Assembly (NCBI GenBank): GCA_022708505.1 | Contig: JAKIYP010000013.1 | Coordinates: forward strand, 1 to 43,491 | Direction: 5' to 3' | Source: Bacteroidota bacterium | Lineage (GTDB): Bacteria; Bacteroidota; Bacteroidia; Bacteroidales; Paludibacteraceae | Length of the DNA: 43,491 nt | Part shown: piece after piece, positions 1-43,491 of the stretch | Numbering within the stretch: the stretch's first letter is position 1 | Layout: each line of letters opens with the position of its first letter | Translations under genes and position numbers: made by a program | Notes under the pieces: model-generated | Seen by the model: the letters and a program-made list of their open reading frames with translations, nothing else | What the model was told of the DNA's origin: nothing | Databases searched by the model: none

Positions 1-3000
1 GACTCAACAGCTGTTCCATTTGGCGCTCCGGCAAGAATTGTTTGAGCCTCCGGTGCAGCAATGATATTCATATTAGCATCCATCATCAGCAGTTCCAGAT
101 TAAGATTCAATGGTATTGAATTGAAAATCTTCGCTGATATTTCAAGCCCTCCTGAATTCAGATTCATTTCTCCGAGACCCAGATCTATATCGTTGATGGT
201 ATCTCTCAATACGATACTCAAATCTTTACCGAAGGTGAATGGAATCGTGATGTCGTATTTAACCTTGAGTTTATAATTGGCCGCCAGATCGATGAAGTGT
301 TGGTAACCCGCATCAATTGTCGGTTTAAGATCAATTTTGACAGAATCAGGTATTGGTTTAAACAAGTCCTGAATATTGGTTTCAATAAACGTATATTCAG
401 CAGGCATACCAGCATTTGATGGAGCATACCAGTTCGCTGTTTTAACCGTTTCATCCGGAGAATTTGCTTTTGGCAGACTGAAATTGAGGTCAATCTTATT
501 TTCTGTCTGAGCAGTTCCGTTTTTGAACTTGGTCAGAGAGAGTAATGTGTTGACCGGAATTCCGATATTACTTTCCGTTCTGAGTGCAAGCACCGGATTC
601 GAAATGTCGAGTACCACATCATCACCCCGCATGAAATCAGGCAGGTCGTCCAATGCCAGGTTCGGAATGTTCATCTGGTCGCCAAAGTCAACATTGAACC
701 GGCCATAAACCGATTTAAATTCCAGTCCTTTAAGCGTAACGTTCACGTTCACTTTAATATCTTCACCATTTAGTTCTTCACTGTTAATGGTTGGATCTAC
801 AACAGATACGCTAACATCAAAATTAACCTGATCGTCAATAATAAGTTTGCCGTTCAGATCAGAACCATCAAATTTAAGACCCTTTAGCCCAAGGCTTTTT
901 AAAGGTATTATTTTTGATATCTCACCATTCACATTTGAATCAACGAAAGGTTCATCGATTATCAACTCATTGTTGCTGTTTACCAAACCACCGGAAGTAA
1001 ACTGGAGAAGATCAGGGAATTTAATTTTCAGGTTTGCGTTCAATGGATTTTCACCCAGGTTTGGCATGTTGCTGATGGCTATACTCAGGTCGATTCCAGC
1101 CCCGTCTTTCAATAAGATACTATCGAGTGCAACAATTTCAGTCGGAATATCGTTGATTTGCATATCAAGTACTGTTGAATCTTTGAATTCAGCTTCGAGT
1201 GTTTTCAACTGAATAGAAGTGGATTCAATTTGCATTTCAGATACACTGGCTGTAAAAGAGAGCTTTTCATTGGCCATCGCTTCGATGGCTGTTGAACTTA
1301 CATTTCCGGACTCCAACATGACACCACCGCTGATGGAAAATACATCATTAAATGAAAGTATACCATTATTCAGCTTTTTATTGATTCTTAGGGAATCTAA
1401 TTCTAACTCAATGACAGGCGGTATGTTTCCATTGATTATATATGCATTACTACTATTTAAATTAGCATTAGGTTTAAATGCATACATATTGCTGAATTGC
1501 AAAGTGATATTGTTACCTTTCAATGCAAGCGGTAGATTCGGTGTGGTTATGTCAATACGAACTTTGCAACCATCTTTCACTTTGATAACACCTAAACTAT
1601 CCACCTGATCGGCAATATCTATATTAAATGGGAATTCAATATTCGTGGTTGTAATGGTTTCGTTGATATCCTTTGTCGTAACATCAGCAGATTTTAGTTT
1701 GATTGCTGATTCGGTATTAAGACTTACTTGAGGACTGGCAGAAGCAATTTCCTCACTGTTCATTCGACCATTGATGCTAATTTGACCGTTGTATGCAATA
1801 TTCCCTGACCACGTGAGTTCATTATTATTAATCTGTGTTGAAGACAAATCAATCTCATCAAGACTAAGTTTAACAAAGAAACCATTGATTGTGTCTAACG
1901 TAACATTTGTAGCAGTGAAGGTTTTTCCAGCCAGTCCCTTACCTGATAGTTTGAAGTCGTTCGGGAAGGTAATGTTTAAAAAGTCAATTTTGTATTCTGA
2001 CTCTTTCATTTTTGGTAAACCGGTAGGTTTTATGTTGATAACCAAATTGGTATCCAAAGGAGAGTTGATGTCTTTTTCAAAATAAATCGTATTGATAGTG
2101 CTTATCTGTTCAGGTAAAGTGTTGTTGATTTCGAAAGTAGATCCGCCATCGAGTGTGGTAGTAAAAGTAGGAATGTCAAAATCCATATTTTTGATTGTCA
2201 TCCCCGTGATTTTAACAGTCACGACTAAGCCTATTGTCTTAGCATCTAATAACTTACCCGCGAGCAAATCTCCAACAACAGATATGTCACCTTCTACTAT
2301 TACGTTCTTTGATATGTCAATATAATTCTTTTCATTAATCAGGTCGTATTTAGCAGATGGAAAATTATGTAGTGAAGCGATATTCGTTACTTTTGTTGTT
2401 TTGTAATTATTGTTGAATGAGAGTTTTTCATACGGATTTTCATCTCCGTTAAACTTAATTTTTTCGTTAGACAATAAAGGGTTGAATAAAAATAGATCTG
2501 TGGGATCTATGGAAATATTAGGGCTAAAAATGGTTGATGATGCCTTCATTGTCCCGGCAATATTCTTTAATTCAATTGAAATTTCTAACTGTGCTCCTCC
2601 ATTCAAATCAATTTGGTGAATTGTTGTAATTCCTTCTGGAACTTCGATTTTATAATTTATTTCAACTTCAAGCGGCTTTTCATTTTCATCTTCTACTTTT
2701 ACTGTTGATAATGGGATTTCAAGATCAGTAGGGTTGTTGATATTGTTGTTGTTGGGGTCAATAATATTTGCAATTAGATTATTTCTACTCGTTGATCTGT
2801 CTAAAGGTAGAATTGACAACATTTCTGATTTCAAGTCATACTTAGAAAAATTAACGCCGAAATTCTTATCCATGCTCACGGCAGGCGTGATGTTCCCAAT
2901 ATTAACATCAGGAATGTTCATGTCCAAATTTTCCGATTTATTAATTGCAGGTATCTTAAAATCACTGATGTCAATGTCTCCGAAACTGACAGAGGTAGCT

Positions 3001-3326
3001 TGACTAAAGATTTGATCATCGAATTTTAATTTATCAACGTCAAGATCTTTCAGGATGTCTTCAATGGAAAGCGAATCAGAAATGGTCATTCCGTATCCTC
3101 CATCTTCCATGGTCTTGAGAAAATCCATGTCATCAGAACTTAAGAAATCGCCTAATCTGATGGTGTCGGTACTACCGATTGGCAGCGCCAAAGAATCACC
3201 TCCAATGCTTATTTCCGTGTTTACCCCATTTGCCATATCGTACATGGGGTCGACACAAGAATTAATCAGGAGTGTGGCAGTAGAGAGCAACGTAATGCCC
3301 AGTGCCTTTTGCATACTAATTTTCAT
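1..3326 (-). CDS. Giant repetitive surface lipoprotein, 3' end cut by window edge
   Basis: An uninterrupted minus-strand frame begins at ATG 3326 and leaves the window after about 1108 codons, so the C-terminus is missing. The first 24 residues form a lipoprotein signal: MKISMQKALG, a hydrophobic stretch, then lipobox LINSC with Cys24, followed by VDPMYD. The rest is beta-rich and low in Cys, and repeats a loose module: a run like LDSILLKDGAGIDLSI, then an N/P-rich strand, then a run such as LKIKFPDLLQF. This suggests stacked beta-sandwich units on an outer-membrane lipid anchor. I do not recognise a named family and infer only a secreted, membrane-anchored structural or adhesive role. A second ATG lies at 3314, but the first gives the better positively charged n-region. 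A -7 box TAAATTTG lies about 63 bases upstream. No neighbour in the same direction is close enough for an operon; a tRNA gene lies upstream. Confidence 0.8.
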   Translation of the reverse strand, partial: MKISMQKALGITLLSTATLLINSCVDPMYDMANGVNTEISIGGDSLALPIGSTDTIRLGDFLSSDDMDFLKTMEDGGYGMTISDSLSIEDILKDLDVDKLKFDDQIFSQATSVSFGDIDISDFKIPAINKSENLDMNIPDVNIGNITPAVSMDKNFGVNFSKYDLKSEMLSILPLDRSTSRNNLIANIIDPNNNNINNPTDLEIPLSTVKVEDENEKPLEVEINYKIEVPEGITTIHQIDLNGGAQLEISIELKNIAGTMKASSTIFSPNISIDPTDLFLFNPLLSNEKIKFNGDENPYEKLSFNNNYKTTKVTNIASLHNFPSAKYDLINEKNYIDISKNVIVEGDISVVGDLLAGKLLDAKTIGLVVTVKITGMTIKNMDFDIPTFTTTLDGGSTFEINNTLPEQISTINTIYFEKDINSPLDTNLVINIKPTGLPKMKESEYKIDFLNITFPNDFKLSGKGLAGKTFTATNVTLDTINGFFVKLSLDEIDLSSTQINNNELTWSGNIAYNGQISINGRMNSEEIASASPQVSLNTESAIKLKSADVTTKDINETITTTNIEFPFNIDIADQVDSLGVIKVKDGCKVRIDITTPNLPLALKGNNITLQFSNMYAFKPNANLNSSNAYIINGNIPPVIELELDSLRINKKLNNGILSFNDVFSISGGVMLESGNVSSTAIEAMANEKLSFTASVSEMQIESTSIQLKTLEAEFKDSTVLDMQINDIPTEIVALDSILLKDGAGIDLSIAISNMPNLGENPLNANLKIKFPDLLQFTSGGLVNSNNELIIDEPFVDSNVNGEISKIIPLKSLGLKGLKFDGSDLNGKLIIDDQVNFDVSVSVVDPTINSEELNGEDIKVNVNVTLKGLEFKSVYGRFNVDFGDQMNIPNLALDDLPDFMRGDDVVLDISNPVLALRTESNIGIPVNTLLSLTKFKNGTAQTENKIDLNFSLPKANSPDETVKTANWYAPSNAGMPAEYTFIETNIQDLFKPIPDSVKIDLKPTIDAGYQHFIDLAANYKLKVKYDITIPFTFGKDLSIVLRDTINDIDLGLGEMNLNSGGLEISAKIFNSIPLNLNLELLMMDANMNIIAAPEAQTILAGAPNGTAVE

Positions 3327-3388
3327 AATGTTATTATTTTGGGTTGATATAAACAGGGATAAATTTAATTTTCAAACAGAATCGTTTG

Positions 3389-3420
3389 CAAATTTATACA
3401 TTTATTCTAATGTTAAACAA
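3389..3420 (-). promoter_or_regulatory. Putative Bacteroidetes-type promoter for the giant lipoprotein gene
   Basis: Read on the minus strand, the -7 box TAAATTTG (3396-3389) matches TAnnTTTG. A TTG at 3420-3418 sits 21 bases upstream as the -33 element. The predicted start of transcription would leave a leader of roughly 55 bases before ATG 3326. The assignment rests only on motif match and spacing. Confidence 0.5.
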
Positions 3421-3524
3421 CAAATTGTAAATTTTGTTCAAAAAAAACATCATAATATAAAAAAAACCTACACTGGTTTGTGTAAGTTTTTTAAGAATAT
3501 AATATTTATATGGTATTGTCAGAG

Positions 3525-3600
3525 TCGGGATGACTGGATTCGAACCAGCGACCACTCGCCCCCCAGACGAGTACTCTAAACCGGACTGAGCTACATCCCG
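3525..3600 (-). tRNA. tRNA-Pro, anticodon GGG
   Basis: On the minus strand the acceptor arms CGGGATG (3600-3594) and CATCCCG (3532-3526) pair over all 7 bp, with discriminator A at 3525. The D stem GCTC/GAGT is present. The anticodon stem CTCGT/GCGAG encloses loop CTGGGGG, giving anticodon GGG (proline). The T stem GCTGG/CCAGT carries the invariant TTCGAAT loop. The 3' CCA is not encoded, as expected in Bacteroidetes. Confidence 0.95.
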
Positions 3601-3618
3601 CGCTTAAATTTGCGACGG

Positions 3619-3649
3619 CAAAAGTACAATAAATTTTTTAATGTGCCAA
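3619..3649 (-). promoter_or_regulatory. Putative promoter of tRNA-Pro
   Basis: On the minus strand TACTTTTG (3626-3619) matches the TAnnTTTG -7 box exactly, and TTG (3649-3647) lies 20 bases upstream as the -33 element. The box ends 18 bases before the tRNA 5' end, a plausible distance for a short leader. Confidence 0.6.
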
Positions 3650-3678
3650 TATGCAAATGCGATAATGTGCCTTTTTTT

Positions 3679-3754
3679 ACAGTCTACAGTCTACAGTCTA
3701 CAGTCTACAGTCTACAGTCTACAGTCACCACTAACCACTAACCACTAACCACTA
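3679..3754. repeat. Heptanucleotide tandem arrays (ACAGTCT)6 then (ACCACTA)4
   Basis: Six exact copies of ACAGTCT (3679-3720) run through a partial unit (3721-3726) straight into four exact copies of ACCACTA (3727-3754). The array touches the trxB stop codon at 3755. Both words have a 7-bp period, as do the arrays near 14972, 15312, 18707 and 23113. It is noncoding as far as can be seen. Confidence 0.95.
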
Positions 3755-4696
3755 TTAAAGTCCCTTCTCCGACAAATACCTTTCTACCTCAATCGCAGCC
3801 TGGCATCCGGTTCCGGCAGCGGTGATAGCCTGACGGTAATGCGGGTCGGCTACATCGCCTGAAGCAAAAACACCGGGAACGTTGGTTCTGGGAGTTCCGG
3901 GAATGGTTTTGATGTATCCTACCTCGTCGGTTTCCACCCAGGGTTTGAAAATGTCCGAGTTCGGTTTGTGACCGATGGCCAAGAAGAACCCGTCAATTTC
4001 GATATGTACCTGCTCTTCATCAGCCTGACCACGGCGTTTAACTAAATTAGCACCCTGTACCACTTTGTCACCGGTTAGTCCGAGTGTTTCATGCTCGAAT
4101 AAAACTTCAATCTTGGGGTTCTTAAAAACCCTGTCCTGCATGATTTTAGAAGCACGTAAGAAAGGCTTGCGAACAATCAGGAAAACCTTTTCAGCCAATC
4201 CGGCTAAATAAATAGCTTCCTCACAAGCAGTATCGCCACCTCCCACAACGGCAACCTTCATCTTGCGATAGAAGAAACCATCGCAGGTGGCACAGGCCGA
4301 TACTCCTGAGCCTGCATATTTGGTTTCATCGGGTAAACCGAGATATTTGGCCGTAGCACCGGTTGAAATGATGATGGTATCGGCTTCAATAACCTTCTCT
4401 CCGTCAACAGTTACTTTGTATGGAGCTTGTGATAAGTCAGTCGCGGTAACGTGACCGTAACGGATATCGGCACCAAAACGCTCTGCCTGCCTGCGCAAGT
4501 CAGCCATCAATTCCGGACCGGTAGTTCCTTCCGGATATCCGGGGAAGTTTTCCACTTCGGTTGTGGTGGTCAGCTGACCACCAGGCTGCATACCTTCATA
4601 TAATACCGGCGCTAAATTCGCCCGTGAAGCATAAATGGCGGCAGTGTATCCTGCCGGACCTGATCCGATGATCAGGCATCGTACTTTTTCTGTCAT
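3755..4696 (-). CDS. trxB: Thioredoxin-disulfide reductase
   Basis: This flavoenzyme of 313 residues moves electrons from NADPH through FAD and a redox disulfide to thioredoxin in the cytoplasm. Visible motifs are the FAD-binding GSGPAG at residues 11-16, the redox-active CATC at 135-138, the NADPH-binding GGGDTACEEA soon after, and the C-terminal FAD segment GVFASGDVAD. Length and motif order fit the low-molecular-weight bacterial TrxB family. ATG 4696 is the natural start. It is the last gene of a minus-strand run ftsK - lolA-like - trxB, but a 91-base gap holding two repeat elements separates it from the lolA-like gene, so it may be transcribed separately. The stop codon abuts a heptanucleotide array. 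Confidence 0.97.
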   Translation of the reverse strand: MTEKVRCLIIGSGPAGYTAAIYASRANLAPVLYEGMQPGGQLTTTTEVENFPGYPEGTTGPELMADLRRQAERFGADIRYGHVTATDLSQAPYKVTVDGEKVIEADTIIISTGATAKYLGLPDETKYAGSGVSACATCDGFFYRKMKVAVVGGGDTACEEAIYLAGLAEKVFLIVRKPFLRASKIMQDRVFKNPKIEVLFEHETLGLTGDKVVQGANLVKRRGQADEEQVHIEIDGFFLAIGHKPNSDIFKPWVETDEVGYIKTIPGTPRTNVPGVFASGDVADPHYRQAITAAGTGCQAAIEVERYLSEKGL

Positions 4697-4726
4697 ATCT
4701 TTTTGTTTTATTATTGTCTAAAGTCT

Positions 4727-4750
4727 GTCATTGCGAGCGAAGCGAAGCAA
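4727..4750. repeat. Dispersed GTCATTGCGAGCGAAG-type repeat, single copy
   Basis: The segment begins GTCATTGCGAGCGAAGCGAA. It has the same GTCAT-N-CGA-CGAAG design as the inner arms of the element at 41031-41307 (GTCATCCCGAACGGAAGTGA). Repeats of this style are seen between genes in many bacteria. Here it is a lone half-element between trxB and the lolA-like gene. Confidence 0.55.
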
Positions 4751-4765
4751 CCTCCTCTTCAAATA

Positions 4766-4784
4766 GGGCGCAAACATTGCGCCC
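4766..4784. terminator. Hairpin after the lolA-like gene, possible terminator or REP-like palindrome
   Basis: GGGCGCAA (4766-4773) pairs perfectly with TTGCGCCC (4777-4784) across a 3-base loop, just 3 bases beyond the stop of the lolA-like gene. No T-run follows on the minus strand. It may therefore be a REP-like palindrome rather than an intrinsic terminator; its minus-strand form GTAGGGGCGCAA resembles the GTAGAGACGCAA palindromes seen elsewhere in the window. Confidence 0.5.
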
Positions 4785-4787
4785 CTA

Positions 4788-5423
4788 CTATCTTAAATCA
4801 TTAACCACCGCTCCCTTGTATTTTGCTTTATCAAAAACAAAGGTCTTTGGGTTCACGGTTACATCTTTTTGATAACTTTTGAAAGTCAACTCGTTTTTCA
4901 ATCCGTTTGTGTAATCTATTTTGATAGCTTGTAAATTCCCGGATGTCTTGTTCAACTGAATTTCTACTTTCGAAAAATCTGCTTTTTTATTTGTTGGGAT
5001 GAGTTCGATGATGTGGTTGGTCTGGCTTTTCAGTTTGCTGAACTGAATTCTACTGACCGATTTAAATGCTGATATAATAGCAACCGGATTGGTGGCTGCA
5101 AGTTCCTCAGCAGTAGGCTCAGTTATATTTACTTCATCGCTGCTTTCCAAATATGCCCACTGGGTTTTACCATCAAACCACACGGTCAACTCATCTGTTT
5201 TCAGGAAAAACCGGTTTGCGTTCAAAACAATCAATCCTGAAATTTGCTGCGAATTTACACCATTTTTCTCTGAAATCTTCAGTGTAAATTCCGAACGGAC
5301 TGCCCGGGTGCGGAATGATTCTGTAAATTTATTTATAATTCGCTCTGCATCAGTATTATGCTGGGCGTTTATAACGAAAATCGAATTTATGAATAGAAAT
5401 ATAGAAAGAGTGTATTTTATCAT
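4788..5423 (-). CDS. LolA-like outer-membrane lipoprotein carrier protein
   Basis: This protein of 211 residues has a signal peptide (MIKYTLSIFLFINSIFVINA, cleavage expected before QHN), so it is periplasmic. The mature part begins with an amphipathic helix (AERIINKFTESF) followed by alternating strands. It includes VWFDGKTQWAYL, the WFDGKTLW-type signature of the LolA/LolB fold, and ends with NPKTFVFDKAKYKG. Family knowledge says such proteins ferry lipoproteins from the inner to the outer membrane. Sequence divergence from proteobacterial LolA is large, so the assignment is to the LolA-like family. It lies 25 bases downstream of ftsK on the same strand and is probably co-transcribed with it. 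Confidence 0.85.
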   Translation of the reverse strand: MIKYTLSIFLFINSIFVINAQHNTDAERIINKFTESFRTRAVRSEFTLKISEKNGVNSQQISGLIVLNANRFFLKTDELTVWFDGKTQWAYLESSDEVNITEPTAEELAATNPVAIISAFKSVSRIQFSKLKSQTNHIIELIPTNKKADFSKVEIQLNKTSGNLQAIKIDYTNGLKNELTFKSYQKDVTVNPKTFVFDKAKYKGAVVNDLR

Positions 5424-5448
5424 CAGTTCAACCTGTATGTTTTTAAAA

Positions 5449-7959
5449 TCAGTGCAGTTGTTTCAAAATCTGTTCCAAATGGTATTCGTCCATCACGAGT
5501 ACCTGTCGCGCTTTACTGCCTTCGTTCGGACCGATAATCCCGGCCACCTCTAATTGATCGACAATTCGTCCGGCCCGGTTATATCCGATTGAAAATTTAC
5601 GCTGGATGTTGGATGTGGAGCCTTGTTGCGAGCTGACAATCAAACGGGCAGCCTCTTCAAACAGTGGGTCGCGTTTGCTCAGGTCGACACTGCTCATATC
5701 GAGTCCTTCGCCTTCAGCACCAACATATTCGGGCAGGTAGAATGCCGAAGGATAACCTTGTTGTCCACCAATGTGGTGCACTATGTTCTCAACTTCGGGT
5801 GTATCCACGAAAGCGCACTGCACGCGGATAAGTTCATTGCCGGAGGTAAAGAGCATATCTCCGCGTCCGACTAACTGATTGGCGCCCGGGCCATCGATAA
5901 TGGTGCGGGAGTCGATCATGGAAGATACCCGGAAAGCCACCCTGGCCGGGAAGTTGGCCTTGATAACCCCCGTGATGATGTTCACGGAAGGACGTTGGGT
6001 CGCAATAATCATGTGGATACCAATGGCGCGTGCCAGCTGGGCAATACGGGCAATCGGGAGTTCCACTTCCTTGCCGGCTGTCATGATTAGGTCCCCAAAT
6101 TCGTCTACAATCACCACAATATAAGGCAGGAATTTATGTCCTTTCTCCGGATTCAGTTGGCGATTGATGAATTTCTCGTTGTATTCCTTAATGTTACGCA
6201 CATGTGCTTTCTTAAGCAGGTCGTAGCGGTCGTCCATCTCGCGACACAGGGAACTCAGGGTTTCCACTACTTTCGTGGTGTCGGTAATGATGGCGTCTTC
6301 ACCATCGGGTAACTTAGCCAGGTAGTGTTTTTCGATGTCGCCGTAAATATTAAACTCAACCTTTTTGGGGTCAATCAAAACAAACTTTAATACAGACGGA
6401 TGTTTCTTATATAACAATGAAGTGATGATGGCATTCAGTCCGACCGACTTACCCTGACCAGTTGCACCGGCCACCAGCAAGTGAGGCATCTTAGCCAGAT
6501 CGACCATAAAGATTTCGTTGGTAATCGTTCTTCCGAAAGCAATCGGCAATTCAAATTTTGACTCCTGAAACTTTTTCGAGGCGATTACCGAATGCATTGA
6601 AACAACCTGCGGGTCGGCATTAGGCACTTCGATACCAATGGTACCTTTGCCCGGTATGGGAGCGATGATACGGATGCCGGTGGCAGCCAGACTCAACATG
6701 ATGTCGTATTCTAAGTTGCGGATTTTCGAAATCCGGACACCATCCTTCGGTACAATTTCGTACAGGGTGATGGTCGGACCTACTGTCGCCTTGATAGTTT
6801 TGATTTCGATTCCGTAGTTTTGAAGGGTGGTTGTGATACGCTCTTTATTCGCATTCTGTTCCTTCATGTCGATTTGTGTTTCATTATCGGTGCCATAGAC
6901 CTTCAGCAAATCGAGTGTCGGGAATTTATATCTTGACAAATCGAGTGTCGGATCATATTTTCCTAACTTTTCCAGGTTATAAAACGGATCGTCATTCTCT
7001 TCGTTGTTGTGAGTTTCTGCGATGTCGACCGGTTTGTTTTCTTCCACATTCTGAGGCTTCTCGATTTCGAAAGCCACATCATCGGCAGCGGTTTTTACAG
7101 GTGTTTCATCTTCATCATCGTCCACATGTAAAGCATCTTCTTCATTTATTTTGTTCTGAATCCAGTCTTCCGGTACTATTTCAGTCCCAACGGCAACACT
7201 GGGTTCATCAACTTCCTCATCATCCAACTCTTCGGTTTCCTCTTCGATTGCTTCCTTTTTCTTACCGGAAAAAAGATTTTGCAGGAATGTAATGGTTTTG
7301 GCTGTGGTAATGATGCTGTATATCAAAAAAGAACCGATAACCGCCATCAGCAATCCCAGTTCGCCAATGTATGAAATGAGCCATTCGCTGACATAAACCC
7401 CATGTTCACCACCAAGCAGAAAGAATATCTGTGGTTTGAAATAGACATCAATAAAACCAAGCGTTACCGACAGCCATATCAGCCAGAAAGCACTGTGAAA
7501 GAAAGCCTTCCAGAGTGAACAGAACCGTTTGTTCATAAGTCGGAACGATAATATACCTGCAAACAGGAGGATGGCAAATGCTCCGATTCCAAAGCTTTTA
7601 TGGATGATTTGGTGTGCAAAAAGCGCTCCGCCGAATGAAGTGATATTCTGAATGTCTTTTCTTGCTCCGTGTAATTCGCTGAAAGTAAGCTCCATCTTGC
7701 TTTGATCTTCAGCGCCGGTAAAGAAATAAGAAATCATGCCGATGGTAAAATATATCAGCACGAAAAAGAGGCTTAAACCGATGATAAAACGCAATCGGTC
7801 ACTTGACAGGAAGCTGCCAATCTGACTCCAGGTGCCCGGACCATCTGCTTTGTTTGCTGTTTTGCCCTTTTTACTTTTCTTAGGGGATACATTCAAAGGA
7901 ATGGTTTTGGTTTCTTCTTTTGGTTGTATGGCGGCTCTGACAGGTTTCCTCGGTGGCAT
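5449..7959 (-). CDS. ftsK: FtsK/SpoIIIE-family DNA translocase
   Basis: This septal DNA pump of 836 residues clears chromosome ends and activates dimer resolution at division. About four membrane segments lie in residues 55-220. An acidic linker (about 235-330, rich in E and D) follows, then the motor. The Walker A GATGQGKS is near residue 496, a Walker B-like strand VLIDPKKVEF near 530, a second acidic strand IVVIVDEFGDL near 615, and ATQRPSVNIITG near 653. The C-terminal winged-helix gamma domain (about 765-836, including QRKFSIGYNRAG) reads the polar DNA signals that direct translocation. The linker is short compared with E. coli FtsK but ordinary for Bacteroidetes. ATG 7959 gives a basic, Lys-rich N-terminus. 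It heads the minus-strand run with the lolA-like gene. Confidence 0.97.
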   Translation of the reverse strand: MPPRKPVRAAIQPKEETKTIPLNVSPKKSKKGKTANKADGPGTWSQIGSFLSSDRLRFIIGLSLFFVLIYFTIGMISYFFTGAEDQSKMELTFSELHGARKDIQNITSFGGALFAHQIIHKSFGIGAFAILLFAGILSFRLMNKRFCSLWKAFFHSAFWLIWLSVTLGFIDVYFKPQIFFLLGGEHGVYVSEWLISYIGELGLLMAVIGSFLIYSIITTAKTITFLQNLFSGKKKEAIEEETEELDDEEVDEPSVAVGTEIVPEDWIQNKINEEDALHVDDDEDETPVKTAADDVAFEIEKPQNVEENKPVDIAETHNNEENDDPFYNLEKLGKYDPTLDLSRYKFPTLDLLKVYGTDNETQIDMKEQNANKERITTTLQNYGIEIKTIKATVGPTITLYEIVPKDGVRISKIRNLEYDIMLSLAATGIRIIAPIPGKGTIGIEVPNADPQVVSMHSVIASKKFQESKFELPIAFGRTITNEIFMVDLAKMPHLLVAGATGQGKSVGLNAIITSLLYKKHPSVLKFVLIDPKKVEFNIYGDIEKHYLAKLPDGEDAIITDTTKVVETLSSLCREMDDRYDLLKKAHVRNIKEYNEKFINRQLNPEKGHKFLPYIVVIVDEFGDLIMTAGKEVELPIARIAQLARAIGIHMIIATQRPSVNIITGVIKANFPARVAFRVSSMIDSRTIIDGPGANQLVGRGDMLFTSGNELIRVQCAFVDTPEVENIVHHIGGQQGYPSAFYLPEYVGAEGEGLDMSSVDLSKRDPLFEEAARLIVSSQQGSTSNIQRKFSIGYNRAGRIVDQLEVAGIIGPNEGSKARQVLVMDEYHLEQILKQLH

Positions 7960-8087
7960 AATTCAAAATTTACGATAGCTGTGTGTTTATAATTTGCAAA
8001 AATAACAAAAAAATGATGCAGAAATTGTTTTATTTGACATAATTTTACAGAAAATTATTTGAAGTATTATTTTCAACCCGTCACGTT

Positions 8088-9071
8088 ATGACTATCCTCA
8101 AAACTTCTTCGCTGACAATTGGTTATACCCATCGAAAGATTCATACGGTTATTCAGTCGGATTTGAATCTGGTTGTAAAATCAGGTGAAATGGTTTGTCT
8201 CATCGGTCCAAATGGAAGCGGGAAGAGTACCTTGCTGCGGACTTTAGCCGGTTTACAGCAACCTTTATCCGGAAAATCAGTAATCAATGGTGTTGATATT
8301 CAGAAAATTTCTACCAAGGAAAGGGCTTTGCTGATATCGCTGGTGTTGACTGACCGGATTGATATTGAAAACGCCACTGTGAAGTCAATTGTTGCTATGG
8401 GCCGACATCCGCATACCAATTGGTGGGGAAGTGTGAATGAGGAGACCCAGGCACAGGTGCAAAAGGCCATTTTCATGGTTCATCTTGAAAATAAAGCTGA
8501 TAAACTGATTTCGGAATTGTCGGACGGAGAAAAGCAAAGGGTGATGATTGCCAAAGCTTTTGTGCAGGATACACCCATCATTATACTTGATGAGCCTACT
8601 GCGCACCTTGACCTGCCTAACCGGGTGGAAATCATGTTGCTGCTGCACAAACTGGCACACGAAACCGGAAAAACAGTTATTATTTCGACCCATGAGTTGG
8701 ATATGGCTTTGCAGGCAGCCGACAGGGTTTGGCTTATGACTGCCGATCAGGGTGTTGAAGTCGGAGTGCCGGAAGATTTGGTGTTAAATGGTCGTTTTAA
8801 TGAAGCCTTCAGAAGTGATAACTATGTTTTTAATCCCACCAACGGGAATTTTTCCATGAATTATAAATTGGATAAACAGGTGTCGTTGCAGGGAGATAAA
8901 ACGCGGATGTACTGGACGCTACGCGCCCTGGCAAGAGCAGGATATGCAGCAGTAGATAAAGCAAATCCAGCAATTGTCATTGAAAACAATTGCTGGATGA
9001 TAGGGGATAATAAGTATGATTCAATAGAAAATCTCTTATCTGCTTTATCTCACTCCGTGCATCATGCGTAA
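8088..9071 (+). CDS. ABC transporter ATPase, iron/cobalamin-import (FecE/BtuD) type with C-terminal extension
   Basis: This protein of 327 residues carries a full ABC nucleotide-binding domain in about residues 1-240. It has Walker A GPNGSGKST (40-48), signature LSDGEKQR, Walker B PIIILDEPTAHLD and the switch histidine in ISTHELD. The family energises uptake of siderophores, haem or cobalamin. Two features are odd. The Q-loop region reads LLISLVLTDRIDI, without the usual glutamine. About 70 extra residues follow the domain (from roughly GNFSMNYKLDKQ), ending in an NCWMIGDNKYDSIENLL segment. No permease or binding protein lies beside it, so it is an orphan here and must act with subunits coded elsewhere. 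Its last 27 bases overlap the convergent POT transporter gene. Confidence 0.88.
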   Translation: MTILKTSSLTIGYTHRKIHTVIQSDLNLVVKSGEMVCLIGPNGSGKSTLLRTLAGLQQPLSGKSVINGVDIQKISTKERALLISLVLTDRIDIENATVKSIVAMGRHPHTNWWGSVNEETQAQVQKAIFMVHLENKADKLISELSDGEKQRVMIAKAFVQDTPIIILDEPTAHLDLPNRVEIMLLLHKLAHETGKTVIISTHELDMALQAADRVWLMTADQGVEVGVPEDLVLNGRFNEAFRSDNYVFNPTNGNFSMNYKLDKQVSLQGDKTRMYWTLRALARAGYAAVDKANPAIVIENNCWMIGDNKYDSIENLLSALSHSVHHA

Positions 9072-10430
9072 GAGTTTTTTGTTGAGGGTAATCAGGATGA
9101 TACCACAAACAATGACGAAAAGTGCCACGTAAAGGAATATCTTTCCTGCACCCATCGATTCTACTGAAGATGCTAAGAAGCCACCCACGATGTTTGCCAC
9201 AAATGATGAAAGCAACCAAACACCCATCAGCACAGAGGCTAATTTGGGAGGTGATAGTTTTGTAACAACCGACAAGCCAACCGGTGACAAACACAATTCT
9301 CCGAGCGTGTGAACCAGATAGGTAAGAACCAACCAAATCAGACTGGCTTTAATACTGATATCTTCCGTATCTCCACCTCTTTCGGCAACAGCGCCCAGCA
9401 TGAAGAAGAAGCCAACGCCGAGAATAACCATCCCAAGACCCATTTTGATGGGAGTTGTCAGTTTTTTACCGGTTTTAGAAACCCAGAACATACCAAAGAG
9501 CGGAGCAAGCAATACGATAAATAAGGGGTTTACAGACTGAAACCACGCGGTAGGAATCTCATAACCAAATACCACGCGGTCTACATATTTATCAGTATAA
9601 AGACTCAATGAAGAACCTGCTTGTTCGAATCCTGCCCAGAAGAAAATGGCAAACACAAAGAGTACAAAGATAACGGTAATACGTTGTTTTTCTTCTTTCG
9701 TAAGTGGCTTTTTCGTGTCAACAGGCGCTTCGAGGTTGATGGCAGATGCCTGTAATGAACCCGGTCGTTTTCCTATATTGCCCAGGTATTTCTGAGCGAG
9801 TGTGTTGAAGAATATCTGTCCGAGGAACATACCAACAGCAGCGGCAAGGAACCCGTAACGGTAACCGTAGCTGATAATTACTTCTCCGGTTTCACTTGTA
9901 ACAGTGCCTGCAAATAAATTATCGGTCAGGAATCCTACAACCAGCGGAGCCATAAAGGCACCTAAGTTGATACCCATGTAGAAAATGGAGAAAGCAGAAT
10001 CCCTTCTTTCGTCCCCTTCTTCATATAATCCTCCTACCAAAGTTGATATATTTGGTTTGAAAAAACCGTTTCCTATGATTAATAATCCCAAACCAGCAAA
10101 GAGTCCCGCATGTGTGTTAACGGCAAATAATGTTAATTGTCCGAGCATCATGGTAATACCACCGATGGTGATGGCGTGTCGTTGCCCCAGCCATTTATCT
10201 GCAATCCAACCACCAATCAAGGGTGTGAAATATACGAATCCGGTAAAGAAACCATATATTAAACTCGCGTTTTGGGCGCTGATGTTGAGTCCACCTTCCA
10301 AATAAGTTTTTGTCAGATAAAGAATCAGGATACCCCGCATCCCGTAATAACTGAAACGTTCCCACATTTCAGTTAAGAACAATAAATACAGGCCTTTGGG
10401 ATGACCTGTTCTTTTTTTACCTTTTGTCAT
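9045..10430 (-). CDS. POT/PTR-family proton-dependent oligopeptide transporter
   Basis: This protein of 461 residues belongs to the major facilitator superfamily, with about 12 membrane segments. The family signature EMWERFSYYGMRGI is at residues 20-33, holding the ExxER motif used in proton coupling. The second family pattern FYMGINLGAFMAPLVVG appears further on. These transporters import di- and tripeptides with protons. The protein is somewhat shorter than the usual 480-510 residues. A strong -33/-7 promoter lies 42-71 bases upstream of ATG 10430. Its 3' end overlaps the convergent ABC ATPase gene by 27 bases. Peptide uptake fits the amino-acid fermenting profile suggested by the nearby glutamate dehydrogenase. 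Confidence 0.93.
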   Translation of the reverse strand: MTKGKKRTGHPKGLYLLFLTEMWERFSYYGMRGILILYLTKTYLEGGLNISAQNASLIYGFFTGFVYFTPLIGGWIADKWLGQRHAITIGGITMMLGQLTLFAVNTHAGLFAGLGLLIIGNGFFKPNISTLVGGLYEEGDERRDSAFSIFYMGINLGAFMAPLVVGFLTDNLFAGTVTSETGEVIISYGYRYGFLAAAVGMFLGQIFFNTLAQKYLGNIGKRPGSLQASAINLEAPVDTKKPLTKEEKQRITVIFVLFVFAIFFWAGFEQAGSSLSLYTDKYVDRVVFGYEIPTAWFQSVNPLFIVLLAPLFGMFWVSKTGKKLTTPIKMGLGMVILGVGFFFMLGAVAERGGDTEDISIKASLIWLVLTYLVHTLGELCLSPVGLSVVTKLSPPKLASVLMGVWLLSSFVANIVGGFLASSVESMGAGKIFLYVALFVIVCGIILITLNKKLLRMMHGVR

Positions 10431-10471
10431 TATTTTCAGATTTTATTTAACGCTTTTTCGAAAAGCAGGTG

Positions 10472-10501
10472 CAAAAATAATAAACTTGTTTGAATATACA
10501 A
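10472..10501 (-). promoter_or_regulatory. Putative promoter of the POT transporter gene
   Basis: On the minus strand TATTTTTG (10479-10472) matches the TAnnTTTG -7 box and TTG (10501-10499) sits exactly 19 bases upstream, the canonical Bacteroidetes spacing. The leader would be about 35 bases. The -33 triplet is only 4 bases from the stop codon of the upstream gene, so the intergenic space is just large enough for this promoter. Confidence 0.6.
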
Positions 10502-10504
10502 TAT

Positions 10505-13489
10505 TTATTCAACCAAGTTTAACGTGTCAGCCGGTTTCATAACCACACCAATATTTTTCCGGCCATCCGACTTGATGATGATGGGGTTGTTGAATCGAAC
10601 TTGTCTCACATATTCACTTTCATAAATGGCTTCTTGTGTATTTAGAAAATCAATGTCGAAGGAACCTTCTTTGTTGAACGGGTTGATGGTGAAATAGGAA
10701 ACCCCGAAAGAAGTCAGGTTTTGGAAGAAATGGGTACCCTGACTCGGCTCTATCCTGTAGTTCGATAATCCCGATTCAACGATGAGCATGGCATTGCTGA
10801 TGTGCGGCCATTTTACAGGAATTCCCAACCAGGGGTCACTGGAGCCCCACCGACCAGGACCCACCAACACATAATGCCTGTTTTCGGCGATCATTTTTTT
10901 GTTCAGTTTTTCGATGTCATACATGATCAGCTGATTTATAGAGGCGTTAAAGGCTTCGGGCTTTACATAAATGATGTCATATACATCGCTGGTAATGCCG
11001 TGTCCCAGTACACTGTTGCTGCTGATGATGGTGTCTTCTTCCTGTATCTTGCCGATATCTTCGTTGATGTTTTCATTGGAATCAACTATCGGTCTGATTT
11101 GCAGAAAATAAAAGGTATGCTGTTTATTTTCTGAATAATCTAAATTTACCGCGAATTCAATTTCGATGGGGCGACCCATTTCATTGTGGGCAATTTTCAG
11201 TACATCAGTTAAAATATCAGCTAAAGGAAAAACATTATGTTGCAGGATGTTGGCGAAAGTGATGATCTTCCGGCCTCCTTCGTAAATGCCGTCGTAAATC
11301 ATTTGCTCCTGCACATCGTACGTTGAAGCGATGTATTTCAGTGTGCCGTCTTTTAATGCGTCCTGTACATTGATTTTAAGCAGGTTGAAGCCATCATCCA
11401 CCTGGGGAGTAAAGTGAATGTTATTCAGGTCAAGCGCATTGAAATAGGTTTGTGTCTCCCGCAAGGCATATTCCAGACTGCTGGTTTGCAGGATATTATG
11501 CGGATATGCAGGTGAAAAACGCAGGGTAACTCCTCCGTCCACAATGTATTTACCCAGACCAAGGGCAACATTGGCAATGCCATCTTCGGGTCTTTCAGAA
11601 CCAATCGGGTAATAATTCAATGACTTGGCTACTCCCGAGAAAGAAGGATAAAAACGGTTTTCATATTGACTTCCACAAGTTTCTTGTAAGACAATGGCCA
11701 TTTTTTCTTCATCAATCACATTTTTGGTTGCTGTCATGTATAGTTTACTCTGCTGAAAATACACAGATGCATATACCGCTTTGATAGCTTCGGTGAGCAA
11801 AGAAAGCGTCTGGGTGCGACTTGCCTTGTTGTATGGCACCATGTAAGTAGAGTAAATGCCGGCAAATGGCTGATAGTGTGAATCTTCAAGTAAACTGGAA
11901 GACCTTACTGCTACCGGAGTGCTGATGACACCCAGAAAAGCATAGAGATCGGCAATCAGTTTTTTAGGTAATCGGGCATGCAAAAAACGTTTCAGGATTT
12001 CTTCATCCGGTAAATCCGATAAAGCAATCGGATATAAATCGTTCATTTCCATAAATTCGGAGAAGATGTCGGTACAAATGACCACCGTCTTCGGAATCAC
12101 AATCTGTACATTGTCATGCTGTTGTAACTTCTCATTCCGTTTAATCATGGAGTCGATGAAAGCCAGTCCGCGCCCTTTACCACCCATCGAGCCGTCACCG
12201 ATACGGGCAAAATTGGAGTACTGGTCGAATCTTTCCCGCTGGAAAACGGCCACCACGCCACGATTTTTAATTTTTCGGTATTTCACAATGCCTCCGAAGA
12301 GCACCTGACGGAGTTTATTCAAGTCTTCAATGCCGGGGTCATAAATATTCGTGTTTTTAAAGAACTCTGCCAACGGGAACATGGCCCTTGAATACAACCA
12401 GCGAGACACGTTGTTGCGGGTAACGTGATACATCAGGCATTCATCGCTCAGGTTGAAAAAAACATCCTGTAAGTCCCGCAGGTTTCTTACCCGTGCTTCT
12501 ACTTCTCCGGTGTTGGGATTCTTAAAAATAAAATCTGAGAATCCGAAGTTCAGGTTAATCCGATCGCGAAGTTCAGTCAGCAAGGTTGGAGAGTGTTTAC
12601 TGATAAAGGCTGCTTTTACCCTTTCGGCTTCTTCTTTATTCTTATCGTCGGATGACTGGATTATCAACGGAATAAACTTATCCTGTTTTCTGATTTCTTC
12701 ACACAAGATAATGCCTGCCTGTTTATCTTTAATACCCTCTTTTTGGAAACTGACATCAGCAATAACCCCAAGCATGTTATCCTTATATGTGTTGTATATG
12801 GATATAGCTTCTTCGTAGGTACGGGCAAAGAGTATTTTCGGTCGTCCGCGCATCCGTAACATCTGTTCATGTTCGTTCAACGCTTCTGTCATGAACGAAA
12901 GTGATTGTTTAAAAACACATTTGTACAGATGGGGCAGAATAGACGAATAGAAATGAATGGAATCTTCCACAAACAGGATTACCTGTACACCCACCGATGC
13001 CACATCTTCTTTCACATTCATCTTATCCTCCAACATCTTGGTAATTGCCAACAGGATGTCGGGATTTCCGAGCCAGCTGAAAACATAATCAATCGCGCTT
13101 AAATCTTCGTTGGATATCCTTTTGGAAACTGATTTGGAGAAAGGTGTCAGTACCACGATGGGGATATTAGGGTAATGCATTTTAACATCTTTCGCCCATT
13201 CAAAAGGATTGATGCTGTCGCCACTCGGCATTGAAATAATCACGTCAAAATCCCGTTCTTTCAACATTCTGTTGGCATCTTTCTCGTTCGAAACCAGTGT
13301 AAACCGTGGAGGATATCGCAGGTTAAGCGCTGTATATTCATTGAAAATCTGTTCGTCAATCCGGCCGTCTTCTTCCAGCATAAAAGAATCGTATTTACTT
13401 GCATAAAGCAGGATGTTGTAAATGCGATGCTTCATCAAATCAGCAAAAGAAGTGTCTTTAAAATATAATTGTTTGATATTCCTGTACAT
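10505..13489 (-). CDS. Two receiver-like domains fused to a PEP synthase/PPDK ATP-grasp domain
   Basis: The protein has 994 residues. Residues about 23-155 form a degenerate receiver fold: strands NILLYA and DVIISMP are present, but a clear phosphoacceptor site is not. Residues 167-310 form a second receiver with the expected active site: E175-D176 in LFVEDS, D245 in GVIADVSF, S279/S280 in IIQSS and K298 in ISKHS. From about 430 comes the PPDK_N ATP-binding domain: GGKGRGLAF, the diagnostic VAVRSSSLLED and FAGIYSTYM segment, and LQIRPI. There is no phosphohistidine swivel domain (GGxTSH) and no C-terminal PEP barrel. Instead about 170 residues of unknown type follow, with GPGRWGSSDPWLG. It therefore cannot be a complete PEP synthase. 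It may be a phosphorylation-controlled nucleotide-dependent regulator, which is inference. No neighbour partner is evident. Confidence 0.85.
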   Translation of the reverse strand: MYRNIKQLYFKDTSFADLMKHRIYNILLYASKYDSFMLEEDGRIDEQIFNEYTALNLRYPPRFTLVSNEKDANRMLKERDFDVIISMPSGDSINPFEWAKDVKMHYPNIPIVVLTPFSKSVSKRISNEDLSAIDYVFSWLGNPDILLAITKMLEDKMNVKEDVASVGVQVILFVEDSIHFYSSILPHLYKCVFKQSLSFMTEALNEHEQMLRMRGRPKILFARTYEEAISIYNTYKDNMLGVIADVSFQKEGIKDKQAGIILCEEIRKQDKFIPLIIQSSDDKNKEEAERVKAAFISKHSPTLLTELRDRINLNFGFSDFIFKNPNTGEVEARVRNLRDLQDVFFNLSDECLMYHVTRNNVSRWLYSRAMFPLAEFFKNTNIYDPGIEDLNKLRQVLFGGIVKYRKIKNRGVVAVFQRERFDQYSNFARIGDGSMGGKGRGLAFIDSMIKRNEKLQQHDNVQIVIPKTVVICTDIFSEFMEMNDLYPIALSDLPDEEILKRFLHARLPKKLIADLYAFLGVISTPVAVRSSSLLEDSHYQPFAGIYSTYMVPYNKASRTQTLSLLTEAIKAVYASVYFQQSKLYMTATKNVIDEEKMAIVLQETCGSQYENRFYPSFSGVAKSLNYYPIGSERPEDGIANVALGLGKYIVDGGVTLRFSPAYPHNILQTSSLEYALRETQTYFNALDLNNIHFTPQVDDGFNLLKINVQDALKDGTLKYIASTYDVQEQMIYDGIYEGGRKIITFANILQHNVFPLADILTDVLKIAHNEMGRPIEIEFAVNLDYSENKQHTFYFLQIRPIVDSNENINEDIGKIQEEDTIISSNSVLGHGITSDVYDIIYVKPEAFNASINQLIMYDIEKLNKKMIAENRHYVLVGPGRWGSSDPWLGIPVKWPHISNAMLIVESGLSNYRIEPSQGTHFFQNLTSFGVSYFTINPFNKEGSFDIDFLNTQEAIYESEYVRQVRFNNPIIIKSDGRKNIGVVMKPADTLNLVE

Positions 13490-13537
13490 GACTATAATTT
13501 AAATTTATATGCAGAAAAAATAAATTTCAGAAACGAA

Positions 13538-13566
13538 TTGTTTATTGGAAAAAACATATAACTTTG
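13538..13566 (+). promoter_or_regulatory. Putative promoter of gdhA
   Basis: TAACTTTG (13559-13566) matches the -7 box and TTG (13538-13540) precedes it by 18 bases. This leaves a leader of about 65 bases before ATG 13637. The -33 to -7 spacing is one or two bases short of optimum. Confidence 0.5.
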
Positions 13567-13636
13567 GTGGTGTAATTGAAGCACAAAGCTAATAATCTAA
13601 AATCAAATCACAATAACAATTTAAAACTAATTGTTT

Positions 13637-14971
13637 ATGGATATAGAAAAAATCATGTCGTCGCTCGAAGCGAAACATCCGGGAGAACAAGAGTATTTAC
13701 AGGCTGTACGGGAAGTGTTGATCAGTATCGAAGCTGTATATAACGAACATCCCGAGTTTGAAAAAGCCAAAATAGCAGAAAGAATGGTGGAGCCGGATCG
13801 GATTTTTACCTTTAAGGTGTCCTGGGTCGATGACCGGGGGGATGTGCAGGTAAATCTGGGTTACCGGGTTCAGTATAATAATGCCATTGGACCATATAAA
13901 GGCGGACTGCGATTCCACTCTTCAGTTACACTTTCCATTCTGAAGTTCCTGGGTTTTGAACAAACCTTTAAAAACGCGTTGACAACCCTGCCGATGGGAG
14001 GAGGAAAGGGTGGTTCCGATTTCAACCCGAGGGGTAAGTCGCCAGCTGAAGTAATGCGTTTTTGTCAGGCTTATATGCTGGAACTCTGGCGACATATCGG
14101 ACCCGAAACCGACATTCCCGCCGGAGATATCGGGGTAGGTGCACGCGAAATTGGATATTTATATGGTATGTATCGAAAGCTGGCGCGTGAAAATACCGGT
14201 GTGTTTACCGGAAAAGGACTTGAATACGGTGGTTCGCTGATTCGTCCGGAAGCAACGGGTTTCGGAGGCTTGTACTTTGTCAGCCGGATGCTCGAAACAG
14301 CAGGAGATAGTATGAAAGGCAAAACCATCGCCATTTCAGGTTTTGGTAATGTGGCCTGGGGGGCGGCGTTGAAAGCCACGCAAATGGGAGCTAAAGTAAT
14401 CACCATTTCTGGTCCGGATGGTTATGTGTTGGATGAAAATGGAATTTCGGGAGAAAAAATTGAATATATGCTCGATTTACGGGCTACCTGTAACGATGTG
14501 GTGGCTCCTTATGCTGAAAAATATGGCGTACCGTTTTTCCCCGATAAAAGACCGTGGGAAGTGAAGGTTGATATTGCCTTGCCCTGTGCCACGCAGAATG
14601 AACTAAATGCCGATGATGCCCGAATGCTGATAAACAATGGTGTAAAGTGTGTGGGAGAAATATCTAATATGGGTTGTACCCCGGAGGCTATAGATTTATT
14701 TATTGAACATAAAGTGCTTTATGGTCCGGGTAAAGCCGTGAATGCAGGCGGTGTAGCTACATCGGGACTCGAGATGACACAAAATGCCATGCACATTAAC
14801 TGGACAACGGCTGAAGTAGATGCGAAACTGCAACAAATCATGTCAGAAATTCATGCACAATGTGTCAGATATGGCAGAGAGGCTGATGGATACATTAATT
14901 ATATGAAAGGTGCCAATGTGGCAGGTTTTTTAAAAGTTGCAAAAGCGATGCTGGCGCAGGGGGTGGTTTGA
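13637..14971 (+). CDS. gdhA: NAD(P)-specific glutamate dehydrogenase, hexameric type
   Basis: The enzyme interconverts 2-oxoglutarate plus ammonia and glutamate in the cytoplasm. With ATG 13637 as start it has 444 residues, the usual length of the small hexameric class. A TTG six bases upstream (13631) would also open the frame, but the ATG gives the typical N-terminus MDIEKIMSSLEAKHPGE. Seen motifs are the substrate-binding GPYKGGLRFHSSV and PMGGGKGGSDF (catalytic Lys in the GGGKGG run), PAGDIGVGAREIGYLYG, the Rossmann GFGNVAWGAA and the late NAGGVATSGLEM. Coenzyme preference cannot be read with certainty; close relatives of this length are mostly NADP-linked. It stands alone, with a heptanucleotide array starting right after the stop codon. 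Confidence 0.96.
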   Translation: MDIEKIMSSLEAKHPGEQEYLQAVREVLISIEAVYNEHPEFEKAKIAERMVEPDRIFTFKVSWVDDRGDVQVNLGYRVQYNNAIGPYKGGLRFHSSVTLSILKFLGFEQTFKNALTTLPMGGGKGGSDFNPRGKSPAEVMRFCQAYMLELWRHIGPETDIPAGDIGVGAREIGYLYGMYRKLARENTGVFTGKGLEYGGSLIRPEATGFGGLYFVSRMLETAGDSMKGKTIAISGFGNVAWGAALKATQMGAKVITISGPDGYVLDENGISGEKIEYMLDLRATCNDVVAPYAEKYGVPFFPDKRPWEVKVDIALPCATQNELNADDARMLINNGVKCVGEISNMGCTPEAIDLFIEHKVLYGPGKAVNAGGVATSGLEMTQNAMHINWTTAEVDAKLQQIMSEIHAQCVRYGREADGYINYMKGANVAGFLKVAKAMLAQGVV

Positions 14972-15015
14972 AAGCGGAAAACTGAAAACTGAAAACGAAT
15001 AGCTAATAGTGAATA
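14972..15015. repeat. Heptanucleotide array (GCGGAAA / ACTGAAA / GCTAATA words)
   Basis: After the gdhA stop the sequence reads in 7-base steps GCGGAAA, ACTGAAA, ACTGAAA, ACGAATA, GCTAATA, GTGAATA and then enters the mobile-element-like unit at 15016. The same words occur in inverse orientation at 15312-15389. The two arrays thus extend the inverted repeat that frames 15016-15311. Confidence 0.85.
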
Positions 15016-15311
15016 ATGCGAATCAGGAGTAGAAAGGTTATATTATCAGAAGAATTTGAAACATGAGCGAATGTATTCTTGCTTCGTTTACGAAGCGAAG
15101 TTTTGTAACCAGTAAGCTTGCTTACTGGATCAGGAAGACTACTCAGATATATGGCTTCCGTAGGAAGCAAGCTTCATACGCTATGAGTTCGCTGCCTACG
15201 GCAGCAGAGGGTTGTAGAAGGTTTGTTCTTTCCAGTAAGCAAGCTTACTGGTTACAAAACTTTGCTTCCTACGGAAGCATAAGAAAGCACTTTTCAACTC
15301 CTGATTCGCAT
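15016..15311. mobile_element. MITE-like element, copy 1 (296 bp)
   Basis: The left end ATGCGAATCAGGAGTAGAAA (15016-15035) is mirrored at the right end, which reads ATGCGAATCAGGAGTTGAAA on the minus strand (15311-15292). Inside, 15101-15128 and 15232-15259 form a perfect 28-bp inverted repeat (starting TTTTGTAACCAGTAAGC). Each arm is itself nearly palindromic around CCAGTAAGC/GCTTACTGG. Smaller hairpins with GCTTCCGTAGGAAGC and CTGCCTACGGCAG words fill the centre. An 84-codon frame inside looks spurious. No transposase is present, so a non-autonomous element is inferred. The same ends recur at 41031-41307. Confidence 0.75.
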
Positions 15312-15389
15312 TATTAGCTATTCACTATTAGCTATTCTATTCACTATTCACTATTAGCTATTCGTTTTCCGTTTTCCGCTTTCCGCTTT
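15312..15389. repeat. Heptanucleotide array, inverse orientation
   Basis: Read on the minus strand it steps through GCGGAAA, GCGGAAA, ACGGAAA, ACGAATA, GCTAATA, GTGAATA, GTGAATA, a shortened GAATA, GCTAATA, GTGAATA, GCTAATA. It mirrors 14972-15015, so the pair would pair as an outer inverted repeat around the element. After it, 15390-15520 shows nothing beyond AT-rich leader sequence. Confidence 0.85.
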
Positions 15390-15520
15390 ATGGATGATTA
15401 TTAAAATTAACTTAATGTCTGTTCTTCGTTAATCGGTTTTAAATGTTAAAATCAAAATGTTAAAATACACCAAATCAAGCTGACAAATGATTTCAGCGGA
15501 ACAGTTTTTGTATAATTTAG

Positions 15521-15543
15521 TGCCGGAAATAAAAAATCCGGCA
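15521..15543 (+). promoter_or_regulatory. Hairpin in the leader of the DegP-like protease gene
   Basis: TGCCGGA (15521-15527) pairs with TCCGGCA (15537-15543) over a 9-base A-rich loop, 21 bases before ATG 15565. It has no T-run, so a terminator is less likely than a structured 5' leader. No clear -7 box was found between the arrays and this hairpin. Confidence 0.45.
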
Positions 15544-15564
15544 TTATTTATTTAATTTAAAACT

Positions 15565-17052
15565 ATGCGTATGAGAAGAAATAAAATTTTTCAGGTTATC
15601 GGTTTGGTGTTGTTGGTAGTAATGGTCACTGTGGCTACAAATTACGTGATGAACAGAAGCAACGCCAGTCAAAATCAAAGTAACTTTTCGTTTGATCAGG
15701 TTCCTGCCAGTTATGCCAATTTTAAAAATGCTTCCAGAGCAGGGGACACTGATTTTACAGTAGCTGCCGAATTAACAGTGAACGCGGTGGTACACGTGAA
15801 AGTGAAATCAGAAGTGATGCAGTCGAGGGGATTCAGCGGAGATCCGTTTTTCGAATACTTTTTCGGACCCCAATTTCGTCAGCAACAACCCCAGATTCGT
15901 GAAGGAGCTGGTTCCGGGGTTATCATTTCCAGTGATGGGTATATTGTTACCAACAACCACGTAATTGATAATTCGAAGGAAATTGAAGTGGTGTTGAATG
16001 ATAAACAATCTTTTCCAGCAACGGTTGTGGGTTCAGATCCCAATACCGATATTGCCCTGTTGAAGATTGAAGAAAAGGATTTGCCATTTATTATATTCGG
16101 CAACTCGGATTCATTGAAGGTTGGTGAATGGGTATTGGCAGTGGGTAATCCCTTTAACCTGACATCAACTGTAACGGCAGGTATCGTGAGCGCCAAGGCC
16201 AGGAATATCAATATCCTGAATGCTGCCATGAAAATAGAGTCGTTTATACAAACAGATGCAGCCGTAAATCCCGGCAACAGTGGTGGAGCGCTTGTTAATA
16301 CACGCGGAGAACTGGTGGGAATCAACACAGCCATTGCATCTCAGACAGGGTCGTTTACGGGCTATTCTTTTGCAGTGCCTTCCAGTATCGTTCAAAAAGT
16401 TGTATCTGATATTCGTCAGTATGGCGTGGTGCAACGTGCTGTATTGGGTGTAGAAATCAGAGACATTAATGGGGAACTTGCCAAGGAGAAGAATATTAAG
16501 ACTTTTGATGGAGCTTATGTTGCCAATGTAGTAGAAAGCAGTGCAGCCGATAAAGCAGGTGTAAAATCCGGTGATATCATTACCAATGTAAATGGTGTTG
16601 CAGTTAAATCGGTAGCGCAATTGCAGGAGCAGGTAGGGCGTTATCGTCCCGGTGATAAGATTTACATTGAAATATTACGCGACAACAAAAAACAAAAGCT
16701 GAATGTCGAACTCAAAAACCGCCAGGGTAATACCGAATTGGTTTCTTCAGATGTAAATATTGACTTGTTGGGAGCAACTTTCAAAGAAGCCGACAGTAAG
16801 ACCAAAGAAAAATTTGGTGTGGATTACGGAGTTGAGGTAAAATCGGTGGGTAAAGGTAAATTCAGTAATGCCGGTATCAAAAGCGGATACATCATATTGA
16901 AAATCAATAATATCAGGATGAGCAGTGAAAAAGACATTGAAACTGCCATGAAGGCTGTGATGGATAATGCAGACCAGAATAAGGTGCTCTGGATTACCGG
17001 ATTTTATCCGAATGGCAAGACTGCCTATTACGCGATTGACCTGAATAATTAA
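15565..17052 (+). CDS. degP: DegP/HtrA (Do-type) periplasmic serine endoprotease
   Basis: The protein has 495 residues. An N-terminal membrane or signal segment (about residues 9-28) is followed by a trypsin-like domain whose catalytic triad is visible: H132 in TNNHVID, D162 in NTDIALLKI and S239 in PGNSGGAL. Two PDZ domains follow, about 285-375 (AVLGVEIRDI, AGVKSGDIITNVNG) and about 400-490 (AGIKSGYIILKINN). The family degrades or refolds damaged envelope proteins. ATG 15565 is used; an in-frame ATG two codons later (15571) is equally possible. A leader hairpin and a strong downstream hairpin mark it as a single-gene unit. It is adjacent to rpoD in the same direction but separated by a terminator. 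Confidence 0.96.
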   Translation: MRMRRNKIFQVIGLVLLVVMVTVATNYVMNRSNASQNQSNFSFDQVPASYANFKNASRAGDTDFTVAAELTVNAVVHVKVKSEVMQSRGFSGDPFFEYFFGPQFRQQQPQIREGAGSGVIISSDGYIVTNNHVIDNSKEIEVVLNDKQSFPATVVGSDPNTDIALLKIEEKDLPFIIFGNSDSLKVGEWVLAVGNPFNLTSTVTAGIVSAKARNINILNAAMKIESFIQTDAAVNPGNSGGALVNTRGELVGINTAIASQTGSFTGYSFAVPSSIVQKVVSDIRQYGVVQRAVLGVEIRDINGELAKEKNIKTFDGAYVANVVESSAADKAGVKSGDIITNVNGVAVKSVAQLQEQVGRYRPGDKIYIEILRDNKKQKLNVELKNRQGNTELVSSDVNIDLLGATFKEADSKTKEKFGVDYGVEVKSVGKGKFSNAGIKSGYIILKINNIRMSSEKDIETAMKAVMDNADQNKVLWITGFYPNGKTAYYAIDLNN

Positions 17053-17086
17053 TTCGCTATAGATCGATCAGCTTTTCAAAGAATTG

Positions 17087-17124
17087 AACAAACAGTCCTT
17101 TGCAAAATCAAGGGACTGTTTGTT
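17087..17124 (+). terminator. Intrinsic terminator after degP
   Basis: AACAAACAGTCC (17087-17098) pairs with GGACTGTTTGTT (17113-17124). The run TTAATTTTTAAT follows. Position between degP and rpoD agrees with a transcription stop. Confidence 0.75.
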
Positions 17125-17228
17125 TAATTTTTAATAAACTTATCAACACGATAAAACATTTTACAAACTGAAACGTTTAAAGCATTAAAAGTAAAAGATT
17201 TCTATTTTTTTATATTGAATAATTTTAC

Positions 17229-17236
17229 TAACTTTG
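17229..17236 (+). promoter_or_regulatory. -7 box of the rpoD promoter
   Basis: TAACTTTG matches TAnnTTTG exactly and lies 22 bases before the rpoD ATG. No TTG occurs at the expected -33 distance, where a T-run (17205-17210) is found instead. Confidence 0.5.
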
Positions 17237-17258
17237 CACGCTAATTTTCAAAAGAGGA

Positions 17259-18122
17259 ATGAGACAACTAAAAATTACTAAATCGATCACTAACAGGGAG
17301 AGCGCATCTCTGGATAAGTATCTGCAAGAGATTGGTCGTGAAGATCTTATCACAGTTGAGGAAGAAGTTGAACTTGCTCAGCGAATCCGGAACGGTGATA
17401 GAATTGCCTTAGAAAAATTGACTCGTGCTAACCTTCGCTTCGTTGTTTCTGTAGCTAAACAATATCAAAATCAAGGTCTTAGTTTGCCTGACTTAATTAA
17501 TGAGGGTAATCTGGGATTGATTAAAGCTGCAGAAAAGTTTGATGAAACACGTGGTTTCAAATTTATTTCTTATGCCGTGTGGTGGATTCGTCAATCCATT
17601 CTGCAGGCCTTGGCCGAGCAATCCCGTATTGTTCGTCTCCCGCTCAATCAGGTTGGTTCGCTGAATAAGATCAACAAAGCGTTTTCTAAATTTGAACAGG
17701 AAAACGAGCGCCGCCCATCTGCCGAGGAACTGGCTGAACAATTAGATGTTCCTGTTGAAAAGATTGCTGACACGATGAAAGTGTCTGGTCGTCACATTTC
17801 TGTTGATGCTCCTTTTGTTGAAGGGGAAGATAACAGTTTGCTTGATGTGATGATCAACGATGATTCTCCGAACGCCGACCGTGTTTTGATCAACGAATCA
17901 TTGTCAAAGGAAATTGAACGCGTATTGGCACATGCCTTATCTGATCGTGAAAGGGATATCGTGAAGAAATTCTTCGGTTTGGGAGTACCCGAAATGACAC
18001 TGGAAGAAATTGGAGATGAGTTTGGTCTGACTCGTGAAAGGGTGCGCCAAATCAAGGAAAAAGCCATCCGGAAATTAAAACCGCATTCGAGAAGTAAACT
18101 GCTGAAAAGTTTCTTAGGTTAA
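17259..18122 (+). CDS. rpoD: Primary RNA polymerase sigma factor (RpoD, Bacteroidetes short type)
   Basis: At 287 residues this is the short primary sigma of Bacteroidetes, which lacks the long region 1.1 and the nonconserved insert of E. coli sigma-70. Region 1.2 starts at [14 protein letters not shown]. Region 2 contains [30 protein letters not shown], and the promoter-melting [13 protein letters not shown]. Region 3 follows [13 protein letters not shown]. Region 4 ends with the helix-turn-helix [20 protein letters not shown]. It directs RNA polymerase to the TTTG/TAnnTTTG promoters seen across this window. It is transcribed alone: a -7 box precedes it and a hairpin with T-run follows. The start [14 protein letters not shown] is the family's usual N-terminus. 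Confidence 0.97.
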
Positions 18123-18141
18123 CAAATAATTAAACGTATTG

Positions 18142-18174
18142 AAAAGTGAAGTCAGACCGGCTTCACTTTTTTTA
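18142..18174 (+). terminator. Intrinsic terminator after rpoD
   Basis: AAAAGTGAAG (18142-18151) pairs with CTTCACTTTT (18161-18170) around a 9-base loop. The stem's T-run continues without break to 18173. Confidence 0.85.
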
Positions 18175-18189
18175 TTTAGAAAAACAATA

Positions 18190-18235
18190 AATTAAAGAAA
18201 TATTTCTTTAATTGTTGTTTTTTTTTGCATCTTTG
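18190..18235 (+). promoter_or_regulatory. Perfect 24-bp palindrome and -7 box ahead of the hydrogenase operon
   Basis: AATTAAAGAAAT (18190-18201) is followed directly by its exact reverse complement ATTTCTTTAATT (18202-18213). Fourteen bases later comes CATCTTTG (18228-18235), one change from TAnnTTTG. The right half of the palindrome covers the place where the -33 element should be. A dimeric regulator bound here would block or aid the promoter. The leader to ATG 18320 is about 80 bases. The regulator is unknown; the word does not match the usual Rex site (TTGTGAA..TTCACAA). Confidence 0.5.
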
Positions 18236-18319
18236 TGGCATTAATAAATGAAGTATCTACGGAGACTTTAATTTCATGACAATCACGATAATACTACTTC
18301 CCTATAAATCTAACTGAAA

Positions 18320-18706
18320 ATGAAACCTATAAAATCGGTACAAGATCTGAATAAAATCAAGGCTAAAACAAATGGGTCTGTAAAACAAACACCTGAGAAT
18401 TTGAAAGACGAAGCTGTGGTGGTAAAAGTAGCCATGGCAACTTGTGGAATTGCATCCGGAGCGAAGAATACCTACGATTATTTTGTAGAGGAACTCAAAC
18501 GCCGGCATGTCAAGGCAACTGTTTGTCAAACCGGCTGTATGTCGTATTGCTACGCTGAACCAACCGTTGAAGTGACTATTCCGGGTGAAGAGCCGGTGGT
18601 TTTCGGTCATGTGAATACAGCCAAGGTCCAGGAGATAATTGACAGGTATATTATTGGACATGAATTGGTTGACGGAATCATTCCGGCAAGTTATAAAACG
18701 GTTTGA
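18320..18706 (+). CDS. HndB-like [2Fe-2S] ferredoxin-fold subunit of the hydrogenase operon
   Basis: The protein has 128 residues with a thioredoxin-like [2Fe-2S] fold. Cys pairs are visible: the first Cys in MATCGIASGAKNTYDYF, and CQTGCMSYC about 43 residues later. An acidic and hydrophobic C-terminus with KVQEIIDRYIIG follows, as in NuoE-type domains. It resembles the HndB subunit of NADP-reducing [FeFe] hydrogenases, which is thought to pass electrons between the flavin and hydrogenase subunits. It opens the operon, 91 bases before hydB; that gap is filled by a heptanucleotide array. A promoter with a palindrome lies upstream. Confidence 0.85.
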   Translation: MKPIKSVQDLNKIKAKTNGSVKQTPENLKDEAVVVKVAMATCGIASGAKNTYDYFVEELKRRHVKATVCQTGCMSYCYAEPTVEVTIPGEEPVVFGHVNTAKVQEIIDRYIIGHELVDGIIPASYKTV

Positions 18707-18785
18707 TAGCGAATAGCGAATAGTGAATAGCGGAAAGCGGAAAGCGGAAAGCGACCGTAGACCGTAGACCGGCGACTGGTGACTA
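18707..18785. repeat. Heptanucleotide array inside the hydrogenase operon
   Basis: In 7-base steps the gap reads GAATAGC, GAATAGT, GAATAGC, GGAAAGC three times, GACCGTA twice, GACCGGC, GACTGGT, GACTAAA. Words drift by one or two bases along the array. It lies between two co-directional genes of one operon, so it would be transcribed. Confidence 0.9.
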
Positions 18786-18797
18786 AATTAAAGAATT

Positions 18798-20585
18798 ATG
18801 GCCAAAAATTACATTTTTGTTTGTGGCGGTATCGGCTGTAGAGCGCTGGAATCGGAACAGTTGAAAAAGAACCTGCAACGGGAAATCATCTTACAGGGTT
18901 TGTCGGAAGAGGTTCAGTTAGTGACTACCGGGTGCTTTGGCTTTTGTGAAAAGGGACCGCTCGTGAAGATATTGCCGGATAACACCTTTTACGTACAGGT
19001 GGCACCGGAAGATTCCGGAGAGTTGATTTATCAGCATTTTATCCAAAAACAAAAGCTGGAGCGTTTGCTGTATATCCATCCGGAAACACAACAGCGGGTG
19101 ACGGAAGCCAGGGATATGGACTTCTATAAAAAACAATTCCGCATTGCCTTGCGAAATTGCGGTTTTATCGATCCCGAAAATATTGAAGAGTATATTGCCC
19201 GGGATGGTTATGCCGCTTTGGCAAAATGTTTGACTGAAATGACACCAGAATCGGTGATTGATACGGTCAAGCAGTCAGGCTTGCGGGGCAGGGGAGGTGG
19301 TGGCTTTTCTACCGGACTGAAATGGGAAATCACGAAGAAGTCCGCCGGCGACCAGAAATACGTGGTTTGTAATGCCGATGAAGGTGATCCCGGTGCCTTT
19401 ATGGATCGCTCCCTGCTTGAAGGAGATCCGCATTCCATCATTGAAGCCATGACGATTTGCGGATACAGCATCGGGGCAGATAAGGGTTTAATTTATATAA
19501 GGGCAGAGTATCCCCTGGCTATTAAACGCTTGCAAAAAGCCCTGCAACAGGCTGAAGATGCCGGTTTGCTTGGGAAAGATATTCTCGGAACGAAATTTAA
19601 TTTCTCGATTGATATTCGCTTGGGTGCCGGCGCTTTCGTTTGTGGCGAAGAAACGGCGCTGATTCATTCGATGGAGGGCTGTCGCGGTGAACCGACTTAC
19701 AAACCGCCCTTCCCATCCGTAGAAGGTTATCTGGGAAAACCTACGAATGTGAATAACGTGGAGACTTTCGCTAATATTCCTGTTATCATCAATAAGGGAG
19801 CTGACTGGTTCAGCAACATCGGTACGGAGAAATCGAAAGGCACCAAGGTATTTGCTTTGGCTGGAAAAATCAATAATGTAGGTTTGATTGAGGTGCCGAT
19901 GGGCACAACCCTGCGGGAAATCATCTTCGATATCGGTGGCGGCATTAAGGATGGAAAGAAATTCAAGGCTGTGCAAACCGGTGGACCGTCAGGTGGTTGT
20001 TTGGGTGAGCAGTTTCTTGATACGCCCATTGATTATGATAACCTGATAGAAGCCGGTTCGATGATGGGTTCGGGTGGTATGATTGTATTAGATGAAGATG
20101 ATTGCATGGTGTCCATTGCCAAATTCTATTTGGAATTTACCCTGCATGAATCCTGCGGAAAATGTGCTCCCTGCCGCATAGGGAATAAACGTTTGCATGA
20201 ATTGCTCGAAAAAATTACCAAAGGTGAAGGAGAAAAAGAAGATTTGAAGAAACTGAGGGCGCTGGGAACGGTCATTAAAGAAACGTCATTGTGCGGTTTG
20301 GGACAAAGTTCGCCGAATCCGGTGCTTTCCACCATGCAAAATTTCTATGATGAATATAAGGCGCATGTGTTTGAAAAGACTTGTCCCGCTAAACAGTGTA
20401 AAGATCTGATTACTTTTACCATCGTGGAAGAAAATTGTACAGGTTGTACGCTCTGTTTCCGTAATTGTCCTGTTGAAGCGATCACCGGAGAAAAAGGAAA
20501 AGTACATGAAATTCATCAGGATCTTTGCATCCGATGTGGTATCTGTTACAGCAAATGTAAGTTTGATGCCATTCTGGTAGAATAG
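18798..20585 (+). CDS. hydB: HydB: NADH/FMN-binding subunit of electron-bifurcating [FeFe] hydrogenase
   Basis: This protein of 595 residues is the flavin subunit that accepts or donates NAD(P)H electrons. In order: an N-terminal thioredoxin-like [2Fe-2S] domain (C9, C14, C46, C50); a NuoF-like FMN and NADH domain with GLRGRGGGGFSTGLKW (about 161) and NADEGDPGAFMDRSL; a SLBB segment; the [4Fe-4S] site ESCGKCAPCRIG with a later Cys in TSLCGLG; and a C-terminal two-cluster ferredoxin domain (CTGCTLCFRNCP and CIRCGICYSKC). The added ferredoxin tail separates it from respiratory NuoF and is typical of HydB/HndC. It sits between the HndB-like gene and hydA, 39 bases from the latter. Whether it bifurcates with ferredoxin or simply couples to NAD(P)H is not decided by sequence alone. 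Confidence 0.95.
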   Translation: MAKNYIFVCGGIGCRALESEQLKKNLQREIILQGLSEEVQLVTTGCFGFCEKGPLVKILPDNTFYVQVAPEDSGELIYQHFIQKQKLERLLYIHPETQQRVTEARDMDFYKKQFRIALRNCGFIDPENIEEYIARDGYAALAKCLTEMTPESVIDTVKQSGLRGRGGGGFSTGLKWEITKKSAGDQKYVVCNADEGDPGAFMDRSLLEGDPHSIIEAMTICGYSIGADKGLIYIRAEYPLAIKRLQKALQQAEDAGLLGKDILGTKFNFSIDIRLGAGAFVCGEETALIHSMEGCRGEPTYKPPFPSVEGYLGKPTNVNNVETFANIPVIINKGADWFSNIGTEKSKGTKVFALAGKINNVGLIEVPMGTTLREIIFDIGGGIKDGKKFKAVQTGGPSGGCLGEQFLDTPIDYDNLIEAGSMMGSGGMIVLDEDDCMVSIAKFYLEFTLHESCGKCAPCRIGNKRLHELLEKITKGEGEKEDLKKLRALGTVIKETSLCGLGQSSPNPVLSTMQNFYDEYKAHVFEKTCPAKQCKDLITFTIVEENCTGCTLCFRNCPVEAITGEKGKVHEIHQDLCIRCGICYSKCKFDAILVE

Positions 20586-20624
20586 CCTTTAACCGTTTAA
20601 TCACTTATTCAGTATTGAAAAATC

Positions 20625-22385
20625 ATGGTAAAACTAAGGATAGATAACAAAGAAATAAACGTTCCGAAAGGAACTACCATCTTAGATGCGGCAGTAAAAG
20701 TGGGAATTGATATTCCGACACTTTGTCACATGAAATTACACGACATGAACATCGAGAATAAGCCCGGTGGATGTCGTATTTGTGTGGTCGAAGTAGCAGG
20801 GAGAAAGAATCTTGCTCCGGCTTGTTGTACGGCTGTTGACGAAGGTATGGTTTGTAATACCAATTCAGTTCGGGTTATCAATGCCCGTCGCACGGTGATG
20901 GAATTGATATTATCCGATCACCCGGCCGAATGTCTGACTTGCGCAAAATCCGGAGAGTGTGAATTGCAGGATATGGCACATCGCTTGGGCATCAGGGAAT
21001 TGCATTATACCGGGGAACAGTCGACTTACCGGATGGATGATTCGCCGGCGATTATCCGTGACCCGAACAAGTGCATCATGTGTCGCCGATGTGAGATGAT
21101 GTGCAATGAGATACAGACAGTGGGCGTGTTAACTGCTGTGCAACGTGGATTCAAATCTGTGGTAACACCGGCATTTCAACACGACCTGATGCATTCGGAA
21201 TGTACGTTTTGCGGACAATGTCTGGCTGTTTGTCCCACTGGCGCCCTCACCGAAGTAGATGAAACCGGTGCGGTAATCCGTGCCCTGGCTGATCCGAAGA
21301 AAACGGTAGTTGTGCAGACTGCTCCTGCCGTGAGAGCGGCACTGGGAGAAGAGTTCGGCAATAAACCCGGTACCTTGGTCACCGGCAAAATGGTGGCAGC
21401 TTTACGCCGACTGGGATTTGATTATGTGTTCGATACCGATTTCGCCGCCGACCTTACGATTATGGAAGAAGGAACAGAATTACTTCGCCGGTTGAATGGG
21501 TATTTGAAAGGAGACAAATCAGTTAAATTGCCCATTCTGACCTCTTGCTGTCCCGCCTGGGTTAATTTCTTCGAACATCAGTTCCCTGATATGCTCGATA
21601 TACCGTCAACTGCCCGTTCGCCCCAGCAGATGTTTGGTTCTATTGCCAAAACTTATTTTGCTGAAAAACTGGGCATTGACCGTAAAGATATGGTTGTGGT
21701 CTCGATTATGCCCTGTGTCGCCAAAAAATACGAAAGAGGTCGTGAAGAATTTGCTGTAAATGGTAATCCCGATGTGGATATTGTATTAACGACACGCGAA
21801 TTAGCTTACTTCCTCAAGCTATTCAATGTGGATTTGAATTCCCTTCCTGAAGAAGAATTTGATAAGCCGATGGGTGAATCGACAGGAGCAGCCGTCATTT
21901 TCGGTACAACGGGTGGAGTGATAGAAGCTGCGGTGCGCACCGCTTACGAGGTACATACCGGAAAAGACCTGCCACGCCTTGACTTTGAAGAATTGCGTGG
22001 TATGCAGGGATTACGGGAAGCGACAATCGATTTTGACGGGTTACCGCTGAAGATAGGCATTGCACACGGACTTGGTAATGCACGAAAATTGCTCGAAGAT
22101 ATCCAATCAGGTAAGAGTCAGTATCATGCCATAGAGATTATGTCTTGTCCGGGTGGTTGCATAGGTGGCGGGGGACAGCCTTATCACCATGGTAAAGTAG
22201 AAATTTTAAAGAAACGTCAGCAGGCTATTTACCTCGAAGATGAATTGAAGACCATCCGTAAATCGCATGAGAATCCTTATATTCAAAAGCTGTATGCAGA
22301 GTTTTTGGGTGAGCCCATGAGCGCGAAAGCACATAGCTTGTTGCATACAAAATATTTTAATAAACACAATCTGGCACACAAATAA
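20625..22385 (+). CDS. hydA: HydA: catalytic subunit of [FeFe] hydrogenase
   Basis: This protein of 586 residues reduces protons or oxidises H2 at an H-cluster. The N-terminal [2Fe-2S] domain carries C34, C50, C53 and a Cys at 67/68. The His-ligated cluster has H99, C103, C106 and C112 (HPAECLTCAKSGEC). Two [4Fe-4S] clusters use C150/153/156/160 and C193/196/199/203. The H-cluster signatures are complete: TSCCPAW (306-312, with proton-relay C308 and ligand C309), MPCVAKKYE (from 362) and MSCPGGCIGGGGQP (506-519). This is the multi-cluster M3 layout found in soluble NAD(P)-linked enzymes. Maturases HydE, HydF and HydG are not in the window and must be elsewhere. The stop is one base from hydC, showing tight co-transcription. 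Confidence 0.97.
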   Translation: MVKLRIDNKEINVPKGTTILDAAVKVGIDIPTLCHMKLHDMNIENKPGGCRICVVEVAGRKNLAPACCTAVDEGMVCNTNSVRVINARRTVMELILSDHPAECLTCAKSGECELQDMAHRLGIRELHYTGEQSTYRMDDSPAIIRDPNKCIMCRRCEMMCNEIQTVGVLTAVQRGFKSVVTPAFQHDLMHSECTFCGQCLAVCPTGALTEVDETGAVIRALADPKKTVVVQTAPAVRAALGEEFGNKPGTLVTGKMVAALRRLGFDYVFDTDFAADLTIMEEGTELLRRLNGYLKGDKSVKLPILTSCCPAWVNFFEHQFPDMLDIPSTARSPQQMFGSIAKTYFAEKLGIDRKDMVVVSIMPCVAKKYERGREEFAVNGNPDVDIVLTTRELAYFLKLFNVDLNSLPEEEFDKPMGESTGAAVIFGTTGGVIEAAVRTAYEVHTGKDLPRLDFEELRGMQGLREATIDFDGLPLKIGIAHGLGNARKLLEDIQSGKSQYHAIEIMSCPGGCIGGGGQPYHHGKVEILKKRQQAIYLEDELKTIRKSHENPYIQKLYAEFLGEPMSAKAHSLLHTKYFNKHNLAHK

Positions 22386-22386
22386 T

Positions 22387-22896
22387 ATGATCATCAACAC
22401 ACATTTATCGGAAACTGCTGAAGTGCTGATTAAAAGCATTTGCGCGAGATACAAGCATGATGAACATGAACTGATCAATGTATTGCATGAAGTTCAACAT
22501 CACCTGGGATATTTGCCGGAGGAAGTGCAGCAATCCATCGCCGATGAATTGAATATTCCGGTGGCGAAAGTATATGGAGTGGTTACATTTTATTCCTTTT
22601 TCACGATGATTCCCAAAGGGAAATACAATATTTCAATTTGTCTGGGAACAGCCTGTTATGTGAGGGGAGGAGAGTTAATTGTTGAAGAATTCAAACGCCG
22701 GTTGAATATCGGAGTGGGAGAAACATCTACTGATGGATTATTCAGTTTGAATTCAATCCGTTGCGTAGGAGCCTGTGGTTTAGCACCTGTTGTTTCAGTA
22801 GGTGATAAAATTTATGGACGTGTAACTCCTCAGCAAGTCAGGAGGATAATAGATGAATATATCAAAATTGAGGAGGATTTGGAAATTGCTCCCTGA
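22387..22896 (+). CDS. hydC: HydC: NuoE-like [2Fe-2S] subunit of the hydrogenase
   Basis: The protein has 169 residues with the NuoE-type helical domain followed by a thioredoxin-like [2Fe-2S] domain whose ligands are C85, C90, C126 and C130 (CLGTACYVRGG and CVGACGLAP). It docks on HydB and takes part in the electron route from NAD(P)H to the H-cluster. Its start is one base after the hydA stop, and it is the last gene before an 18-bp perfect hairpin. The gene order HndB-like, hydB, hydA, hydC differs from HydCBA and from HndABCD, but the four partners are those of a tetrameric enzyme. Confidence 0.95.
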   Translation: MIINTHLSETAEVLIKSICARYKHDEHELINVLHEVQHHLGYLPEEVQQSIADELNIPVAKVYGVVTFYSFFTMIPKGKYNISICLGTACYVRGGELIVEEFKRRLNIGVGETSTDGLFSLNSIRCVGACGLAPVVSVGDKIYGRVTPQQVRRIIDEYIKIEEDLEIAP

Positions 22897-22905
22897 TGTT
22901 CAAAC

Positions 22906-22944
22906 AAAAGCAAGCGTCCTTTTACTAAAAGGACGCTTGCTTTT
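22906..22944 (+). terminator. Strong intrinsic terminator of the hydrogenase operon
   Basis: AAAAGCAAGCGTCCTTTT (22906-22923) pairs perfectly with 22927-22944 across a 3-base loop; the stem ends in a T-run (22941-22945). It lies 9 bases after the hydC stop. The right arm is the start of the 22-bp tandem array. Confidence 0.9.
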
Positions 22945-23101
22945 TGGTAAACGCACGCTTGCTTTTTGGTAAACGCACGCTTGCTTTTTGGTAAACGCAC
23001 GCTTGCTTTTTGGTAAACGCACGCTTGCTTTTTGGTAAACGCACGCTTGCTTTTTAGTAAACGCACGCTTGCTTTTGTGAAAACGCACGCTTGCTTTTTA
23101 A
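22935..23101. repeat. 22-bp tandem array, seven units plus a partial
   Basis: Units begin GCTTGCTTTTTGGTAAACGC and start at 22935, 22957, 22979, 23001, 23023, 23045 and 23067, with a partial unit from 23089. The first five are exact; later ones differ at one to three bases. The first unit is the right arm of the terminator hairpin, so the array appears to have grown from it. Units touch with no spacers, so it is not a CRISPR. Frames through it only encode the repeat. Confidence 0.95.
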
Positions 23102-23112
23102 TCGCAATTAAA

Positions 23113-23175
23113 AATAACTATTCACTATTAGTTATTCGCTATTCGCTTTCCGTTCTCCGTTCTCCGCTTTCACTT
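23113..23175. repeat. Heptanucleotide array next to recA
   Basis: Read on the minus strand it steps through GCGGAGA, ACGGAGA, ACGGAAA, GCGAATA, GCGAATA, ACTAATA, GTGAATA. It begins inside the last two codons of recA and ends near the 22-bp array. Confidence 0.85.
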
Positions 23176-24192
23176 ATTTCTTATCGCTTCCACGATTTTG
23201 GCTTCCAATTCAGCAGCCAGTTCTGGATTATCTTTAATCACGTTTTTAGACGCATCGCGACCCTGTGCAATTTTGGTTTCACCATAACTGAACCACGAAC
23301 CACTTTTCTTGATGATGCCATATTCAACACCGAGGTCAAGTATTTCACCGGTTTTGGAGATGCCTTCACCAAACATGATGTCGAATTCAGCTTTGCGGAA
23401 AGGAGGAGCGACTTTGTTCTTCACCACTTTCACGCGGGTTTGGTTACCGATGGCCTCGTCACCATCTTTCAACTGAGAAACCCTGCGGATGTCCAACCGA
23501 ACCGAAGCATAGAATTTCAGCGCGTTACCACCTGTAGTTGTTTCCGGATTGCCGAACATCACGCCGATTTTATCACGTAACTGGTTGATGAAGATACAGG
23601 TTGTGTTTGTTTTGTTGATGTTGGCGGTCAGCTTGCGGAGTGCCTGTGACATCAGACGCGCCTGTAAACCCATTTTCGAATCACCCATGTCACCTTCAAG
23701 TTCAGCTTTAGGAGTCAGGGCTGCAACAGAGTCAATTACCACAATATCAACAGCAGAAGAGCGAATCAACTGGTCAGCAATTTCAAGAGCCTGTTCCCCG
23801 TTATCTGGTTGTGAAATCAGCAGTTCATCTGTGTTTACCCCCAGTTTATCAGCATACGAACGGTCGAACGCATGTTCCGCATCGATGATGGCAGCAATAC
23901 CACCTGCTTTTTGCGCTTCGGCAATGGCATGGATGGCGAGAGTTGTTTTACCCGACGATTCTGGTCCGTAGATTTCAATCACCCTGCCGCGCGGATAACC
24001 ACCTACTCCTAAGGCGATATCCAATCCCAGCGAACCGGTCGGGATAACAGCAATGTTTTCAATTACATTGTCGCCCATTTTCATGATAGTACCCCGGCCA
24101 TGATCTTTTTCTATTTTGTCCATGGCCAATTGCAGTGCCTTTAGTTTCTCCAATGAGGGTTTCTTAACTTCTTCCATTTTTTTATCTGACAT
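23170..24192 (-). CDS. recA: RecA recombinase
   Basis: This protein of 340 residues promotes strand exchange in homologous recombination and cleavage of LexA-type repressors. The Walker [10 protein letters not shown] is at residues 76-84. [16 protein letters not shown] (Walker B), the loop-2 region [25 protein letters not shown] and a normal C-terminal domain follow. Length is typical. ATG 24192 starts the basic, Lys-rich [13 protein letters not shown] -7 box TATCTTTG lies about 105 bases upstream. It is convergent with the hydrogenase operon, and its stop lies within a heptanucleotide array. Confidence 0.98.
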
Positions 24193-24295
24193 GATATGTA
24201 AATTTTTTAATTGATTTGTAAACTTATTTTTCTTAGTAATACGGTTTTTTAGTAAAATAGCTTGCCATTAATTCCATTTTTAATTCAACGGCTCA

Positions 24296-24303
24296 CAAAG
24301 ATA
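24296..24303 (-). promoter_or_regulatory. -7 box of a putative recA promoter
   Basis: On the minus strand TATCTTTG matches TAnnTTTG. No TTG occurs at a good -33 distance. The leader would be about 100 bases. The rest of 24193-24460 shows no gene and only AT-rich sequence. Confidence 0.4.
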
Positions 24304-24461
24304 AAAACTTTTTCTTTTAAAAAATGAGCAAAAGATAAAAAGGTTTCAACAGCCTGCATGTTTTTACAAATTGAACTGAAAACCGGGAATGGTATATACG
24401 CCCAATGCTGAATGGGGATTAACGCACAACGGGGAATGTAGAGACACGCGCAATGGTGGTT

Positions 24462-24536
24462 GGTAGAGACGCCCGCAATGGTGGTTGGTAGAGACGCCCG
24501 CAATGGTGGTTGGTAGAGACGTCCGCAATGGTGGTT
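24462..24536. repeat. 25-bp tandem array built on the GTAGAGACG half-palindrome
   Basis: Three units GGTAGAGACGCCCGCAATGG plus TGGTT start at 24462, 24487 and 24512; the third differs at one base. A degenerate unit precedes them (from 24438). The array leads directly into the full palindrome at 24538. Confidence 0.9.
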
Positions 24537-24537
24537 G

Positions 24538-24566
24538 GTAGAGACGCCCTAATAGGGCGTCTCTAC
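24538..24566. repeat. GTAGAGACG...CGTCTCTAC palindrome, copy 1
   Basis: GTAGAGACGCCCT (24538-24550) and AGGGCGTCTCTAC (24554-24566) form a perfect 13-bp stem with a 3-base loop. It lies 32 bases beyond the stop of the macroglobulin gene and might serve as its terminator, though no T-run follows. Confidence 0.85.
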
Positions 24567-24598
24567 GATGGTTAATACAACAAATACGTTCCATGTGA

Positions 24599-27500
24599 TT
24601 AATGCGACATGGTTGATACAACAACCCGTTCTCCTGCACTGGTACCCATAAACTCCGGCGCATACAAACATTGAATGGATGCCGTTCCGCCGGAGAAGTT
24701 GCCGGTGGCATTCACGAAGTATTCATCTTCAAACACATAGGTGCCTTTGGGTAAGTGACTGAAAAAGTATTGCGTAGAGGCATCCTTTACAGTTCGGTAG
24801 TAAACAACTCCTTCTTTCCAACTGCATCCCGAGAGTTGGCTAACGGGTTCGAGGTTGGCTGCCCGGTTATCTTTCAGGACTACGAATTCCAGATCCCGGT
24901 CGGTCGTAACCACCATTCTCGCGATAAGTTTGTCTCCCTTTTGTATGCTTTGCAGGGTTGCATTTACGTTTTGCCCGTTGATGGGGAAGAGTGTCTTGCG
25001 GTTATCCACGATTTGTTCGACGAACAACTGCTTTTCTACCTGTAAGGCATTACCCGACGATCTCACTTTGTCCATCTCCTGATAATATTGCCAGTACAAG
25101 GCACCCCAGGCAGGAGAAGCTGTTTCCGGCTGATTAACCCGGTTAATCGTGATGCCCTCTTTGATATCCTCTTTAGCGAGTGTTTGTTTAATATAACCGG
25201 TTCCGGGAATGCCCTGATTGGTGTCGAAAGTCTTTTTGCCGGCGGTTATGCTGAACGACTGTTTATTATTCAGCAGGTTGTTGCCGATGCCAGTGAGCGC
25301 GTAAATTGCATTCACAGAAGCAACCGGCGATTCCCATTGTTGGGTTTGTTTCTGACGCAGCAACCAGGTTTTCATCAGCGCCAATTCGGTTTCATTACCC
25401 GGGACTAAGTTAAATGCTTCCATCAGCTTTACCTGTACGCTTATAGGACGCTCGTTCCATCGATAGCCGGCTGTGTTTTTAGACCAGTATATGCCTTTAT
25501 CTGTTGTACGCAAGGAGTTCTCTTTCAGTGATTTGATGATTGCATCCACGGCAACTGGTTTGTTGGCGTGATGGAGAATCATTGCAGCCAATGCTTTGTC
25601 GTACAAACCGAATTTGTTGTGATATTGTTCCGTCTGACCGAGATAAAATGTGATAGCTTCATTCACTGAAGTTGCTGAATCTGTTGTTTTTATTTGTGCC
25701 CGCATGGCAAGTACATGCAACTGGAACGAATTGATGTTCATTTTCTTGTCATAGTCTTTTACCTGCTTTTTCAGTTGCAGGTAGTCCTTGGTAAGTTCAC
25801 CTTCAAGGTAATTCAGCGCAGGAGTTAACATCTTGTTGATGGTTTCAGAATCAGTAATAGCACGTGCCTTCAGCAACCCTTCGGCAATAAATTGGGTCAC
25901 CCAGCGACTTTCACCCATGCCATCGAACCAGGAGAAAGCACCATTGGGTAATTGCAGGTTTGAAAGTTTATCCAGATAGCATGTCTTGAGTTGCTGTTGC
26001 TGATTCAAATCGAAAAGCAGGGCGATGCGTTGTTGTTGCTCTGTTTCGTTTTTTGCTTCTGTCAGCCAGGGTGTTTCCTCGAGCAGGATGTTTTTCAACT
26101 CCTGATTTTTATTCAGGGCAGATTGAATACTGCCGGGTTCTGTTTGCTTGATTTGTTCAAATATTGTTTTGATGCGTGGATTATCCAGCAAAATATTGCC
26201 AGCCAGCGCATTTACGTACCAGGCGATAAAATAATCTACCGCGTTTTCGTTTTTCGGTTCTGCTAATGCCGGTAAAGCCTGAATGGCATACCACACCGGA
26301 TTGGCACTGAACTCAAAGGTGAGCTGACGGGTATCTACCTTGTCAATAATAGCTTGTATAGAATCAAACTTAAACTCTTTGGTGGTTTTATTACCAATGA
26401 AAACCGGGTAGCTTTCGGTGACAAGCACCTTATCGGGTAATATCGCCAAATAGCGTTGTTCGCCATCTGAAAAATTACCGGCATCAGCCACTACCTTGCA
26501 AATCAGCCATTCGTATTGATCAAAACCACTCACATCCCAGGATAAAGTAAGCGGTTTTCCATCAGCAGGGACATCCACCACATACATATTCGTATCGTTC
26601 AGCAGTACAGCTTGATCGGTTGTCGGGTCGATTAAAGTCAGTTTGACATTCGTTTTTAGTGCTTTATCCGACAGATTTACCAAACTTGCCTGCAAGGTGA
26701 GTTTATCCGATTGTCGCACGAACCGGGGCATGTTGAGCTGTACCATCAGGTCTTGCTGGGTGATAAGCTGTGCTTCCTCTTGACCGAAATACAGGTCTTT
26801 CGTATGTGCCAGCATCTTCAGGTTCCAGCGGGTCAGACTCTCCGGCATGGTGAAACTAAACTGATAATTGCCTGACTTGTCGCCTTGCAGATGCGGGTAA
26901 AAGAAAACAGTTTCGTTGAAGTTGCTGCGGATGCGGGGTGGTTGAGTCTGTGTGTCTGAAACATAACTGCGACTTTCACTTGATGTAATTACTGCATCTT
27001 CAGCAATTACTACCTCTGTGTTTCTTAAAGCGGTAATACTACCAGTGATTGCTGTTTTTCTAATTACACCAGTACCCGTCATTGATGAAAAGGTAAGAAT
27101 TTCATCGATATTCAGATTTAACCCATACCAGTTTAAACTTGGCATATAAAACTCAGGAGTATTGTTCTGTTTCTGAGCTACATACATTGGTTTGGTATGT
27201 GTCTGCTTTTGATAACTATTCCAACTGTAACTACCCGGAAATGCTCTCCTGTAAACCGGATTAAACTGCCATTGATGCGGTTTCAGTTCATCCAACGAAG
27301 CGTCATACATACCGGCAAGCAATTCTGCAATTTTACCTTTTGCTGCTGCTTCGGGGATGTTAACCGTCCAGGTAGCAGCTTCGCCCGGAAGGAGTTTGTC
27401 TCTGAAAACAGTTAACTTAGGTGTTAGTTTCTTTTCGATGATTTTTTCGGTTACGTAAACGGTTTCCTGAAATAATTTTTCGTCTCTGACAAATGTAAAA

Positions 27501-30388
27501 CTTATTGTGATACCTGATCTGTGTCTTTCAGCAAAAGGAATACTGAAAGTGCGGATGTTGTTGTTCATCCGGATCCATTTGGAGCTTATCAGTTCATTTC
27601 CATACTTAACCTCCATCAGCACATGTGCGCATTTTACGGATGTACCGAAGTGTATATTAATCTTTTCTCCCGGCAGACTTTCGAACTGTGTTTCAGGTAA
27701 CCAAACATAAGTTTTTACAGGCGGTCGTTTGTCTTTTTTATCATATAAAATAAAGATATGCTCGGATTCTACCGGATTACCGTGTTTGTCATCAGTAGTA
27801 AAGATAAGTTTGTACCTGCCGGATGGGTATTTTTTCAGATTAAGCGTTAAATGTGCTGATTGGGTATCGTAGGTACCTTCAGTCATCAGCTTGTCGGTCG
27901 TAAACGCTGTGTCGGATTTCAGATTTTCTCTGTAATCGGTTGTTTCTTTCAGACTGAAAAGTTGATAGCGAATTGACTTGTGTATCTTCTCTCCGGCAAT
28001 ATTTTGTGTGCTGACTTTTAATCTGGCAGTATCTTGTTTATTCAGAAGTTCCGGGACATCAGCCATGATGAATAAAGATTGTTCGCTCACCGACAAATGG
28101 GCAATGGTTTGCTGGCTTTCACCTTTGGAGTCTGTAGCATCAATGGTAATCGTGTAGCGATAAGCCTGTTTAACCCTGTTGTCACGAATACTTTTATCAA
28201 TTTCGGGGGTAAACTGAATGGAGAATTTACCTTTTGCATCGGTTGTGGTTTCACCGGAAGCAATCATTGCTTCTATACGGTTGGGTGGAAACCAGCGCCA
28301 GAAAGGATGTACGTAGCGGTTGATAACATATTTTACCTTGGTATCAGGAAGCGAATAGCCCGCGAATGCTTTTACTTCGCCGTTTAGCATCACGACTTCT
28401 CCAAAATTGATTTCTGTTGCAGGTTGTGTTACCGTGACTTCAAAAGTGGGTCTCTTGTATTCTTCTACTAAGAAATTGACAGCATGCCGGTTATCCGCCC
28501 GAATCTGAAAATTACCATTTAATCCGCCTGAAGGCAATACAAAGCTACCTGATGCCGAACCGAATTCATTGGTACTTAGTTCAAGTTGACTGATGCTTTT
28601 CCCATTTACATCAATCAGTTCGAAACGGATGTTTTTGTTGGCTGTGACTTCCTGTTTCTTGCTGTCCATTTCATAGGCAATGGCTTTAAAATAAATTGTT
28701 TGCCCGGGGCGATAAATAGCCCTGTCGGTAAAGATGTTAACGCGTTGTTGAGTTGTTTCGGTTGGTTTGAATTTACTGAAATATGGGGAATGACTCATAG
28801 TAGAAAAATAGCGATCATCTTTCTTTTTCAATACGATGATTTCATTGCCATAGGATTTTAAGCGGGGTAATTCCACATATCCTTTCGAGTTTGTTTTCCC
28901 TGTTGCAGTCAGCGTCATTACATATTGATTATCTGTCCATTTATATTCGTAGGAAGTTATTTCAACCTGTTTCACTTGCTTTCCGGTGATGCGATTCAAT
29001 ACATAATAGGCATTTTTTCCTTCTGAAACGGCTCTCTTTATGAAAGTCAAATCAGTAACGGTATAATATGATTTGGTCATTTTATCTTTTTCCCGCATGC
29101 CCGTAGGGTAAGCGATGTATTCGTAGATACCATATTCGCCGGTTTGCAAGTTGAAAGTTGAGTCAACCGCTTCATAATCGGCATTCAAAGGCAGGTTAAA
29201 AGTTAGCGTTTCAATCAAAGTTTTGTCGAATGGATCTTTACTCGAATCAATTTCTTTGTTGAGATCATGCCTTGCAAAATCTTCCGAACTTGTACTTAAA
29301 CGATATATTTCAAGTGTGATTGCAGGGATATTCGTTGAACGGATGTTTAATTTTAATTTACCTGAAGGTGCTGCATCTGCGGCACTTTCGATAAACAATG
29401 ATTGCTGTTCGATTTGTGCCAGGATGTTATGTAGTAAACCTATCCGGGGATAATCAGGAAATGTCTCAATGCCTTTCTTACAGATGGCATGCGCTAATTT
29501 CTTGTGTTGGGGAATTTCAGCATTATGCAGATAATGCCTGGCTTTTTGCGCCATGATTTCTACTACTGCCGGGTCGTGCAGGTAAACTTGTTCCAGGCTA
29601 TCTGCTTTTTGAATAAAAGTTTGGGAGTCGGATTGTCCATGTAGATAATCAAGATAATTTATTTCAGCTAAAACGGTTAGATTTGTATCGCCTTGTTTTT
29701 TTCGAAATTGGATTAACTCTTTGTATGTTTCCTGAACGGTTTTTTCATCTTTCCATGCTTCTGCCAGATCAATTCTTTTATAGGCAATATAATCAAACAA
29801 AGTAGGTGTTGTATTTATATCTTCTTTTTTTTCTGACTGAAAAACAAACAGTTTTTGCAGGCTTTCTATGTCAGTTTGTTGACTGATTCGTTGTTCCTTC
29901 CATGCTTCATCAATCAAAGATTTTACCTTTTGCTGAAAATGATTTTTGCTCCATGTTTCTATGTTTTGGGGTAGCAAGCCGGCCACATCTGTCCTCCGGT
30001 CAATCTCGAAACGCTTATTTTGATAGTAGTTATGATACATTTCCGCTGCCATGCAAAACAACAATTGCTTTATTGCTGAAGGTTCAAAAGCTTCGGCGAA
30101 CTGCTTAAAGTCTTTTAATACAGCTGGTGCAGTGTCGGGTTCTTTCTCTGTTTGAATACGATAACGGTATAATCTGACCTTGATTTGTTCCTGTTGGTTG
30201 TTGGTTGCTTCGGCTATCTGACTAATGGAGTCTATTGCTTTCAATGCCGACTCAGGCAAATCTTTTTCTATCAGTTGATCAACTTTTTCCCAAGTTTGGG
30301 TGTTTGTTTGGTTGTTTTGGGCGCTGGTGAAGATGGAAATTACCAAAAGGGAAGTCAGCAGGATGGCTGTGCTAATATAATTTTTCAT
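24599..30388 (-). CDS. Alpha-2-macroglobulin-family envelope protein without thioester
   Basis: The protein has 1929 residues from ATG 30388, which begins the signal peptide MKNYISTAILLTSLLVISIF (cleavage near TSAQ). An upstream ATG at 30496 would add 36 residues, but a promoter box at 30445-30452 lies inside that extension, so the later start is chosen. Residues about 20-360 are helical and charged. The MG2 domain begins near 545 (TDRAIYRPGQTIYFKAI). The A2M domain is near 1155-1210 (FFYPHLQGDKSGNYQFSF, TRWNLKMLAHT). A helical TED-like region follows (LPNGAFSWFDGMGESRWVTQ). I see no CxEQ thioester motif. Relatives are thought to trap proteases in the periplasm or at the cell surface. No penicillin-binding protein 1C gene lies beside it, unlike many bacterial homologues. 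Confidence 0.9.
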   Translation of the reverse strand: MKNYISTAILLTSLLVISIFTSAQNNQTNTQTWEKVDQLIEKDLPESALKAIDSISQIAEATNNQQEQIKVRLYRYRIQTEKEPDTAPAVLKDFKQFAEAFEPSAIKQLLFCMAAEMYHNYYQNKRFEIDRRTDVAGLLPQNIETWSKNHFQQKVKSLIDEAWKEQRISQQTDIESLQKLFVFQSEKKEDINTTPTLFDYIAYKRIDLAEAWKDEKTVQETYKELIQFRKKQGDTNLTVLAEINYLDYLHGQSDSQTFIQKADSLEQVYLHDPAVVEIMAQKARHYLHNAEIPQHKKLAHAICKKGIETFPDYPRIGLLHNILAQIEQQSLFIESAADAAPSGKLKLNIRSTNIPAITLEIYRLSTSSEDFARHDLNKEIDSSKDPFDKTLIETLTFNLPLNADYEAVDSTFNLQTGEYGIYEYIAYPTGMREKDKMTKSYYTVTDLTFIKRAVSEGKNAYYVLNRITGKQVKQVEITSYEYKWTDNQYVMTLTATGKTNSKGYVELPRLKSYGNEIIVLKKKDDRYFSTMSHSPYFSKFKPTETTQQRVNIFTDRAIYRPGQTIYFKAIAYEMDSKKQEVTANKNIRFELIDVNGKSISQLELSTNEFGSASGSFVLPSGGLNGNFQIRADNRHAVNFLVEEYKRPTFEVTVTQPATEINFGEVVMLNGEVKAFAGYSLPDTKVKYVINRYVHPFWRWFPPNRIEAMIASGETTTDAKGKFSIQFTPEIDKSIRDNRVKQAYRYTITIDATDSKGESQQTIAHLSVSEQSLFIMADVPELLNKQDTARLKVSTQNIAGEKIHKSIRYQLFSLKETTDYRENLKSDTAFTTDKLMTEGTYDTQSAHLTLNLKKYPSGRYKLIFTTDDKHGNPVESEHIFILYDKKDKRPPVKTYVWLPETQFESLPGEKINIHFGTSVKCAHVLMEVKYGNELISSKWIRMNNNIRTFSIPFAERHRSGITISFTFVRDEKLFQETVYVTEKIIEKKLTPKLTVFRDKLLPGEAATWTVNIPEAAAKGKIAELLAGMYDASLDELKPHQWQFNPVYRRAFPGSYSWNSYQKQTHTKPMYVAQKQNNTPEFYMPSLNWYGLNLNIDEILTFSSMTGTGVIRKTAITGSITALRNTEVVIAEDAVITSSESRSYVSDTQTQPPRIRSNFNETVFFYPHLQGDKSGNYQFSFTMPESLTRWNLKMLAHTKDLYFGQEEAQLITQQDLMVQLNMPRFVRQSDKLTLQASLVNLSDKALKTNVKLTLIDPTTDQAVLLNDTNMYVVDVPADGKPLTLSWDVSGFDQYEWLICKVVADAGNFSDGEQRYLAILPDKVLVTESYPVFIGNKTTKEFKFDSIQAIIDKVDTRQLTFEFSANPVWYAIQALPALAEPKNENAVDYFIAWYVNALAGNILLDNPRIKTIFEQIKQTEPGSIQSALNKNQELKNILLEETPWLTEAKNETEQQQRIALLFDLNQQQQLKTCYLDKLSNLQLPNGAFSWFDGMGESRWVTQFIAEGLLKARAITDSETINKMLTPALNYLEGELTKDYLQLKKQVKDYDKKMNINSFQLHVLAMRAQIKTTDSATSVNEAITFYLGQTEQYHNKFGLYDKALAAMILHHANKPVAVDAIIKSLKENSLRTTDKGIYWSKNTAGYRWNERPISVQVKLMEAFNLVPGNETELALMKTWLLRQKQTQQWESPVASVNAIYALTGIGNNLLNNKQSFSITAGKKTFDTNQGIPGTGYIKQTLAKEDIKEGITINRVNQPETASPAWGALYWQYYQEMDKVRSSGNALQVEKQLFVEQIVDNRKTLFPINGQNVNATLQSIQKGDKLIARMVVTTDRDLEFVVLKDNRAANLEPVSQLSGCSWKEGVVYYRTVKDASTQYFFSHLPKGTYVFEDEYFVNATGNFSGGTASIQCLYAPEFMGTSAGERVVVSTMSH

Positions 30389-30444
30389 TTGATTGTATGT
30401 TAATTTTGTCTTGTTGCTGGATGCGTATTTCAAAATCATTGTGA

Positions 30445-30476
30445 CAAAGTTAACGCTAAAATTAATATCTTTGCAA
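30445..30476 (-). promoter_or_regulatory. Promoter of the macroglobulin gene
   Basis: On the minus strand TAACTTTG (30452-30445) matches the -7 box and TTG (30476-30474) lies 21 bases upstream. Transcription would begin near 30438, about 50 bases before ATG 30388. It overlaps the opposing -7 box at 30466-30473. Confidence 0.6.
30466..30473 (+). promoter_or_regulatory. -7 box of the MATE gene promoter
   Basis: TATCTTTG matches TAnnTTTG and lies 25 bases before ATG 30499. It sits between the -33 and -7 elements of the divergent promoter, so the two promoters overlap. Confidence 0.5.
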
Positions 30477-30498
30477 CTTTCATTCAAAAAATGCAACT

Positions 30499-31821
30499 AT
30501 GCTTTCAGCTAAAAATATATTCAAAGTAACTTATCCGGTGTTTCTGACTTTGCTGGTGCAGAACATCATCAACGTGACGGATACGGCCTTTCTCGGGCGT
30601 GTGAGTGAAGTTGCGTTGGGAGGCTCTGCCATTGGCGGGGTGTATTTTCTGGCTATTTTTGTCATTGGTTTTGGTTTCAGTCAGGGAACACAAATCATCA
30701 TCGGCCGGCGCAATGGTGAAGGTAAATATGCGGAAGTAGGTCCGATTTTCAACAACGGAATGTTCTTCATCCTGCTGCTGTCGGCTTTCTTCCTTATTTT
30801 CTCCTGGCTGTTCAATGCCGACATCATGAAATACTTAGTGAGTTCTGATCACATTTATCAGGCTTCGCTGGAATATCTCGACTGGCGGAAGTGGAGTTTT
30901 ATTTTTGCCTTTATCAACGTGATGTTCAGGGGAATGTTTGTAGGGGTTACCAATACGTCAGTGCTGACGGGTTCGGCTGTAATTACTGCTACAGTCAATG
31001 TTGTGCTCGACTATGCCCTGATTTTCGGTCATTGGGGATTCCCGGAGATGGGCATTGCCGGTGCAGCCCTTGCTTCTGTGATTGCTGAAGCGGCATCAAC
31101 AGTCTTTCTGATTGTGTACACCTTTCTGCATCATGACTTTCAAAAGTATCAATTGTATTCAATTAAGAAAATTGATTTTAAACTGATTCGCCAAATACTG
31201 GAGCTTTCGGTCTTCATCATGTTTCAGTTTTTCATCTCCATTTCTACCTGGTTCATGTTTTTTATTTTTATCGAAAGGATGGGAGAGCGACCGCTGGCAG
31301 CCACGAATATAGGCCGAAGTTTATATGTGTTGCTGATGATTCCGGGTTCGGCGCTGGCAACCACCGTGAGTACCATGGTGAGTAACCTGATTGGAGCTGA
31401 TAGAAAACATGATGTGATACCTTTCATTCATAGAATGTTGGGTGTAGTAGTTGTGTTGGTTACTCCGCTGATGGTTTTTACCTTCTTCTTTCCGGAGTTG
31501 TTCGCTCAGATTTACACGAACGATCCCGGATTGGTTGCAGCTTCTATTCCCGTCATGAAAGTGGTTTCCATAGCGATGATTTTCTGCGCGGTAGGAAGTA
31601 TCTTGTTTCATTCCATTTCCGGAACAGGTAATACCAAGACGGCTTTCATCATTGAATTTGTCACCTTGTTTTTTTATCTTTCGTATGTTTATTACACGGC
31701 CATCATGAACCCACAGCCAGTCTATATCGTCTGGATGTCGGAGTTTGTTTATTGGTCGGTATTAGGCATCGGCGCCTATTTTTATTTACGAAAAGGAAAC
31801 TGGCAAAAGAAAGTATTGTAA
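30499..31821 (+). CDS. MATE-family multidrug or metabolite exporter
   Basis: This inner-membrane protein of 440 residues has about 12 membrane segments in two homologous halves. It begins with KNIFKVTYPVFLTLLVQNIINVTDTAFLGRVSEVALGG, whose NVTDTAFLGR segment is the usual MATE helix-1 pattern. The second half repeats the layout (LLMIPGSALATTVSTMVSNLIGA). Such carriers export cationic compounds using a Na+ or H+ gradient; the substrate cannot be read from sequence. Its stop is one base from the next gene, so the two are co-transcribed from the promoter shared divergently with the macroglobulin gene. Confidence 0.93.
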   Translation: MLSAKNIFKVTYPVFLTLLVQNIINVTDTAFLGRVSEVALGGSAIGGVYFLAIFVIGFGFSQGTQIIIGRRNGEGKYAEVGPIFNNGMFFILLLSAFFLIFSWLFNADIMKYLVSSDHIYQASLEYLDWRKWSFIFAFINVMFRGMFVGVTNTSVLTGSAVITATVNVVLDYALIFGHWGFPEMGIAGAALASVIAEAASTVFLIVYTFLHHDFQKYQLYSIKKIDFKLIRQILELSVFIMFQFFISISTWFMFFIFIERMGERPLAATNIGRSLYVLLMIPGSALATTVSTMVSNLIGADRKHDVIPFIHRMLGVVVVLVTPLMVFTFFFPELFAQIYTNDPGLVAASIPVMKVVSIAMIFCAVGSILFHSISGTGNTKTAFIIEFVTLFFYLSYVYYTAIMNPQPVYIVWMSEFVYWSVLGIGAYFYLRKGNWQKKVL

Positions 31822-31822
31822 T

Positions 31823-32431
31823 ATGCTGATCAGAATATACGAAGATAATCCCAGTCCTCAACAGATTCAGAAAGTCGTTGAGGTCTTGCGTAACGGAGGA
31901 ATCATCATCTTTCCAACCGATACGGTATATGCTTTCGGGTGCGATATTTTCAATGCCCGTGCGGTGGAAGCCATCGTGCGTTTAAAAGAAAAGGACATCC
32001 GCAAAGCAGATCTATCCTTTGTCTGCCACGAGATGAGTCAAATCAGCGAATATGCCAAAATGGATGATTATGCTTTCAAGCTGATGAAAAAGAACCTGCC
32101 CGGACCTTTTACTTTTCTGCTGAATGGCAGTAACCGGCTTCCCAAATTATTCAAAAATAAAAAAGTCGTAGGCATCCGCATGCCGGGCAACAACATCGCC
32201 CTCGATATCGTTCGCGAACTGGGCAATCCCATCATGGTAAGCTCTGTTTTTACCGATGAAGATACCCTTGAATACATTGCTGATCCGGAGCTTATTGAAG
32301 AACGTTTTGGTTCTCAGGTTGAATTAGTGATTGATGGAGGGTATGGCGGCACGACTACTTCAACGATTGTGGATTGCACGGGAGAGGAACCTGAGATTAT
32401 ACGGGAAGGGGCAGGGGAGTTAGTGGAGTGA
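31823..32431 (+). CDS. YrdC/YciO-domain protein (Sua5/TsaC superfamily)
   Basis: This protein of 202 residues is a single YrdC-fold domain. The start pattern IIIFPTDTVYAFGCDI matches the PTDTVYGLG motif, with Gly replaced by Phe at one place. KEKDIRKADLSFVC, LPGPFTFLL, VGIRMPGN, PIMVSSVFT and STIVDCTG follow in family order. TsaC members make threonylcarbamoyl-AMP for tRNA t6A37. YciO-like members of this length share the fold, and their role is less sure, so I do not use a symbol. It follows the MATE gene by one base. There is no C-terminal Sua5 domain. Confidence 0.88.
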   Translation: MLIRIYEDNPSPQQIQKVVEVLRNGGIIIFPTDTVYAFGCDIFNARAVEAIVRLKEKDIRKADLSFVCHEMSQISEYAKMDDYAFKLMKKNLPGPFTFLLNGSNRLPKLFKNKKVVGIRMPGNNIALDIVRELGNPIMVSSVFTDEDTLEYIADPELIEERFGSQVELVIDGGYGGTTTSTIVDCTGEEPEIIREGAGELVE

Positions 32432-32507
32432 AAAACTTTATTAGCAAGAGGTGTTGTTTATTGTTTAAATTTCGTTAATGAATAAAATATAATCAATATT
32501 TATTAGT

Positions 32508-32515
32508 TATTTTTG
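32508..32515 (+). promoter_or_regulatory. -7 box of the export operon
   Basis: TATTTTTG matches TAnnTTTG and lies 28 bases before the GTG start at 32544. No TTG occurs at the -33 distance. Confidence 0.45.
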
Positions 32516-32543
32516 TAACCCGCTGATAATTAAATTTAATTCC

Positions 32544-33806
32544 GTGAATAAATCAACCTGTCCAGGTATATTGTGTATATTACTGCTTATTCTGAGTGGA
32601 TGCGTTGCACGGGATCATGATAAAATACCCACCTTCAAAGTTGAGAAAACCGATTTCAATGATATACTGACTATCGAGGGTACTGTTGAGGCGGTGCGTT
32701 CCACTAACTTGTTTTGTCCCCGTAATACACAGGGGATAGTTGTTTATCTTATTGAGGACGGCATCTTCGTTCATGAAGGGGATATTGTTTGTGTTATCGA
32801 AGATAGTAACCTGGAAAATGAATATGAGTCGGCATTGATTAATTACGAAAATGCTGTTGCTACCCTCAATAAAATCAGGGCAGAGCTTGCATTGAAATTT
32901 GATTTGCTTGAGGCTGAGGTCAGAAGTAATGATGCCACAACCGAGATAGCCAATCTGGACTCTTTGCAATTAAGATATTCTTCAGCAAACATACGCAGGA
33001 TAAGGGAACTTGAACTTCAAAAAGCAGCCTTAGAAAAACAAAAGTTAACGAAAAAGTTGGCATCACTCAAGGTGATTCAGCAATCTGAAATCAGAAAACA
33101 TGAAATGTCCATCCAGCGTTACACGAATACAATAAACAGTCTCAAACAAAGAATGGACATGCTTACCATCAAAGCAAGCGGGAGTGGTATAGCTACCCGT
33201 GCCATTCACTGGATTACAGGCAAAAAAATTATTGAAGGGGATCCGGTCTGGGATGGTCTTCCGATTATTGTCATACCGGATATGCAGGAAATGAAAGTGA
33301 TTATGAATGCCTCAGAAGCCGATTACAAAAGAATCAATCTTCAGAATTCAGTTACTTACTCCTTTGATGCTATGCCTGACAATCAGGCTTGGGGAAAGAT
33401 ATTAAAGAAAGCGCCGGTTGGTAAACCCATTAAAGAGAACTCAAAAGTAAAGTATTTCGAAATAGAAGCATCGGTCGACAGCGCTATGCAGTTATTGGCT
33501 CCCGGGTTGTCGACTTCCTGTCAGGTTGCAGTCACGCAGGTTCACGATACAATCAGCATCCCACTGATTGCTGTATTTGATCAGGATTCGATGAAAGTTG
33601 TGTATGTAAGACAGCATAATGTGTATGAAATGCGTCAGGTATTAACAGGGATATCTTCGCTGAAATCCACCGTTGTGATTGCCGGACTAAACTACAATGA
33701 AGAAATAGCATTATTAGCACCGGATAACACCCTCATCAAGGAAAAAACACTCTTGTCCGATTCAATTTTGCGATTGTATAATTCAACTGAACGTATCCAT
33801 AAATAG
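32544..33806 (+). CDS. Periplasmic adaptor lipoprotein 1 (HlyD/MacA-like)
   Basis: The protein has 420 residues from a GTG start, chosen because it yields a complete lipoprotein signal ending in lipobox LSGC (Cys20). A lipoyl-like half-domain (VYLIEDGIFVHEGDIVCVIED) precedes a long coiled-coil hairpin, about residues 95-215, with heptads such as EIRKHEMSIQRYTNTINSLK. The second half-domain (ASGSGIATRA) follows, then a beta-barrel ending in APGLSTSCQVAV and a membrane-proximal domain. It would bridge the inner-membrane ABC pump and the TolC channel. It is the first of three adaptor genes in a row; the next starts 13 bases later. Confidence 0.88.
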   Translation: MNKSTCPGILCILLLILSGCVARDHDKIPTFKVEKTDFNDILTIEGTVEAVRSTNLFCPRNTQGIVVYLIEDGIFVHEGDIVCVIEDSNLENEYESALINYENAVATLNKIRAELALKFDLLEAEVRSNDATTEIANLDSLQLRYSSANIRRIRELELQKAALEKQKLTKKLASLKVIQQSEIRKHEMSIQRYTNTINSLKQRMDMLTIKASGSGIATRAIHWITGKKIIEGDPVWDGLPIIVIPDMQEMKVIMNASEADYKRINLQNSVTYSFDAMPDNQAWGKILKKAPVGKPIKENSKVKYFEIEASVDSAMQLLAPGLSTSCQVAVTQVHDTISIPLIAVFDQDSMKVVYVRQHNVYEMRQVLTGISSLKSTVVIAGLNYNEEIALLAPDNTLIKEKTLLSDSILRLYNSTERIHK

Positions 33807-33819
33807 TAAAATACTCACA

Positions 33820-35088
33820 ATGAAACAGATGATCATACAAGTTAAACGATACATCCCTATTCTCTACATTATGCTATTGTTATTGAATGCCGGATGTCGG
33901 AAGCAGCAGCAACAGGTGGTTCCGGAAACGAAAGTGACGAAAGGCACCTTTTATATTGAAATGTATGAAGAGGGTGAGGTGGAAGCCATCAAATCTATCA
34001 ACATTACATCCCCGAATATCTCCTGGCGATACGGCAACTTAAAAATAACGCAAATTGTAAAAGACGGGACAGAAGTGCATGCCGGTGATACCTTGATTGT
34101 GTTCGACCCTTCTGAAGTAAGGAAAGGCATCGTTGATGCCGAATCGAGTTTAGAAATGAGTATGGCCGAATTACAAAAATTAGAGGCACAACATCAGTCA
34201 GATATTGATGAACTCAAAGCTGATTTGGAAATCACCCGCCTGTCACATGAAATCTCCAAAATTCGTTTTGAGTCAGCTGCATACGAATCGGACATCAAGA
34301 AAAAAGAAATCAGACTTAACCTGGATAAAGCAAGCATAGCACTGGAAAGAGCCAAGGAACAAATTGACAACCGTCTAAAAATTCAAATTGAAGAAATTAA
34401 ACAAAAGAAATTATCCATTAATCAGGATAGAAGCCGGTTAAAGGAAGCACATGAAACACTGGAAAAACTTTTTCTTATCTCGCCTTCCTCAGGTATAGCC
34501 ATTATCAACCGCAACTGGACTACAGGAAATAAATTTCAGGTTGGCGATCAGTGTTGGTCAGGTTTCCCCTTGATTCAGCTTCCCGACTTATCGGCATTGC
34601 GTGCAAATGTCAAAATCAATGAAGTGGATATTGCCAAAATAACAAAGGGTTTGCAGGTTGAGATTAAACCGGATGCCTTTTCCGACAGTATTTTTCATGG
34701 CGAAGTAGCTACGGTTGCCAACCTGGCAATTAATAAGGACAATAAGTCGAAAGTAAAAGTTTTTCCTGTTGAAGTGAATATTAAAGGTACAGATGAGAAG
34801 TTACTTCCCGGACTAACGGTAAGTTGCAGAATCATCCTCGGTAAAATAGAAAATGCGTTGTATATACCAATTGAAGCCGTGAAAACCGATGGCAATATTA
34901 GTTCTGTGTATAAAAAAACGGCTAAAGGTTATGAGCAAGTTGAGATTGTTACGGCTCAAAGCAATAAGAATTATGTTGTTGTTACAGAAGGATTGGAAGA
35001 AAATGATCGCATTGCGTTATCTGATCCTTTTGCTGAAACTAAGGAATCAGAGAAGAAAGAAAAGGATAACAGTGAAAACAAGGAATGA
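33820..35088 (+). CDS. Periplasmic adaptor lipoprotein 2 (HlyD/MacA-like)
   Basis: The protein has 422 residues with a lipoprotein signal ending in LNAGC. The lipoyl half (KITQIVKDGTEVHAGDTLIV) leads into a long, strongly charged coiled coil, about residues 105-230, rich in K and E. The return half (SPSSGIAIINRNW), a barrel with the family ending LLPGLTVSCRI, and a full membrane-proximal domain (ALYIPIEAVKTDGNIS) follow. The tail is very acidic and Lys-rich (ETKESEKKEKDNSENKE). It shares the RYG...TEV..GD pattern with adaptor 3. It stops one base before adaptor 3 begins. Confidence 0.88.
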   Translation: MKQMIIQVKRYIPILYIMLLLLNAGCRKQQQQVVPETKVTKGTFYIEMYEEGEVEAIKSINITSPNISWRYGNLKITQIVKDGTEVHAGDTLIVFDPSEVRKGIVDAESSLEMSMAELQKLEAQHQSDIDELKADLEITRLSHEISKIRFESAAYESDIKKKEIRLNLDKASIALERAKEQIDNRLKIQIEEIKQKKLSINQDRSRLKEAHETLEKLFLISPSSGIAIINRNWTTGNKFQVGDQCWSGFPLIQLPDLSALRANVKINEVDIAKITKGLQVEIKPDAFSDSIFHGEVATVANLAINKDNKSKVKVFPVEVNIKGTDEKLLPGLTVSCRIILGKIENALYIPIEAVKTDGNISSVYKKTAKGYEQVEIVTAQSNKNYVVVTEGLEENDRIALSDPFAETKESEKKEKDNSENKE

Positions 35089-35089
35089 T

Positions 35090-36094
35090 ATGAATAAATT
35101 TAATTTATCAGCTTCCCTGGTTGTTGTATGTGTTGCCCTGTTATTCAGTGCCTGTGGTAATAAAACAGGGAAAAGCCAAGGTCCGGACGATAGCCTTACC
35201 GGTAACAGAATTATTGAAACAGGTGAACTTGCTGCCATAGACTCCCGGTCGTTTGTCATGCCACGTTATGGCCGGCACTGGTACATGATGAAAATTATCG
35301 GTATCCTGAAACACGGCACGGAAGTAAAAAAAGGTGATTCAGTGATTCAGCTGGATCCAACCGATATCAAGAAGTATATCATAGAAAGAGAAAGCCGGCT
35401 TGAAACACAGCTGGCTGTGCTTGAGAAACTGCATGTTGATCAGCAGAACAGAATACAGGAATTGGATTCACGATTGAAAAATGAAACAGCTTCTTACAAC
35501 CTAAAAAAACTGGAGTTGGAATCATCTCAATTTGAAACACCCAAAAACCGTAAAATAAAAGAACTGGAGTTTGAACAAGCAAAATTGAGTCTGAATAAGG
35601 TTAAACAACTCATTAAACTCAATAAGACAATTGAAGAGAAAACACTGTTGATAGAACGGATCAGGATGGAACAACTTCAAAATGAAATAAAAAATGCCTA
35701 CGATTTACTTCCAGCACTCACCATTCGTACCCCGATTTCGGGCATATTTCAGGTGGCTGAGAACAGACGGACCAAAGAAATGGTAAAAATAGGGGATGAG
35801 ATATTTGTAGGAAATAACTTAGGTAATGTCCCGGATTTGACCTGGATGAAAGTAAATACGGCCGTCAATGAAACGGATTATTTTAAGCTGAAGACAGGAC
35901 AAAAAGTAATTGTGAGGTTAGATGCCTTGCCAGCACTTACATTTGAGGGAGAAGTAAGTTATCTTGGTAAACTATGTCAACCTAAGAATAACAATTCACG
36001 CCAAAAGGTTTTTGAGGTTGAGGTCAGGATATCTGAGTCGGATGAAAGACTAAAGCCGGGTATGACAGTCAGTTGTGAGTTTATAGAAGAATAA
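35090..36094 (+). CDS. Periplasmic adaptor lipoprotein 3, short form lacking the membrane-proximal domain
   Basis: The protein has 334 residues. The frame is open upstream to 34889, but ATG 35090 is chosen because it follows the adaptor 2 stop by one base and begins a lipoprotein signal (MNKFNLSASL) ending in lipobox LFSAC. Lipoyl half-domain (ILKHGTEVKKGDSVIQLD), coiled coil about residues 80-190 (LEKLHVDQQNRIQELDSRL) and return half (IRTPISGIFQVAE) are present. The chain ends right after the barrel at LKPGMTVSCEFIEE, where adaptors 1 and 2 continue for 70-90 residues. It therefore lacks the membrane-proximal domain that normally touches the inner-membrane pump. Confidence 0.85.
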   Translation: MNKFNLSASLVVVCVALLFSACGNKTGKSQGPDDSLTGNRIIETGELAAIDSRSFVMPRYGRHWYMMKIIGILKHGTEVKKGDSVIQLDPTDIKKYIIERESRLETQLAVLEKLHVDQQNRIQELDSRLKNETASYNLKKLELESSQFETPKNRKIKELEFEQAKLSLNKVKQLIKLNKTIEEKTLLIERIRMEQLQNEIKNAYDLLPALTIRTPISGIFQVAENRRTKEMVKIGDEIFVGNNLGNVPDLTWMKVNTAVNETDYFKLKTGQKVIVRLDALPALTFEGEVSYLGKLCQPKNNNSRQKVFEVEVRISESDERLKPGMTVSCEFIEE

Positions 36095-36109
36095 TCAGAA
36101 GTCAATAAT

Positions 36110-37348
36110 ATGCAATTCGGAGAGAACGTACGTTTATCATTCAGGGGGTTAATCGACCATAAATTCAGATCGTTCCTTACCATGTTGGGTATAATATTCG
36201 GCGTGGCATCGGTCATCACGATGCTTTCAATCGGAGAAGGAGCTAAAAGAGAGGCTATTGCCAAATATCAGGATTTGGGGGTGAATAATATTATCATCCG
36301 GGAGAAGAAAATGTCGAATGAGGAATTAGAGGAGGTTAGGGCCAAGTTTTCACGCGGATTAACGCTTGAAGATGCAGCGGTAATCGCAGAGATTGTACCG
36401 GGTGTCACAAATTCGGCTTCTCAGGCTGAAATCAGTACCGAAGTGAAATATACCGACAAATCGGTCAAATCAACCATCATAGGTATTACTCCGGGTTTTA
36501 TTGAAATGCTTAATTTCAAAACAGAAAAGGGAACTTTTATCAATGCCGATCATTACAACAAGTCCTTGAAAGTCTGCGTGCTGGGTTCAGGAGTGGCGTC
36601 CACTCTTTTCCGAAATGAACATCCGTTGGGAAAGATGATTAAAATTGAAGACCAGTGGATGGAGGTTATAGGCGTGCTGCAATCCAAAACCTTGTTTACC
36701 GAAACGGTGGGAGAATTGGCAGCCAGGGATTTGAATACAGATATCTATGTTCCACTATCAACTTTCCTCGGTCGTTTCAGTCCCGAAAACCCATTGACCA
36801 GCGAGATTCAGCAAATCACCGTACAAATGGAAAGTTCCAATAAATTGGTGGAGAGTTCAAAGTTGATCGATGCCATTCTGCAACGTCATCACTTTAATAA
36901 TACGGATTATAATATCGTGATACCCTACGAGTTATTGCGACAGGAAGAAAAGGAGCGGCAAATTTACAATTTTTTATTAGGTGCGATTGCGGCCATTTCT
37001 CTTTTAGTAGGAGGGATTGGGATTATGAACATCATGCTGGCCACTGTGATGGAAAGAACACGTGAGATTGGTATTCGCCGGGCAGTAGGAGCTAAGAAAG
37101 CCGACATCATGAGCCAGTTTGTGACCGAAGCGGTGGTCATCAGCATCACCGGGGGATTAATTGGCATCATACTCGGGGTAAGTTTATCGCTGACTGTGTC
37201 GTTATTCACCGACATCAACACATTTATTAAGCCTTATGCCGTATTTATTGCTTTTGGTTTCTCAGTCATTGTAGGTATCAGTTTTGGTTATCTTCCGGCA
37301 AAGAATGCCGCCAACCTTAAACCAATTGATTCCATCAGATATGAATAA
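36110..37348 (+). CDS. ABC transporter permease, MacB/FtsX type
   Basis: This inner-membrane protein of 412 residues has the MacB layout. The N-terminal membrane helix is FRSFLTMLGIIFGVASVITM, followed by GEGAKREA. A large periplasmic domain covers about residues 45-270. Three C-terminal helices follow, with the conserved IGIMNIMLATVMERTREIGI and RRAVGAKKADI segment (coupling to the ATPase). The family pushes substrates from the periplasm into a TolC channel by a mechanical stroke. The ATPase is a separate gene 25 bases downstream, unlike the fused E. coli MacB. Confidence 0.95.
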   Translation: MQFGENVRLSFRGLIDHKFRSFLTMLGIIFGVASVITMLSIGEGAKREAIAKYQDLGVNNIIIREKKMSNEELEEVRAKFSRGLTLEDAAVIAEIVPGVTNSASQAEISTEVKYTDKSVKSTIIGITPGFIEMLNFKTEKGTFINADHYNKSLKVCVLGSGVASTLFRNEHPLGKMIKIEDQWMEVIGVLQSKTLFTETVGELAARDLNTDIYVPLSTFLGRFSPENPLTSEIQQITVQMESSNKLVESSKLIDAILQRHHFNNTDYNIVIPYELLRQEEKERQIYNFLLGAIAAISLLVGGIGIMNIMLATVMERTREIGIRRAVGAKKADIMSQFVTEAVVISITGGLIGIILGVSLSLTVSLFTDINTFIKPYAVFIAFGFSVIVGISFGYLPAKNAANLKPIDSIRYE

Positions 37349-37373
37349 AGATATACGATAAAAAAATGATGTT

Positions 37374-38069
37374 ATGCTGATAGAAATAAAAAATGTGTCG
37401 AAAAACTATATCATGGGTGAGCTGGAGGTTCCGGCGCTGAAAAACATCAACCTTAAAATTCAGCAAAACGAATATGTGGCCATCATGGGACCCTCTGGGT
37501 CAGGAAAATCAACACTGATGAATATCCTGGGCTGTTTGGATAATCCGACCGAAGGTAACTATCTTTTTAATAAAACAGATGTGAGTATGCTGGATGACGA
37601 CGCATTATCGACGATGCGCAATAAAGAAATCGGATTTGTTTTTCAGAATTTTAATTTATTGCCGAAACTGAATGCACTGCAAAATGTAGAGATGCCCCTG
37701 ATTTATGCAGGCATTAAAGCCGATGAACGCAGAAAGCATGCATTGGAAGCATTGGGAAAAGTGGGTTTGACCGACAGAATCCATCACAAGCCCAGCGAGC
37801 TCAGTGGCGGTCAGCGTCAGCGGGTTGCCATTGCCCGAGCTTTGGTAACCAATCCCGGTATTCTACTGGCCGATGAACCAACAGGAGCGCTTGATTCGAA
37901 AACCGGTGAAGAAATCATGGATCTGTTCCGAAAGCTACATGCTGAAGGTAATACCATTATACTGATTACGCACGAACAGGAAATAGCCGATCATGCCAAC
38001 AGAACCATTCATATCAGGGACGGTGAGATTTTTACCGATCGGGCAAATTCCAAAGAAAACACCAGATGA
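37374..38069 (+). CDS. ABC transporter ATPase, MacB/LolD type
   Basis: The protein has 231 residues. Walker [10 protein letters not shown] is at 39-47; Q-loop [12 protein letters not shown], signature LSGGQRQR, Walker [13 protein letters not shown] and switch ITHEQEIA are all intact. It belongs to the short MacB/LolD/FtsE class that powers FtsX-fold permeases. It works with the permease just upstream. Its stop lies 22 bases before the start of the TolC gene, whose frame is open back into it. Confidence 0.96.
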
Positions 38070-38091
38070 TTCAACTTTCAAATACAATAGC

Positions 38092-39582
38092 ATGAAACGA
38101 ACATTCAATTTGATTCAACCCCTGCTGATTATTATCCTCCTATCTAATCCGGTCAACGCTGAAACCTACCACCTGGATTTGGATAAAAGCATAGAGATTG
38201 CCCGTTCCAAAAGTTCCAGGATGCTTATGTTGGAACAGGATCTCCGAATTGCTGAGTATAACCTGAAAGCGGCTACCAGCAAGTTTAAAACACACATCGA
38301 CCTGAACTTTGTGCTGCCTCAGTATACAGAAACAATCCGTCAGTTTGAGGATAGTACCGGTATTTCCTTTTATCCGGTTAAACGGATGCAATACGAAGGA
38401 AATATTTCTGTAAACCAACCACTTCCTACTGATGGATATGTCTACATGCGTTCCGGTTTATCGAATTATGATGACTTTTTCACCGACAACCGTTCCACTT
38501 ATCTGAATACCCGTTTTGGTTTTGTGCAACCGCTCGATGCATTTTATGGCTATAATTCGATAAAAGCATCATTCAAACAGGCAGAACTGGCGTATGAACG
38601 TTCGAGTAAACAACTTAAAAGAGAAGAACTGAACCTTGTCTATAATGTAAGCAATGCCTTTTATAACATGCTTTCATTGCAGAAAAGTACGGAGATTGCG
38701 CTCCTTGACCTTGAGAGACAAACGGAAGCCAACAGTATCTCCAAAAATAAATATGAAGCAGGTTTAATCAGAGAAGTTGATGCCTTGCAGATGGAAGTTG
38801 ATTTGGCAGAAGCTCAGAATAATTACGAAATGGCATTGGTGAATCAGGGTGCTGCGGAAAATTATTTCAAGGAAATAATCGGAATTGAGTTGAATGACAA
38901 GGTTATTCTTACGAATGAATTAAAATATAAGGTGATAATTGTCGACTCAGAAAAAGCAGTACAGCTAGCCCTGGAAAATCGCCTTGAAATCCGTGAACAG
39001 GATATTCAGATAGAGCTCAACAAGTTGAACCTCAGGAGACAAAAGGCTGAAGGTATGATACAGGCAGATCTGACAGCTTATTACGAAAAAACAGGCGTCA
39101 GCGGACAGCCGGTCAATACCTCATTTACCCAATCGCTGCAACGATCATACAACGATTTTTTAGACCGGCCACAGAATTTCGGAGTCGGTTTTACGATTAC
39201 CATTCCGCTACTCGATTGGGGCGAAAACAAAGCGTTGGTCAATGCAGCCAAATCACGCATTAAACAGAACGAGATTCAAAAAACAGAGGTGCAGCGGAGT
39301 ATCGAGCGGGAAGTTCGCAACTTAGTGGCTGATTTGAACAGCAGTTTAAAGCGCCTGCAATTATTGGAGAAGAATGTAAAAGTCGCAGAAAAGAGTTTCG
39401 AAATTACCTTACAGCGGTTTACCGATGGCGATATCGATAGTCAGGCCCTGGCACTGGAACGTAACCGCTTGAACAATGCTTACAACTCACACCTGAGGGC
39501 TTACATCAACTATCAGCTGATGCAGGCAGAGCTGATGCGTAAAACTTTTTATGATTTTCAGCGGAATGAGGCGATAAAATGA
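38092..39582 (+). CDS. TolC-family outer-membrane channel
   Basis: The protein has 496 residues from ATG 38092. An upstream in-frame start at 37993 lies inside the ATPase gene and is rejected, because the chosen start begins the signal peptide MKRTFNLIQPLLIIILLSNP. Two repeated units of long helices and strands follow, about 30-240 and 270-490. Family patterns include LDLDKSIEIARSKS at the start, NKYEAGLIREVDALQMEVDLAEAQ in the first half, and VGFTITIPLLDWGENKALVNAA plus ALERNRLNNAYN in the second. A trimer would form the outer-membrane tunnel of the tripartite exporter. It is the last gene of the operon; repeat DNA follows. Confidence 0.94.
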   Translation: MKRTFNLIQPLLIIILLSNPVNAETYHLDLDKSIEIARSKSSRMLMLEQDLRIAEYNLKAATSKFKTHIDLNFVLPQYTETIRQFEDSTGISFYPVKRMQYEGNISVNQPLPTDGYVYMRSGLSNYDDFFTDNRSTYLNTRFGFVQPLDAFYGYNSIKASFKQAELAYERSSKQLKREELNLVYNVSNAFYNMLSLQKSTEIALLDLERQTEANSISKNKYEAGLIREVDALQMEVDLAEAQNNYEMALVNQGAAENYFKEIIGIELNDKVILTNELKYKVIIVDSEKAVQLALENRLEIREQDIQIELNKLNLRRQKAEGMIQADLTAYYEKTGVSGQPVNTSFTQSLQRSYNDFLDRPQNFGVGFTITIPLLDWGENKALVNAAKSRIKQNEIQKTEVQRSIEREVRNLVADLNSSLKRLQLLEKNVKVAEKSFEITLQRFTDGDIDSQALALERNRLNNAYNSHLRAYINYQLMQAELMRKTFYDFQRNEAIK

Positions 39583-39634
39583 TGGGGGTGTAATTGACCA
39601 ATTTATTTTATTCCATTCCTATCATAATAAATGC

Positions 39635-39697
39635 GATGAACCTAATGAACCCGATGAACCCGATGAACCCGATGAATCTGATGAATCCGATGAACCC
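39635..39697. repeat. 9-bp tandem array (GATGAACCC)7
   Basis: Seven units of GATGAACCC-like sequence stand end to end with one or two changes per unit. The period is a multiple of three, but no long frame with a start supports coding. It lies 52 bases after the TolC stop. Confidence 0.9.
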
Positions 39698-39702
39698 GAT
39701 AG

Positions 39703-39730
39703 GTAGAGACGCAATGCATTGCGTCTCTAC
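39703..39730. repeat. GTAGAGACG...CGTCTCTAC palindrome, copy 2
   Basis: GTAGAGACGCAATG (39703-39716) is followed at once by its exact reverse complement CATTGCGTCTCTAC (39717-39730), a perfect 28-bp palindrome. It could help end the export operon transcript. Confidence 0.9.
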
Positions 39731-39854
39731 GTAACCGCGATTGCGAACCTATTTGAATCCAAAATTGCAATCGCAATCCATCTTGATCACCAAATTGGAC
39801 AAACCATGTCCCAAAATGGACAAATGGTGTCCCTTTTTTCTAAAATATTCATTT

Positions 39855-39862
39855 TATATTTG
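39855..39862 (+). promoter_or_regulatory. -7 box ahead of a doubtful small gene
   Basis: TATATTTG matches TAnnTTTG and lies 31 bases before ATG 39894. It hints that the frame below was or is transcribed. No clear -33 element. Confidence 0.35.
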
Positions 39863-39893
39863 CGACCTTCTATTTACCTCATTCACTATTGAC

Positions 39894-40310
39894 ATGAAAA
39901 TAACAAGCGCAATTTACCTGGTGTTTACAGCAACATTATTTTTACTTCTGCAAATAATTTGTTTATATCGTAATTGTATCAACAACCAAACAAAACACAC
40001 CCTAATAGCCTTTAGTAGAGACGCAATTCATTGCGTCTCTACCTATCCACAATTGCGAACCTATTCACAATTGCGAACGTATACATATTTACACCCGGGC
40101 ACAATTGCTGACCATGTAAGGGGTGATCTGTCTGTGAATAAGACAGACTTTAATGCTTTACGGGCTTATGCTGTTTTTTGTGGGTTTATTCTGCTTTTAT
40201 GCCAGTCAATCACTATTTCAACCCGAAAAACCAAGGCGGAATGGTGGCAAAACAAGCCTTGCATTGTGACTAAATGTCCACTGGATAATGACGCAACAAG
40301 CACTGGGTAG
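39894..40310 (+). CDS. Doubtful small membrane protein, probably disrupted by repeats
   Basis: The frame is 138 codons long from ATG 39894; it is open further upstream to 39741. The first 25 residues, MKITSAIYLVFTATLFLLLQ onward, form a convincing membrane or signal segment, and a -7 box sits at the right distance. From 40015 the frame runs through a GTAGAGACG palindrome and then through short direct repeats (ACAATTGCGAAC), and its end lies in the inverted repeat at 40248. The first 40 codons may be a real gene start and the rest repeat sequence read as protein. No family recognised. Confidence 0.25.
   Translation: MKITSAIYLVFTATLFLLLQIICLYRNCINNQTKHTLIAFSRDAIHCVSTYPQLRTYSQLRTYTYLHPGTIADHVRGDLSVNKTDFNALRAYAVFCGFILLLCQSITISTRKTKAEWWQNKPCIVTKCPLDNDATSTG
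40015..40042. repeat. GTAGAGACG...CGTCTCTAC palindrome, copy 3
   Basis: GTAGAGACGCAAT (40015-40027) and ATTGCGTCTCTAC (40030-40042) pair over 13 bp with a 2-base centre. It is followed by two near-copies of ACAATTGCGAACCTATTC (about 40049-40083). Confidence 0.9.
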
Positions 40311-40400
40311 CGGCACAACTCAGGGGGCATTTAGTCACAACACAAGGATCTTTTCGACACTACTCAAGGGGCATTTAGTCGCAATGCAAGGCTTGTTTTG
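40248..40400. repeat. Inverted-repeat unit with 32-bp arms
   Basis: The left arm (40248-40279, starting CAAAACAAGCCTTGCATTG) and right arm (40369-40400, minus-strand reading CAAAACAAGCCTTGCATTG) match at all but two or so positions. A third degenerate copy of the GGGGCATTTAGTC end lies in direct orientation at 40324-40355. This could be a small non-autonomous element or a decayed duplication. Confidence 0.7.
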
Positions 40401-40509
40401 TCGAAAACCCAGGGCTGAATTCAATTTTGACCGGTAATGACGAGGACATTACCGGCATTGCTGTATCCACCTCCTCTGACTTATCACATTGTCTTCCCCT
40501 GTTTTAAGT

Positions 40510-40592
40510 AAAAAGCTCTGAGGTTTTCATAAAAAGCCCAGAGGTTTCTATAAAAAGCTCTGAGGTTTCTACAAAAAGCTCAGGGCTTTTTC
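40510..40592. repeat. 21-bp tandem array, four units
   Basis: Units starting AAAAAGCTCTGAGGTTT lie at 40510, 40531, 40552 and 40573. The last ends AGGGCTTTTT and could pair with its own AAAAAGC start as a small hairpin with a T-run. Confidence 0.9.
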
Positions 40593-40613
40593 TTTATCTC
40601 TTCCCTACGAAAC

Positions 40614-40634
40614 AAAAAAAGCTCTAAGCTTTTT
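40614..40634. terminator. Terminator-like hairpin
   Basis: AAAAAGCT (40616-40623) pairs with AGCTTTTT (40627-40634) around CTA. It has A and T runs on both sides, so it could stop transcription from either direction. Another hairpin (GGGGTTAA 40776-40783 with TTAACCCC 40790-40797) lies nearby. The remaining 40800-41025 is AT-rich with no gene seen. Confidence 0.4.
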
Positions 40635-41030
40635 GCAAAGCCTTCCCGTCTAAGCATGTTTACCTGCCCGATTTTGAGCCGAAAAGTAAGTATTACTTTC
40701 TCTTGTTTTGCCTGATGCTTGTGTCTGACAAGCGTTGGGTAATCTTTTTCTTTCATTATTATAGAGTTTAATAATGGGGTTAATTGGATTTAACCCCTTG
40801 GGTTAATGGGGTGTATATTTAAAGGTTGGTGGTTAAAAATATATGTGGTGTAGGGAATTTTGTAGAAATTTAAATTATTTTAAAAAAGAGTATTTGTTTC
40901 AATTTAGTTGGTAATTATAACTGTATTAAGTTTAGTTATCTACAATGTTGAAAACTTTTTAACTGTATTTCATACTGTTATGAAATTATTCCCTAAATTT
41001 GGCTTGTTTTTATGCACTTAATAATAATTA

Positions 41031-41307
41031 ATGCGAATCAGTAGTAGAAAATTAGATCCCTCACTTCCGTTCGGGATGACAATTTTCACTTTGTTAATAT
41101 TGTCCGTCGGCAGAAGTCTGCAAAAACTATTCTATTCTTGCAGCGACGGGTGCTATGGTTCCCGAACCGTCGCCGTAAAGAATCTAATTATAAATGGAAA
41201 GATAGTGCGACGGTATTTGATCTTAATGAATTGTTGTCATCCCGAACGGAAGTGAGGGATCAAAGGGAACACAACGAAGGATCTAATTTTCAACTCCTTA
41301 TTCGCAT
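41031..41307. mobile_element. MITE-like element, copy 2 (277 bp)
   Basis: The left end ATGCGAATCAGTAGTAGAAA (41031-41050) and the right end, reading ATGCGAATAAGGAGTTGAAA on the minus strand (41307-41288), match copy 1. The terminal repeat continues into AATTAGATCC on both sides, about 30 bp with three mismatches. An inner perfect 28-bp inverted repeat follows (41055-41082 with 41234-41261, starting GATCCCTCACTTCCG), different from the inner repeat of copy 1. The unit is flanked by AATTA on both sides (41026-41030 and 41308-41312), a likely 5-bp target duplication. No transposase inside. Confidence 0.75.
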
Positions 41308-41413
41308 AATTAATTCTGTTGCTACCGTTGGATTATTCTTAGATAAATATTTCAGGACAAAATATCCAAAACTTTTACCAGCTATTAATGAGTACGATGG
41401 GTTAACTTTTTAA
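41308..41413 (+). pseudogene. Possible 3' remnant of a gene cut by the element
   Basis: Just past the element a frame ends in SVATVGLFLDKYFRTKYPK and LLPAINEYDGLTF before TAA 41411. The composition looks protein-like, while the upstream part of the same frame lies inside the element. No matching 5' part was found to the left of the element. Very uncertain. Confidence 0.2.
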
Positions 41414-41505
41414 TTGCATATTATACAGTAAAATAACTACATAAAAGCAATAAATACTATGATATTTTCAAAAAAGAGTACATACTGTTTAATAATATCT
41501 ACACT

Positions 41506-41730
41506 ATGATAAAATATATTTCATCCAATATGCCGAGTGATATTCATGACAATTATATAAATTCAGTTTCTCTTCACTTGAAGGAATCAAAAAACAATAT
41601 TTCTCATTTAGAGACGTGTAATTATTGTATTGACCTTAAGCAAAATGCAATTAAACTAATTGAATTTAGAATCAATGAATCAATTAAATTACAGAAAAAG
41701 ATTGATGAACTTTTAAAACTATGTAATTAA
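41506..41730 (+). CDS. Small protein with HxxxCxxC zinc-binding motif
   Basis: A 74-residue frame starts at ATG 41506 (MIKYISSNMPSDIHDNYINS). It contains ISHLETCNYCIDL, which has the H-x3-C-x2-C spacing and hydrophobic frame of zinc-binding anti-sigma (ZAS) domains, and then an amphipathic helix KLIEFRINESIKLQKKIDELLKL. I infer a zinc-stabilised small helical protein, perhaps an anti-sigma-like or partner-binding factor. A full ZAS domain has a further ligand that is not obvious here. The codons are very AT-rich, unlike the core genes. No sigma factor gene is adjacent; the methyltransferase gene follows with its own -7 box. Confidence 0.55.
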   Translation: MIKYISSNMPSDIHDNYINSVSLHLKESKNNISHLETCNYCIDLKQNAIKLIEFRINESIKLQKKIDELLKLCN

Positions 41731-41758
41731 AAAAGTTTTAAATAAAAAATTAAACCCT

Positions 41759-41766
41759 ATTTTTGC
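41759..41766 (+). promoter_or_regulatory. -7 box ahead of the methyltransferase gene
   Basis: TATTTTTG matches TAnnTTTG. It lies 113 bases before ATG 41880. The long leader holds a 9-codon open frame from ATG 41810 and degenerate 7-base words such as ACTGACAATA. Confidence 0.4.
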
Positions 41767-41879
41767 ACTCAAACTCTTTGCTCACACGCACAAAGTATAA
41801 AACAAAACATGATTTCAACCCGATTCATTAACAATTAACCATTGAAAACTGACAATATAATAACTGACAATCACCAAAC

Positions 41880-43491
41880 ATGACCATAGATAAATTAGAC
41901 CTCCAATCACCCGACCTCGTAAATGCCAACTTCGAAAAGCTTGCCGCACTTTTCCCCAACTGCGTTACCGAAAGCGCCGAAGGCAAAGCCATTGATTTCG
42001 ACTTGCTGAAACAGGAACTCAATCATGCCGTAGTGGAAGGTACCAAAGAACGCTACCGCCTCGAATGGCCGGGAAAAAAGGAAGCTATTGTTACTGCCAA
42101 CATTCCAACGACCAAAACCCTGCGCCCGGTACGGGAAGATTCTGTTGACTTTGACAATACGGAGAATCTTTACATAGAAGGTGATAACCTGGAAGTGCTT
42201 AAATTGTTACAGGAAAGCTATTTGGGAAAAATAAAAATGATTTATATTGATCCTCCGTATAATACAGGGAAGGATTTTGTGTATAGGGATCATTTTGCAA
42301 AAGATTCGCAGGTAGAACTTTTTGAAAGTGGCCAGAAAGATGAATATAATCAACGACTTGTAGTAAATCCGGAAACTGCTGGACGTTATCATTCTGATTG
42401 GCTTTCGATGATGTATCCACGTTTAAAGTTGGCACGTAATCTATTAACAGATGATGGGGTGATTTTTATCTCTATAGATGATAATGAAGTGAATAATTTG
42501 AGGAAAGTCTGTGATGAGGTGTTTGGAGAAAGTAATTTTGTAGCAAATGCTGTCCGCAAGAGAAGAGATAGTCAAGCAAATCTATCAAAAAATATTTCTC
42601 CCATTCACGAATACGTTGTGATTTATGCAAAGGTAAGTGATGATGTTTTAAATAGAGTTGCAGCAAATATTGATTTAACCGCATACAAAAACCCAGATAA
42701 TGACCCAAGAGGTCCTTATGTAACAATGCCATGTACGAATAAAGGAGGTGCGAAATATGAAGTTACCACTCCAACAGGGTTAGTAATCCATGAAGAATGG
42801 CGATTTAAAAAAGAAACATATGATAACTTGTTTTCTGACAACAAAATAGTCTTTCCAAGAGGAGGAGATGGTAAACCGAGATATAAATTATTTTTAAAAG
42901 AAAAACAGGAATTAGGTGTTTTAGCAAATACTTGGTGGGATAATTTGGCTTCAAATCAAGAGGCTACAAGAGAAGTCAAAGATTTGTTTAATGAATTAAT
43001 TTTTGATACCCCAAAACCAATAAAATTATCGATATTTTGCATGAATTTAGCAACTAAAAAAGATTCAATTATTCTTGACTTCTTCTCCGGCTCTGCAACA
43101 ACTGCTCATGCAGTAATGCAACTAAACGCCGAAGATGGTGGCAATCGCAAATACATCATGGTGCAGCTTCCAGAGCAAACTGACGAGAAAAGCGAAGCCT
43201 ACAAAGCCGGTTACAAGAATATCTGCGAAATAGGTAAAGAACGTATTCGTCGTGCAGCGAACAAAGTGAAAGAAGAAAAGCGAAGCAAAGCAGAAAAAGA
43301 TGGGTTGTTTGCAAATTTTGAAGACAAACAAGATTATGGCTTCCGGGTATTCCGCTTAGATGAAAGCAACATGCAGGATGTCTATTACCGCCCCCAAGAC
43401 TACAAACAAGAAAACTTAGACCTCTTTGCTGATAATGTTAAACCCGACAGAACAGCCGATGATTTACTTGTACAAGTAATGTTGGATTGGG
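41880..43491 (+). CDS. Type III restriction-modification adenine methyltransferase (Mod), 3' end cut by window edge
   Basis: An open frame of 537 codons runs from ATG 41880 off the right edge; no frameshift was found on reading it through. Catalytic motif IV DPPYNTG is at about residues 123-129. The SAM-binding motif I, DFFSGSATTAHAV, comes late, near residue 400. This IV-before-I order is the beta class of N6-adenine methyltransferases, typical of type III Mod proteins. The target-recognition region lies between the two motifs (about 200-390). The N-terminal part (LQSPDLVNANFEKLAALFPN) and later IGKERIRRAANKV are common in Mod. A type III Res helicase gene would be expected just beyond the edge; it is not visible. 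The middle is richer in A and T than both ends, which suggests exchange of the recognition region. Confidence 0.9.
   Translation, partial: MTIDKLDLQSPDLVNANFEKLAALFPNCVTESAEGKAIDFDLLKQELNHAVVEGTKERYRLEWPGKKEAIVTANIPTTKTLRPVREDSVDFDNTENLYIEGDNLEVLKLLQESYLGKIKMIYIDPPYNTGKDFVYRDHFAKDSQVELFESGQKDEYNQRLVVNPETAGRYHSDWLSMMYPRLKLARNLLTDDGVIFISIDDNEVNNLRKVCDEVFGESNFVANAVRKRRDSQANLSKNISPIHEYVVIYAKVSDDVLNRVAANIDLTAYKNPDNDPRGPYVTMPCTNKGGAKYEVTTPTGLVIHEEWRFKKETYDNLFSDNKIVFPRGGDGKPRYKLFLKEKQELGVLANTWWDNLASNQEATREVKDLFNELIFDTPKPIKLSIFCMNLATKKDSIILDFFSGSATTAHAVMQLNAEDGGNRKYIMVQLPEQTDEKSEAYKAGYKNICEIGKERIRRAANKVKEEKRSKAEKDGLFANFEDKQDYGFRVFRLDESNMQDVYYRPQDYKQENLDLFADNVKPDRTADDLLVQVMLDW

Follow-up and report, generated by a model that had tools for sequence, protein, structure and literature searches.

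Candidate IS982-like MITEs with REPIN-like cargo in a Paludibacteraceae genome and its relatives

How can two short repeats on one contig have the same ends and nothing else in common? The question is raised by two places in a 43,491-nt stretch of DNA (the window: contig JAKIYP010000013.1, positions 1–43,491, assembly GCA_022708505.1, Bacteroidota bacterium, Paludibacteraceae), copy 1 at 15016–15311 (296 bp) and copy 2 at 41031–41307 (277 bp). The genome from which the window comes, G000 below, comprises 2.4 Mb in 149 contigs and is 75% complete. A first-pass annotation, made from the letters alone, had proposed a MITE-like family in which one mobile frame takes up different hairpin cargo. We put at about 0.75 the probability that both copies are type II MITEs of an IS982-like insertion sequence (IS), that their cargo is a REP-doublet (REPIN-like) unit which also exists alone, and that two transposases are concerned.

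Results

Structure of the two copies

Both copies are bounded by inverted copies of ATGCGAATCAGKAGTWGAAA, of which only the right one of copy 2 has a mismatch (one). These ends of about 20 bp are all that the copies share, and the core sequences are unrelated; in the common ends and the unrelated cores the first-pass annotation was right. The features are as follows.

14971–15015: left heptamer-repeat array, site context of copy 1 outside the element; inverted partner of 15342–15389
15016–15035, + strand: copy 1, left terminal inverted repeat (TIR) of the putative IS982-like frame; 0 mismatches to the pattern, and the same ends stand beside transposase genes
15036–15078: copy 1, left linker from TIR to cargo, common to other type A copies by alignment
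15079–15278: copy 1, cargo, REPIN-like unit (type A) with outer palindromes TTGCTTCG.. and ..CCTACGGAAGC
15089–15129 / 15231–15271: copy 1, cargo arms, 41 nt
15279–15291: copy 1, right linker, by alignment
15292–15311, − strand: copy 1, right TIR, by pattern match
15312–15389: right heptamer-repeat array, site context of copy 1
41026–41030: copy 2, left target duplication AATTA
41031–41050, + strand: copy 2, left TIR, by pattern match
41052–41264: copy 2, cargo, REP-like doublet (type B), arms 41052–41082 / 41234–41264; frame-free relatives, two at C2 and one at C103
41265–41287: copy 2, right linker with a second short GAAGGATC repeat, by alignments
41288–41307, − strand: copy 2, right TIR, 1 mismatch
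41308–41312: copy 2, right target duplication AATTA

The inner inverted repeat of copy 1 has arms of 41 nt that are 95% complementary (32 nt perfect), and that of copy 2 has arms of 31 nt at 97% (28 nt perfect, 41055–41082 / 41234–41261). A perfect 28-bp inverted repeat had been attributed to copy 1, and equal inner arms to both copies; the arm lengths are in fact unequal, the perfect 28 nt belonging to copy 2. As single-stranded DNA both copies folded far better than shuffled sequences, with z −14.8 for copy 1 and z −10.1 for copy 2 (0 of 200 shuffles in each case). The core of copy 1 consists of two inverted REPs forming a hairpin, as in a REPIN, and the REP-like doublet of copy 2 is one that we take to resemble CGTC REPs. 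A search of the window against Rfam at the gathering threshold matched a single tRNA and nothing else, and a known structured RNA was therefore rejected as an identity for the copies. An 84-aa ORF across copy 1 was taken as spurious.

The ends and their parent insertion sequence

Scanned at up to four mismatches, the window contained the four ends and one further match, with three mismatches, at 26093 within a long ORF, which is probably due to chance. G000 as a whole contained 25 end matches at up to two mismatches (reversed control, 0). At up to one mismatch the end pattern was present in 27 of 48 genomes of the genus, compared with 4 control matches in 3 genomes. A scan of one genome per species gave at least 113 stretches; among the matches listed, 93 were from Bacteroidota, 15 from Acidobacteria and 5 from others by title, some of these being MAG labels and possibly misbinned.

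The first-pass annotation had called for a transposase gene with the same ends, and one was found. Ends lying 1,060–1,076 bp apart enclose such a gene in G023 (two copies), G004, G017 and G025 (another family). It has 303 codons, and is open in G023 and G004 and interrupted by one stop each in G017 and G025. The transposase matches the profiles PF01609 (DDE_Tnp_1) and NF033520, the IS982 model, the latter at E 2e-27 and 96.3 bits; this score lies under the 130-bit cut-off and counts against our reading. Relatives of the transposase were present in 10 of 40 genomes searched, a set lying outside G045, G054, G057 and G059. None was found in G000 (75% complete), which counts against our reading, and current mobility in G000 is thus hypothetical. 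Among 173 loci, 20 had a tblastn match to the transposase, and a TIR lay within 250 bp of it in all 20; most of the loci had been chosen because they contain a TIR, so the closeness alone is informative here. More distant relatives of the transposase, in G007 and G011, yielded no paired ends of the ATGCGAATCAGKAGTWGAAA kind, which likewise counts against our reading, and the relatives in a plasmid collection (301 records) were all below 60% identity.

From sequence comparison, the ends of both copies thus appear to belong to an IS982-like IS of about 1,060–1,076 bp with a 303-aa DDE transposase. The copies resemble this autonomous IS in their TIRs, the likeness is restricted to the ends, and they hold no transposase, as is characteristic of type II MITEs.

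Target duplications and the insertion site of copy 1

Duplications were counted in 65 paired elements, MITEs and IS together, with no more than four mismatches per end. The flanks were identical over exactly 5 bp in 34 of the 65 (permutation mean 3.0, maximum 10 in 2000) and over 6 bp in one. One locus, L228, offers two possible pairs, and the outer pair, with a duplication, was taken for this count; leaving L228 aside, the 5-bp duplication was present in 33 of 64 pairs (MITEs, 27 of 49; IS copies, 6 of 15). The MITEs therefore show a target duplication of one constant length, as expected of type II MITEs, while the low figure for the IS copies counts against our reading. Copy 2 has a clean duplication, AATTA/AATTA. 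Copy 1 has none (GAATA/TATTA), a further point against.

Copy 1 lies after a glutamate dehydrogenase gene and ahead of a gene for a trypsin/PDZ-domain protease. At the orthologous site in G054 the element is absent and the flanks are 97% identical, although the site is not base-perfectly empty because the flanking heptamer arrays vary. Copy 1 is also absent at the orthologous sites of G059, G057 and G006. The comparison of sites with and without an insertion that had been suggested at first pass thus gave, for copy 1, the outcome expected of a type II MITE. The heptamer arrays themselves (14971–15015, 15312–15389) are inverted relative to each other and follow directly on the glutamate dehydrogenase gene. 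The corresponding place has a related pair in G059, a pair with another heptamer as its unit in G057 and no such arrays in G006; stretches similar to the arrays occur at dozens of places in G000.

Many cores within one frame

A census of non-autonomous pairs, drawn from the loci fetched by then, kept 54 and dropped 10. Nine of those dropped had one end with five mismatches and an imperfect duplication; they include C102 and G002:C75, and in the latter the rule of pairing nearest ends had truncated an element of 218 bp. The tenth was the outer pair in L228, where two pairs overlap. A perfect duplication was the reason for keeping four elements in which one end had five mismatches. C102, though outside the census, was used in the comparisons of core loss and of cores with RAYT loci below, and C8, a framed type C element found later, stands outside the count.

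The 50 non-autonomous elements longer than 75 bp, nearly all from Bacteroidota, fell into 20 clusters without mutual similarity at 45 bits. Like the paired elements and the end matches above, they supply the further copies that a mobile family called for, and they bear out the proposed combination of common ends with differing hairpin cores. Forty-one of the 50 interiors folded at z <= −2 (RNA parameters, 40 shuffles each). The nine that folded poorly, six of 83–153 bp and three longer, count against our reading. No interior had a tblastn match to the transposase, and matches to internal parts of the IS were at chance level (three short ones, best E 0.002); deletion products of the IS were therefore ruled out as the source of these 50 interiors. 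Three types occur in G000: type A in copy 1 and C118; type B in copy 2, C56, C18 and C14, with one-ended C32 and C104; and type C in C20 and C8. Two contig-end copies, C130 and C72, have the same flank as C118 and C56, respectively, and are probably the same loci.

Cores with and without the frame

Cores A and B and the REP parts of C also occur frame-free elsewhere in G000. Of 17 fetched loci with type A, three were framed on both sides, one was framed on one side, four were free and full-length, and nine were free half units (free meaning no TIR within 120 bp). The free full-length units, for instance in L053, L368 and L369, have the same outer palindromes at their start and end as the framed ones. 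Identity to copy 1 was 85–97% for framed type A copies and 72–75% for free full-length units. A similar mixture was found in the Saprospiraceae genome G064, where one core was examined at 13 of 14 places (a place of 21 nt was left out): five were framed, one was framed on one side and seven were unframed. In the Prevotellaceae genome G065 one core occupies about 40 places. Among the 22 checked, 14 had two TIRs (with at most three mismatches in 12 of the 14), four were cut by a contig end, and in four an end was decayed or absent. The cargo is a dispersed palindromic repeat in its own right.

The converse, a frame with the same linkers and the full core missing, was found for type A (L249), type B (C101, C117, L248) and type C (C102). 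Most of these core-deficient frames retain one palindrome, and their collapse is probably due to deletion between two REPs, as would be expected since each REP is a palindrome and the REPs are therefore direct as well as inverted repeats. C31, also without a full core, has a left end otherwise seen only in C14 among the loci fetched. Having no REP at all, it could be an empty frame; the left end of C14 looks recombinant.

Alignment revealed that the linkers behind the ends differ between core types. Because of this, and because framed type A copies are 85–97% identical and free ones 72–75%, the pattern fits separate captures, one per type, each then copied. The idea of one mobile frame taking up different hairpin cargo is thus upheld in that cores occur unframed and frames occur that lack a full core, but not in that a single frame would have swapped its cargo repeatedly.

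Relation of the cores to RAYT-type genes

G000 has two Y1_Tnp genes, a gene family matched in 40 of the 48 genus genomes. Cores were matched against 41 of 48 Y1_Tnp loci, leaving out six partial matches and L344, whose gene has a stop. Core A matched doublets at the Y1_Tnp gene of G057:C89 (L315) over 48 nt at 100% (L242; copy 1 itself, 98%) and over 82 nt at 88% (L042). Such type A-like doublets lie on both sides of this RAYT-type gene, as is expected of a REPIN, and G057 itself also has framed type A copies. By sequence, then, the core of copy 1 is probably a REPIN-like unit of a RAYT-type (Y1/HuH) gene in the sister genome G057. Type A repeats were not found at the two Y1_Tnp genes of G000, which counts against our reading. 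The second of these genes (L217, G000:C109) is encircled by another repeat type, CAATCAAGTTGAGAATCAAGTTGGGG.

The repeats of four of the 20 core clusters adjoin Y1_Tnp genes. Besides type A, core C has 19–22 nt and a palindrome–linker–palindrome plan in common with the tandem array that surrounds the gene of G000:C90, core D has matching repeats by the genes of at least five genus genomes, G002, G045, G046, G007 and G017 (and, 566 bp away, in G065), and the core of L155/L186 matches repeats of the L339 gene in its own genome. Type E gave a marginal match only (E 0.006). The remaining 15 clusters, including type B, had no match in the 41 loci, which counts against our reading; the core of copy 2 was accordingly not found as a repeat flanking a RAYT gene in these loci. 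Binned by distance, 55 core matches fell in the 45.6 kb within 400 bp of a gene and 7 in the 80.8 kb farther away, a density about 14 times higher. Core/locus pairs numbered 87, and ten sets of shuffled cores gave 15. Of the 87, 75 come from type D, which has 14 related members; the remaining types gave 12 pairs, against 9 across the ten shuffled sets.

Discussion

On the reading favoured here, the gene-less elements would be moved in trans by a DDE transposase, encoded by an autonomous relative that shares their TIRs, leaving a 5-bp target duplication; this mobilization by the parent enzyme, like movement of the core by a RAYT, is something that we infer. The core and the frame of copy 1 would then answer to two different transposases, since units of this core's kind lie on both sides of a RAYT-type gene in a sister species. 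Capture may have occurred once per type, a REPIN becoming enclosed by two IS ends and the chimera multiplying afterwards. Entry of a REPIN into a small existing MITE seems slightly the better guess, compared with IS ends landing on either side of it. REPs are abundant, so chance capture would need no special link or mechanism. Whether IS982-like ends repeatedly capture the REPINs of RAYT systems, making a two-engine element with a second, DDE-type route of spread, is a more speculative extension that we advance tentatively. If it is true, REPINs, ordinarily moved by the REP/RAYT system to which they belong, could also be spread in this way within a genome and perhaps between genomes, including repeats without a transposase of their own.

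The elements could instead be ordinary type II MITEs, old IS derivatives with arbitrary interiors in which REPs are present merely as common intergenic sequence and folded cores survive by ending transcription or stabilizing DNA. Both type II MITEs alike in their TIRs only (PMC10969869) and unrelated interiors under shared TIRs (PMC4596501) are already known. Some cores are unfolded and not REP-like, and solid RAYT support exists for just four of 20 clusters, with type D supplying most pairs. This account leaves unexplained, however, that the ends of the cargo coincide with the ends of free units, that 41 of 50 interiors fold, and that core matches are concentrated beside Y1_Tnp genes, and we regard it as unlikely.

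We considered it still less likely that the elements arose by foldback, a replication template switch at a REP hairpin by a single IS end that made TIR–core–core'–TIR palindromes at once. A 54-bp element in Bacteroides oleiciplenus (L139, 1614–1667) is a near-perfect palindrome past its TIRs, the IS ends in L114 and L165 continue almost like it for a few bases, and several type B ends run on, on both sides, as GAAAATTAGAT, as the right ends of the IS nearly do. In the G065 family, as in types A and C, the left linker is unlike the right one, and this asymmetry led us to reject foldback as an account for all types. The 54-bp element, nearly two back-to-back TIRs with a perfect 5-bp duplication, is the smallest frame seen.

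A single enzyme would suffice if the ATGCGAATC ends were recognized by a RAYT-type Y1 enzyme (a TIR-associated tyrosine transposase) that moved the whole element, and some RAYT genes are described as flanked by long TIRs in PMC3733652. The 48 Y1_Tnp loci (145 kb), however, yielded one end match, with four mismatches, whereas the ends adjoin a DDE transposase in 20 of 20 loci and accompany 5-bp duplications. Duplications of 5 bp are not a known product of Y1 enzymes. Ownership of the ends by RAYTs was therefore rejected as very improbable. Finally, that different MITE families have similar ends by coincidence, a thought invited by a shared stretch of only about 20 bp, is refuted by the matches in 27 of 48 genus genomes against 4 control matches in 3 genomes and by the end pairs with 5-bp duplications.

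The first-pass statement that no named element has this design was too strong, in view of the MITEs of P. gingivalis (PMC4596501) and an IS982-derived MITE (PMC9769881). The account of the former in PMC4596501 covers BrickBuilt and MITEPgRS (ISPg1/ISPg9, IS5 family) and MITE239/700 (ISPg3); like the present elements they belong to Bacteroidales, share TIRs with a full-length IS, have unrelated interiors under similar TIRs and contain repeats. They differ in that the ends are of the IS5 family and of other sequence and that two have tandem repeats; a RAYT link is not described in that account. MITECca01 of Cardinium (parent ISCca4) resembles our elements in its IS982-family parent, its size of about 240 bp, and the retention of inverted repeats with loss of the transposase, but has one core and retains a bit of parental sequence, and REP cargo is not part of its description in the relevant section of PMC9769881. 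REPIN/RAYT systems, as outlined in PMC3116915 and PMC6006769, likewise have inverted REP doublets, free dispersed copies and a flanked Y1 transposase gene (REPtron); the present unit occurs, in addition, within the TIRs of a DDE-type IS. QMITE2 of Coxiella is also a MITE containing a REP, of the GTAG type, but in the passage on it in PMC10969869 the REP is a target of IS1111, and its frame does not enclose a range of unrelated cores. In Anabaena variabilis and H. neapolitanus REP dimers lie inside longer palindromes, likewise enclosed by another inverted repeat, for which the relevant text of PMC3733652 names no IS, transposase or target duplication.

Each of the parts is thus in print separately: unrelated interiors between common TIRs, IS982-derived MITEs, REPs inside a MITE and REP dimers in longer palindromes. 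REPINs inside IS982 MITE frames were not found described in the open-licence literature, and the recurrent pairing of REPIN-like units with a single IS frame, framed copies existing alongside free ones, appears to be new in that we found no account of it there. It joins two kinds of small repeat that are usually studied separately. Where a genome has one REPIN-like unit both free and framed, it can also be asked which enzyme spreads it. The spread of CGTC REP families without a dedicated transposase is raised as an issue in PMC3733652, and capture by an IS frame offers a testable answer. MITE surveys that demand whole-element similarity would split the present family into many.

Two further kinds of observation were made on individual elements. 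The elements at L134 7745–7898 (a Pyrinomonadaceae MAG) and L119 1498–1769 (Bacteroides nordii) have cores of CTCTGCGTCC-type and ACACAGATTAATGCAGATT-type repeats, both of which are probably widespread. In three of the 14 two-ended elements of G065 (L280, L290 and L292) both TIRs are altered alike, from GAATCAGG to GAATTACG or nearly so, as if they had been mutually corrected or were used by another transposase subfamily; in L294, from the same genome, one end is changed and the other unchanged.
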